Source: Clostridia bacterium (GTDB taxonomy: Bacteria > Bacillota > Clostridia > Christensenellales > Aristaeellaceae). From it: a DNA stretch of 43,701 nucleotides. Shown here one piece after another: positions 1-43,701 of this stretch (position 1 is the first letter of the stretch; the number at the start of each line of letters is the position of its first letter). The stretch covers positions 1 through 43,701 of the forward strand of contig JAFZOG010000122.1 in NCBI GenBank assembly GCA_017550745.1. Reading direction: 5' to 3'. The notes beneath the pieces were generated by a model. That model did no database searches. It saw only the letters and a list, made by a program, of their open reading frames with translations, and had not been told where the DNA came from. Made by a program: the position numbers and the translations under genes.

Positions 1-384
1 ATATTCGTGCCTGCACCAGATATCATGATCCCTTTGCCACGCATAGGAATAGTAGATCGCAAAGCAGCCCATTTCATGCCCGTCGGGCGCTTTTTCACCC
101 GTCCAGAAGACGTCTTCCTCGCCGCCCGTGGCTTTTACCACTTCCTCGTCCGGCAGCTTTTGAATCTCCGCCGCCGTTTTTTCCCGGCGCGCCTGCTCCG
201 CTTCCGTGATCGCCTCCCGAATGTCCGCTTCCGTCAGGTCATAGCCCAGCTTGGAGGCGATTTGGGCGCATACGCGGACGAATTCCTCCCCGGTCGTCGG
301 CTTCGTCCTTCCCTCATACAGCTTCTTCGCTTCAGGATCAGCCTGCAAGCGTTCCAGAAATATTTTCACTTTCTCCGTTGCCAT
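1..384 (-). CDS. RiPP precursor P10, Nif11-type leader, type 2 core (partial)
   Basis: The gene starts at ATG 384, six bases after a GGGGAGGAAA ribosome binding site, and runs off the window start, so at least 128 residues are visible. The first ~90 residues form a Nif11-like leader (helical, D-P near residue 16, KLGYDLTEADI in the middle) that ends in ATGG, the expected Gly-Gly cleavage site. The core is not of the common type in this array. It begins with acidic and aromatic residues, then has APDGHEMGC, a Tyr-rich stretch, and DIWC. This closely matches the core of P2 (4122-4559). It lies 31 bases after P9. More precursors, or a transporter, could follow beyond the window edge. The modification is unknown. 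Confidence 0.85.
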   Translation of the reverse strand, partial: MATEKVKIFLERLQADPEAKKLYEGRTKPTTGEEFVRVCAQIASKLGYDLTEADIREAITEAEQARREKTAAEIQKLPDEEVVKATGGEEDVFWTGEKAPDGHEMGCFAIYYSYAWQRDHDIWCRHEY

Positions 385-415
385 GGCGGTTTCCTCCCCA
401 TTTTATCACACGGTC

Positions 416-865
416 TCAGATTTGGCCATAGTAGTTCTGCCCGCAATGATAAAATTCATAGTAATGAAAGTTTTGATCGCATCCGTCGCTGCTCCGGCAG
501 TTTTCCCCGTCTATATACGTGAACCTGCAGCTGCCCAGCTCCGTCCAATCCCCGATGGCGGAAACGCATTCATCATGATGCTTTGTTTTTCTGTCCCTGC
601 CGCCGGCCGCGTCAACCAGGTCATCGTCCGGCAGGGCCTGAATATCCGCCGCGGCTTTCTCCGTCTTTTCGGCGCGCTCCTGCTCCGCCGCCGCGATTCC
701 ATCCCGGATTTCAGCTTCTGTCAGGTCGAAGCTCAGTTCCTTCACGATCCCGGCACAGACCTTTATTGCCGCCTCAAAGCTCTCCGGTTTCGCGCGCTTG
801 CCCAGCAGGTCCTTTGCCTTTGGATTGGATTTCAGCTTTTCCAGAATTTCATCGAATTGTTCCAT
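416..865 (-). CDS. RiPP precursor P9, Nif11-type leader, type 1 core lacking late cysteines
   Basis: 149 residues. The leader starts two residues shorter than its paralogs (MEQFDEILEKL) and ends in AAGG. The core has a longer lead-in with one extra Cys, then the array's signature: four cysteines separated by 9, 5 and 11 residues, with E-N before the second, D-G before the third, D after it, and Tyr at +7 and +10. The protein stops eight residues after the fourth Cys, exactly where most paralogs have a fifth Cys; the stop codon is TGA. The ribosome binding site (AAAGGACGG) is about 14 bases from the ATG, further than in the other precursors, so it may be translated less well. The 113-base gap upstream keeps a weak trace of the maturase 3' end at 910-920. 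Confidence 0.85.
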   Translation of the reverse strand: MEQFDEILEKLKSNPKAKDLLGKRAKPESFEAAIKVCAGIVKELSFDLTEAEIRDGIAAAEQERAEKTEKAAADIQALPDDDLVDAAGGRDRKTKHHDECVSAIGDWTELGSCRFTYIDGENCRSSDGCDQNFHYYEFYHCGQNYYGQI

Positions 866-948
866 TGATATCGTTTGAACCGTCCTTTTGATTTCTTGCC
901 GCGTTTTCCGGGCAGTCTGGAAATGTCAAGCGTCAGATGGGCAAGGAT

Positions 949-981
949 GACGGAAGGCGCTCAAGCGCCTTTCCGCCGTCA
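949..981 (-). other. Hairpin directly after P8
   Basis: Arms 952-960 and 965-974 pair with a four-base loop and a one-base bulge, immediately after the P8 stop codon. There is no T-run on the transcribed strand, so it is not a standard terminator. Similar hairpins follow P6 and P7. Confidence 0.5.
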
Positions 982-1422
982 GGAAATGAATTCCTGACAT
1001 TCCATCATTTCCTGGAGATTGCATCTTTTTCCACGCTGATTACGGCTGCAGAGATATTCCGGATAAGTCAGATAACTCAGGTCACAAGCGTCATTCCACC
1101 AGCAGTTTTCCCTGTCCTGGAAGGTGTCTTTGCAATTATGGTGGCTTTTTCCGCCCGCCGTCTTTTCCAGTTCGCTGTCATCCAGCTTTTGGATTACCTC
1201 CGCCTGGGCGTCGGTCTTTTCCTTCCGGTCTGCCGAAGCCTTTTTGAGATAGTCCGCCAAATCCGCCGCGTCCAGGTCATAACTCAGCTTCTTCGCTGCT
1301 TCGATCAGCTTGAGGGCTTTTTCTTCCTCGCTCCTGGGCGGCTCCAGGCCCTTGAACAATTCCTGCGCTTTGGGGTCTGCCATAAGCTTTTCCAGGATTT
1401 CCTTCACATTTTCGATGGCCAT
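979..1422 (-). CDS. RiPP precursor P8, Nif11-type leader, six-Cys type 1 core
   Basis: 147 residues, starting at ATG 1422 behind AAGGAGGAAA; a longer in-frame start at 1449 has no ribosome binding site. The leader runs from MAIENVKEILEKL to LEKTAGG and is almost identical to that of P7. The ~56-residue core has four cysteines spaced 9, 5 and 11, then two more after gaps of 8 and 7. Visible landmarks are ENCW, NDACD and the Y-x2-Y-x-C ending of the motif. P7 and P8 differ much more in core than in leader, the usual pattern for duplicated RiPP precursors whose products diverge. The region upstream (1447-1485) resembles the region upstream of P1 including a trace of the maturase 3' end. Confidence 0.9.
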   Translation of the reverse strand: MAIENVKEILEKLMADPKAQELFKGLEPPRSEEEKALKLIEAAKKLSYDLDAADLADYLKKASADRKEKTDAQAEVIQKLDDSELEKTAGGKSHHNCKDTFQDRENCWWNDACDLSYLTYPEYLCSRNQRGKRCNLQEMMECQEFIS

Positions 1423-1480
1423 GGAGGTTTCCTCCTTGTATGATTGCAAACGCTTCCGCGCTTTGGTTCAAGAATATACA

Positions 1481-1510
1481 GGCAGAGGGAGAAGCGTTTC
1501 TCCCTCTGCC
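1481..1510 (-). other. Strong hairpin between P7 and P8
   Basis: A perfect 13-bp stem (1481-1493 with 1498-1510) and a four-base loop lie between the P7 stop and the P8 start. On the minus strand it is followed by TGTATATTC, which is only weakly T-rich. It may stabilise or process the polycistronic mRNA, or weakly attenuate transcription of P8-P10. That role is inferred. Confidence 0.6.
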
Positions 1511-1532
1511 GGGTCAAGGCATCCTTCCGCCG

Positions 1533-1976
1533 TCAGAAAAGGATTTCCTGGCAATTCGCCATTTCATCTAAAGCGCATATTTTATCGTTCAGGTTATGGT
1601 TGCAGAGATAACCCGGATAGATTTCATAATTCAGGTCGCAGGCGTCAGTCCTCCAGCAGTTTTCTTTGTCCTGGAAGGTGTCCTGGCATTCGCCGTGGTC
1701 CCTTCCGCCGGCGGCCTTTTCCAATTCGCTGTCATCCAGCTTCTGGATCGCCTCCGCCTGGGCGTCGGTTTTTTCCTTCCGGTCGGACGCGGCCTTTTTG
1801 AGATAGTCCGCCAGGTCCGCCGCGTCCAGGTCATAGCCCAGCTTCTTCGCCGCTTCGATCAGCTTGAGGGCTTTTTCTTCCTCGCTCCTGGGCGGCTCCA
1901 GGCCCTTGAACAATTCCTGCGCTTTGGGGTCTGCCATAAGCTTTTCCAGGATTTCCTTCACATTTTCGATAGCCAT
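1533..1976 (-). CDS. RiPP precursor P7, Nif11-type leader, six-Cys type 1 core
   Basis: 147 residues from ATG 1976, with GGAGGAAA upstream; the longer in-frame extension to 2048 runs through a hairpin and is unlikely to be translated. The leader is nearly identical to P8 and ends LEKAAGG. The core has ENCW, TDACD and YPGYLC, with the invariant 9/5/11 cysteine spacing and two further cysteines after 8 and 7 residues. It ends in a hydrophobic tail like P4 (SEFIF) and P8. The gene is separated from P8 by 110 bases containing a strong hairpin. It is probably a substrate of the radical SAM protein at 5131-6594. Confidence 0.9.
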   Translation of the reverse strand: MAIENVKEILEKLMADPKAQELFKGLEPPRSEEEKALKLIEAAKKLGYDLDAADLADYLKKAASDRKEKTDAQAEAIQKLDDSELEKAAGGRDHGECQDTFQDKENCWRTDACDLNYEIYPGYLCNHNLNDKICALDEMANCQEILF

Positions 1977-2004
1977 AGAGGTTTCCTCCGTTCCTTTTAG
2001 CATT

Positions 2005-2031
2005 CGGAAGGCCGCGCGGGGCGGCCTTCCG
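2005..2031 (-). other. GC-rich hairpin between P6 and P7
   Basis: Arms 2006-2015 and 2021-2030 are perfectly complementary (10 bp, extendable by one pair) around a five-base loop. No T-run follows on either strand, so a role as a terminator is unlikely. Confidence 0.55.
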
Positions 2032-2044
2032 GTTGACGATGGGA

Positions 2045-2437
2045 TCATTCATTCATCTTCTGGATCCACTGGCATTTATACCCTCTGTAATTCCTCCATG
2101 CCACATCGCAGGCGTCGTAGAAAGCGCAGTTCTCATGATCCTCGTAGGTTTCAAAGCAGTTGTCGTGATCCCTCTTGCCGCCGGCGGCCTGTGCCACTTC
2201 CTCATCGTCCAGCGCCTGGATCGCCTCGGCCTTCGCGTCGGTCTTTTCCTTGATCGCCTGGGCATAGGCGTCGAAGTCTTCCTTGGTCAGGTCAAAGCCC
2301 AGCTCCTTGGCCACGCCGATGAGGGCGGCGATCTTTTCGTCCTCGCTCTTGAACGGGGGCAGGTTTTTCAGCAGCTCCTGTGCCTTGGGGTCCGCAGCGA
2401 GCTTTTCCAGGGTGTCCTTTACCTTTTCGATTGCCAT
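2045..2437 (-). CDS. RiPP precursor P6, Nif11-type leader, four-Cys short core
   Basis: 130 residues, the shortest complete precursor. It starts at ATG 2437 behind AAGGAGGAAA. The leader (MAIEKVKDTLEKL onward) ends AQAAGG. The core has only the four signature cysteines at spacing 9, 5 and 11, with HENC, YDACD and Y-x2-Y-x-C. It stops eight residues after the fourth Cys at a TGA, where six paralogs have a fifth Cys. P6 therefore shows the minimal unit of the core. The sequence just upstream (2482-2521) repeats the 3' end of the maturase gene and the following bases, so this gene or its ancestor once stood directly behind a maturase gene. Confidence 0.88.
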   Translation of the reverse strand: MAIEKVKDTLEKLAADPKAQELLKNLPPFKSEDEKIAALIGVAKELGFDLTKEDFDAYAQAIKEKTDAKAEAIQALDDEEVAQAAGGKRDHDNCFETYEDHENCAFYDACDVAWRNYRGYKCQWIQKMNE

Positions 2438-2496
2438 GATGATTTCCTCCTTGTTTTGTTCTATCTCAAAATGGTGACCCACTTTGATTTTCTTTG

Positions 2497-2521
2497 TTAC
2501 GGGCAGTCCGGCGCTTCGCCC
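2497..2521 (-). repeat. Duplicated 3' end of the radical SAM gene
   Basis: These 25 bases are identical to 5131-5155, the last eight codons including the stop of the maturase gene. The match also includes an 8-base block at 2482-2489 that corresponds to 5116-5123 at the same spacing. The repeat lies between P5 and P6 and is not part of any gene there. It is a remnant of a duplication that included the maturase/precursor junction. Confidence 0.85.
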
Positions 2522-2536
2522 GCCGTGTTCACATAT

Positions 2537-3085
2537 CTACACTTTTATCATCCCAAATGGACAATTAATAATTATATCCTGATACTCTTCTATAACCTCA
2601 GCGGTGACAATCATGAGATCGCAGAAGAACATTTGATCGCACGACGCGCCTAAAAATCCGCACGAATTCCCGTTGTAATTGTTTTTGCAGATATAATTGT
2701 TGTAATCCTGATAATTACGGTCACAGCCGTCCGTATGCGAGCAGTTTTCCCGATCCAGGAAAGAATCCTTGCATTCCGCATGACCTTTTCTGCCCAACTC
2801 CGAACGACTTTTTCCGCCCGCTGCCTGCGCCACATCGTTATCCGAAAGGCGCTCGACCTGCGCAACCGCTTCCTCCGTCTGGGCTTTCCGCTGTTCCGCC
2901 GCGGCCCTGATCGCTTCCGCGAATTCTTGTTCGTTGATTTCAAAGCCCTGTTCTTTCGCCAGAGCCACCAGAGTCGCCAACGCTTCCGCCCCGCTTTTGG
3001 CCGCTTTGATCTTTTCAAGTGCTTCCTTCGCCTGAGGGCCTTTCTTGAGTTCTTCCAGCAGTTCCATGATCTTTTCCGTTGCCAT
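2537..3085 (-). CDS. RiPP precursor P5, Nif11-type leader, extended eight-Cys core
   Basis: 182 residues, the longest precursor, from ATG 3085 with GGAAGGG upstream. The leader starts MATEKIMELLEELK and ends AQAAGG. The core begins with a basic lead-in, then the signature four cysteines (9/5/11) with RENC, TDGCD and YNNYIC. Four more cysteines follow, including a C-x5-C step ending MFFC that is shared only with P1. The C-terminal part is long and hydrophobic/acidic, with no match in P1 beyond that point. It overlaps nothing and is 21 bases downstream of P4. The extended tail could be a follower peptide or part of a larger product. Confidence 0.88.
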   Translation of the reverse strand: MATEKIMELLEELKKGPQAKEALEKIKAAKSGAEALATLVALAKEQGFEINEQEFAEAIRAAAEQRKAQTEEAVAQVERLSDNDVAQAAGGKSRSELGRKGHAECKDSFLDRENCSHTDGCDRNYQDYNNYICKNNYNGNSCGFLGASCDQMFFCDLMIVTAEVIEEYQDIIINCPFGMIKV

Positions 3086-3106
3086 GGTGATCCCTTCCTT
3101 TCCAGA

Positions 3107-3568
3107 CTAAAAAATGAATTCTGAACAGTCTAAAACCGCGCCGGAACTGCAGTGGCGGCCTGCGTCATTGTGATCGCATAAATAGTATTTGTATTCATTC
3201 ACGTTCTTATCGCACCCGTCATTCGTCCAGCAGTTTTCCCGGATCAAAAATGTACTTTTGCAGTCATTTTTGTCCCAGCTATGACAAAACTCCTCTCCGC
3301 CAGCCACCTTGTCCAATGACTCATCCGCCAGTTTCTCCACGCCGGACGCTGCCTGCTCCGTCTTTTTCATGCGTTCTACGGCTGCGCTGGCGATTGCATC
3401 AAGGATGTCTTTTTCCGTCACGCTGAGGCCTTGCCGCTTTGCGGCCGCGACACAGCAGCGAACGATTTCATCCTTTTTATCGTTCAGGACAAGATTGCTC
3501 AATGCGTCCTTCGTTTGGGGGTCAGCCTGGATAACTGTCAACAGTTCCTTTACCTTTTCGATGGACAT
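3107..3568 (-). CDS. RiPP precursor P4, Nif11-type leader, seven-Cys core
   Basis: 153 residues from ATG 3568, seven bases behind GGAGGAAA; a start at 3583 is possible but would put the binding site inside the gene. The leader is somewhat divergent (MSIEKVKELLTVI, with KRQGLSVTEKDI) and ends KVAGG. The core starts with EEFCHSW, an extra Cys not seen in its neighbours, followed by the signature four cysteines at 9/5/11 and two more at gaps of 8 and 7. ENCW and NDGCD are present. The motif position that is aromatic in other members is Val here. Confidence 0.88.
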   Translation of the reverse strand: MSIEKVKELLTVIQADPQTKDALSNLVLNDKKDEIVRCCVAAAKRQGLSVTEKDILDAIASAAVERMKKTEQAASGVEKLADESLDKVAGGEEFCHSWDKNDCKSTFLIRENCWTNDGCDKNVNEYKYYLCDHNDAGRHCSSGAVLDCSEFIF

Positions 3569-3628
3569 AACGCTTTCCTCCACGCTGCAAAGCTCTTCGC
3601 GTGCTTGATCAGCTACTTCTGCCTGTTA

Positions 3629-4084
3629 TTATTGGTTTACTTTAATGACTTGCTGACAATTGTAGTTTTCCGTTTTGGCGCAATGGAACCCTAAGTCATT
3701 ATGGTTGCAGAGGTAATCCGGATAATACTGCCAATTCTGATCGCAGCCGTCATTGTACCAGCAGTTTTCTTTATCCTGATAGGTGTCCCTGCAGGCAGAC
3801 TTATCCTTTTTGCCGCCTGATACTTTTTCAATTTCGTTGTCGTCCAGCTGCCGGATCGCCTCGGCCTGGGCGTCGGTTTTTTCCAGCCGGGCCGTTAAGG
3901 CTTCCATGAAATACTCCGCCATTTCCGCGGCAGTCACCTGAAAGCCCAGCGCCGCGGCGGCTTCTGCGTACTTCCTGATTTTTTCCTCCTCGCTCTTGGG
4001 CTGTTCCTTGCCCTCCAGCAGCGACCGGGCGGCGGGGTCCGCGTTCAGCTTTTCCAGAAAAGCCTTGATCTGTTCCTTTGCCAT
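3629..4084 (-). CDS. RiPP precursor P3, Nif11-type leader, six-Cys type 1 core
   Basis: 151 residues from ATG 4084 behind AAGGAGGAAA; the in-frame extension to 4207 overlaps P2 and is rejected. The leader (MAKEQIKAFLEKL) ends KVSGG, the only member with Ser before the double Gly. The core has the signature 9/5/11 cysteines with ENCW, NDGCD, YPDYLC, then cysteines after 8 and 7 residues. It is probably modified by the upstream radical SAM protein. The gene lies 37 bases after P2 and 60 before P4. Confidence 0.9.
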   Translation of the reverse strand: MAKEQIKAFLEKLNADPAARSLLEGKEQPKSEEEKIRKYAEAAAALGFQVTAAEMAEYFMEALTARLEKTDAQAEAIRQLDDNEIEKVSGGKKDKSACRDTYQDKENCWYNDGCDQNWQYYPDYLCNHNDLGFHCAKTENYNCQQVIKVNQ

Positions 4085-4121
4085 GATGATTTCCTCCTTC
4101 ACGATTCGCTGGTTTCTATTT

Positions 4122-4559
4122 TCAGTCATGCCCGCTGTGAGGACATTCAGCAAAAGTATGTTGATATGTTCCATTGCAATAATACATCTGTTTGCACCAG
4201 ATATCATTATCCTTCTGCCACTTATAGGTATGGTAGGTCAGCACGCAGCCCATTTCATGCCCGTCCGGGGCATCTTCGCCTTCCCAGAAAGCGCCGCCCG
4301 CGGCCTTTTCCACATCGCTGTCGGCCAACTTTTCTACCGCTTCCACCTGGGCGTCGGTCTTTTCCTTCCGGGCCGCCAAGGTTTCCCTGAGATAGCGTTC
4401 AAGATCATCTGGAACCAACTCATAGCCCTTTTCCTTTGCGAGCCGGAGGATCGCCTGTAATTTTTCTTCCCCGTTCTGCGGCAGTTCCCTGTCGTTCAGC
4501 AAAGCTTTCGCGTCAGTGCCAATGCTTTCCAGAAATTCCTTCACCTTTTCGTTTGCCAT
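4122..4559 (-). CDS. RiPP precursor P2, Nif11-type leader, type 2 core
   Basis: 145 residues from ATG 4559, 16 bases after the P1 stop, with AAGGAGGAAA upstream. The leader (MANEKVKEFLESI to EKAAGG) is of the same family as the rest, but the core is different. It starts AFWEGEDAPDGHEMGC, continues with Tyr/Trp-rich sequence to DIWC, then has YYC and AEC, giving four cysteines. It lacks the ENC and DGCD landmarks. The only relative in view is P10. A shared leader on unrelated cores indicates that one leader-directed enzyme set handles two product types. Confidence 0.88.
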   Translation of the reverse strand: MANEKVKEFLESIGTDAKALLNDRELPQNGEEKLQAILRLAKEKGYELVPDDLERYLRETLAARKEKTDAQVEAVEKLADSDVEKAAGGAFWEGEDAPDGHEMGCVLTYHTYKWQKDNDIWCKQMYYCNGTYQHTFAECPHSGHD

Positions 4560-4575
4560 AAAGGTTTCCTCCTTC

Positions 4576-5076
4576 TTAGCCATGAATATATCCATGAACG
4601 CAGATTTCTGAACCATCATAGCTAATATTTTCACAGAAAAACATGTAATCACACCATGTCCCCATGTTGCCGCAATGCTGATCCTTATAATTGTTGTGGC
4701 ATACGTAATCATCATAATCCTGATAGTTTTTATCGCAGCCGTCGTTGTACCAGCAGTTTTCCTTGTCCAGAAAGGTATCCTTGCAATTGGAATGGCCCTT
4801 CTTTCCGCCTGCCGCTTTTACCAGCGCATCATCCGGCAGGGCCTGGATATCCGCCGCAGCTTCCTCCGTCTTTTTCATGCGTGCCTTGGCTTCCGCCTCG
4901 AAGGCCTCCCGGATTTCTGCCTCCGTCACGGTGAAGCCTGATTTCTTTGCCGCTTCCATGAGGTAGCGGACGATTCCGTCCTCTCCCTCAGCCTTGATGA
5001 TCTCCCGCAGCGTTTCGTTTGCCTTGGGGTCGGCCTGGATTGCCTTCAGCAGTTCCTTGATCTTTTCGTTTGCCAT
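4576..5076 (-). CDS. RiPP precursor P1, Nif11-type leader, extended eight-Cys core
   Basis: 166 residues from ATG 5076, 54 bases downstream of the maturase gene and with GAAGGAGGAAAA upstream. The leader runs MANEKIKELLKAI to KAAGG. The core has the signature four cysteines spaced 9, 5 and 11 (ENCW, NDGCD, YDDYVC), then four more, including the C-x5-C step ending MFFC that it shares with P5. It is first in the array and so is likely the best expressed. Families with Nif11-type leaders are known substrates of several RiPP enzymes; pairing with a radical SAM/SPASM enzyme suggests carbon-centred cross-links or thioethers, which is inference. Confidence 0.9.
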   Translation of the reverse strand: MANEKIKELLKAIQADPKANETLREIIKAEGEDGIVRYLMEAAKKSGFTVTEAEIREAFEAEAKARMKKTEEAAADIQALPDDALVKAAGGKKGHSNCKDTFLDKENCWYNDGCDKNYQDYDDYVCHNNYKDQHCGNMGTWCDYMFFCENISYDGSEICVHGYIHG

Positions 5077-5130
5077 GCTGTTTTCCTCCTTCAATATTTT
5101 TCAAGCGCTCCTGCGCTTTGATTCATGGGA

Positions 5131-6594
5131 TTACGGGCAGTCCGGCGCTTCGCCCTCGGGCATGGGCACGCCGGGCTTCCGTTCCTTGGGGGGATTGCGC
5201 TTGAGGTAGGCTTCAAAGGCGTCCTTGGCCGCGGCGGTGACGCGGGCTTCGCCGTCGTGCTCGAAGAACCAGCACAGGTCGGGGTCGATGCCGTAGTAGT
5301 CGTCCCCCGCCATCAGCGCGGCATTCCGGCAGCCGCCGGTGCATTTGTCGATGTATTTGCACTCCCGGCACTTGGGGTTCGCGTCCCGGATTTCGCCCAC
5401 CTTAGCGTGGCACAGCTTGGTAAACTTTTCACCGTTCAGGATGTCTTTCAGCGGCGTATCAAACAGATTCTGGAAATTCTTGGCGTAGCCGCAGTCGGCC
5501 ATGCCCATGCAGGGACACACCATGCCTTCCGCGCCGATGTAGAAATTGTTCAGCAGCACGCCGCAGGAGGGCATTTGCATTTCATCCTCTTTGCTGCATA
5601 CCCGGCGGTTGTAAATCTCCCATTTGGGGTCGCCGGGGGTGTACATGAACACGCCGGCCATCATGATAGACAAGGGCGCGTCGTCCTCGAAATACTGGGG
5701 AATGTATTCCTCAAACATCTGCAATTCTTCTTCCCTGGTCAGCTGCAGATCGTGCAGTTCCGGCTGGGCCCATTCGCCAAGCTCCATCATGGAGCCGCAC
5801 TTCATGCTGCGCACGCCCAGGGAGGCCATCAGCTTGATGGATTCCCGCAGGACGTGGCGGTTCTTCCGGTGCATGCACATGGACACGGACACGGGATACT
5901 TCCGCTCCTGCAAGAGCTTCAGCGCGTGCAGCGTCCTTTCCTCAGCCCCGGGCACGCCCCGCAGGAAATCGTGCCAGCCCACACCGTCGAAGCTCAGCTG
6001 GAAGGGCGGATGCACGTGGCGCTTGTCCAGCTCGTCCAGGAATTTTTCGTCCACCAGCCAGCCATTGGTGTAGATGGTGGCGATACCGATCTCCCGCTCG
6101 TTCAGGGCGTCGATGATGTCCAGGAAGTCTTCACGGATCAGGGGCTCGCCCCCGGTGAGGCCCGTCTGGAAGACGCCGCACTCCGCCAGTTGATCGGCGA
6201 TGGTGATGATCTGCTCGTGGGTAGGCGCGCCGTGTTTGGCGTGGGGCGCGGACATGAAGCAGTGGCGGCATTTCAGGTTGCACGCGCCGGTGATGGACCA
6301 ATGCACCTGCCGCTTGTAGGGAGCCGGATAGACCTTGTATTCCTGCTCCGGCTTCAAAAATTCCGCAAACTCCGCCGGACGGATCACCCCGGCTTTTGTC
6401 ACATCCTCAAACAGCTTCTTTTCCCGGTCGGAAAGATTGTTTTCCTCGATATCATGCGCCCCGTCGCAGCGCATCAGGAACAGGAACAGGTCCTTGGGAA
6501 GGAATTTGGACGTTTTCGCCGCCGTGTCGTAGATCCCGGTGTGTGCGTCCTGCCAGCCCCGCAGGCGGTAGCGTTCGTTCAAAATGTATTTCAT
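5131..6594 (-). CDS. Radical SAM/SPASM peptide maturase
   Basis: 487 residues from ATG 6594 behind AGGAGGG. Residues 1-85 look like a small winged-helix domain of the kind that recognises RiPP leaders. The radical SAM core follows, with the C-x3-C-x2-C cluster motif at Cys105, Cys109 and Cys112 and TGGEP at 147-151. The C-terminal SPASM region (about 330-445) has many cysteines, including pairs at 360/362, 409/412 and 418/422, which would bind auxiliary Fe-S clusters. Such proteins install cross-links on precursor peptides using S-adenosylmethionine. The gene directly precedes ten Nif11-leader precursors, which are its likely substrates. The exact reaction cannot be read from sequence. The short C-terminal tail EGEAPDCP is duplicated upstream of P6. 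Confidence 0.93.
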   Translation of the reverse strand: MKYILNERYRLRGWQDAHTGIYDTAAKTSKFLPKDLFLFLMRCDGAHDIEENNLSDREKKLFEDVTKAGVIRPAEFAEFLKPEQEYKVYPAPYKRQVHWSITGACNLKCRHCFMSAPHAKHGAPTHEQIITIADQLAECGVFQTGLTGGEPLIREDFLDIIDALNEREIGIATIYTNGWLVDEKFLDELDKRHVHPPFQLSFDGVGWHDFLRGVPGAEERTLHALKLLQERKYPVSVSMCMHRKNRHVLRESIKLMASLGVRSMKCGSMMELGEWAQPELHDLQLTREEELQMFEEYIPQYFEDDAPLSIMMAGVFMYTPGDPKWEIYNRRVCSKEDEMQMPSCGVLLNNFYIGAEGMVCPCMGMADCGYAKNFQNLFDTPLKDILNGEKFTKLCHAKVGEIRDANPKCRECKYIDKCTGGCRNAALMAGDDYYGIDPDLCWFFEHDGEARVTAAAKDAFEAYLKRNPPKERKPGVPMPEGEAPDCP

Positions 6595-6678
6595 ACGGCC
6601 CTCCTGTTTATTCGCGGATCATCCGACGTATTACGCTCATCAAAACCGGCGGATTTCCGCTTTCTTTTTTTCGTGTTT

Positions 6679-6684
6679 ATTCTA
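6679..6684 (-). promoter_or_regulatory. Probable -10 box for the maturase-precursor operon
   Basis: TAGAAT on the minus strand. No good -35 box is found at 17-18 bases upstream (the sequence there is roughly TTTCAG/CAGTTT), which fits a promoter that needs an activator bound at 6711-6726. The leader to the ATG is about 80 bases. Confidence 0.55.
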
Positions 6685-6710
6685 CCATAAAAATACAGCA
6701 AAAACTGAAA

Positions 6711-6726
6711 CTTACAAAAATGTAAG
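6711..6726. promoter_or_regulatory. Candidate operator shared with the kinase promoter
   Basis: A perfect inverted repeat, CTTACA-4-TGTAAG. It lies 26 bases upstream of the -10 box of the maturase operon. The site at 9418-9433 matches 14 of 16 bases and sits 25 bases from its own -10 box. The probable ligand is the response regulator encoded at 6742-7413. It lies 15 bases past the regulator's stop codon, so an mRNA hairpin is the alternative reading. Confidence 0.6.
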
Positions 6727-6741
6727 CGCATATTTTCCCCG

Positions 6742-7413
6742 CTATATTTTATCCAGCGAGTAGCCCTCGCCCCGCGAATAGGCGACCCGTTTTCCGGTTC
6801 CTCCAATTTCCAGTTTTTTGTTAAGCCTTGACACGGTGGTATGCAAAGCGCTCAGATCGTCGCCGGCCTCCGTGCCCCAGACCGCGCGGTACAGCTCCTC
6901 TTTCCCGATCATACGATTGGGGCTGCGCAGGAAGGCCAGCAGCATTGAAAACTCCTTCCGGTTCAGCTGCAAATCCGTGTCTCCGTAATAGGCGATCATT
7001 GCCGACAAATTTATCTGCAGCCCCGACTTGTTTGCAGGCCGCTTTTTCCGCCTGACTGTCCTGAGCCGCGCTTCGATCCGGGCAAGGAGCACGCCGATGT
7101 CGTAGGGCTTGGGCAGATAATCGTCCCCGCCCGCCCGAAGCCCGGCGATGATCTGTTCGTTTTCGCCCATGGCAGAAAGGAACAGGATGGGGATGTCATA
7201 CGATTCCTTGATTTGCCTGCACAGAGTCAGGCCGTCAGTGTCCGGCAGGATGATGTCCAGCACGATCAGATCAATGTCACGGGCCTTCAGGGCGGCCATA
7301 CATTCCCGGCCGTCCTTCGCCTTCACCACGTCATACCCTTCCATGACCAGCGCTTCGTGGTTGATTTCCATGATGTGGGGGTTGTCTTCTACCAGCAGGA
7401 TCGTATGGCTCAT
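6742..7413 (-). CDS. OmpR-family response regulator
   Basis: 223 residues. The receiver domain (1-120) has the acidic pair E9-D10, the phosphate acceptor D53 in VLDIILPD and K102 in PKPYD. The second half (about 128-223) is a winged-helix DNA-binding domain with LNRKEFSML, the HTTVSRLNKKL recognition helix and GEGYSL at the end. It overlaps the kinase gene by four bases (ATGA), so the pair is translationally coupled. The gene sits between the kinase and the maturase operon, and an inverted repeat recurs upstream of both promoters. Its likely job is to switch on the RiPP operon; this is inferred from position and the shared site. Confidence 0.93.
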   Translation of the reverse strand: MSHTILLVEDNPHIMEINHEALVMEGYDVVKAKDGRECMAALKARDIDLIVLDIILPDTDGLTLCRQIKESYDIPILFLSAMGENEQIIAGLRAGGDDYLPKPYDIGVLLARIEARLRTVRRKKRPANKSGLQINLSAMIAYYGDTDLQLNRKEFSMLLAFLRSPNRMIGKEELYRAVWGTEAGDDLSALHTTVSRLNKKLEIGGTGKRVAYSRGEGYSLDKI

Positions 7414-9353
7414 TTTGCTTCCTCCTTGGGTACTGTGAAACGGAAGGAGGTTCCCTCCGGGCCGGTAGACGTCATTTCAAGCGTGCCGCCGTGCATCTGA
7501 ACGGTGTCCATGCATATGGCCAGGCCCAGCCCATTGCTGCTGTCGGTTGAGTATCCTTTTTCAAAGATATGGGGAACCGCGGATGGATCGATGCCCTCGC
7601 CCGTATCTGAAACGGTGATTTCCACATAATCTTTATTGTCTTCCGCCGTTACGGTGATGGTTCCTTCCTCGGTATGCCGGCTGGCATTGACGATCAGGTT
7701 CACCAACACCTGAAAAAGCAGTTCCTCGTTTCCATGAATTTTGGACACGGTGTTGTTCCGAAAGGCCAGCGTGTTCTTTCGCTTGGCGCACACCGGCGTC
7801 ATGATGGTGGATACGCTGCGGAACAGTTCATCCGCGTCCACGGCGTTCATTTCCGCTTTCTGGATATGCCCGTACGTGTAATCCATGAGCCGCATCACCA
7901 TCTCTGCCAGCCTGTCCGCCTCGCTTTGAATGGTTTTCAGGCGCTCCGGTATTTTATCGCTCATGGTTCCGCGCTCCATTTGCCGCTTGATCAGCTGGGC
8001 GTAGCCGGAAATGACGGTAAGCGGCGTTTTCAGTTCGTGGGCTACCGTGCGTAGAAAATCGTTGTTTGTGGCGTTGATTTGCAAAAGCAGGTCATTGCGC
8101 TGCCGTTCCTCCCGGAGCTGTATCGTCTGTCTGCCGATCTTTTCATTGTTGACGACGGCCAGCAGCAGAATGCATACCACCATCGCCAGCGGCGTGATAC
8201 CGAAATGGTTCACAAAAGAATCGCTACCGCTCGCCATGCCCTCCCGGATGAGCATAAATACAAAGAAGGAAATGGCGGCCAGCGTCGCTACGTCCAAAAA
8301 TCCCGGTTTTTGTTTTCGGAAGACTTGTATCAGCCGGAACACGAACCAAATCAAGAAAGGGAAACAGACGTAATAGCAGATATGACACAACATGACCAAA
8401 GCATGGGTATCAAGAATAAAATGCAGGGCTGATAGGATCAGGAAAAGAACCGCAAATCCCAGAAGCGTCCTTTTTCCGATTGCCTGCGGAAAGAACGCGG
8501 CAAGCAGGAATGACGCCGCCATGGGGATACACGACACGTCCAGCAACAATAGCCGATACGCGATGATGAAATCAAAATTCAGCGAAAGCAGATGCTCCGA
8601 AAAGAAAACCTGATTCCGTAATGCGATCACAAGGCAGCACAGCGCAAGCGCGGCGTACTCCCGGTTTTTCTGGAAAGCTGCGCACAGCAGGAAATAGAAA
8701 AACAGCATCATCAACCCGCCGCCGATGACCATGGCGTTCAGCGTCAGCCCCCGTTGGTATTCGTCGATATTCTCCGGCGTGGAGATCAGCGTATTTTGGA
8801 TGAAGCCGCCTTCATTGTGCATGAAGTTCGCGTACTGGTAGATGATTTCGATTTCGCCGCTTTCCCCGGAATACAGGGGCAGCGTAATATACCGCACCTT
8901 CGGTACCGCCTGGCCGGGATCATCCGACACAAAGCCGATATTGCGCACTTCCGCGCCGTTTACGAAAATGCGGGTGCTGTAATCGATGGAAAAGGAACAG
9001 AGGCAAAGATAACAGTCCGGCTTCGCCAGGATACGGAGCCGCCAGGTGCCTTTCACCGCATCCAGCGGGCTGTCGTTATTCTTTTCCGGGGCGGACGCGG
9101 GATCGGCAAAGTCTTCCGGCCTGAGCAGCTGCCCCGGATAGTAATCCCACTTATTGAGTATGTGGTAAACGTCCGCGTTAAAATCAACATCCCGCGCGTC
9201 CATTATCCCATCCGCCGGGGTCAGCACGGGAAACCCTATCTGGACACGGTTTCCGCATTCAATGAAAAACACAGAGGTTAGAAGCAGCACCATCACAGGC
9301 AGAAGATACCGCCGCACAATGCCCAAACACTTCCTCCAGTACAAAACACTCAC
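7410..9353 (-). CDS. Membrane sensor histidine kinase, 7TM-type
   Basis: 647 residues, GTG start at 9353 behind GGAGAAGG. A membrane segment at about 17-31 is followed by an extracytoplasmic domain (32-205, beta-rich, as in 7TMR-DISM sensors) and about seven membrane helices (207-400). The HisKA domain has HELKTPL with the phospho-acceptor His439. The ATPase domain has the N box (NLIVNASRH, about 552-560), DTGEGI and GLGLAI. The signal is unknown; the architecture does not resemble the AgrC-type peptide receptors. With the adjacent regulator it forms a complete two-component system directly upstream of the RiPP operon, and it has its own strong promoter with the shared operator. Confidence 0.92.
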   Translation of the reverse strand: MSVLYWRKCLGIVRRYLLPVMVLLLTSVFFIECGNRVQIGFPVLTPADGIMDARDVDFNADVYHILNKWDYYPGQLLRPEDFADPASAPEKNNDSPLDAVKGTWRLRILAKPDCYLCLCSFSIDYSTRIFVNGAEVRNIGFVSDDPGQAVPKVRYITLPLYSGESGEIEIIYQYANFMHNEGGFIQNTLISTPENIDEYQRGLTLNAMVIGGGLMMLFFYFLLCAAFQKNREYAALALCCLVIALRNQVFFSEHLLSLNFDFIIAYRLLLLDVSCIPMAASFLLAAFFPQAIGKRTLLGFAVLFLILSALHFILDTHALVMLCHICYYVCFPFLIWFVFRLIQVFRKQKPGFLDVATLAAISFFVFMLIREGMASGSDSFVNHFGITPLAMVVCILLLAVVNNEKIGRQTIQLREERQRNDLLLQINATNNDFLRTVAHELKTPLTVISGYAQLIKRQMERGTMSDKIPERLKTIQSEADRLAEMVMRLMDYTYGHIQKAEMNAVDADELFRSVSTIMTPVCAKRKNTLAFRNNTVSKIHGNEELLFQVLVNLIVNASRHTEEGTITVTAEDNKDYVEITVSDTGEGIDPSAVPHIFEKGYSTDSSNGLGLAICMDTVQMHGGTLEMTSTGPEGTSFRFTVPKEEAK

Positions 9354-9386
9354 CTCGTTATTCCTTCTCCAGAATTATCTTTTTAT

Positions 9387-9415
9387 TTTATACCAAATAT
9401 AGCGCAGAATGTCAA
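9387..9415 (-). promoter_or_regulatory. Promoter of the two-component system
   Basis: TTGACA (9415-9410), a 17-base spacer and TATAAA (9392-9387), a near-consensus vegetative promoter. It is directly downstream of the inverted repeat at 9418-9433. Confidence 0.75.
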
Positions 9416-9417
9416 AA

Positions 9418-9433
9418 CTTACAAAATTGTTAG
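9418..9433. promoter_or_regulatory. Candidate operator upstream of the kinase promoter
   Basis: CTTACA-4-TGTTAG, matching the site at 6711-6726 at 14 of 16 positions, including 12 identical bases across the left half and its flank. It abuts the -35 box by two bases. This suggests autoregulation by the encoded response regulator. Confidence 0.55.
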
Positions 9434-9550
9434 TGAATGCTTTTCTGCCCATTGGATATTTTTTCATCTTGGGAACTTTGGAAGAATAAAGTGTGCGAAG
9501 ATGCGCCGAATCATACTACGAAAAGTGTTGCCGTTTACTATAAATATAAA

Positions 9551-10258
9551 TCATATCAGTCTGCCCATGATTTCATTCACATCACCGCAGAGCACAAGAC
9601 TGGCTTTGCTGTCGGCGGGCGTAGGCTCTTTGTTGATGACCACCAGGTTTTTCCCGCTGAAATAATCCAGGAAAGAAGCTGCGGGCTCCACGGACAGCGA
9701 TGTTCCCGCAACGATCAGCGTGTCCGCGCCGGAGATTTCCCTGCACGCGCCAATACACACATATTTGTCCAGCGCTTCGCCATACAGCACCACAGAAGGC
9801 TTGATGACGCCTCCGCAGTGGCGGCAGCGGGGAATGCCCTCCGATGCCCGGACGGCATCTAAGGAAAAATGGGCATTGCAGTCCATGCAATAGTTATCAT
9901 GGATGGATCCGTGGATCTCATATACCCGCCTGTTCCCCGCCGCTTTATGCAGGCCGTCAATATTCTGCGTCACGATACCCCGCAGCTTGTCCCGCTTTTC
10001 CAGTTCATACAGATACAAATGCGCAGCGTTGGGCTTCGCGTCCGGATGGATCATGTATTTCCTGTAAAAAGAGAAAAAAGCCTCCGGATGCAGATAAAAG
10101 AAAGATTTGCTTAGGATCATTTCAGGCGAAAGGCCGTCTGCTTCCCTGCTGTAAATTCCCTCCGCCGAGCGGAAATCCGGGATGCCGCTGGCGGTGGATA
10201 CGCCCGCACCGCCGAAAAAAACGATACGCTTTGAACAGTCAATGATTTTTTGCAGCAT
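9551..10258 (-). CDS. Sir2-family NAD-dependent protein deacylase
   Basis: 235 residues from ATG 10258, seven bases behind GAGGAAG; a longer frame to 10291 runs into the lysS terminator. The Rossmann motifs GAGVSTASGIPDFR and TQNIDGLH are intact, the catalytic His lies in YEIHGS, and four zinc cysteines appear as CMDC and CRHC. GTSLSVEP marks the NAD site. It removes acyl groups from protein lysines, consuming NAD. It is the last gene after lysS, separated by a terminator-like hairpin, and is convergent with nothing. Sirtuins sometimes accompany peptide clusters, but here the link to the RiPP locus is only proximity. Confidence 0.93.
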   Translation of the reverse strand: MLQKIIDCSKRIVFFGGAGVSTASGIPDFRSAEGIYSREADGLSPEMILSKSFFYLHPEAFFSFYRKYMIHPDAKPNAAHLYLYELEKRDKLRGIVTQNIDGLHKAAGNRRVYEIHGSIHDNYCMDCNAHFSLDAVRASEGIPRCRHCGGVIKPSVVLYGEALDKYVCIGACREISGADTLIVAGTSLSVEPAASFLDYFSGKNLVVINKEPTPADSKASLVLCGDVNEIMGRLI

Positions 10259-10301
10259 GGCATGCTTCCTCTTCGTCTGAAAATAAACCAAAATCCGGTC
10301 G

Positions 10302-10334
10302 AAAAGGCCCCGTCCGCCAAAGCGGGCAGGGCCT
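10302..10334 (-). terminator. Terminator after lysS
   Basis: A GC-rich stem (AGGCCC...GGGCCT, one mismatch and one wobble) with a TTTG loop is followed by TTTT on the minus strand, 15 bases after the lysS stop. Confidence 0.75.
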
Positions 10335-10348
10335 CATTGATTCTGTCA

Positions 10349-12331
10349 TCAATACATTTTCGCGCCGGCGGGGATGTGATCGTCCAGCATCAGCAGGTGA
10401 AGCTTTTCTTCTCCATTCTCATGATGCAGGGCGCTGATAAGCATCCCGCAGGATTCGATCCCCATCATGGGCCGGGGCGGCAGATTGGTGATGGCGACGC
10501 AAGTCTTTCCAATCAGCTGTTCCGGCTCATAGAAAGCGTGGATACCGCTGAGGATCGTGCGGTTTTGGGGCGTACCGTCATCCAGGGTGAATTTCAGCAG
10601 CTTCTTGGACTTGGGCACCGCTTCGCAGGCAATCACCTTCACCGCGCGGAAATCGGACTTGCTGAACGTTTCAAAGTCAACGGTATCCTGGAACAGCGGC
10701 TCGATCACGACGTTGGAGAAGTCGATTTTCTCTTCAACAGGCGCCGCTTTTTCGGCTTCCTGCGCCGCTTTACAGTCCTCCTGAGAGGGGCAGGTAAAGC
10801 ACGCGCATTCGAGTGCTTCGGCCTTTGCCTCTGCCTTTTCGGGCTTTTCCTTGTCCAAAGGTTTCATTGTCGGGAAAAGCAGCACATCGCGGATGGACTG
10901 CGCGGATGTGAGCAGCATCACCAACCGGTCCACGCCTACGCCCAGGCCGCCGGTGGGGGGCATACCGATTTCCAGCGCGTTCAGGAAATCCTCATCCACG
11001 CCCTGGGCTTCCTCATCCCCCTGCGCTTTCAGAGCCGCCTGGGCTTCAAAGCGCTGGCGCTGGTCGACCGGGTCATTGAGCTCGGAAAATGCGTTGCCAT
11101 GCTCACGGCCCAGGATGAACACCTCAAAGCGCTCCGTGTAGGCCGGATTATTCGGCATCTTCTTGGCCAGCGGCGAAATTTCAACAGGATGGCCGTAGAT
11201 GAAAGTGGGCTGCACCAGGTTTTCTTCCACGTACTCGTCGAAAAACAGGTTCAGGATATCGCCTTTTTGGTGGCGCTGCTCGTAGTGAATCTTGCGCTCG
11301 TCGGCGATGGCGCGGGCTTCCTCCAGCGTGTGGATCTCATCAAAGTCCACCCCGGAATACTTCTTCACCGCTTCCACCATGCTCATGCGGGCGAAGGGCT
11401 TTTCAAGGTCGATGGTCACGTCCCCGTACTGCACGACGGCGGAGCCGTTTACCACCCGGGCCACATAGCGGAACATGTCTTCCGTTATATCCATCATGCC
11501 GTGGAAATCCGTGAATGCCTGATACAGCTCCAGCATGGTGAATTCCGGGTTATGCTTGGTATCCATGCCCTCGTTGCGGAACACGCGGCCGATCTCGTAC
11601 ACCCGGTCAAAGCCGCCCACGATCAGGCGCTTCAAATGCAGTTCCAGGGCAATACGCAGGTACATATCGATGTCCAGGGTATTGTGGTGGGTGATAAAGG
11701 GCCGCGCCGCCGCGCCGCCCGCCTGGGTATGCAGCACGGGGGTTTCCACTTCCATAAAGCCCCGGCCTTCCAGGAAGGCGCGGATGGCGGAAATGATCTG
11801 GCTGCGCTTGCGGAAAGTGTCGCGCACTTCAGGGTTCACCACCATGTCCAGATACCGCTGGCGATAGCGCAGATCCATATCCGTCAGGCCGTGGAACTTT
11901 TCGGGCAGGGGCTTGAGGCACTTGGCCAGCAGCGTCAGCTCCTCGGTGTGGATAGAGATTTCCCCGGTCTTGGTTTTAAACACCTTCCCCTTGACGCACA
12001 CCACATCGCCGATGTCCATTTTCTTGAACGCGGCATAGGCTTCCTCGCCCACGTCGTCCCGGCGGATATAAAACTGCATATTGCCGTCGGTGTCAAGAAG
12101 CCGCGCGAAGGAAGCCTTGCCCATGATGTTCCGGGCCATGATGCGTCCGGCCAGGGTCACTTCCTTGCCTTCGTAGGCGTCATAATCCGCCCGGATCTGG
12201 CTGCTCTTGGTGTCCACCTCCGCCTTGGTGAGCAGATAAGGGTCCTGTCCGCTTTCCCGCAGGGCGTTAAGCTTATCGCGGCGAATCTGTTCCTGCTCGG
12301 AATAGATGGGGATATTCTGTTCCTGCGCCAT
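10349..12331 (-). CDS. lysS: Lysyl-tRNA synthetase with fused C-terminal tRNA-binding domain
   Basis: 660 residues; ATG 12331 is preferred because GAGG lies seven bases upstream, though ATG 12337 is possible. Residues ~55-145 are the anticodon-binding OB fold, and ~160-490 the class II core with motif 2 (FRNEGMD) and motif 3 ([11 protein letters not shown]). Ordinary bacterial LysRS ends there. This protein continues with a charged linker holding four cysteines (CACFTC and a Cys six residues later, ~509-520) and a ~115-residue domain (from ~545) that resembles the C-terminal tRNA-binding domain of MetRS and Trbp111. It probably improves tRNA capture. It is in an operon behind greA. Confidence 0.95.
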
Positions 12332-12363
12332 CTTCATACCTCATTTCTTGCGTAAAAAATCAT

Positions 12364-12852
12364 TTACAGCCTGATTTCGATGATCTTCAGCTGATAAGGG
12401 CCGTCAGGCGCTTCCACCGTGACCACTTCCCCCACCTTGTGCCGCAGCATCGCTGAACCGATAGGAGATTCGTTGGAAATTTTATTGTTCATGGGATCGC
12501 TTTCGCGGGCGCCCACGATGGTGAATTCTTCCTCTTCTTCATCATCCAGATACTGGACGCGCACGGTGGTGCCGACGTTCACAAAATCCGTGGTCACGTC
12601 CTGGCCGTCGATGACGACCACGTTGCGCAGCGCGTTTTCCAGTTCGATAATATCCGCTTCCAGCTTGGCCTGCTCGTCCTTGGCTTCGTCGTATTCGGCG
12701 TTTTCACTCAAGTCTCCAAAGCCGCGGGCAATCGACAGGTGCTCCGCCACTTCCGCCCGGCGGACGGTGGTCATGTACTTGAGTTTTTCCTCCAGCTGCT
12801 TTAAGCCTTCCGTGGATACCACTGTTTTACCGGTGTTTTCGATTTCGCTCAT
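12364..12852 (-). CDS. greA: Transcription elongation factor GreA
   Basis: 162 residues from ATG 12852 with AAGGAGAAAG upstream. The N-terminal coiled coil (about 10-80) has the conserved acidic tip region GDLSENAEYDEAK, which enters the RNA polymerase secondary channel and stimulates transcript cleavage. The C-terminal FKBP-like domain ends with SPIGSAMLRHKVGEVV. Length and motifs are normal. It lies 32 bases before lysS and 30 bases after the phosphodiesterase gene, all reading from the promoter near 13743-13771. The greA-lysS pairing is common in bacteria. Confidence 0.97.
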   Translation of the reverse strand: MSEIENTGKTVVSTEGLKQLEEKLKYMTTVRRAEVAEHLSIARGFGDLSENAEYDEAKDEQAKLEADIIELENALRNVVVIDGQDVTTDFVNVGTTVRVQYLDDEEEEEFTIVGARESDPMNNKISNESPIGSAMLRHKVGEVVTVEAPDGPYQLKIIEIRL

Positions 12853-12882
12853 GGTTCTTTCTCCTTTTTCAAATACATTGTT

Positions 12883-13692
12883 TTACGGTTCAAATCCTTC
12901 AAAGATCTGCAGGTCATACTGATTCCGCAACTGCCCGCAGACTGTCCTGTCCTTAACCGTCCAGGCCACCAGCACCGGGCGAAAGATCTTCCGCGCCAGG
13001 CGGAAGGAGAGGTTCCTGTCCGTTTCATGGCAATACGCCACAAAATCCGGGCGGGACAGAAAATTCATCAGCAGGTATGCCAGGCACATATATCCGACGC
13101 CTTTTCCGGGCGGGCCTCCCAGGCGGGGATCATAAGCCAGCTGCCCGCGAATCGCCTGGGGCGCGTTTTTCCTGAACCAGCGCATCAGCCGGGGATCAAA
13201 GGATTCCACGACCCAGTCTCCTTGATACTGCCGCAGCGTGTCATACGCTTTTCGCGCTAATTCCTCATTTCGCCTGCCCGCCGTTTTCAGCTCCACGATC
13301 AGCGGCACGCGGCCGTGAACCCGATCCAGCGCTTCGTGAAAAAAAGGAATCGCTTCGCCGGTTTCTCCCAGGGAATACCGCCGGATCTCCCCCGCGGTCA
13401 TTTCGCTGATTTTCCGGTCCGCCCCGCAGGTGCGGTTCAGCGAAGCGTCATGATGCACCGCCAGTTCTCCGTCCAGCGTCAATTGCACGTCCAGCTCAAT
13501 CCCGTACCCCTTCTGCGCCGCAAGCTCAAAAGCAGTCAGTGAGTTTTCCGGAACAGAGCCGCCGTGCAATCCCCGATGCGCGAAATCGTGCTGAAAAAAA
13601 CCGGCAGGCCATTGCTCTCTCCGCGGAAAGCGCGGCGCAATAAGGAAGAGATAGAAGGCCAAACAGAGGAAAACGCCAAAAGCAACAAACAC
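12883..13692 (-). CDS. Membrane-anchored glycerophosphodiester phosphodiesterase
   Basis: About 269 residues. I choose GTG 13692, six bases behind GGGAGGG; the GTG at 13707 would lie inside that binding site. A hydrophobic N-terminal anchor (first ~20 residues) precedes the GDPD barrel with HRG, PENS, ELDVQLT and HHD, the catalytic and metal-binding set of the family, and a late AWTVKD. It likely hydrolyses glycerophosphodiesters from lipid or teichoic-acid turnover outside the membrane face it is anchored to. First gene of the operon with greA and lysS. Confidence 0.9.
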   Translation of the reverse strand: MFVAFGVFLCLAFYLFLIAPRFPRREQWPAGFFQHDFAHRGLHGGSVPENSLTAFELAAQKGYGIELDVQLTLDGELAVHHDASLNRTCGADRKISEMTAGEIRRYSLGETGEAIPFFHEALDRVHGRVPLIVELKTAGRRNEELARKAYDTLRQYQGDWVVESFDPRLMRWFRKNAPQAIRGQLAYDPRLGGPPGKGVGYMCLAYLLMNFLSRPDFVAYCHETDRNLSFRLARKIFRPVLVAWTVKDRTVCGQLRNQYDLQIFEGFEP

Positions 13693-13742
13693 CGCGATCC
13701 CTCCCACAGCAAAGAAACGCCATTTGGCGGCGCGGTTCTGTT

Positions 13743-13771
13743 ATTATACGCCAGAAAAGCCGGGAATGCAA
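13743..13771 (-). promoter_or_regulatory. Promoter of the GDPD-greA-lysS operon
   Basis: TTGCAT (13771-13766), 17-base spacer, TATAAT (13748-13743). A small GC hairpin follows before the GTG start. Confidence 0.75.
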
Positions 13772-13872
13772 CTGTTTCGGCTGGCATCTTTTTCCGTTGC
13801 CCTTTATTGTAAGATTGGCGTGCGGCGCGTCCGTGCCTTTCTCCCGCTCCACACGCCGATCTCTGTCCGCCG

Positions 13873-15162
13873 TTACGGGGTGATGCGGTTGGGGCCGCGG
13901 AACAGGAACATGACTTCCTTGATGCTGATGCCGAGCAGCAGCATGGTAAGCCTGTCAACGCCCAGGCCAAAGCCGCCGTGGGGCGGGCAGCCGTAGCGGA
14001 AAAAGTCCATGTAGAACTTCACATCCTCGCCCAGGCCCTTTTCGTCGGCCTGCCTGCGAAGCTGCTCATAGCGGTGTTCCCGCTGGGCGCCGGTGGTAAT
14101 TTCGGTGCCGCGCCAGATCAGGTCGTAGCCCAGGGGCATTCCTTTCCCGTCGCGCATATGGTAGAACGCGCGCTTTTCGGGGCCGTAGTCGGTGACGAAC
14201 AGGAATTCATGGCCGAACTTGTCCATGCTCAGCTTGGCGCAGAGGTGTTCAGCGTCAGTGGTCAGGTCGTTCTTTTCGCTGTCCTCCACGGTGTAGCCAT
14301 AGCGCTCTTCCAGTTCCTTATATACGTCGGCCAGCTTCATTTCGGGGAAGGGCAGGGTGGGCACGACGGTGTCCAGGCCGTACAGCTCCTTGATCTGGCT
14401 GCCGTACTTTTCCTGCACCCGCTTTAAAGCGTATTGCAGCAGCTCCGCTTCAAAGGCCATCACATCCCGGAAAGAAGTGATGTAGCTCATTTCCACGTCA
14501 AAGCCGGTGAATTCTGTGGCATGCTTGTTGGTAAAGGATTTTTCGGCGCGGAACACGGGCCCCACCTCAAAGATGCGGTCAAAGCCCGCGGCCATGGCCA
14601 TCTGCTTGTAAAACTGGGGGCTCTGGCTGAGGTAGGCTTTGCGGTCGAAGTATTTGAGCTCGAACACGTCGCTGCCGCTTTCGCTGGCCGCGCCGATGAG
14701 CTTCGGGGTATGGATCTCCATGAAGTCTTTTTTGAGGCAGAATTCCCGCATGGCCCCCACCAGTTCAGTCTGGGCCTTGAAGATCAGAGTGTTTTTATCG
14801 CTGCGCAGGTCCACCCAGCGGTAGTCCATGCGGCTGTCGATGGCGGCGTCTTTGGTCAGCGGCAGCGGCTCAGCGATGGACAGGATCTCCATTTCTTCCG
14901 GCAGCATTTCCTTGCCGCCCATCTTCACATAACTGTTTTCCACCACGGGTCCAATGCAGGTCACTACGGATTCCACCGTCAGCTGGTCCACAACCGCAGC
15001 CAGATCGGGGTGCTTTTCCTTTTCAATGGTGACCTGCAGCCGTCCGCTGTGGTCCCTAATCACCAGGAAAGCCATGGTGCGCTTGTTGCGCAGGTTTTCC
15101 ACAAAGCCCTGAATCTTGTTGGTTTCGCCGCAGACCACGTTTGTGATGAAAGTTCGTTCCAT
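13873..15162 (-). CDS. aspS: Aspartyl-tRNA synthetase, archaeal type
   Basis: 429 residues from ATG 15162 behind AAGGAGAT. It is about 160 residues shorter than the standard bacterial enzyme because it lacks the inserted GAD domain, and its motifs (LSQSPQFYKQ, GPVFRAEKS, GFGLGVDRLTM) follow the archaeal/eukaryotic form. Archaeal-type AspRS in Firmicutes is often non-discriminating and charges both tRNA-Asp and tRNA-Asn, with an amidotransferase completing Asn-tRNA. Whether this one is relaxed cannot be decided from sequence here. It is 24 bases downstream of hisS and shares its promoter. A second, bacterial-type copy elsewhere in the genome is possible. Confidence 0.93.
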   Translation of the reverse strand: MERTFITNVVCGETNKIQGFVENLRNKRTMAFLVIRDHSGRLQVTIEKEKHPDLAAVVDQLTVESVVTCIGPVVENSYVKMGGKEMLPEEMEILSIAEPLPLTKDAAIDSRMDYRWVDLRSDKNTLIFKAQTELVGAMREFCLKKDFMEIHTPKLIGAASESGSDVFELKYFDRKAYLSQSPQFYKQMAMAAGFDRIFEVGPVFRAEKSFTNKHATEFTGFDVEMSYITSFRDVMAFEAELLQYALKRVQEKYGSQIKELYGLDTVVPTLPFPEMKLADVYKELEERYGYTVEDSEKNDLTTDAEHLCAKLSMDKFGHEFLFVTDYGPEKRAFYHMRDGKGMPLGYDLIWRGTEITTGAQREHRYEQLRRQADEKGLGEDVKFYMDFFRYGCPPHGGFGLGVDRLTMLLLGISIKEVMFLFRGPNRITP

Positions 15163-15186
15163 GATGATTGCATCTCCTTCAATAAA

Positions 15187-16452
15187 TTACGCAATGATTT
15201 TTGAGATATCTTCCGCAGCGCTGTCCAGCGGCAGTTCCTTTTCTTCCTTGGTCTGCATATCCCGCAGTTTGACCGTGCCGCGCTCATATTCCTCGCCGCC
15301 GACGAGGACAACATAGCGCGCGCCGATCTTATCGGCGAATTTAAACTGGGCTTTCAAAGAACGCCCCGCCAGGTCGCAGTCCGCCTTGACGCCCAAATCC
15401 CTTAAGGTCTGGGCGAAAGTGAAGGCGGGGATCTTCATGTCCGCGCCCAGGTTGGCCACGTACACGTCGGTGGTGGAGGGCATTTGAGGCAGCAGATTCT
15501 GGTTTTTCAGCTCCATCAGAATCCGCTCCGCGCCGATGCCGAAGCCCGCCGCCGGGGTGGCGGGGCCGCCCAGCTGCTCCACCAGCCCGTCGTACCGCCC
15601 GCCGCCACAGAGGGCCAGGCCCTCCCGGCCCGCCTGCATGATGATCTCGAACACGGTCTTGGTGTAGTAATCCAGCCCGCGCACGATGTGGGGATCGATT
15701 TCAAAGGGGATGCTCCGGGCGTTCAGAAGCGCCTGCAATTGGGCAAAATGCTCTTTGCACCCATCGCACAGGCAGTCCAGGATCACCGGCGCGTCCTTGA
15801 CGATGGCCTTGCACTTTTCTTCCTTGCAGTCCAGGATGCGCAGGGGATTCTTCTGGAAGCGCTCCTGGCAGGTGGGGCACATATCGTGGATACGTTCGCC
15901 CAGGTATTCTTTCAGCGTCTGGTGGTACCTGGGGCGGCATTCCGGACAGCCGATGGAATTGATGTGTACGCACAGGTTTTTCAGGCCCAGCCCGGTCAGG
16001 AAACCGAACAGGGTGGAAATCAGCTCGGCTTCCACCGTGGGTTCCTTGCCGCCGAAGCATTCCATGCCGAACTGGTGATGCTCCCGCAGCCTTCCGCTCT
16101 GGGGATTTTCATAGCGGAAAATCGGCGCGTTCAGATAATACACCTTGCAGGGAAGCGTATCGGCGAACATATGATTCTCGATAAACGAACGCACAGCCCC
16201 GGCAGTGCCCTCGGGCTTTAAGGTGATGGAGCGGTCGCCCTTATCCTTGAAGGTGTACATTTCCTTCTGCACGATGTCTGTGGTGTCGCCCACGCCGCGC
16301 AGGAACAGTTCGGTATGCTCAAACACGGGCGTCCTGATTTCCCGGTAGCCCGCCTTCGCCGCGGCCTCCCGTTCCTTTTGCTCGATCCATTGCCACAGGT
16401 AGGCGTCCTGGGGAAGCATGTCCCGTGTGCCCTTGGGCGCTTGCGTCAGCAT
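15187..16452 (-). CDS. hisS: Histidyl-tRNA synthetase
   Basis: 421 residues from ATG 16452 behind GAGGAGGG. The start PKGTRDMLP, motif 2 (FRYENPQSGRLREHHQ), the His-binding loop GLDYYTKTVFE and GGGRYDGL are all present, followed by the C-terminal anticodon-binding domain. A Cys-rich stretch between motif 2 and the HisA loop (CPTC, then several paired cysteines) may bind a metal. The hisS-aspS order is common in Firmicutes. It reads from a consensus promoter at 16534-16562 through a short leader that contains a hairpin followed by seven T, so expression may be attenuated. Confidence 0.96.
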   Translation of the reverse strand: MLTQAPKGTRDMLPQDAYLWQWIEQKEREAAAKAGYREIRTPVFEHTELFLRGVGDTTDIVQKEMYTFKDKGDRSITLKPEGTAGAVRSFIENHMFADTLPCKVYYLNAPIFRYENPQSGRLREHHQFGMECFGGKEPTVEAELISTLFGFLTGLGLKNLCVHINSIGCPECRPRYHQTLKEYLGERIHDMCPTCQERFQKNPLRILDCKEEKCKAIVKDAPVILDCLCDGCKEHFAQLQALLNARSIPFEIDPHIVRGLDYYTKTVFEIIMQAGREGLALCGGGRYDGLVEQLGGPATPAAGFGIGAERILMELKNQNLLPQMPSTTDVYVANLGADMKIPAFTFAQTLRDLGVKADCDLAGRSLKAQFKFADKIGARYVVLVGGEEYERGTVKLRDMQTKEEKELPLDSAAEDISKIIA

Positions 16453-16465
16453 AAAATCCCTCCTC

Positions 16466-16495
16466 AAAAAAATACACCCATGCCATGCGCATGGG
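16466..16495 (-). promoter_or_regulatory. Attenuator-like hairpin in the hisS leader
   Basis: A 6-bp stem (16490-16495 with 16477-16482), seven-base loop, then TGTA and seven T on the minus strand, ending next to the hisS ribosome binding site. The stem is short, so termination may be weak. The leader is too short for a T-box. Confidence 0.4.
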
Positions 16496-16533
16496 CGGAA
16501 GCATTTTTTCTCATTGCCCGGATAGGCTTATTC

Positions 16534-16562
16534 ATTATAAAAGGAAATGCCTGTTCTGTCAA
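16534..16562 (-). promoter_or_regulatory. Promoter of hisS-aspS
   Basis: TTGACA (16562-16557), 17-base spacer, TATAAT (16539-16534): a perfect consensus. It overlaps the hairpin at 16545-16578. Confidence 0.85.
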
Positions 16563-16578
16563 TAAAAAACAGGCATTT
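16545..16578 (-). terminator. Probable terminator of the SANT gene, overlapping the hisS promoter
   Basis: An 11-bp perfect stem (16545-16555 with 16568-16578) is followed by CCTTTT on the minus strand, nine bases after the stop codon of the gene at 16587. Its loop contains the hisS -35 region. Confidence 0.55.
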
Positions 16579-16586
16579 CTGCTGAT

Positions 16587-17357
16587 TTATCCGGATACGG
16601 CTTCCAATTTGGCGATTTGCTGCGCCAGATTTTCGCAAAACGCGGGCAGCAGTCCCGGGCGTTCCTCGGGCGGATAGCCAAGGAAATCCTTGCATTCACC
16701 GACCGCAGCTTTGACGGCAAGCTGTAAATCCTCCAGCCGCATCATCAGCAAATCCCTTTGCACCTTAAGCCGGTCGCTTTCCGACGGATCATTTTTCACA
16801 GCCCGGCGGACAAGAGCGGCCAGGCCGCTTAAAATCAACCGTACGTCCGGATCGGCACTCTGGAAGGAAAGGGGAGCCGTTTCTGTGGATGGGGGAATCG
16901 GCTGTACCGCCACGGTCATATCGGGACAAGGCTGGCCCGCGTCCTTTAACTCCTGGCAAATCTGTTCGATCAGGTCGGGGCGTTTCCGAAGCAGCGCTCG
17001 GTACTTGTTCTGATAGCGCAGCATCAGCGTTTTGTCCCCGTTGGACAGATCCATAACCGATGCCCGCACCGATTGGCCCTGGCCTTTCGCCGCCAGGATG
17101 TGCCAAAGGAGGTCGTGTATCTCTTCATCACTGAACGTTTCAAAGGCCGCGGCGCGCTTGCATTCCTCGCCGCCCTGCTCCCGCAGCTGCAAATAATAAT
17201 AATTCCGCACGCTGTTGGGCTTTCGGCCCAGGGTCTCCCCCATGCGCTCGAACACCGCCCGCAGCGGCGCGCCGGTGTCCGCAGCCTGGCGCACCTCTTT
17301 CCACAGCTTATCCGTTTCTTCCTGGCTCCAGCCGTTATGGGTTATATGCAGGTCCAT
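16587..17357 (-). CDS. SANT/Myb-like DNA-binding protein, RsfA-like
   Basis: 256 residues from ATG 17357 behind GGAGGATA. Residues 5-60 form a SANT/Myb-type helix-turn-helix (GWSQEETDKLW, then GRKPNSVRNYYY). The middle is variable and Pro-rich, and the C-terminal ~80 residues are predicted helical. The N-terminus resembles the RsfA family, prespore regulators in Bacillus, so a sporulation role is possible. A CATACTAT motif upstream (near 17395) loosely resembles a sporulation sigma -10 box, but the -35 spacing is off. Family assignment is moderately sure; the function is not. Confidence 0.7.
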   Translation of the reverse strand: MDLHITHNGWSQEETDKLWKEVRQAADTGAPLRAVFERMGETLGRKPNSVRNYYYLQLREQGGEECKRAAAFETFSDEEIHDLLWHILAAKGQGQSVRASVMDLSNGDKTLMLRYQNKYRALLRKRPDLIEQICQELKDAGQPCPDMTVAVQPIPPSTETAPLSFQSADPDVRLILSGLAALVRRAVKNDPSESDRLKVQRDLLMMRLEDLQLAVKAAVGECKDFLGYPPEERPGLLPAFCENLAQQIAKLEAVSG

Positions 17358-17442
17358 GTCGCATATCCTCCGCCATGTTATTTCCTTCCATAGTATGCGC
17401 GAAGGAGGGAAAGAATATGCATACAAAACAGCGTAAAAAAGT

Positions 17443-17997
17443 TCACTGATCCAGCTGGATGATCTTCGCGCCCATCAGATCCGCTTCCGCGGCGTCATGC
17501 ACGGACAGAACGGTGCTCGGGAATACACCCCTGATTCGCTCGGCAATCCGCTTCCGCAGCGCATCGTCCAAGCCTTTGAAGGGCTCGTCCAGCAGCAGTA
17601 TATCCCCGCCGAAAGCCATTGCCCGGGCCAAGGCCACCCGCCGCTGCATCCCGCCGCTCATTGCATGGGGCATTTGCGATATATCCGGGATTTCCATCTG
17701 GCGCAGCCAATATTCCGCCTTTTCCGAATTGCTGACCAATTCTACGTTCTTTTGCGCCGTCAGCCAGGGCAGCAGGCGGTCCTCCTGAAACAGGACCGAA
17801 ATTTTTTTATTCTCCAGCCCGGATATTTCTCCCGTGTCAATCGCTTTCAGTCCTGCCAGCACCCGCAGCAGGGTCGTTTTTCCATAACCCGAGGGCGCCA
17901 TCACAGCCACCGCGCCGGTATCCGGAAAGGCCAGCGACAGGTCATCCAGCACCTTTTTTTCGGGATATCCGGCTGTGACATGGGAAAGGCGAATCAT
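17443..17997 (-). CDS. ABC importer ATPase, NitT/TauT type
   Basis: 184 residues from ATG 17997, overlapping the permease stop by four bases. Walker A reads APSGYGKTT (Ala in place of the usual first Gly), the Q-loop is in LFQEDRLLPW, the signature is MSGGMQRR and Walker B is DILLLDEP, with the switch His in VHDAAEA. The QEDRLLPW pattern is typical of SsuB/TauB/NitT ATPases. It is short for the family (usually ~240), lacking the C-terminal extension. The substrate is unknown. No binding protein gene is nearby. Confidence 0.9.
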   Translation of the reverse strand: MIRLSHVTAGYPEKKVLDDLSLAFPDTGAVAVMAPSGYGKTTLLRVLAGLKAIDTGEISGLENKKISVLFQEDRLLPWLTAQKNVELVSNSEKAEYWLRQMEIPDISQMPHAMSGGMQRRVALARAMAFGGDILLLDEPFKGLDDALRKRIAERIRGVFPSTVLSVHDAAEADLMGAKIIQLDQ

Positions 17998-18743
17998 TTT
18001 CCTACCCCCTTCCGCTTCCGCGCCATCGCTTTCAATCCCGCTTCCAGCCCCATGGACAGCAGGACCACCGTCAGCGTCCAGGCGAACAGATCGGGGTATT
18101 CCAGATAGTTTTTCGCGTCGCTCAGATGCTTGCCCACGGAGTCCGGCGTCAGGGCAATCACCTCTGCCGCGATGCCGCTCTTCCAGGCAAAGCCCAGCCC
18201 CGTCATGCACGCTGCCATGAATGCGGGGCGTACCGAAGGCGCGTACAGATAACGGATTTTCTTCCAGCGGGAGAAGCGGTATACAGCTGCCATTTCGATG
18301 AAATCTCCGTCCACCGCGTTAAGCGCTTCCTGAACGGCTGTCCAGATGATGGGCAGCACCATGAGAAATGAAATGAACACCGGCACGCTCCCGCGCCTGA
18401 GCCACAGCCATACCAGCAGGATAAAGGAAGAAACCGGCGTGGCGCGTATCACCGTGCGCAGCGGAGACAGCAGCATTTCAACGCCCTTCAGCCAATGGCA
18501 TCCCACTGCCAGCAGCACGCCCGCCATCACCGCAAAGCAGTACCCCAGCGCCACCCGCAGCAAGGTAAACGCCACGCTCCGCCAAAAGGCTTCCGTGCTG
18601 CACAGCCGCAGAAAAGCCAGGGCCGTTTCTCCAGGCCCCGGCAAAAGCTTCGGCAGGCCCACCGCCTTGGCAATGGCCCACCATACGCCGACCCAGAATA
18701 AAGCGATCAGCAGCCGGCGCAACGCTGTCCTTGCCCGGTTCAT
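17994..18743 (-). CDS. ABC importer permease, NitT/TauT type
   Basis: 249 residues with about six membrane helices and the EAA-type cytoplasmic loop around GDFIEMAAVYRFSRWKK. It belongs to the SsuC/TauC-like permeases used for sulfonates, nitrate, taurine or thiamine precursors. It overlaps the ATPase gene and the upstream phosphatase gene by four bases each (ATGA), so all three are translationally coupled. A substrate-binding protein is missing in the window, so it must be encoded elsewhere or the system is unusual. Confidence 0.9.
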   Translation of the reverse strand: MNRARTALRRLLIALFWVGVWWAIAKAVGLPKLLPGPGETALAFLRLCSTEAFWRSVAFTLLRVALGYCFAVMAGVLLAVGCHWLKGVEMLLSPLRTVIRATPVSSFILLVWLWLRRGSVPVFISFLMVLPIIWTAVQEALNAVDGDFIEMAAVYRFSRWKKIRYLYAPSVRPAFMAACMTGLGFAWKSGIAAEVIALTPDSVGKHLSDAKNYLEYPDLFAWTLTVVLLSMGLEAGLKAMARKRKGVGK

Positions 18744-19531
18744 AAATAGGGAATCATATCGGCCAGCCGTCCAAAGGTCAGGCCGGGCTTGATGGGCGAT
18801 TCTTCCGCCATCTGCTTCGTCGTTTCACCGCTCATCACCAAAATGGACAGCATGCCGAAATTCACGCCGGTGGCGATATCGGTGTACAGCCTGTCCCCTA
18901 CCATGGCCATTTCTTCTTTTTTCAGGCCGGTGACGCGCAGGGTCTCTTCTACGATACCGCTGTTGGGCTTGCCGATGATCACCTCCGGTTCGCGGCCCGT
19001 GCTGGCTTTTACATAAGCGATGGTAGCGCCGATGTCGGGGATGAAGCCTGTTTCCGTGGGGCAGTTGAAGTCCGGGTGCGTAGCGATGTAAGGAAGGCCG
19101 GCGCGCACATGGTCGCACAGCAGGGTCATTTTATGGTAATCCAGCTCCGTGTCAAAAGCGATCAGCACGTAGTCGGGATGCTCCTGGTCGATTTCCACGC
19201 CCAGCGCTTCCATTTCCTTGGTTTCGATGGCGTTTGCCAGCAGGAAGGCTTTTTTGCCGGGAAAGCGGTTCTTTACATACCGGGCTGCCGCCTGACCGCT
19301 GGTGAGGATGTTTCGGTATTGGGGCGGAACGCCCATACGAGCCAGCTTTTCCTTGTAAAAATCCGCTGACTTGGAGGAGTTGTTGGTCAAAAACAGGCAC
19401 TGCCTCCCTGTGCGCCCCAGGGCATCCAGGAAATCCAGCGATCCGTCGATCAGCTGGTTGCCCAGATAGAATGTGCCGTCCATATCCAGCAGGAAACAGC
19501 GGATGCCAGCCAAACGTTTCCGAATGTCCAT
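18740..19531 (-). CDS. HAD-superfamily IIA phosphatase, NagD-like
   Basis: 263 residues. The nucleophile motif DMDGT is at 16-20, motif 2 is LTNNSSKS, the lysine motif lies in IIGKPN and the last acidic motif is MVGDRLYTDIATG. This is the NagD/p-nitrophenylphosphatase group, which acts on small phosphorylated metabolites. The ATG at 19531 lies two bases after the truB stop. Its physiological substrate is not evident, and the coupling to the ABC genes does not settle it. Confidence 0.92.
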   Translation of the reverse strand: MDIRKRLAGIRCFLLDMDGTFYLGNQLIDGSLDFLDALGRTGRQCLFLTNNSSKSADFYKEKLARMGVPPQYRNILTSGQAAARYVKNRFPGKKAFLLANAIETKEMEALGVEIDQEHPDYVLIAFDTELDYHKMTLLCDHVRAGLPYIATHPDFNCPTETGFIPDIGATIAYVKASTGREPEVIIGKPNSGIVEETLRVTGLKKEEMAMVGDRLYTDIATGVNFGMLSILVMSGETTKQMAEESPIKPGLTFGRLADMIPYL

Positions 19532-19532
19532 T

Positions 19533-20417
19533 TCAATTTCCTCCCGTCAATCCAAGGTCAAATCGGATGATCCCGCCTGTTTTATGCGCAACGCCCACCA
19601 GTACGCCGTCCGCATACACCCGCACAGGCCGGTTTTCCAAAAGCCCGGGCATGATGCCTGCCGGCAGCTTGCCGCCGTTTCTCCCCAGCTTCCATAGGTG
19701 CTCCGGCAAGTCCAGCCGGGCCAGCGGCTGCAGGGGGTAATCCATCGGAAGAAGGAGGCTTTCCATCTTCCCCTGCTCCTTTGCCGCGAACACCTCTTCC
19801 AGGGTCACGGCATGCTCGATGGAAAACGCGCCATGCCTTGTGCGCAGCAGGAAACGCATATGGGCGGGCGCGCCTAATGCCTGCCCGATGTCGTGGCACA
19901 GGGTGCGGATATAGGTGCCGCTGCCGCAGTCCACGGCCAGCATGAAACCGTCAGGCCCGGTTTGCTCCTGCAATTCCAGCATACGGATCGATGCGGGGCG
20001 CGGCTTGGTCTCCACGTCGAATCCCTGCCGCGCCAGCTCATACAGCGGCACGCCGTCCCGCTTTAATGCGGAATAAGCGGGAGGGCACTGCATGATCTCG
20101 CCCCTGAACGCAGGCAAAACAGCGAGGATCTCTTCCCTGCGCGGCACCCGCGTTTGGCTTTCGATGATGACGCCCTGGGCATCCTGGGTATCCGTAGCGC
20201 CGGAAAACGCGATCTGTGCAATATAACTCTTGCTCTTATCCGCGAAGTAGTCCAGCAGCCGCGCCGCCCGGCCCACCATGATCGGCAGCACGCCGGCGGC
20301 TTCCGGGTCCAGCGTGCCCGCGTGGCCGGCCTTTTCCCCGGTCAGGCGCTTGATGACCGCTGCCGCTGCCCCGGATGACATGCCTGGCGGTTTCAGCAGG
20401 TTGATAAAACCGTTCAT
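19533..20417 (-). CDS. truB: tRNA pseudouridine-55 synthase
   Basis: 294 residues. KPPGMSS at the start, the catalytic Asp in GHAGTLDPEA, and SGTYIRTLCHDIG are all present, followed by a C-terminal PUA-like region. It converts U55 in the T arm of tRNAs to pseudouridine. The ATG overlaps the nrnA stop by four bases. It is part of the conserved rimP-to-truB translation operon. Confidence 0.96.
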   Translation of the reverse strand: MNGFINLLKPPGMSSGAAAAVIKRLTGEKAGHAGTLDPEAAGVLPIMVGRAARLLDYFADKSKSYIAQIAFSGATDTQDAQGVIIESQTRVPRREEILAVLPAFRGEIMQCPPAYSALKRDGVPLYELARQGFDVETKPRPASIRMLELQEQTGPDGFMLAVDCGSGTYIRTLCHDIGQALGAPAHMRFLLRTRHGAFSIEHAVTLEEVFAAKEQGKMESLLLPMDYPLQPLARLDLPEHLWKLGRNGGKLPAGIMPGLLENRPVRVYADGVLVGVAHKTGGIIRFDLGLTGGN

Positions 20418-21421
20418 TCGTTATCCTCAATCAACTGTACCAAATCTTTTTCCAGCGATTCACAAACCTTGTCCAGCGTTCCCGGATAACGCAGCCCGGC
20501 CGCCTGTTTATGCCCGCCTCCGCCATACTTTTGCGCGATCGCGGACACATCCAGCGGGGGGATGGAACGCAGGCTGGCCTTTATTTCGCCGCCTTTCCGT
20601 TCCTCTGCCAAAAAAACAGCACGCACGCCGGGGATATTCAGCGCGAAATTAACGATGTCGGCATTATGCTCAGGCATCGCTTGTGCGTCACAATAATCCT
20701 GGGCGGTGATCTTCATACAGGCGCATTGACCTCTCCCAAAGATTTTCAGGGACGTCAGCGCCTTTCCCAGCAGCCTTGCGCTCGGTTCCGCCCGCAGCAG
20801 ATGCAGCGCCCGGGCGTTTTCTTCCAGTTCAAGCCCCGCATCCATTAGTTCCGCCATGATTTCAAACGCTTCCGAAGTGGTGTTTGGCTGGACAAAATTG
20901 CCTGTATCCATGCTGATCGCGCAGTATAAACAGGAAGCGATGTCTTTTGTCAATTTTACGTCCAATTCCCGCATGAGCCTGCGCACCAAACAGCCCGCAG
21001 CCGAAGCCTTTCCGTCCACCACGTTGTACCGCGCGTAGCCCGGATTGTCGCCGTGGTGATCCATCTGCATGGTAACAGGCGCGGCAAGAAACGCCTGCGC
21101 GCAAGCGCCCATGCGTTCCAAGGAAGCGGCATCAACGGAGAGGGCGGCATCGAACGATTTTTCCTTCAATGCTTCTTCGTTCACGATCTCTCCGGCGCAG
21201 GGCAAAAACCGAAACTGCATCGGTACAGGGTCGCCGCAGGCCATGGTCACCTGTTTTCCCAGCGCTTTCAACACCAGGCCCGCGGCAGCCAGAGAGCCGA
21301 TGGCGTCTCCGTCCGGAGAAATATGGGTGCACACGAAGATGCTGTTCGCGTTTTTGATCGCGGACAGCATTTCAGGCGGAAACTCAGTTTTCCTTTTCTT
21401 CTTCCCTGGGCTCCTCTCCAT
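20414..21421 (-). CDS. nrnA: DHH-family oligoribonuclease/pAp phosphatase
   Basis: 335 residues from ATG 21421 behind AGGAGGAGGA; the gene begins inside the last 38 bases of rbfA. Motifs are HISPDGDAIGS, DAASLERM and MDHHGDN in the DHH domain, and GGGGHKQAAG in the DHHA1 domain. It degrades very short RNAs and pAp using manganese. Its position between rbfA and truB is typical of Firmicutes. Confidence 0.95.
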   Translation of the reverse strand: MERSPGKKKRKTEFPPEMLSAIKNANSIFVCTHISPDGDAIGSLAAAGLVLKALGKQVTMACGDPVPMQFRFLPCAGEIVNEEALKEKSFDAALSVDAASLERMGACAQAFLAAPVTMQMDHHGDNPGYARYNVVDGKASAAGCLVRRLMRELDVKLTKDIASCLYCAISMDTGNFVQPNTTSEAFEIMAELMDAGLELEENARALHLLRAEPSARLLGKALTSLKIFGRGQCACMKITAQDYCDAQAMPEHNADIVNFALNIPGVRAVFLAEERKGGEIKASLRSIPPLDVSAIAQKYGGGGHKQAAGLRYPGTLDKVCESLEKDLVQLIEDNE

Positions 21422-21773
21422 GGGAATCCTCCTCCTGGGGGATGACGTTTTTGAGTACCTGGGCGATATGCGCGCCGTAAGCGATATTCCGATCCCGCTC
21501 AAAAAGAAGCTCGGGCGTATACCGCAAATCGACGCGCAGGCCCAATTCATGCCGGATATATCCTGCCGCTTTTTTCAGCGCTTTGATCATTTCATCCGCT
21601 TTATCGTCTTCCAGCACGCTCACGTATACTTTGGCCCACCGAAGGTCGCGGGTCACGTCCGCGCGGGTCACGGCATAGGTGCCGGAAATGCGCGGGTCGT
21701 TCATGTCCCGGATGATTGCGTCGACGGCATGGCGCACTTCTTCCGAAATCCGGTCAATGCGAAAACTGCTCAA
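21384..21773 (-). CDS. rbfA: 30S ribosome-binding factor A
   Basis: About 129 residues if the TTG at 21773 is the start; the family begins with R-I-D-R-x-S-E-E very close to the N-terminus, as here, and GAAAGGAAA lies just upstream. An in-frame GTG at 21860 would add ~29 residues unlike the family. The KH-like fold with DPRIS and the RYTPELLFERD region is complete. The C-terminus is acidic and overlaps nrnA by 38 bases. It helps mature the 16S rRNA 5' end in cold-sensitive assembly. Confidence 0.88.
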   Translation of the reverse strand: MSSFRIDRISEEVRHAVDAIIRDMNDPRISGTYAVTRADVTRDLRWAKVYVSVLEDDKADEMIKALKKAAGYIRHELGLRVDLRYTPELLFERDRNIAYGAHIAQVLKNVIPQEEDSHGEEPREEEKEN

Positions 21774-21920
21774 TTTCTTTTTCCTTTCTACTGGGATTTC
21801 CGAGAAAGCTATAAGGAACTCACCTTCTGCCCGAATATTGATTCCTTTCGTAAAAAACACGGGGAATCAATTCGGCGTCCGCAATCCTGTTCCATTCCGT
21901 ACAGGTTTTCTCGGAAAGGC

Positions 21921-21959
21921 ACGGAAAACCTTTCTTTTCCGAAAAGAAAGGTTTTCCGT
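21921..21959. repeat. Perfect 18-bp inverted repeat between infB and rbfA
   Basis: Arms 21921-21938 and 21942-21959 are exactly complementary with a three-base loop. A TTTTT run follows on the plus strand and a matching A-run precedes it on the minus strand, so it is terminator-shaped only for plus-strand transcription, where no gene exists. In the minus transcript it would be an AU-rich stem between two co-transcribed genes, possibly an RNase III or stability element. Confidence 0.7.
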
Positions 21960-21973
21960 TTTTCACGCGGGCG

Positions 21974-24829
<2,856 letters not shown>

Positions 24830-24877
24830 TCGATGCTTGCACCCCCGCACTTGGCTTTAATCATATCGCTTATGAGT

Positions 24878-25189
24878 TTAATTTGTTTCTTTATGGCCGG
24901 ACAGCAATTCCAGCATCCGCGCGGCCAGATTTCCTTTTCTGACGGCGGCCGCGATGCGGCCATCCCTTCCGCAGGCCTGGGAAATTTCCCCTTCCGGCAC
25001 CGTAAATGCCGGCACACTGCGAAACGCGCAGGCATCCAGGAGCTTTTTTCTCGTCCCTTCCGAAGCTCCCGCGTCAAGCAGCAGCAGCGCTGCTTTCCCG
25101 GCGCGGATCTCCTGGAGCGCGATGTCGGCCCCCAGCGCCGTCTGCCCGGCGCGGCAGGCCAGGCCCAGCAATCCGGCAACGGCGCTCAT
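24878..25189 (-). CDS. L7Ae-family RNA-binding protein (YlxQ-like)
   Basis: 103 residues from ATG 25189 behind GGAGGGGGAGG, overlapping the ylxR stop by four bases. The sequence has the L7Ae/L30e fold pattern (GLLGLACRAGQTALG, ALLLLDAGAS, a late Gly/Ile-rich strand) and binds kink-turn RNA in relatives. Its place between ylxR and infB is the standard one in Firmicutes. Confidence 0.9.
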   Translation of the reverse strand: MSAVAGLLGLACRAGQTALGADIALQEIRAGKAALLLLDAGASEGTRKKLLDACAFRSVPAFTVPEGEISQACGRDGRIAAAVRKGNLAARMLELLSGHKETN

Positions 25190-25464
25190 GCCTCCCCCTC
25201 CAGTTCCTTCAGCGCCTCCAACAGGGAAGCATGGGTTTCCTCGCCGAGGGGACATTCAAAAGCGCGCTCCAGCTGCTTTTGCTTGATCGCCCGTTTCAGG
25301 CAGTCCGCCGAACGGCACACATAAGCGCCGCGTCCCGGTTTTCGTCCTGTCGTGTCGATGGATACGATGCCTTCAGGCGAGCGCACCACCCGCAGCAGTT
25401 CTTTTTTCGGCTTCATTTCCCGGCAGCCCACGCACATCCGCATGGGCACCTTTTTTTCCTTCAT
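25186..25464 (-). CDS. ylxR: YlxR-family nucleic-acid-binding protein
   Basis: 92 residues from ATG 25464. RMCVGCREMKPKKEL and GRGAYVC are the family hallmarks. YlxR is a small basic protein always encoded between nusA and infB; in clostridia it has been linked to RNase P and to transcriptional control. It overlaps the next gene by four bases. Confidence 0.93.
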   Translation of the reverse strand: MKEKKVPMRMCVGCREMKPKKELLRVVRSPEGIVSIDTTGRKPGRGAYVCRSADCLKRAIKQKQLERAFECPLGEETHASLLEALKELEGEA

Positions 25465-25476
25465 AAAATGAACCTC

Positions 25477-26649
25477 TTACATGGTTTCGTCTTCGCCGAT
25501 TTCAGGATGCTTGTCGTAATCCTCGAAATGATCCGCGATGATGGAACCGCTGCCCTCCGGAATGCTGGTTGCTTCCTGAGCCAGCAGCTCGTTGTACTGC
25601 GTCTGGGACTTGATATCGATTTTCCAGCCCGTCAGCTTGGCGGCGAGGCGGGCGTTCTGGCCTTCCTTGCCGATGGCCAGGGAAAGCTGGTTGTCCGGCA
25701 CAACGACGCGGCAGATTTTCTCCTCGTCGGACTGGAGCACCTGCTCCACGAACGCGGGGTTCAGGGCGTTGGCCACAAACTCGGCAGGATCGGCGGACCA
25801 CTTGATGATGTCGATCTTTTCGTTCTTGAGTTCGCTGACCACCTTATCCACGCGGCTGCCCCGGGGGCCGACACACGCGCCCACCGGATCGATCATGGCG
25901 TCGTTGGAGGCCACGGCCATCTTTGTGCGGCTGCCCGCCTCACGGGCAATGGATTTGATCTGCACCACGCCGGTGGCGATTTCGGGCACTTCCATTTCAA
26001 ACAGGCGCTTTACCAGGCCGGGATGGATGCGGCTCACCGCCACCTGCGGCGTGCGGGCGGCGTCTTTATTGGCGCGGTAGACCTGCAAGACGTAAACCTT
26101 GATATGGTCGCCGGAATGGTATTCTTCGCCCGGCATGAACTCGGAGGCGTCCAGGAAGCCGTGGGTGCGGCCCAGCTCGACATACACGCCCTTCGGCTCC
26201 ACGCGCTCCACGATGCCGGTAAGGATCTCGTTTTCCTTTTCAATATATTCGTCGTAGATTTTGCCCTTTTCCACGTCCTGGAGGCGCTGGCGAATGACCT
26301 GCTTGGCGGTCTGCGCAGCCACCCGGCCAAAATCAGCAGGCGTCACGTCCATTTCCACGATATCGCCCAGTTCGTAATTGGGAGAAAGCTTCCGGGCTTC
26401 TTCGAGAGAAATCTGCTGATTCTCATCCTCCACTTCCTCCGAGACGACCTTGCGGGCAAAAATCTGCACGTCGTGCTCCCTGCTCAGCACCACGGAAAGA
26501 TTGAGCGGCGTATTCGCGCTCCGCTTCAAATATCTGCGGTAGGCGGCCTTGCAGCCCTCCTCCACCGCGCTGACGATCTGATCCACGCTGATATCCTTCG
26601 CTTTAGCCAGCGCTTCGATCGCGTCCATCATTTCTGATTTGCGTGCCAT
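25477..26649 (-). CDS. nusA: Transcription termination/antitermination factor NusA
   Basis: 390 residues: N-terminal RNA-polymerase-binding domain (1-130), S1 domain (~135-200, TGIVERVEPKGVYVELG), then two KH domains with GPRGSRVDKV and IGKEGQNARLAAKL. It lacks the C-terminal acidic repeats of enteric NusA, as usual for Firmicutes. The gene follows rimP by 48 bases in the operon. Confidence 0.97.
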   Translation of the reverse strand: MARKSEMMDAIEALAKAKDISVDQIVSAVEEGCKAAYRRYLKRSANTPLNLSVVLSREHDVQIFARKVVSEEVEDENQQISLEEARKLSPNYELGDIVEMDVTPADFGRVAAQTAKQVIRQRLQDVEKGKIYDEYIEKENEILTGIVERVEPKGVYVELGRTHGFLDASEFMPGEEYHSGDHIKVYVLQVYRANKDAARTPQVAVSRIHPGLVKRLFEMEVPEIATGVVQIKSIAREAGSRTKMAVASNDAMIDPVGACVGPRGSRVDKVVSELKNEKIDIIKWSADPAEFVANALNPAFVEQVLQSDEEKICRVVVPDNQLSLAIGKEGQNARLAAKLTGWKIDIKSQTQYNELLAQEATSIPEGSGSIIADHFEDYDKHPEIGEDETM

Positions 26650-26697
26650 ATCGTTTTACCTGTCCTTCCTTTATTATCCGCTTTGATCCCGATTGCC

Positions 26698-27168
26698 TTA
26701 TTCCTCATCCAGCGCGCTCAGATCGGGCACCAGGCGCACCTGCGCCACCGCTTTGCGGGGCAGGTCGATTTCTTCTTCCCCGTTTTGCAGCAGCACATGG
26801 TCATCGTTCAGCTCTTTCAGCAGGCCCTGGGCAGATTTCCTGCCGTCCACAGGCTTATACATTTTCGCTTCCACCAGGAGGCCGATGGACTTATCGATAT
26901 CCCGCTGTGTTTTCAGCGGCCTGTCGATGCCGGGAGAACATACCTCCAGGAAGTCGTAATCAAATGCTTCCAAGCTGGGCTGCACAGCCCGGTGATACTT
27001 TTCGCAGTCGTCCAGCGTGACTCCCGTATCGGTGTCGATGTAAATACGCAGGTAGCGGCCTGTGGGCTCTTTTTCCATGGCTACGTCGCACAGCTCGCAG
27101 TTCAGCTTCTTTGCCAGGCTTTCACAGATGGCCGTGATCTTCTGCATGTTCGCGTTTTTGGGCGGCAT
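26698..27168 (-). CDS. rimP: Ribosome maturation factor RimP
   Basis: 156 residues from ATG 27168 behind AAAGGAG; an upstream in-frame start at 27231 has no binding site. RYLRIYIDTDTGVTLDDCE and VCSPGIDRPL are the family motifs. It assists 30S assembly and opens the rimP-nusA-infB operon. Transcription starts about 200 bases upstream, so the leader is long. Confidence 0.94.
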   Translation of the reverse strand: MPPKNANMQKITAICESLAKKLNCELCDVAMEKEPTGRYLRIYIDTDTGVTLDDCEKYHRAVQPSLEAFDYDFLEVCSPGIDRPLKTQRDIDKSIGLLVEAKMYKPVDGRKSAQGLLKELNDDHVLLQNGEEEIDLPRKAVAQVRLVPDLSALDEE

Positions 27169-27591
27169 TTGACTGCTCCTTTCCTGCCAGAGTTTCTCCA
27201 TAAACATACAAAGAGCGGGATAAAACCGCAATTTCAGAAAAACACAGGGACGCGAAATAAAGCGTCAGCCCCATGGCTTTCCTGCTTGCAGCTCCCACTC
27301 TTCGTTAAACCCTTCTTTCTCAAAGGTCGATCCTGCTGATCCTGTGATTCCCTTTTCTTTCCGCGAATCACGGAGATTAGTATACCATAGAAAAAACGGA
27401 AATACAAGCGTTTTCCAAAGAAAAAAGAAACTTTCGCCAAATTGAAGGTTGCGTTTCAGTTATTCCTGGGGGAACCTTCTTAGCGCAGGCCGTCCGGCAG
27501 GCCCGGAAAGCAAAGAATGGGTTCCCCGGACATATGAACGGTGACAATTGAAGCGTTTTCTCTGTATGATTTGGGCTATATGGCGTATGAA
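27169..27591 (-). other. Intergenic region: rimP leader and promoter, no gene
   Basis: The first ~200 bases are the rimP mRNA leader, containing a 5-bp GACGC/GCGTC hairpin (27249-27266) followed by TGTGTTTTTC, a possible weak attenuator. The promoter is at 27379-27407. The remaining ~180 bases up to the NUDIX stop codon contain short open frames without binding sites and no RNA I recognise. Confidence 0.5.
27379..27407 (-). promoter_or_regulatory. Promoter of the rimP-nusA-infB operon
   Basis: TTGTAT (27407-27402), 17-base spacer, TATACT (27384-27379). Confidence 0.7.
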
Positions 27592-27996
27592 TCATCCCTT
27601 GTTTAATCTCGCAAACAGTATTGGCGTAATATCAGGGTAGGTCAGGTTCTCCGGCAAAGAATCAAAGAACCCGATTTCTTTCATTTCGCTGTCCGGCATT
27701 TTGCCAAATAGGCGGACAGCAGCCGTGAACACCTGGCCATTGGCGGAAGATACTTCATCCGCCGCCCAATAATCGCAAAGGGGAAAGATGTCATAGTCCT
27801 CTGCTCCGGACTCTTCCCACAATTCTCTTTTCGCCGCGTCCATCGGTGTTTCTCCCGCTTCAATATGCCCGCCTTGGGTTTCCCATGTATCCCGGCTGCG
27901 ATGGCGGCTCAAAACAATTTTGTTTTCATACCTCGTCAGTATAACGACATATTTGTATTCTTTCAGGGAATTCAGAGGATAAACGGCACATCTCAT
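27592..27996 (-). CDS. NUDIX hydrolase
   Basis: 134 residues. The NUDIX box is intact: GGHIEAGET, then REL and EESGAE at the proper spacing. Such enzymes hydrolyse nucleoside diphosphates linked to other groups; the substrate is unknown. The start overlaps the esterase stop by four bases (ATGA), so the two are co-translated. Confidence 0.92.
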   Translation of the reverse strand: MRCAVYPLNSLKEYKYVVILTRYENKIVLSRHRSRDTWETQGGHIEAGETPMDAAKRELWEESGAEDYDIFPLCDYWAADEVSSANGQVFTAAVRLFGKMPDSEMKEIGFFDSLPENLTYPDITPILFARLNKG

Positions 27997-28748
27997 TCTG
28001 CTTCAGCCTTTCGCAAAAATTCTGTCATGGCGGAAACGATGCGGGGGTACTCCGGTGAAATGGTACACACATGCGGCGCGTTTTCCAGCCAGAGCTGAGC
28101 TTTGACGGTACTTGACACGCCGTTCAGGATAATGTCCGGGCTGTCGGCAGAAACGGTTTTATCGCTATGGGACTGAATGATCAGCACCGGGCAGTGAATC
28201 AGCGGCAAATCCCGTTTTGCGCGCCGCATGATCGTGCTGAGCTGGCTGACGCTGGAAAGCGGATAACTGTCATATCCGATATCGTAATCCGCGTTCAGTG
28301 TATCCCGGCTTCCATCCGCACGTTTATGAACCGTCGGATGCACCAGCGCGGCTAACGGCGCCAAGGAGCGGAACTTTGCTGTCGTTGCCATCGGCGCGGC
28401 GATCGCCACACAGGCGTCCGCGTCCATCTGCGCCGCCAGCATCAGGGACAGGCACCCGCCCATGGATAATCCGGCAACGGAAAAAGTACGGTATTTTCCG
28501 CGCATCTCAGCCGCCGCTTTCCTGCATGCACCCACCCAATCCTGCCAGGATGCCTTCCCCATCGCTTCGGGATTTTCACCATGCCCCGGCAGCAGTATCC
28601 CACGCACGGCAAACCCGTTTTCCCTTAGTCCTTCCCCGATCAATCGCATATGGCTTGGAGAACCGGTAAACCCGTGAATCAGCAGCACGCCATGCTCTCC
28701 TTCCGGAAAAGCAAAGGGCTGGGCCTGCGGCAAAGAAAAATCCTGCAT
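27993..28748 (-). CDS. Alpha/beta hydrolase, carboxylesterase-like
   Basis: 251 residues from ATG 28748 behind AAAGGAAC; a longer frame to 28793 starts inside a terminator stem. The oxyanion loop is LIHGFTGSP, the nucleophile elbow GLSMGG, the acid lies in QSHSDKTV and the catalytic His in NAPHVC. This pattern fits the Est30/monoacylglycerol-lipase group of short-chain esterases. It is cytoplasmic (no signal peptide). Confidence 0.92.
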   Translation of the reverse strand: MQDFSLPQAQPFAFPEGEHGVLLIHGFTGSPSHMRLIGEGLRENGFAVRGILLPGHGENPEAMGKASWQDWVGACRKAAAEMRGKYRTFSVAGLSMGGCLSLMLAAQMDADACVAIAAPMATTAKFRSLAPLAALVHPTVHKRADGSRDTLNADYDIGYDSYPLSSVSQLSTIMRRAKRDLPLIHCPVLIIQSHSDKTVSADSPDIILNGVSSTVKAQLWLENAPHVCTISPEYPRIVSAMTEFLRKAEAE

Positions 28749-28774
28749 GGCTTGTTCCTTTCTCATGAGGTCAC

Positions 28775-28803
28775 AAAAGCCGTCCGGGATCACCCGGACG
28801 GCT
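28775..28803 (-). terminator. Terminator of the secreted-protein gene
   Basis: A perfect 11-bp stem AGCCGTCCGGG/CCCGGACGGCT (28778-28788 with 28793-28803) with a four-base loop and TTTTG after it on the minus strand. Confidence 0.85.
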
Positions 28804-28821
28804 GGGAAAACGAAGATACGA

Positions 28822-30198
28822 TCAGGCGGCAGGGGCTTCTTCAGCGCCGCCCATGAACATCATCAAAAACTGATTGACGATTTCTTCCAGGACCGCGCCC
28901 GCAACAGGCTCCGCGGTCTTGATGTTGCCGACCACCGTATTCAGGCCGGTCATCAGATCCATCATCAGCGTGCCAATCACTTCCATGGACTTTTCTTCAT
29001 CCAGCAGGCCGTCCAGCGCCAGTTCAGCCTTCTGGGCTTTCGCGATGGTCTTCGTGCGTTCGCCGGCCATCACGAAATCGATGGTGCTGGTGAGAACAGG
29101 CTCTTCAATATCATTGATATACAGGGAAGCAGCCACAGCAACGCCCACATCGTCGTACGTCACCGCGCAGGCGATTTCCATGTCAGTGCCGGGAGCGCTG
29201 ATGGCATAGTTCAGGGTGAAGCCGTTATCCAGGGTTTCCACGTAGCATTCAAAGGACATCTCCTGGGCGGGGATTTCGAACATTACGTCAACGGACTTTT
29301 CGGCCACGTATACATAGGTATTGGTGTTGCCGGAATCATCGTTCTTGCCTACGCTGTTGACGATCACATAGGTATCGGCAGCAGTCTGGTTGCCTTCGTC
29401 ATCGGTGATGACATACACCAGGCCGGTCACTTCGGGAATGTATTCTTCCGGCACATCTTCCATGACCAGCTGGGAAAAATCCAGTTCCGCGTTGGGAATC
29501 ATGGAAGCGATGGATTCGGCAGCAGCCTTGAAGCTTTCATCCGCGGCCATTTTCTCGGTGAAAGACTTGATGGAGGCCAGCATGGCATTCACATCCACGG
29601 TCAGCGGGATTTCGGTGTTGAATACGACGCCTTCAATCAGGTCGGCATACTCGCCCTTCACGGGATCGCCGAACGTTAAGGCAGCCATGAATTCAGAAGC
29701 CAGTTCCATGGCATATTGGCTGATGCTCTCAGCGGCTTTCATGATCTTCTCCATGTCCATGGCCTTCATGTTTTCTTCAGCCTGGGCAAAAACCTGCTCC
29801 ATCAGCTTGGAAATGGTTTCGAACTGGAAGGTCAGCACATAGCTGGGCACCAGATCGGTGGACAGGGCGATGCCGCTTTCATTCATTTCCGCGACGAGAG
29901 ACAGCACTTCCTTGCCTTTGATTGACAGGTCGTACTGCACTCCATTGTCGGCGAAGACGAGCAGTTCGCCCATATCGCTCAGCAAGGGCAGCAGCATTTT
30001 CACCATCGCCATGGTTTCCTCGTCCATCCCCGCAGCGCCCAGCAGGCTCGCCACCGCTTCTTCATTCACCTGTACGTTGGCGTTGACGGTGAAGCTGGGA
30101 ACCAGGGACGCTTCAGGCTGAGCGGCCTGTTCCGCCAGCGCGGACACGCAGGAGAAAGCCATCATCGCCGCTACAAGTAAAGCAATCAACTTTTTCAT
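28822..30198 (-). CDS. Secreted protein of unknown function (1 of 3)
   Basis: 458 residues from ATG 30198 behind AAAGGGG. A signal peptide (MKKLIALLVAAMMAFS onward) ends in ALA before residue ~24; a Cys near its end (AFSC) makes a lipoprotein form conceivable but the lipobox is poor. The mature part is acidic, with helical N-terminal and beta-rich C-terminal halves (EVTGLVYVITDDEGN, then TLNYAISAPG). I do not recognise the family. The overall plan (signal peptide, ~450-500 residues, repeated beta segments) is shared with the next two genes, but this one has its own promoter. Confidence 0.85.
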   Translation of the reverse strand: MKKLIALLVAAMMAFSCVSALAEQAAQPEASLVPSFTVNANVQVNEEAVASLLGAAGMDEETMAMVKMLLPLLSDMGELLVFADNGVQYDLSIKGKEVLSLVAEMNESGIALSTDLVPSYVLTFQFETISKLMEQVFAQAEENMKAMDMEKIMKAAESISQYAMELASEFMAALTFGDPVKGEYADLIEGVVFNTEIPLTVDVNAMLASIKSFTEKMAADESFKAAAESIASMIPNAELDFSQLVMEDVPEEYIPEVTGLVYVITDDEGNQTAADTYVIVNSVGKNDDSGNTNTYVYVAEKSVDVMFEIPAQEMSFECYVETLDNGFTLNYAISAPGTDMEIACAVTYDDVGVAVAASLYINDIEEPVLTSTIDFVMAGERTKTIAKAQKAELALDGLLDEEKSMEVIGTLMMDLMTGLNTVVGNIKTAEPVAGAVLEEIVNQFLMMFMGGAEEAPAA

Positions 30199-30312
30199 CG
30201 TTTGAACCCCTTTCATCATTCAATCGCGAATGTATCTCAGCTTCTGCCCGGCATTGCCCGGGCAAGGCATTCCGCAGTTTTCAGCGTGGATAATCCGCAC
30301 ATTTCGTGAATG

Positions 30313-30341
30313 ATTATACCACAATCCTTATCTTTTGGCAA
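30313..30341 (-). promoter_or_regulatory. Promoter of secreted gene 1
   Basis: TTGCCA (30341-30336), 17-base spacer, TATAAT (30318-30313). The leader is about 110 bases and includes a GCCCGG hairpin. Confidence 0.75.
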
Positions 30342-30406
30342 TATGCTTCGCCGCAAAAATAGCGGTATTGGAGCACGTTATCCGACAGTTCAGCGCAAAA
30401 GCGCTT

Positions 30407-31915
30407 TTATTCCTGCGCGCCCGCAGCGCTTGTGGCAACAGCGGTCGTGAAGAACTGGACCGCCTGGGCCAGCCAATCCTGGAGAAGGGCGGCGCGCTTG
30501 TTGCCGGACATCTGATCCACCCGCACGGCGTTTTCCGCCTGTGAAACGACGGTATAATCAAAGGGCGCCACGGTGCGGCTGGAAAGCTGCGCCGTAATCG
30601 CAGCGCCGCTCTCCATGTCCATCCAGGATGCGCTGCCGTCCAGATGGGTGGAGGACTGCTTGGAGCTGCCGGAGGAAAGCTCCGCATTCAGGGTGAAAAG
30701 CTGCATCGGCAGATCCGTGCCCTCGCGCGGCCGGAGCATCAGGCTTCCCCGCATGGTCTGGGTGGATCTGTCATCGGCCAGGGAATACGCTTCCTCGCCC
30801 TGATCCCAGGTGAGGCTGTAATCAAAGCCGATGGGCTTGAGCTCCGGCGTGCCGTCGCTGACCACGAATGAAGCGCCTTCTTCCGTGACCGGCACCAGCA
30901 GGGCAACAGAGCCGTTAAAAGCGCCGGAGGAAGTCTGCTCACAGGAAATATCAAATTCCGCGCCGTTTTTCCCCGCGCCGGCCACGCGCCATTCGTGCCC
31001 TCCGTCGGACGGAGTGACAGAGAAAGCGAGGCGGGTGAACAGCGCATCCTGGGCGAAGGGAAAAGAGATGCTGTCCAGCAGCACGGTGCCGGATGAATCA
31101 TGCCGGCGGGCAATTTCCACGTTGCCCTCCATGCTGATCCCATCCACCAGCGCGGTCAGCGTGTTCAGGGCGGAGGGCTGCAGGTAAGCCGCCGCTTCCT
31201 GGGGCGTGGCTATTTCCTTGAGCAGGTCCAGCAACGGCTGATCCTGATAAAAGGCTTTGAGCAGCGTTTTGATTTCTTCCTTCACTTCCCGCGCGGGGAT
31301 CCTGCAGGACAGCTCCATATAGGTTTTTCCGCCGTCCATGCCCGTAGAAACGGAAGCGAAGGAGTTCATCCATACGGCAGCTTCCGTTTCATAGTTTTCC
31401 AGCAGCGGCTTAGCCCTTTCCTTCCAGCTTTCCGAGGCGTTCAGCACGTTCAGCAGCATCTGCCACAGGGGCGGCCAGCCTTCCCCTTCCTGGGAAGAAG
31501 CGGTAAACAGCCGCGTCCAGCTCCAATCCCTGGCCGCAGTATAAACGGCGTCCGGGTTCAGCATTTCGCTGAAAACGCCGGAAAGCGTTTCATCATAAAG
31601 GAAAGAAACTTTGGCGTCGGCAATGCCGCTGAAGGAAAACGTCAAATCCGCTTCACCTTCGTCCTTGTTCCGCTGGGTGGTATGCTCAAGCGTCACGGTC
31701 AGCTTCGGCGCAAGAAGTTTCACCATCGCCCATATATCATCGGGAATAACGGATGTTTCCTCTCCGATCACGGTGAAGCTGACCGTCCCCCGGTAAGCGG
31801 ATTCTTTCATTGCCTGCTGATAGAACTTATCGATCAGCGTGTCGTTTTCCGCCATCGCAGACACTGCGCCTGTGATCATAAGCAGCGCCAGGATGATAGA
31901 AATCCATCGTTTCAT
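30407..31915 (-). CDS. Secreted protein of unknown function (2 of 3)
   Basis: 502 residues from ATG 31915 behind GAGGAGGAA. The signal peptide is MKRWISIILALLMITGAVSA with a likely cut after AMA. The mature protein is rich in beta segments with Trp/Tyr, has only two cysteines, and has a repeat-like pattern of hydrophobic strands such as FDYSLTWDQGEEAYSL. I recognise no catalytic motif. It lies 22 bases after secreted gene 3, so the two are co-transcribed, and about 110 bases upstream of a separate promoter for gene 1. Confidence 0.82.
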   Translation of the reverse strand: MKRWISIILALLMITGAVSAMAENDTLIDKFYQQAMKESAYRGTVSFTVIGEETSVIPDDIWAMVKLLAPKLTVTLEHTTQRNKDEGEADLTFSFSGIADAKVSFLYDETLSGVFSEMLNPDAVYTAARDWSWTRLFTASSQEGEGWPPLWQMLLNVLNASESWKERAKPLLENYETEAAVWMNSFASVSTGMDGGKTYMELSCRIPAREVKEEIKTLLKAFYQDQPLLDLLKEIATPQEAAAYLQPSALNTLTALVDGISMEGNVEIARRHDSSGTVLLDSISFPFAQDALFTRLAFSVTPSDGGHEWRVAGAGKNGAEFDISCEQTSSGAFNGSVALLVPVTEEGASFVVSDGTPELKPIGFDYSLTWDQGEEAYSLADDRSTQTMRGSLMLRPREGTDLPMQLFTLNAELSSGSSKQSSTHLDGSASWMDMESGAAITAQLSSRTVAPFDYTVVSQAENAVRVDQMSGNKRAALLQDWLAQAVQFFTTAVATSAAGAQE

Positions 31916-31937
31916 GTTCAGGTTCCTCCTCATGCCT

Positions 31938-33422
31938 TTAACCGTCCACATCGTCATCGTCCCATTCTTCTTCCGGCTCTTCCTCCGGTTCCTCCTCCTC
32001 TGTCAGCCACTCTACCGCGGCTTCCAGCGCAGGTGTGATCGGGCCGTTCATCCAGGCGTCGGTGCGGATATCGTTCAAAATGGCGGCCTTTTCTTTTCCG
32101 TTCAGAGGATTGATCAGATCGCTGAGCGCCATCACCAGCGGCTCCGCTTCATCCTGCACCATGTCCTTCGCCAGCTCGGCGGAAACCTCCCGCAGATCCT
32201 TCGCGCTGGCCGCAGAGGGCTGGGTGATGTCTTCGGTCACGTTCAATTTCACTGCAAAGGAAGCCTTCACCATGCTCCTGTCGCCCTGTTTTTTCTGCAC
32301 AGCGACAGTGCCGTCCATCCCATCGGCGCTGAAAACCAGCTTGGGCGTCAGCGTCCAGGTGCTTTTTACCTTGTTTTCGGTGCGGGATATGGTCACCTTC
32401 CCCGTCCATTGCTCGTCATCGTCCTGGATGGTGTTTTTCAGGCTCGCGCTCAATGTGCCGGATACGGTCGCGCCGTCAAGCGTACGGGTATATGTGCCTT
32501 CCAGCCCGAGGGTCCTGGTATTTTTCTTGCTCGTCATCTGAACGGCGCAGGTGACTTTGAAATTATTCTTTCCTTTTACGGCAGGGGCGGAGAAGGAAAG
32601 ATAGCCGCCCTTATCCGGCGTAAAGCCGTAAAACAGCGTCACCTTGCGTTTGTCGCCGTTCACGCCGGCGTTGCCGGTAAACTGCAGGCCCATATCGTCG
32701 CCCGCTTTATCCAGAAAACGCTTGAAACGGCATTCGCCGGAAAACTCAAGGGCCTCAAGCAAATCCTCCGCTTTCGCGCAAAGGCCGGGCTGGTTTGCCA
32801 GGGTCTCCTCCAGGACAGGCAGCAGCGCATCCAGTATCCTGGGCCAGAACTCGTTCATATCGTCGCCGGAAAAAGTATATGTTTCGTTGGACACCGCCTT
32901 GGAGGCGTTTTTGATGGACGTGGCTTCCTTGCTCTTTTTCGGCGTGACGTGGGACGACAGCTTCTCATACAGCTGGGGAGCCAGCTTCAGATAAGCGCCG
33001 GGGATGACCGACGGGTCGAACCATTCCATCTCCCGGCCGCAAAACAGCGTCAGCGCGTCGGGCGCGTTTTCCGCGGTCAGATATGTGCCGCCGGAGGGCG
33101 AAAAAACGGTCAGCGTGTATCCGTCCCTGTGTTCCACATCCGCCTGCAGGACGCTTTCTCCTTCCAGGCTGATTTCCGCCCGGCTGTTTTCCCCCGAGCA
33201 CACGGTCAATGCAGCGCTGTCAAGCCATTCGTTGATCGTTTCCAGAGAATCCTTGGAAATCCCGTTGAGCGATTCAGCCTTCACCCGCATCGTCAGGGCC
33301 AGGCTGTTTTCAGCGTTCATTCGCGTATAGCGCTCAGAAAACTCCGCTGCAGCAGGCGAACATGTAAGCATCATTCCAAATATGCATACCCAGGCCAGAA
33401 TCCGTTTCCAGCATCCGCCCAT
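31938..33422 (-). CDS. Secreted protein of unknown function (3 of 3), acidic tail
   Basis: 494 residues from ATG 33422 behind GGGAGGG. The signal peptide (first ~26 residues) ends with SPAAA. The mature part alternates helical segments and beta strands (VTLFYGFTPDKGGYLSF, TWTLTPKLVFSADG). The last ~20 residues are almost all Glu, Asp, Pro and Trp, a strongly acidic tail. Weak resemblance in strand pattern to gene 2 suggests distant paralogy, which I cannot prove by eye. It is first in the two-gene unit reading from 33503-33531. Confidence 0.82.
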   Translation of the reverse strand: MGGCWKRILAWVCIFGMMLTCSPAAAEFSERYTRMNAENSLALTMRVKAESLNGISKDSLETINEWLDSAALTVCSGENSRAEISLEGESVLQADVEHRDGYTLTVFSPSGGTYLTAENAPDALTLFCGREMEWFDPSVIPGAYLKLAPQLYEKLSSHVTPKKSKEATSIKNASKAVSNETYTFSGDDMNEFWPRILDALLPVLEETLANQPGLCAKAEDLLEALEFSGECRFKRFLDKAGDDMGLQFTGNAGVNGDKRKVTLFYGFTPDKGGYLSFSAPAVKGKNNFKVTCAVQMTSKKNTRTLGLEGTYTRTLDGATVSGTLSASLKNTIQDDDEQWTGKVTISRTENKVKSTWTLTPKLVFSADGMDGTVAVQKKQGDRSMVKASFAVKLNVTEDITQPSAASAKDLREVSAELAKDMVQDEAEPLVMALSDLINPLNGKEKAAILNDIRTDAWMNGPITPALEAAVEWLTEEEEPEEEPEEEWDDDDVDG

Positions 33423-33502
33423 GATCGTCACACCCTCCCATTCATCATAACGAAGCAACCGTTTCGTTTCTTGCGTGCCTATATGGAAAACAACCTGACA
33501 TG

Positions 33503-33531
33503 ATTATACCGCATTTTTCCACAGTTGTATA
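33503..33531 (-). promoter_or_regulatory. Promoter of secreted genes 3 and 2
   Basis: TATACA (33531-33526), 17-base spacer, TATAAT (33508-33503). Confidence 0.65.
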
Positions 33532-33594
33532 GAGCTTACGGAAAATTCAGGCAGGATCAAACGGTTTTGCCCATCAGCCCGTTTGCTGAAGGCA

Positions 33595-35253
33595 TCATTT
33601 GTTTTTGAGCATTTCCCTGGCATGGGCGCGGGCGCTTTCCAGATCGCCGCCCAGCATCCGGGCAATTTCGTTTACGCGGGCTTCGCCGTTTAAAGGCGTC
33701 AGCTGCGTGCGGGTGCGTTCCCCGTCAAAGGACTTTTCCACCAGGTAATGGCGGTCGGCCAGGGCGGCGATCTGTTGCAAATGCGTCACGCAAAGCACCT
33801 GGCGCTCCTTTGCGATAGCGGCCATCTTCTCCCCCACCACCTGCGCGGCGCGGCCGGAAATGCCGGTGTCGATCTCGTCAAAGATCATGGACGGCACGCC
33901 CACCCGCTGCGCTGCAACGGATTTGATCGCCAGCATCAGGCGGCTCAGTTCACCGCCGGAAGCGATTTTGGAAAGCGGCTGCAGCTCCTCCCCGCGGTTC
34001 GGCGCAATCTGAAAGGCTGCCGTTTCGTTCCCCAGCGGCCCAGCCGGGCAGGGAGGGAGCGTCACGCGGAAGGTGGTTCCCGCCATGTTCAGGTCGCAAA
34101 GCTGCGCTTCCATCTCCCGCTCAAATTTTCGGGCCAATTCCTGCCGGCGGGCGGTAAGCAGCGCCGCCGTGTTTTGATACTGCCCGGCAAGGGTCTTTTC
34201 CTTTTTGGCGAGGAGCTCCAGGTCGTCGTCAATGCTTTCAAAGCTGCTCAGTTCTTTTTCGATTTCTATCAGCTTTTCCGCCATTTCACCGGTGGTGATC
34301 CCGCCGTATTTCCGGCTCAGGCGGCGGATCAGATCCAGGCGGCTCTGCACCGCTTCCAGCCTGTCCGGGTCGGCGTCCAGCTTATCCAGCAGATCTCTCA
34401 GGGTCAGCCCGATGTCCTCAGCTTCATAATACAGCGCATCCAAACGGCTGTGGAGGGAAGCATAGGCATCGTCCAGCCCTTCGATGGGCTGTAATGCTCC
34501 CGCGGCGGCGCGGAGCGCTTCGGCGGCGGGATCGGTTCCGCCGTACACCTGTTCGAACGCTTCCCTGAGGCCGCTTTCGATTTTTTCCATGTTGCGGTAT
34601 TTGTCCCGCTCCTTTGCCAGTTCCTCTTCCTCGCCGGGTACCAGCTTCGCCTTTTTCAATTCCTGGCGGCGGATACGAAGCAGCTCCATCCGCTCACCGG
34701 CCTGAGCGCTCTGTTTTTTCAGCCTGTCCAATTCGTGCCTGCAGTCGTTCCAGGCGTTAAAATCGGCCTGGGCCTTCTCCAGCAGCGCCCGGTGCGCTTC
34801 GTCTCCGGAGGCGTCCAGATAGCCCAGATGCTTTTTTTCGTCCATCAGGCTTTGATGCTCGTGCTGGCCATGAATGTCCATCAGCAGGTCGGTCAATTGG
34901 TGATACTGGGCCAGCGGCAGAAGCGTGCCGTTCACCCGGCAGGACGAACGGCCGGACAGCGTGATTTCCCGGCTGAGGATCAGTTCGTTTCCCTCGTCCA
35001 GCTCCTGTTCCTTGAGCAGCTTTTGCGCCGCCGGGCAGTCGGAAATATCGAACACGCCTTCCACCCGGGCTTTTTCCTCTCCGTGGCGGATCAGTTCCTT
35101 TTGCGCCCGTCCTCCCAGCAGCAGCGTCACCGCGTCCACCAGAATGGATTTGCCCGCGCCGGTCTCTCCGGTGAGCACATGCAGGCCGGTGGAAAACTCC
35201 GCCTGCATCTCGTCCATCAGCGCGATATTGCGGATCGTTAATGATACAAGCAT
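33595..35253 (-). CDS. recN: DNA repair protein RecN
   Basis: 552 residues from ATG 35253 with GAGG upstream. Walker A GETGAGKS near residue 28, the signature KIASGGELSRLML and Walker B MIFDEIDTGISG flank a coiled coil, as in SMC-like proteins. RecN acts early at DNA double-strand breaks. It is the last gene of nadK-argR-recN, an order conserved in Firmicutes, with a 123-base gap after argR in which I see nothing further. Confidence 0.96.
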   Translation of the reverse strand: MLVSLTIRNIALMDEMQAEFSTGLHVLTGETGAGKSILVDAVTLLLGGRAQKELIRHGEEKARVEGVFDISDCPAAQKLLKEQELDEGNELILSREITLSGRSSCRVNGTLLPLAQYHQLTDLLMDIHGQHEHQSLMDEKKHLGYLDASGDEAHRALLEKAQADFNAWNDCRHELDRLKKQSAQAGERMELLRIRRQELKKAKLVPGEEEELAKERDKYRNMEKIESGLREAFEQVYGGTDPAAEALRAAAGALQPIEGLDDAYASLHSRLDALYYEAEDIGLTLRDLLDKLDADPDRLEAVQSRLDLIRRLSRKYGGITTGEMAEKLIEIEKELSSFESIDDDLELLAKKEKTLAGQYQNTAALLTARRQELARKFEREMEAQLCDLNMAGTTFRVTLPPCPAGPLGNETAAFQIAPNRGEELQPLSKIASGGELSRLMLAIKSVAAQRVGVPSMIFDEIDTGISGRAAQVVGEKMAAIAKERQVLCVTHLQQIAALADRHYLVEKSFDGERTRTQLTPLNGEARVNEIARMLGGDLESARAHAREMLKNK

Positions 35254-35376
35254 GGCAACCTCATTGTGATTGAAATGTTCTTTGTTTCAAGCTCCGGGCT
35301 GAAACAGGCTGCCGCACAGGCACAATGATTTGAACGGTTTCTCCCGTATGCCCTATTCAGCGCCTGAACCCCGTAA

Positions 35377-35829
35377 TTATTTCAGCATATCCTCGAACCG
35401 CTTCACCGTTTCCAAAGCCTGGCCGTCGTCCCGCGCCACGACAAACACGGTGTTGTCCCCCGCCATGCTGCCCAGGATGCCGGGCAGCCGCATGGAGTCG
35501 ATGGCTTCCCCTGCCACGTTCGCGCTGCCGGAGAGCGTTTTGATCACCACGATGTTCCGCGCGCAGTCCACGGACAGAACGGAATCCTTGAACATGCGCA
35601 CAAAACGCTCAGACAGCCCATGCTCCGCTTTGTCCGCCGTTGCATACTTATACCCGCCGGTGCCGGACAGCACCTTTAGAAGGCGGAGCTCCTTGATATC
35701 GCGGGATACGGTGGCCTGGGTGACCACGATGCCCATATCCCGCAGCTTGGACGCCAGTTCCTCCTGGGTTTCAATATCGTTTTGCTCGATGATGCTCAGG
35801 ATGGCCGTTTGACGCGCGTTTTTCATCAT
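35377..35829 (-). CDS. argR: Arginine repressor
   Basis: 150 residues. The N-terminal winged helix (RQTAILSIIEQNDIETQEEL, ATVSRDIKEL) binds operator DNA. The C-terminal domain holds GSANVAGEAID and the GTVFV-like strand DNTVFVVARD for arginine binding and hexamer formation. It starts three bases after the nadK stop. The neighbours are not arginine genes; this location beside recN is typical. Confidence 0.95.
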   Translation of the reverse strand: MMKNARQTAILSIIEQNDIETQEELASKLRDMGIVVTQATVSRDIKELRLLKVLSGTGGYKYATADKAEHGLSERFVRMFKDSVLSVDCARNIVVIKTLSGSANVAGEAIDSMRLPGILGSMAGDNTVFVVARDDGQALETVKRFEDMLK

Positions 35830-35832
35830 TGT

Positions 35833-36690
35833 TCACTCCTGTATTTCATAATCGTTCCATACCGCCTGCTTGCGCCGCAGGGTCGCAAAAAAGCGGGACG
35901 GGCGCAGACAAATCATGTTTACGCTTTCCGCAGCGGAGGAGATTTCAACCTGGGCTTCATGCGTTACCGGCAGCAGCGTCTGGCCGTCGATGGCCAGCTG
36001 CAGGCGGCGCCTTTCCCGGCCATGGGCCACAAGCGTCACGCGGGCGGTCAGCGGCAGGATCACGGGACGCAGCAGCAGCTCCCGGGCGCAAAGCGGGGTC
36101 AGCAGCATACACGGCGCGTCGTGTCGCACAATGGGGCCGCCGGCGGACAGGCCGTAAGCCGTCGCGCCCAAAGGGGTGGACACAACCACGCCGTCCCCAT
36201 GCGCGCAAAACGCTTCTTCCCCATCCGCAAAAGCCGTCACTTCGATCACGCCCGGATGCTCCCCCCTGGTTAGGGCCAGGTCATTGATCGCCAGATAGCG
36301 CTTTCCGTCATACTGTATACTTAGCAGCGGCTGGGAAGTCACATGATAAGAAGGAAGCAAAAGCGCTTCAGCCAGCGCTTCCGGCTGATCCGCGTCTCCC
36401 TGCATCAGGAAGCCCACCGTGCCGGTATGTACGCCAACGATGGGGATGTTTTTCCGTATCGCTTCCGGCGCCGCCATCAGCAGCGTTCCGTCCCCGCCAA
36501 ACGCCACCATCGCCCGGGTGTCCTTGGGGACTTGAGAGAGCGCGCAGGCCTCCCCCACGCCCTGCCGGGCCAGCCATTCCTCAGTCAGCACCTGCGCGCC
36601 GCTTGTTTTCAGGATGTCTGCCAGCGCACGCGCCGCTTCCGCGCTTTTGGGCTGATACGGATTTGCATAGAAATAGAAAGCTGCTTTCAT
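35833..36690 (-). CDS. nadK: NAD kinase
   Basis: 285 residues. The catalytic GGDGT is at 65-69 (AFGGDGTLL), NDLALTRG is in the middle and the Gly-rich TPLGATAYGLSAGGPIV later. It makes NADP from NAD. The gene has a promoter at 36715-36743 that is divergent from the Sua5 promoter. Confidence 0.95.
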   Translation of the reverse strand: MKAAFYFYANPYQPKSAEAARALADILKTSGAQVLTEEWLARQGVGEACALSQVPKDTRAMVAFGGDGTLLMAAPEAIRKNIPIVGVHTGTVGFLMQGDADQPEALAEALLLPSYHVTSQPLLSIQYDGKRYLAINDLALTRGEHPGVIEVTAFADGEEAFCAHGDGVVVSTPLGATAYGLSAGGPIVRHDAPCMLLTPLCARELLLRPVILPLTARVTLVAHGRERRRLQLAIDGQTLLPVTHEAQVEISSAAESVNMICLRPSRFFATLRRKQAVWNDYEIQE

Positions 36691-36714
36691 TCCATTCCCC
36701 CATTCTGTATATTC

Positions 36715-36743
36715 ATTTTAACATATACATTACAAATTCACAA
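36715..36743 (-). promoter_or_regulatory. Promoter of nadK-argR-recN
   Basis: TTGTGA (36743-36738), 17-base spacer, TAAAAT (36720-36715). Confidence 0.6.
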
Positions 36744-36783
36744 GAGCGAAGCGGAAAAAAGGCAGAAAAAATCCAAAGAATGC

Positions 36784-36812
36784 TTGACAATCTTTCCATT
36801 TCATCCTATGAT
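36784..36812 (+). promoter_or_regulatory. Promoter of the Sua5 gene
   Basis: TTGACA, 17-base spacer, TATGAT on the plus strand; the -35 boxes of this and the nadK promoter are about 40 bases apart, back to back. Confidence 0.75.
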
Positions 36813-36907
36813 GTTACGGATTCGGCGGCTGTGTTCCGGTACATGCGGACGCTGAATATACAATGCTTGATTATACAATTTTTGGATATTCAAAGGAGTT
36901 TTCCCCC

Positions 36908-37924
36908 ATGGATACGATTCTTCTGCCCGCCGACGAAAACAGCGTCAAGCAGGCGGCGGAGCTTTTACGGGCAGGCCAGGTGGTGGCTTTCCCTACGGAA
37001 ACAGTGTACGGGCTGGGCGCTGACGGGCTGAACGCGCAGGCGGTAGCGGCCATTTTTGCCGCAAAGGAGCGCCCCGCCGACAATCCGCTCATCGTGCACG
37101 TGGCGGAGCGAAGCCAATTGGACGGGCTTTGTTATGTGACAAAAGCCGCCGAAGCGCTGATGGACGCTTTTTGGCCGGGCCCGCTGACGCTGCTGCTCAT
37201 GAAAACAAAAAGCGTGCCGAACATTACCACGGCTTTCCTGCCCTCCGTCGCGGTGCGCTGTCCCAGCCATCCGGTCGCCCGCGCGCTGCTTAGGGCATGC
37301 GCCTTGCCCATCGCCGCCCCTTCGGCGAACCGCTCCGGACGGCCCAGCCCCACCACAGCCCAGGATGTACTGGAGGATATGCAGGGACGCATCCCGTTTA
37401 TTCTGGACGGCGGCGCGTGCGATGTGGGCGTGGAATCCACCGTGCTTGACCTGACCGGCGAGGTTCCCTGCATCCTGCGGCCGGGAGCGGTCACGGCGAA
37501 GGACGTGGCTTCGGTAGCGGGCGCCTGCACGGTGGCGGCCAGCGTGATGCGGCCTTTGAAGGAGGGAGAAAGCGCGCCCTCCCCCGGAATGCGCCACCGG
37601 CATTACGCGCCCAAGGCAAAAATGACCGTCTATCTCGGCAGCGACGAAGAAGTGGCAAAAGCGATCATCGCCCGGTACGATGCGGCGGAGAACGCCGCGA
37701 TTTTGGCACACGGCAGCGCTCAACCGCTGTTTGGAGACCGGCGGGTCTTTTCCCTGGGCGATACGCCGCAGGAAGGCGCGCATCTGCTGTTCCGGCGCCT
37801 GCGTGAAATGGACGCGCTGGGCGTTTCCCTGATCCTGGCCCAGGGATGGAACGCGGAAGGCGAAGCCCTGGCCGTGATGAACCGCATGGCCCGTGCCGCG
37901 GCGTTCGATCTGGTCAATGTATAA
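36908..37924 (+). CDS. L-threonylcarbamoyladenylate synthase, Sua5 type
   Basis: 338 residues from ATG 36908 behind AAAGGAG; an upstream in-frame ATG at 36863 has no binding site. The YrdC domain (1-~200) has PTETVYGLGAD, KERPADNPLIVH and SANRSGRPSPT. The C-terminal Sua5 domain (~225-338) follows a linker with PSPGMRHRHYAPK. It makes the threonylcarbamoyl-AMP used for t6A37 in tRNA. First of the few plus-strand genes. Confidence 0.95.
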   Translation: MDTILLPADENSVKQAAELLRAGQVVAFPTETVYGLGADGLNAQAVAAIFAAKERPADNPLIVHVAERSQLDGLCYVTKAAEALMDAFWPGPLTLLLMKTKSVPNITTAFLPSVAVRCPSHPVARALLRACALPIAAPSANRSGRPSPTTAQDVLEDMQGRIPFILDGGACDVGVESTVLDLTGEVPCILRPGAVTAKDVASVAGACTVAASVMRPLKEGESAPSPGMRHRHYAPKAKMTVYLGSDEEVAKAIIARYDAAENAAILAHGSAQPLFGDRRVFSLGDTPQEGAHLLFRRLREMDALGVSLILAQGWNAEGEALAVMNRMARAAAFDLVNV

Positions 37925-37931
37925 AAGCTGG

Positions 37932-37977
37932 CTGTCCCCCCAAACGCCGATAATACGGCGCGGGAGACAGTTTTTTT
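37932..37977 (+). terminator. Terminator after the Sua5 gene
   Basis: Outer stem CTGTC/GACAG with CCC/GGG, inner stem CGCCG/CGGCG, then seven T. Confidence 0.8.
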
Positions 37978-38037
37978 GCACCTCCCTTTCGCCTGCTTCA
38001 TAGAATGCCAGTGTAAACAGGGAAAGGAGGCGCGCTC

Positions 38038-38655
38038 ATGTCTGAAACTCGATCCAATTGCGCGTACAATTACACCGTTAAACGCGGCGACAGCTTCTAC
38101 CTGATCGCCCAGCGCCTGAACGTCAACCTGCGCGATCTGCTGGAGGCCAATCCCAACGTTCCGCCTGCCCGCCTCACCATCGGCGATATCCTGTGCATTC
38201 CCTATTGCAGCGCCGACAGCCTTGCGCAGGACAATTCCTGCTGCCCCACCGCCGAGCCCGGATGCGGCAGCGGAAATACGGGAAACGGCGGAAATACCGG
38301 AAATCAGCCCGCACCGGAAACGCCCGGCTACACCTGCCCGGCCAACAGACGCACTGTGGTGCAGGCCGGCCAGACCGCAGGCGATCTGCAATTGCGCTAC
38401 AACCTGAGCTATCACACGCTGAAAACCGCTAACAGCGATAAGGATCTGAACGCGCTCAAGGGCGGCGATATCGTCTGCATTCCCGCGGAAAACATTGCCT
38501 GCCCCACGCCCGTAGCCGTTGCGCTCAAAGAAGGGGATTCCCTTGAATCCATCGCCTCGCAGAACAATGTTTCCGTCGCTTCTCTCCTCCAGGCAAACCC
38601 ATGCCTCGCGCCTCAGGATTTCAAAGCGGGGGTGACCGTCCGCCTTCCGGAATGA
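38038..38655 (+). CDS. Cys-rich protein with three LysM-like repeats
   Basis: 205 residues behind GGAAAGGAGG. LysM-like units lie at about 11-55 (YTVKRGDSFYLIAQRLNV), 104-148 and 156-203, separated by a Gly/Asn/Pro linker rich in Cys (CCPTAEPGCGSG). There is no signal peptide, and about a dozen cysteines. LysM proteins without a signal and with many cysteines are known among spore-coat and spore-cortex proteins, so a spore surface role is a reasonable guess. A CATAGAAT upstream at about 38000 may be a sporulation sigma -10 box, but this is weak. It binds peptidoglycan-type glycans by family. Confidence 0.85.
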   Translation: MSETRSNCAYNYTVKRGDSFYLIAQRLNVNLRDLLEANPNVPPARLTIGDILCIPYCSADSLAQDNSCCPTAEPGCGSGNTGNGGNTGNQPAPETPGYTCPANRRTVVQAGQTAGDLQLRYNLSYHTLKTANSDKDLNALKGGDIVCIPAENIACPTPVAVALKEGDSLESIASQNNVSVASLLQANPCLAPQDFKAGVTVRLPE

Positions 38656-38759
38656 CGGGAACGGCTTAACCAAGCGGGAGAAAGCAATTTCTCTTTTCAC
38701 ACAGCCGCACGTTCTTTTCGGCAGACGGGATTCGGGCTAATCTCAAGGTATACTGGTCC

Positions 38760-38840
38760 ATGCGGCAGTCGAGGCCAGGGGCTGCCGCGCTAAGTTCCAC
38801 GAAAAAACGGAGAAGTTTGAAAAAACAACTCCGTTTTTTG
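38760..38840 (+). ncRNA. Candidate small RNA of unknown family
   Basis: A possible transcript from the -10-like box at 38749-38754 (no clear -35) with a 7-bp GC hairpin, then a terminator. I recognise no known RNA family. It may simply be the 3' end of the LysM transcript. Confidence 0.2.
38802..38839. terminator. Bidirectional terminator-like hairpin
   Basis: AAAAAACGGAG (38802-38812) pairs with CTCCGTTTTTT (38829-38839), with A-run on one side and T-run on the other, so it could end transcription from the LysM gene. Confidence 0.65.
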
Positions 38841-38962
38841 CTGTATATAGCTGTAGAAAAATGTACGTGCTGCCAATACTCTTCTTAGTCAAAATAATAT
38901 TGCTCCCCCAATTTATTCTTGAATCAATACTGGACTGGAAGCTGAAACGGAGTATGCAGTTA

Positions 38963-39128
38963 CCCTGTCATCCCTTCGGCTACGCTCAGGGCAGGCTCTG
39001 AACAGGCCGAAGAAGGAGGCCGTCGTGAAGGAACTCCCTCGTTTCCTCGTTGCTTTATTGACCAGTGAGATTCTTCGCACGCGCCCATCCGTATCGTGAG
39101 ATCCTTCGCTTCGCTCAGGATGACAGGG
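38963..39128. repeat. Inverted-repeat (MITE/REP-like) element
   Basis: A 166-base segment whose ends are an 11-bp perfect inverted repeat, CCCTGTCATCC (38963-38973) and GGATGACAGGG (39118-39128). Inside are the TTCGGCTACGCTCAGG and CCTTCGCTTCGCTCAGG motifs characteristic of a dispersed bacterial repeat. A related copy lies at the right end of the window. Confidence 0.7.
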
Positions 39129-39183
39129 TGGGTTGATTTCACGAAATAATTCAAGAATTAATTGGTACAGCAATAATATGTTT

Positions 39184-39516
39184 CTATACTGAGAAGAATA
39201 AAAAGGGCTGCTTGATTCGGATGGCGGCTTCCCGCTTCTGCGCGCAAGTGAACCGGAAAGCAAACAAATCCACGCAGTTTCTGACTTTTTCCACGGTGTT
39301 GATCGTTCCGACGGCGCAGATCACATACCGCCCGCTTTCAAACATCGTCTCGAAGGAAAAACGGATTGCTGTGGTAATACGCGATATTCCCATATTTGCG
39401 CACGCAGCCGAATTTTCGCTTTCCTGCTGCTGACGATAAAGAAACTCCATATAAGCCAGGGCGTTCTTCTGGTTCGCCGCGCTCAGGTAATCTAATTTTT
39501 CTTTTCCAAGCGCCAA
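39184..39516 (-). pseudogene. Probable gene remnant
   Basis: An open frame of 110 codons that could begin at TTG 39516, directly behind an in-frame stop and without a ribosome binding site. The first ~30 residues (EKLDYLSAANQKNALAYMEF) look like the helical tail of a small regulatory protein, while the rest is basic and unlike a folded family. I read it as a decayed gene end. Confidence 0.3.
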
Positions 39517-39562
39517 TCAGAGGCGGTTTCCAGATTGTCAAACCACATTTTCCCAATTTTGC

Positions 39563-39591
39563 TTGTTTTTATGCGCCCACGGGCGTATAAT
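39563..39591 (+). promoter_or_regulatory. Promoter upstream of the GGDEF gene
   Basis: TTGTTT, 17-base spacer, TATAAT, about 230 bases before the GGDEF start. Confidence 0.6.
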
Positions 39592-39633
39592 GAAAACGGT
39601 TTGTTTAGCCCAGGAAAGGCGGATTGCACGACG

Positions 39634-39789
39634 ATGAACACCCTGTCTGCGAAAGCATTGGAAAAACGGAGGAAAGAGAAAGAGCTTTCGCAGATCGAGC
39701 CGGGAACCGCCAGCGGCCTTGACAGCGGCGGAGCAGCGGCGGTGAGAAAACTGATCCCGAACAGCGCCGCCATAAAGCCGTATTCCTGA
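39634..39789 (+). CDS. Possible 51-residue protein in the GGDEF leader
   Basis: ATG 39634 with AGGAAAGGCGG about 13 bases upstream, encoding a short basic then Gly/Ala-rich peptide that ends 39 bases before the GGDEF gene. Nothing recognisable. The opposite strand here is also open with a hydrophobic reading, so it may be a remnant. Confidence 0.25.
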   Translation: MNTLSAKALEKRRKEKELSQIEPGTASGLDSGGAAAVRKLIPNSAAIKPYS

Positions 39790-39827
39790 CGGTTCATATT
39801 TCGAGAAAAAAACATGGAGGATAATGC

Positions 39828-40901
39828 ATGGATATTCGTAAAATTTGGAAGCTGTTTCTGTATGGAGGGGTGGAGAAGGAAGAGTATAACGCCCTGCGCC
39901 CCAACATCCGCGAAGAAAACCGTGTGCTGCTCAGCGTGTTTTCCATCATTGCAGGCATCATGTTTTTCCTGCTGTTTATTGTGAGCCTGATTTCCCGGGG
40001 TTTTGCCACAGTGAACAGCTCAACTTACTTGATCTGCTGTTTTTTGATGGCGGCGATTTTGATCTGTGTGCGCTTTCTCGTACCGAAGTATTCCGCGCTT
40101 GTGGTTTTACTCGTCTATTTTTTCGAGATCACGCTTTATGCATTTGGCATCCATATTTCCATGCTTCACGCGGAAAAGCCGGCTGTATCCGCAGTGGCCT
40201 TTTTACTGGTGAGCCCGCTGCTGTTCTATGACCGTCCTGCCAGGCTCTCCGCCCTGATTGCGGCCGTTGTTGCGGTGTTTTGCGGGATCGTTGTCCATGT
40301 CAAGGCGCCGGATGTGGCGGAAACCGATGTATGGAATGCGATCACCTTCGGCATCGTGGCGGTTACCACCACCGTGTTCATGACGGGCATAAAGTTCCGG
40401 GCCCTCGCGCAGTCCAGGCAGATTCAGCAAATGAGCCAGACTGATCTGCTGACCGGAGTCAAAAACCGCAACCATTATGAGAATCGGCTGGAGGCTTACC
40501 CTGCGATGTGCGCCTCAAACCTGATCTGCGTTTACGCGGATGTGAACGGTCTGCATGAAATGAACAACAGATACGGGCATTCCGCAGGGGATAAAATGCT
40601 GCGCGAGGTTGCGGAAGCGATGCAGCAGTGTTTTGGCCGCGAGCATACCTATCGCGTCGGCGGCGACGAGTTTGTTGCCTTTCGGGCGGACGGACAGCCG
40701 GAGGAAATGCCTGCTGAAATTGACCGGTTGAGTCAGGCGCTAAATGGAAAAGGCTATCATGTATCCTTCGGAACTGCCGTACACAAGAAAGCGCAGGGCG
40801 GCCTGAACATGCATGCGCTTGTCAGCGAAGCTGAAACCAACATGTTTATCGCTAAACGTCTGTTCTATTGTCAGTCCGGGAATAATCGCAGAAGCAGATA
40901 G
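39828..40901 (+). CDS. Membrane-bound diguanylate cyclase
   Basis: 357 residues from ATG 39828 behind ATGGAGGA. About six membrane helices occupy residues 35-188, arranged as hairpins without a large outside domain. The GGDEF domain follows with TDLLTGVKNR (205 onward), the metal-binding DVNGLH near 238 and an intact GGDEF at 278-282, so it should make cyclic di-GMP. The R-x-x-D inhibitory site that normally precedes GGDEF is not present, so feedback by product may be lost. No EAL or effector protein is nearby. Convergent with the LRR gene, 56 bases apart. Confidence 0.92.
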   Translation: MDIRKIWKLFLYGGVEKEEYNALRPNIREENRVLLSVFSIIAGIMFFLLFIVSLISRGFATVNSSTYLICCFLMAAILICVRFLVPKYSALVVLLVYFFEITLYAFGIHISMLHAEKPAVSAVAFLLVSPLLFYDRPARLSALIAAVVAVFCGIVVHVKAPDVAETDVWNAITFGIVAVTTTVFMTGIKFRALAQSRQIQQMSQTDLLTGVKNRNHYENRLEAYPAMCASNLICVYADVNGLHEMNNRYGHSAGDKMLREVAEAMQQCFGREHTYRVGGDEFVAFRADGQPEEMPAEIDRLSQALNGKGYHVSFGTAVHKKAQGGLNMHALVSEAETNMFIAKRLFYCQSGNNRRSR

Positions 40902-40957
40902 AGGATCACACGCCTCTCCCCCGCCTGCGTTTATTTACAAGAGATCGTCCAATCGTA

Positions 40958-42439
40958 TTATATCGCCTCATCCGGTGTTACTACTTGCCACTTATAACCC
41001 GCCGCATATTGGGCGGCGAGTTCGTTGGCCGTAACCAGGGTGATGTCACGATGCTTGAAGATGCCGATGATGTCTTTTCCGATCGACGCGATGCTCTGAG
41101 GCAGATAAAGCCGCTTGACCTCTCCCTCCCAATTCAGGAAGCAATCGTCCTCCAGCTGAAGGATGCCATCCTGCACCACAATCTCCTCATGCTTATACAC
41201 ATAGCGGGCGTTTGCCTGGCCGGTGCTTCTGTACAGGGCAACAGAGGAAACAGGCAGACCGCACCAGGCCGCGGGCACGGTGAAAACGCCTTTATCCTCG
41301 CCCCAGCGCCAGTCCGTCAGCCGCAGCGTGCCGTCCGGCAGAAAATCACAGGCGAAAAACCTGTCTTCACCGAAACGCAGGCGGGAGGCTTCCGCCTTTT
41401 CCCGCGTTTTTCCTGAACCTGTGTACAGCACGGCCTTTGGGCTGCCGTCCAGGATATTCTTCGGCAGGCTTTTCACATTATAGCCCACGCCCACCGCAAC
41501 CAGCTCCGGGCAATTGGCAAAGGCCGAACCCCCATAGCTGTCGGCGTATAACGCGCTGACGCAAATCAGGGAAGCGCAGCCTTCAAAGGCGCTGTCGCCA
41601 ATGCTTTCGGCTTCGCCCATATTGGCGATGACCAGCGACGAGCAGCCCTTGAAAGCGCTGTCCGGTACGCTTTTCAGCCGCATGGATACGGATCTCAGCG
41701 AGGAGCAGCCAGCAAAGCAGCCGCTACCGATCGTATTTCCGGCAAACGCCATCTCCTGAAGCGCCGCGCAGTCCATAAAGACGCTTCGTCCCAGCTCCTT
41801 CACGTTTTCAGGAAGCTGGACGGACTGCAGCGCCGTACAGCCCCGGAAAGCTTCATCTCCAACGGAGAGCTGCTGTTGCGTCTGCTCTTTTCCGGCAAAG
41901 GTCACGCGCTCCAGCGCCGTACAATCCCGAAAAGCCTCCTTCCCGATCGTCTGAATGGAAGCAGGCAGGATCAGCTCCCGAATGGAAGCCCCGGAAAATG
42001 CGTTCCGCCCGACTGTGGTCAGAGGCACGCCGTCCACCTCGGCAGGCAGCGCCAGCGCTTCCGGCGGCTCGGCGTCCTTTGCGAAGCCGACAGCCGCCGC
42101 CGCTTTTTCCCCCAGGCTGTATTGCACGCCGCCCAAAACATACATATCTTTCGGCGTCTGTGTAAACAGCGCAATCCCGATGACAACGCCGAGAATGGCG
42201 GGAATCAGCGGCATGGGGATCGGAATGAAGGTTGGCGTGACAAGCACCTCACGGCCCGAACCATTGCTGACCATGCCGATGCAAAGAAAGATGCCGATGG
42301 CGATCGCCGCGATGCCGCCGACGATATACGGCCATTTGGCGCCTGCCGTGCGGATACCCTCCCGGGTTTCAGCCAGCGCGCCCGCCGTTCCCGCCAGTAA
42401 CAGGACAGCGGCCAGCAGCAGCAATATAACCTTTCTCAT
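40958..42439 (-). CDS. BspA-type leucine-rich-repeat membrane protein
   Basis: 493 residues from ATG 42439 behind AGGAGAAA. A signal peptide or anchor (1-23) is followed by two membrane helices (~37-58 and ~73-93). From ~140 to ~345 there are about nine LRR_5 repeats of the BspA type (FSGASIRELILPASI, AFRDCTALERV, AFKGCSSL), followed by a beta-rich C-terminal region. Such proteins usually sit on the surface and mediate attachment. Here the membrane helices come before the repeats, so the repeats' side of the membrane is uncertain. Confidence 0.88.
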   Translation of the reverse strand: MRKVILLLLAAVLLLAGTAGALAETREGIRTAGAKWPYIVGGIAAIAIGIFLCIGMVSNGSGREVLVTPTFIPIPMPLIPAILGVVIGIALFTQTPKDMYVLGGVQYSLGEKAAAAVGFAKDAEPPEALALPAEVDGVPLTTVGRNAFSGASIRELILPASIQTIGKEAFRDCTALERVTFAGKEQTQQQLSVGDEAFRGCTALQSVQLPENVKELGRSVFMDCAALQEMAFAGNTIGSGCFAGCSSLRSVSMRLKSVPDSAFKGCSSLVIANMGEAESIGDSAFEGCASLICVSALYADSYGGSAFANCPELVAVGVGYNVKSLPKNILDGSPKAVLYTGSGKTREKAEASRLRFGEDRFFACDFLPDGTLRLTDWRWGEDKGVFTVPAAWCGLPVSSVALYRSTGQANARYVYKHEEIVVQDGILQLEDDCFLNWEGEVKRLYLPQSIASIGKDIIGIFKHRDITLVTANELAAQYAAGYKWQVVTPDEAI

Positions 42440-42489
42440 GTTTCATTTCTCCTTGTATATATTTCCCTTCCCTTTCTATTTTGAATCTT

Positions 42490-43230
42490 TCACAGCACCC
42501 GCATCGGCATCCATTCCAGGAAATCGCCGGACACCAAATGATACATGACGCCGTGATGCCTGCCTTCAAGGCTGTCATGAAAGCGGTGGGTTCCATGGCA
42601 ATGGGCATAGACGACTTGCTCCGCGCCGTACCGTTCCGCCATGGCGGTAAAGACGCTGTTTCTTTCCAGAATCGAAGTGGGCGGATAATGCAGGAACATG
42701 ATGAATTTACTGTATCCGTCCTTAAGCGCCGCTTCAAAGGACGCCGTCAGCCGCTCCGCTTCCCGCGCGATCAGCTTTTCCGCGTGCTGCTCCGCGTCCC
42801 TGTCCCAGTCAACGATCTTCCCGCCCCGCATATAGAACGGGCCTTCAAACGTGAAGCCCTTCGTGCCCACGAGGGCATAATCCTGATAGGCCGCATAGTT
42901 GTTTTGCAGGAAAAACAGCTTCCCCGCAAACTGCCGGTTCAGGGCTTCCGTCTTTTTCGCGTCCCAGAACATATCGTGGTTTCCCCGCAGCAGGATTTTT
43001 CGTCCGGGCAGGGAGCAAATATACTTCAGATCTTTTTCGCATTCCGCCAGATTCCTGCCCCAGCTGTGATCGCCTGCCAGCACAAGCGTATCCGTGGGCT
43101 GAACCAGGCGCAGGCATTGCTGCCGGAACACGGCTTCATGATTGCGCCATACAGGATCGCGCAGCTGCCCCGGCGCTTTCAGCTCCGATTGAAAATGCAA
43201 ATGCAGATCACCGATTGCGTATAAACTCAT
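42490..43230 (-). CDS. Calcineurin-like metallophosphoesterase
   Basis: 246 residues from ATG 43230 behind GGAGCGG; a longer frame to 43347 overlaps the remnant upstream and lacks a binding site. Metal-binding motifs are GDLHLHF, GDHSWG, GNHDMFW, LHYPP and AHCHGTH. This is a complete dinuclear phosphoesterase of unknown substrate, in the YfcE/UDP-hydrolase-like range. It precedes the LRR gene by 50 bases and may be co-transcribed. Confidence 0.92.
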   Translation of the reverse strand: MSLYAIGDLHLHFQSELKAPGQLRDPVWRNHEAVFRQQCLRLVQPTDTLVLAGDHSWGRNLAECEKDLKYICSLPGRKILLRGNHDMFWDAKKTEALNRQFAGKLFFLQNNYAAYQDYALVGTKGFTFEGPFYMRGGKIVDWDRDAEQHAEKLIAREAERLTASFEAALKDGYSKFIMFLHYPPTSILERNSVFTAMAERYGAEQVVYAHCHGTHRFHDSLEGRHHGVMYHLVSGDFLEWMPMRVL

Positions 43231-43462
43231 GCCGCCGCTCCAATCGTTCAAATGCCAGTTGGCGCATATTGTCAGGATCCTTTTCACAGGTTGGGATATC
43301 GGACATTGCGGATGTATGGATGACCGCATCCGGGTCAACGGTATCAATCAGCCGCTTGACGGTTTCTTCGTCCGCTGTCCGCAGGGATAGGGCTGGAATG
43401 GCGGTCGGCAACGCTGCCATGATTCTCGCGCCGACGTGCCCACGCAGCCCTATAATGATCAT
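43208..43462 (-). pseudogene. Truncated RmlD-like sugar reductase
   Basis: About 84 codons from ATG 43462. The N-terminal Rossmann strand (MIIIGLRGHVGARI) and the VDPDAVIHTSAMSD stretch match the start of dTDP-4-dehydrorhamnose reductases, which are ~280 residues long. The frame then ends 23 bases inside the metallophosphoesterase gene. It lacks the catalytic Y-x3-K and the sugar-binding part, so it is a remnant. The fused tail has no homology I recognise. Confidence 0.6.
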
Positions 43463-43603
43463 ATCATATATCATCATTACTGGCAACATTTTCAGCGCAG
43501 ATAACGGGCGCCGCGCACAATCCCCAGATAACAGATAATAGCAGTATAATAGCTTTAATAGTAACTGTTCAGTCGTGTTGCTTTAAAGCACGAAAGATAC
43601 ATT

Positions 43604-43701
43604 GTCATCCCGAGCGAAGCGAAGCGGAGTCGAGGGATCTGATAGCTTTGGTGGTCCCATTTTTCACCAGATCCCTCCACTCCGTTCCGCTCTCGCTCCA
43701 C
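43604..43701. repeat. Inverted-repeat element at the window end (partial)
   Basis: It opens with GTCATCCCGAGCGAAGCG and has long imperfect arms (43612-43641 with 43668-43698) of the same motif type as 38963-39128. The far end is cut by the window. The preceding ~140 bases after the RmlD-like remnant show no gene. Confidence 0.65.

Follow-up and report, generated by a model that had tools for sequence, protein, structure and literature searches.

A tandem array of Nif11-like precursor genes behind a radical SAM/SPASM maturase in a Clostridia bacterium probably encodes a family of crosslinked peptides

One edge of contig JAFZOG010000122.1 (43,701 nucleotides, here called the window), from a Clostridia bacterium whose relatives occur in ruminant guts, raises the question of whether a single radical enzyme serves a whole family of peptides and which bonds it would install. 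A radical SAM/SPASM gene (5131..6594) is followed there by ten consecutive precursor genes, P1 to P10, all on the minus strand. The initial annotation had noted at least ten such genes behind the maturase; ten were found, the tenth (P10, 1..384) being incomplete at the contig end. The precursors in this array are 130-182 residues long, and the arrangement that defines a RiPP cluster, a ribosomal leader and core precursor beside a modifying enzyme, is present. An AGGAGG site had been assigned to every gene. Upstream strings read by eye contain it exactly for five of the ten precursors (P1, P2, P3, P6 and P8), whereas P4, P7 and P10 have GGAGG, and P5 (AGGAAGG) and P9 (AGGACGG) have neither. Hairpins are present at 2005-2031 and 1481-1510 and may lower expression of the genes behind them. 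The description of one maturase holds for this array only, because the array leaves the contig and the same genome carries the start of another maturase on contig C138 (88% over 52 residues) and a 40% maturase on contig C164.

The maturase (487 aa) passed the Pfam cut-offs for Radical_SAM (4.2e-19) and SPASM (1.9e-8). It carries the CxxxCxxC motif of the SAM cluster as CNLKCRHC and the SPASM cysteine set (C344, C362, C409, C412, C418, C422 and C441), which together place it among the radical SAM/SPASM enzymes; these cysteines were invariant across 22 aligned maturases. We read the N-terminal ~90 residues as an RRE-like domain. In the AlphaFold model (pLDDT 88.8), structural alignment starts at residue 3 with SuiB and at residue 8 with SkfB, the well tested part being residues 90-481. 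SuiB, a C-C-forming enzyme, was the best Foldseek match (4e-17). The structures of SkfB, anSME, ChlB, SuiB and CteB all fell within 1.7 Z, and structural comparison therefore gives no hint of bond type. Among the best 25 of 82 NCBIfam matches the maturase stayed below every cut-off. SynChlorMet ScmE (106.4 bits, cut-off 400) and WgkB (91.9 bits, cut-off 650) scored highest, yet far below their cut-offs. The sactipeptide maturase models AlbA (56.5 against 850), SkfB (56.9 against 300) and StsB (88 against 625) and the nif11-class radical SAM maturase 3 model (TIGR04103, 72.5 against 725) were likewise missed. The PapB model (NF047865) was outside these best 25 of 82 matches, the lowest of which scored ~55 bits, and the C164 maturase reached 58.6 against 340 for that model. 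PADLOC defence matches were to viperins only, across the radical SAM core. Searches of viral contigs, plasmids and phages gave no maturase match at the limits used (megablast; E 1e-60; E 1e-40), nor did the array DNA match plasmids, so that an origin on a mobile element is without support at these limits.

All ten leaders align with one another along their length and run 87-91 residues up to GG, in agreement with the related leaders of ~90 residues described initially. Family models gave mixed scores. In a genome search with PF07862, four of the ten precursors reached the cut-off from their own stretch alone (P3, P5, P6 and P10), six when neighbouring in-frame stretches were counted (adding P2 and P7), and P1, P4, P8 and P9 were absent from the matches. 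In hmmscan of nine precursors with the same model, P3 and P6 passed, six fell below the cut-off and P9 had no match. TIGR03798 listed P1-P9 (E 9.6e-6 to 0.54), all nine below its 32.3-bit cut-off, the best at 25.8 bits. We therefore call these mutually homologous leaders Nif11-like.

Two core scaffolds were found. Except in P2 and P10, the cores share the exact spacing C-x9-C-x5-C-x11-C and keep ENC, D-[AG]-C-D and Y-x2-Y-x-C in every case (type A, eight of the ten). The gaps of 9, 5 and 11, the ENC and D-[AG]-C-D motifs and the two Tyr before the fourth Cys had been noted in the initial annotation and were exact in all eight; it had overlooked a fifth and sixth Cys, spaced by x8 and then x6-7, in P1, P3, P4, P5, P7 and P8, as well as the second scaffold. 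P1 (4576..5076) and P5 (2537..3085) have eight cysteines and P3 (3629..4084) six; P4 (3107..3568) places one Cys before the six-Cys frame, seven in total. The fifth and sixth spaced Cys are missing from P9 (416..865), which has five cysteines, and P6 (2045..2437), the shortest complete one, with just four. The second scaffold, DGHEMGC-x16-C (type B), occurs in P2 (4122..4559) and P10 and was found again at other loci. When each type A core was shuffled 20,000 times, its spacing arose at frequencies of 0.00015-0.00245, which are not independent events because the eight cores are homologous. Across 18 aligned type A precursors (the eight of the window, six from five further loci in this or other genomes and four from a Bacillota MAG), C, E, C, D, C, D, Y, Y and C were kept in all, as was CX3D at Cys2. 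At the level of sequence, this bears out the proposal of a combinatorial family in which the scaffold is fixed and other residues vary. A regular expression that does not require this Asp after Cys2 recovered 20 distinct type A segments, and all 20 carry it; the expressions for A-prime and sister-array cores do require it, and there it is part of the filter. No NCBIfam match above cut-off was obtained for nine window precursors or ten precursors of relatives, and the literature matches listed contain no description of these cores or of the array. Neither frame matches a peptide class catalogued in the libraries that were searched; the initial annotation had not recognised the type A core motif from a described class. 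A fold search with a precursor model returned nothing at E <= 0.001, and the model gives no argument either way on disulfides because the core was predicted too poorly. A three-residue cyclophane (W-x-N) was considered and rejected, as N stands two residues after the position next to Cys2 in 8 of 20 distinct cores and W occupies that position in 13.

Type A cores were also sought beside radical SAM genes in other genomes, and there they recur with 71-74% identical maturases. A 74% maturase (locus L043) stands beside four type A precursors and then NHLM exporter genes, and a 71% maturase (L154) beside two type A precursors and exporter genes. Type B cores lie beside the 60% and 61% maturases of genomes G076 and G183, two each. 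Against curated cut-offs of 853.3 (NHLM_micro_ABC1) and 709.4 (NHLM_micro_ABC2), L043 scored 919.7 for ABC1 and L153 and L154 scored 732.8 and 718.4 for ABC2; a C39 peptidase is present in L043. No NHLM exporter genes lie on the window contig; in the same genome, contig C164 passed both cut-offs (947.2 and 712.7). In a tree of 39 maturases, 23 of which we labelled by core type, the window maturase fell in a clade of ten with support 100/100. The labels required four changes, the minimum for five labels, against a mean of 11.6 when shuffled (0/200 as low as four). A first tree of 38 maturases had the core types in perfect clades; the addition of seven (from G076, G183, G065, G088 and G200) split the A-prime label once, at G076. 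Six rows (L069, L072, L076, L077, L078 and L087) were dropped between the first tree and the larger one, which takes in 26 of 80 loci, the A-prime relatives G248 and G384 being absent. In it L161 is labelled A-prime despite two type B genes, and L184 is unlabelled despite a B-like gene. Maturase clades broadly follow core types.

The array also records how such genes change. P7 (1533..1976) and P8 (979..1422) are a recent duplication in which 86 of 91 leader residues but only 31 of 56 core residues are identical (dS 0.26 vs 0.73). The reverse was seen for P10, which shares 141 identical nucleotides with the end of contig C176 while its leader has diverged (leader dS 0.98, core dS 0). As judged from these substitutions, leader and core have separate histories. 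Positive selection on the cores was examined and rejected: dN/dS was < 1 wherever dS was computable and above zero (eight pairs; dS was not computable for the P1/P5 and P1/P4 cores), and our claim is limited accordingly to the difference between leader and core. A sister array in the same genus (G023) has 22 precursor-like genes behind one 39% maturase, 17 A-like and five B-like, one of the 22 looking broken. Its variability is more striking still: in 16 A-like members the leader and Cys head are ~70% alike, and an internal loop of 14-27 residues only 15%. If the frames act as display scaffolds, each would present either variable residues or the hypervariable loop of the sister array.

We consider it likely that the window carries a RiPP locus for a peptide family, with an array crosslinked by its maturase, exported by an NHLM system, enlarged by tandem duplication and built from leader and core modules. 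A response regulator with receiver and winged helix (6742..7413, minus strand; Pfam Response_reg 1.1e-27, Trans_reg_C 4.5e-14) lies upstream, oriented like the maturase gene, next to a sensor histidine kinase (7410..9353, minus strand; Pfam HisKA/HATPase_c), a 69% relative of which precedes precursors on C138. From its place before the maturase and at least ten precursors we infer that this two-component system may regulate them. Through its RRE-like domain the maturase would bind the Nif11-like leader that the precursors share, and its Fe-S chemistry would crosslink the Cys frame of the core, with the remaining positions left open to variation. Secretion of the products would fall to an NHLM-type C39-peptidase ABC exporter, seen beside relatives and off this contig, which would cleave after GG. 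Precursor genes would multiply through tandem duplication, with leader and core recombining as modules. The single radical enzyme probably crosslinks all array peptides. Our best guess for the bond is a Cys thioether, perhaps one that joins Cys2 to the Asp conserved at position +4 from it (CX3D). That the peptides act in competition or signalling among gut bacteria is a guess.

The bond could be of another kind, with C-C or C-O links or epimers at conserved aromatic or acidic residues and the cysteines forming disulfides after secretion. The Tyr pair is invariant, Phe/Tyr is conserved beside cysteines, and SuiB in Foldseek and ScmE and WgkB in NCBIfam are among the best matches. We nevertheless find this rather unlikely, since all four Cys are conserved while the aromatic beside Cys2 is not (W in 13 of 20 distinct cores), and the odd Cys counts of P4 and P9 disfavour full disulfide pairing.

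The type B frame of P2 and P10 is unlike type A, and in G183 the 61% and 39% maturases are adjacent, among type B and A-prime genes, as might be expected if type B genes belonged to another enzyme or were passengers, in which case the array would not be one enzyme with two frames. However, the leaders of P2 and P10 form one family with those of the type A precursors, the 61% maturase of G183 comes directly after two type B genes, and the sister array mixes both kinds behind one maturase, which makes a separate enzyme improbable.

A third possibility is that the genes encode disulfide-rich bacteriocins whose cores stay unmodified, and that the maturase has another target. A GG ending is common to class II bacteriocin leaders (PMC2887384), cysteines are many, and five of the ten maturases in the window's clade had no precursor within the stretch examined. 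Yet the array begins with the maturase gene, which in other genera too adjoins these core types, its clades broadly track core types, and disulfides alone do not need the Asp, Glu and Tyr that are kept between the Cys; we regard this explanation as very unlikely. Equally doubtful are metal-binding peptides for uptake or buffering in place of antimicrobials or signals: A-prime cores of relatives do end in zinc-ribbon-like C-x(n)-H-x-W ... C-x2-C or CPxCG ... CxxCG, but the window cores lack that tail, one relative's precursor gave weak sub-cut-off matches to putative zinc-binding families and nothing more, and hypervariable loops are unexpected in a metallophore.

The leader of PapB/freyrasin-type ranthipeptides differs from that of the array we describe, whose maturase moreover lies outside the NCBIfam PapB model. 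The two are alike in a SPASM enzyme and a conserved core Cys-X3-Asp, the motif that PapB links (PMC9413430), although the array frame has one such motif and the PapB/freyrasin type six. Ruminococcin C, from a gut Firmicute, is alike in its several precursors, four strictly conserved Cys and radical SAM neighbours; it is a sactipeptide cluster of five precursors and two radical SAM enzymes (PMC6779426). RumC precursors are 63 aa long and 70-87% identical (PMC6779426), whereas those of the window are far longer and have a Nif11-like leader, with compared core pairs as low as 43%, ten copies and one enzyme in the array. N11P precursors with NHLM export (Haft, Basu and Mitchell 2010) resemble the array in a Nif11-type leader, GG and paralogous expansion, and come with an NHLM ABC pair of the kind seen on C164, but in that account are paired with cyclodehydratase or LanM machinery (PMC2887384), and 'radical SAM' does not appear in its main text. 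Prochlorosins and synechococsins (ProcM, SyncM) likewise combine many Nif11-leader precursors and variable cores with one promiscuous enzyme, their precursor genes lying partly distant from it, and prochlorosin function is described as still unknown (PMC10783134). Prochlorosins use LanM; the array's enzyme has Radical_SAM and SPASM domains instead, and its members stand mostly on one fixed Cys frame, plus a second fixed frame.

Prochlorosins are thus the known precedent for one enzyme with many Nif11 substrates, here apparently with radical chemistry and a conserved Cys frame. By this reading of the genes, two fixed frames could let the cell produce a set of peptides that differ in their decoration. 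The evolution of the array reveals which core positions are fixed and which free, and the array is a ready test of how one SPASM enzyme copes with many cores. The two frames offer targets for NMR structure solution; the array could also serve as a template from nature for libraries of crosslinked peptides, and it points to a gut maturase family whose core types broadly track enzyme clades. Tentatively, and at somewhat less than even chance, gut bacteria may keep arrays of 10 to ~20 radical-crosslinked peptides on two fixed frames, both served by one enzyme, with new members arising through leader/core swapping; such arrays would amount to a display library of crosslinked mini-scaffolds and to an undescribed RiPP class, with related enzymes and other core types in further phyla.

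The array lies at the start of the window, where base 1 is also the end of contig C161, and all of its genes are on the minus strand in the order histidine kinase, response regulator, maturase, P1 to P10, contig end. By the gene coordinates, intergenic spacing from the maturase to P10 was 16–113 bases. The initial annotation had placed ten Nif11-like precursors behind a radical SAM/SPASM gene, and this was borne out, the array proving somewhat richer than described. A terminator scan returned one minus-strand candidate between the array genes, a perfect 13-pair hairpin in the P7-P8 gap (1481-1510), and the P6-P7 gap contains another perfect hairpin, of 11 pairs (2005-2031). Both are without a long T run and perhaps tune expression. 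The remaining window genes were housekeeping in appearance, as judged by eye from the gene calls, and no NHLM exporter (an ABC export system of GG-leader peptides) was found on this contig. The source genome is fragmented (3.75 Mb, 186 contigs, completeness 88.78%, contamination 7.45%).

The P1-P10 leaders run for 87–91 residues up to GG and are, by their sequence, Nif11-like. At the Nif11 Pfam cut-off, 4/10 leaders pass alone in the genome search and 6/10 with neighbouring stretches added, while hmmscan passed 2/9 of the precursors submitted. The predicted structure of P7 has a helical leader (pLDDT 75-88 over residues 1-70) and an unreliably modelled core. Eight window cores are of type A, with four cysteines (C1-C4) spaced C-x9-C-x5-C-x11-C. 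We aligned 18 type A precursors (eight from the window, two from contig C138 of the same genome, four from L043, one of the two in G014, two from G200 and one from G065); C1, E (C2-2), C2, D (C2+4), C3, D (C3+1), two Tyr and C4 were invariant in 18/18. Twenty distinct type A segments of 29 residues have eight invariant positions and ten that exceed 2.1 bits of entropy; one conserved Tyr is Pro in a single segment (G065:C30), and the Asp after C2 was still present in 20/20 when it was removed from the search filter. Six of the eight window type A cores carry a fifth and a sixth cysteine. P2 and P10 have the type B core, G-E-x-A-P-D-G-H-E-M-G-C-x16-C. By eye, four further cores in G183 and G076 share the frame G-E-x-A-x-D-G-H-E-x-G-C-x16-C (4/4), and type B is therefore a real second scaffold.

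A sister array of the same genus (G023:C101; L180 158-16733) holds 22 precursor-like genes, 17 A-like and five B-like, behind one maturase 39% identical to that of the window; two of the five B-like genes are identical. One A-like gene is probably broken, since only its leader end is in frame and the CxxC tail is absent, and it was left out of the identity comparison. For the remaining 16, we averaged pairwise identity by region: leader 0.70, C1 to C3 0.67, the 12-13 residues after C3 0.44, C..H.W stretch 0.55 and CxxC tail 0.30. The loop of 14-27 residues between C..H.W and the tail averaged 0.15 (0.03-0.48), and these cores thus combine a constant frame with a hypervariable loop that is close to random. 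In our reading the tail resembles a zinc ribbon; the library matches were weak and concerned one other relative only. A-like and B-like leaders shared a mean identity of 0.48 (80 pairs). Two identical GG-leader ORFs without the Cys frame also lie inside the array (L180 9736-10086 and 10148-10498).

Radical SAM and SPASM domains were detected in the window maturase, and its SAM-cluster and seven SPASM cysteines are invariant across 22 aligned relatives. We read its N-terminal 90 residues as an RRE, a leader-binding domain; they join the SuiB and SkfB alignments, a comparison that tests this region weakly. The best 25 of 82 NCBIfam matches were all under cut-off (25/25), led by ScmE at 106.4 bits versus a cut-off of 400. 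In structural comparison SkfB, anSME, ChlB, SuiB and CteB all fell within 1.7 Z, and because these lie so close the bond type cannot be read from the fold.

The combination of a leader-core gene array with one SPASM enzyme recurs in some relatives with NHLM exporters, that of L043 including a C39 peptidase. The RRE would bind the leader, the maturase would crosslink the core, and cleavage after GG and export of the product would follow. Within this RiPP reading a thioether is our first choice of bond and somewhat the likelier one, because cysteines are the fixed points of the cores. One concrete but tentative guess, by analogy, is that Cys2 may be linked to Asp(+4), which matches the Cys-X3-Asp motif that PapB links according to PMC9413430. 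Making peptide families combinatorially on Nif11-like leaders is a known form of RiPP biosynthesis in nature, and this system is a variant of it with a radical SAM/SPASM enzyme and two fixed cysteine frames. Among the matches listed from the open-licence literature, titles and abstract beginnings held no description of these cores or this maturase clade, and one may exist elsewhere.

Leaders and cores differ in their histories. P7 and P8 are identical at 86/91 leader residues (dS 0.26) versus 31/56 in the core (dS 0.73). The end of contig C176 carries a counterpart of P10: starting seven codons before GG and running through the type B core, the two genes match over 141 bases without a difference, whereas their leaders are identical at 41/88 (dS 0.98). 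The identical stretch (window 1-141, L031 1-141) ends both contigs, and a probable assembly break in a repeat is therefore indicated. We take the exact figure of 141 bases to be an overlap length set by the assembler. The core that the two genes truly share may therefore extend further; the start of the identity is real whatever the overlap. As a counter-case, two G014 genes are similar in both leader (71/83) and core (69/84).

More distant maturases, ~36-42% identical, adjoin A-prime cores, typically C-[AS]-[AS]-[ST]-V-E-x-G-S-x-C-x3-D-x-C, most of which keep the 9/5 spacing, and others adjoin 'WCF.DY.C' repeat cores or Gly-rich 'C.C' cores. We placed 39 maturases on a tree and labelled 23 with one of five core types; the labels require four changes, the minimum possible (shuffled mean 11.6; 0/200 shuffles as low). 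Owing to G076, A-prime requires two changes. The window's clade has 10 members with support 100/100. Precursors with repeated C-[WF]-x-D-Y-x-C-like units (L037, L038, L040, L061, L066, L070) accompany a maturase clade of their own, with Clostridiales and Atopobiaceae MAGs among the hosts, and Gly-rich C-x-C precursors (L036, L047, L052-L055) accompany another that includes Synergistales MAGs. About a dozen tiny GG-leader ORFs, several with zinc-finger-like cores, stand in a row beside a 41% identical maturase at L046 2928-6914.

The system is rare. The type A model matched 20/308 family genomes at E <= 0.001, several to the leader only, and at 1e-15 1/391 class genomes, the window's own; the maturase at 1e-60 was found in 7/396 order and 3/398 phylum genomes, own genome included in each. 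The nearest named maturases come from ruminant gut MAGs. That of L043 (74% identical; Bacillota MAG, sheep duodenum) is accompanied by four type A precursors and by genes of an NHLM exporter. Beside that of L045 (Atopobiaceae MAG; 61% over 289 residues) no precursor was seen up to the contig end, and none was seen in the 9.4 kb stretch with the L044 enzyme (Solobacterium MAG, 52%). Same-family genomes hold maturases 60-72% identical, with two type A genes and an exporter in G200, two type B genes and one A-prime gene in G076, and two type B genes in G183. Since the G065, G088 and second G183 enzymes also lack a visible precursor within the stretch examined, 5/10 maturases of the window's clade are without one in the stretches examined. 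The type A genes of G065 are on other contigs (C31, C30), with no maturase in 16 kb of C31, much as prochlorosin precursors can lie partly away from their enzyme according to PMC10783134. Four of 11 genomes examined (G014, G069, G094, G096) gave precursor-model matches yet no maturase at E 1e-30. On one G183 contig, C108, two maturases (61% and 39%) lie among type B and A-prime precursors (L162 3007-7678).

Contig C138 is a second locus or a strain variant in which precursors stand ahead of the enzyme. It carries in a row (L030 1-8644) exporter ABC2, a GG peptide, STAS, a SpoIIE-type phosphatase, a histidine kinase, a regulator, two type A precursors and the maturase start. The exporter there, like those of L153, L154 and L160 (4/4), has genes for a STAS protein and for a SpoIIE-type phosphatase as neighbours.
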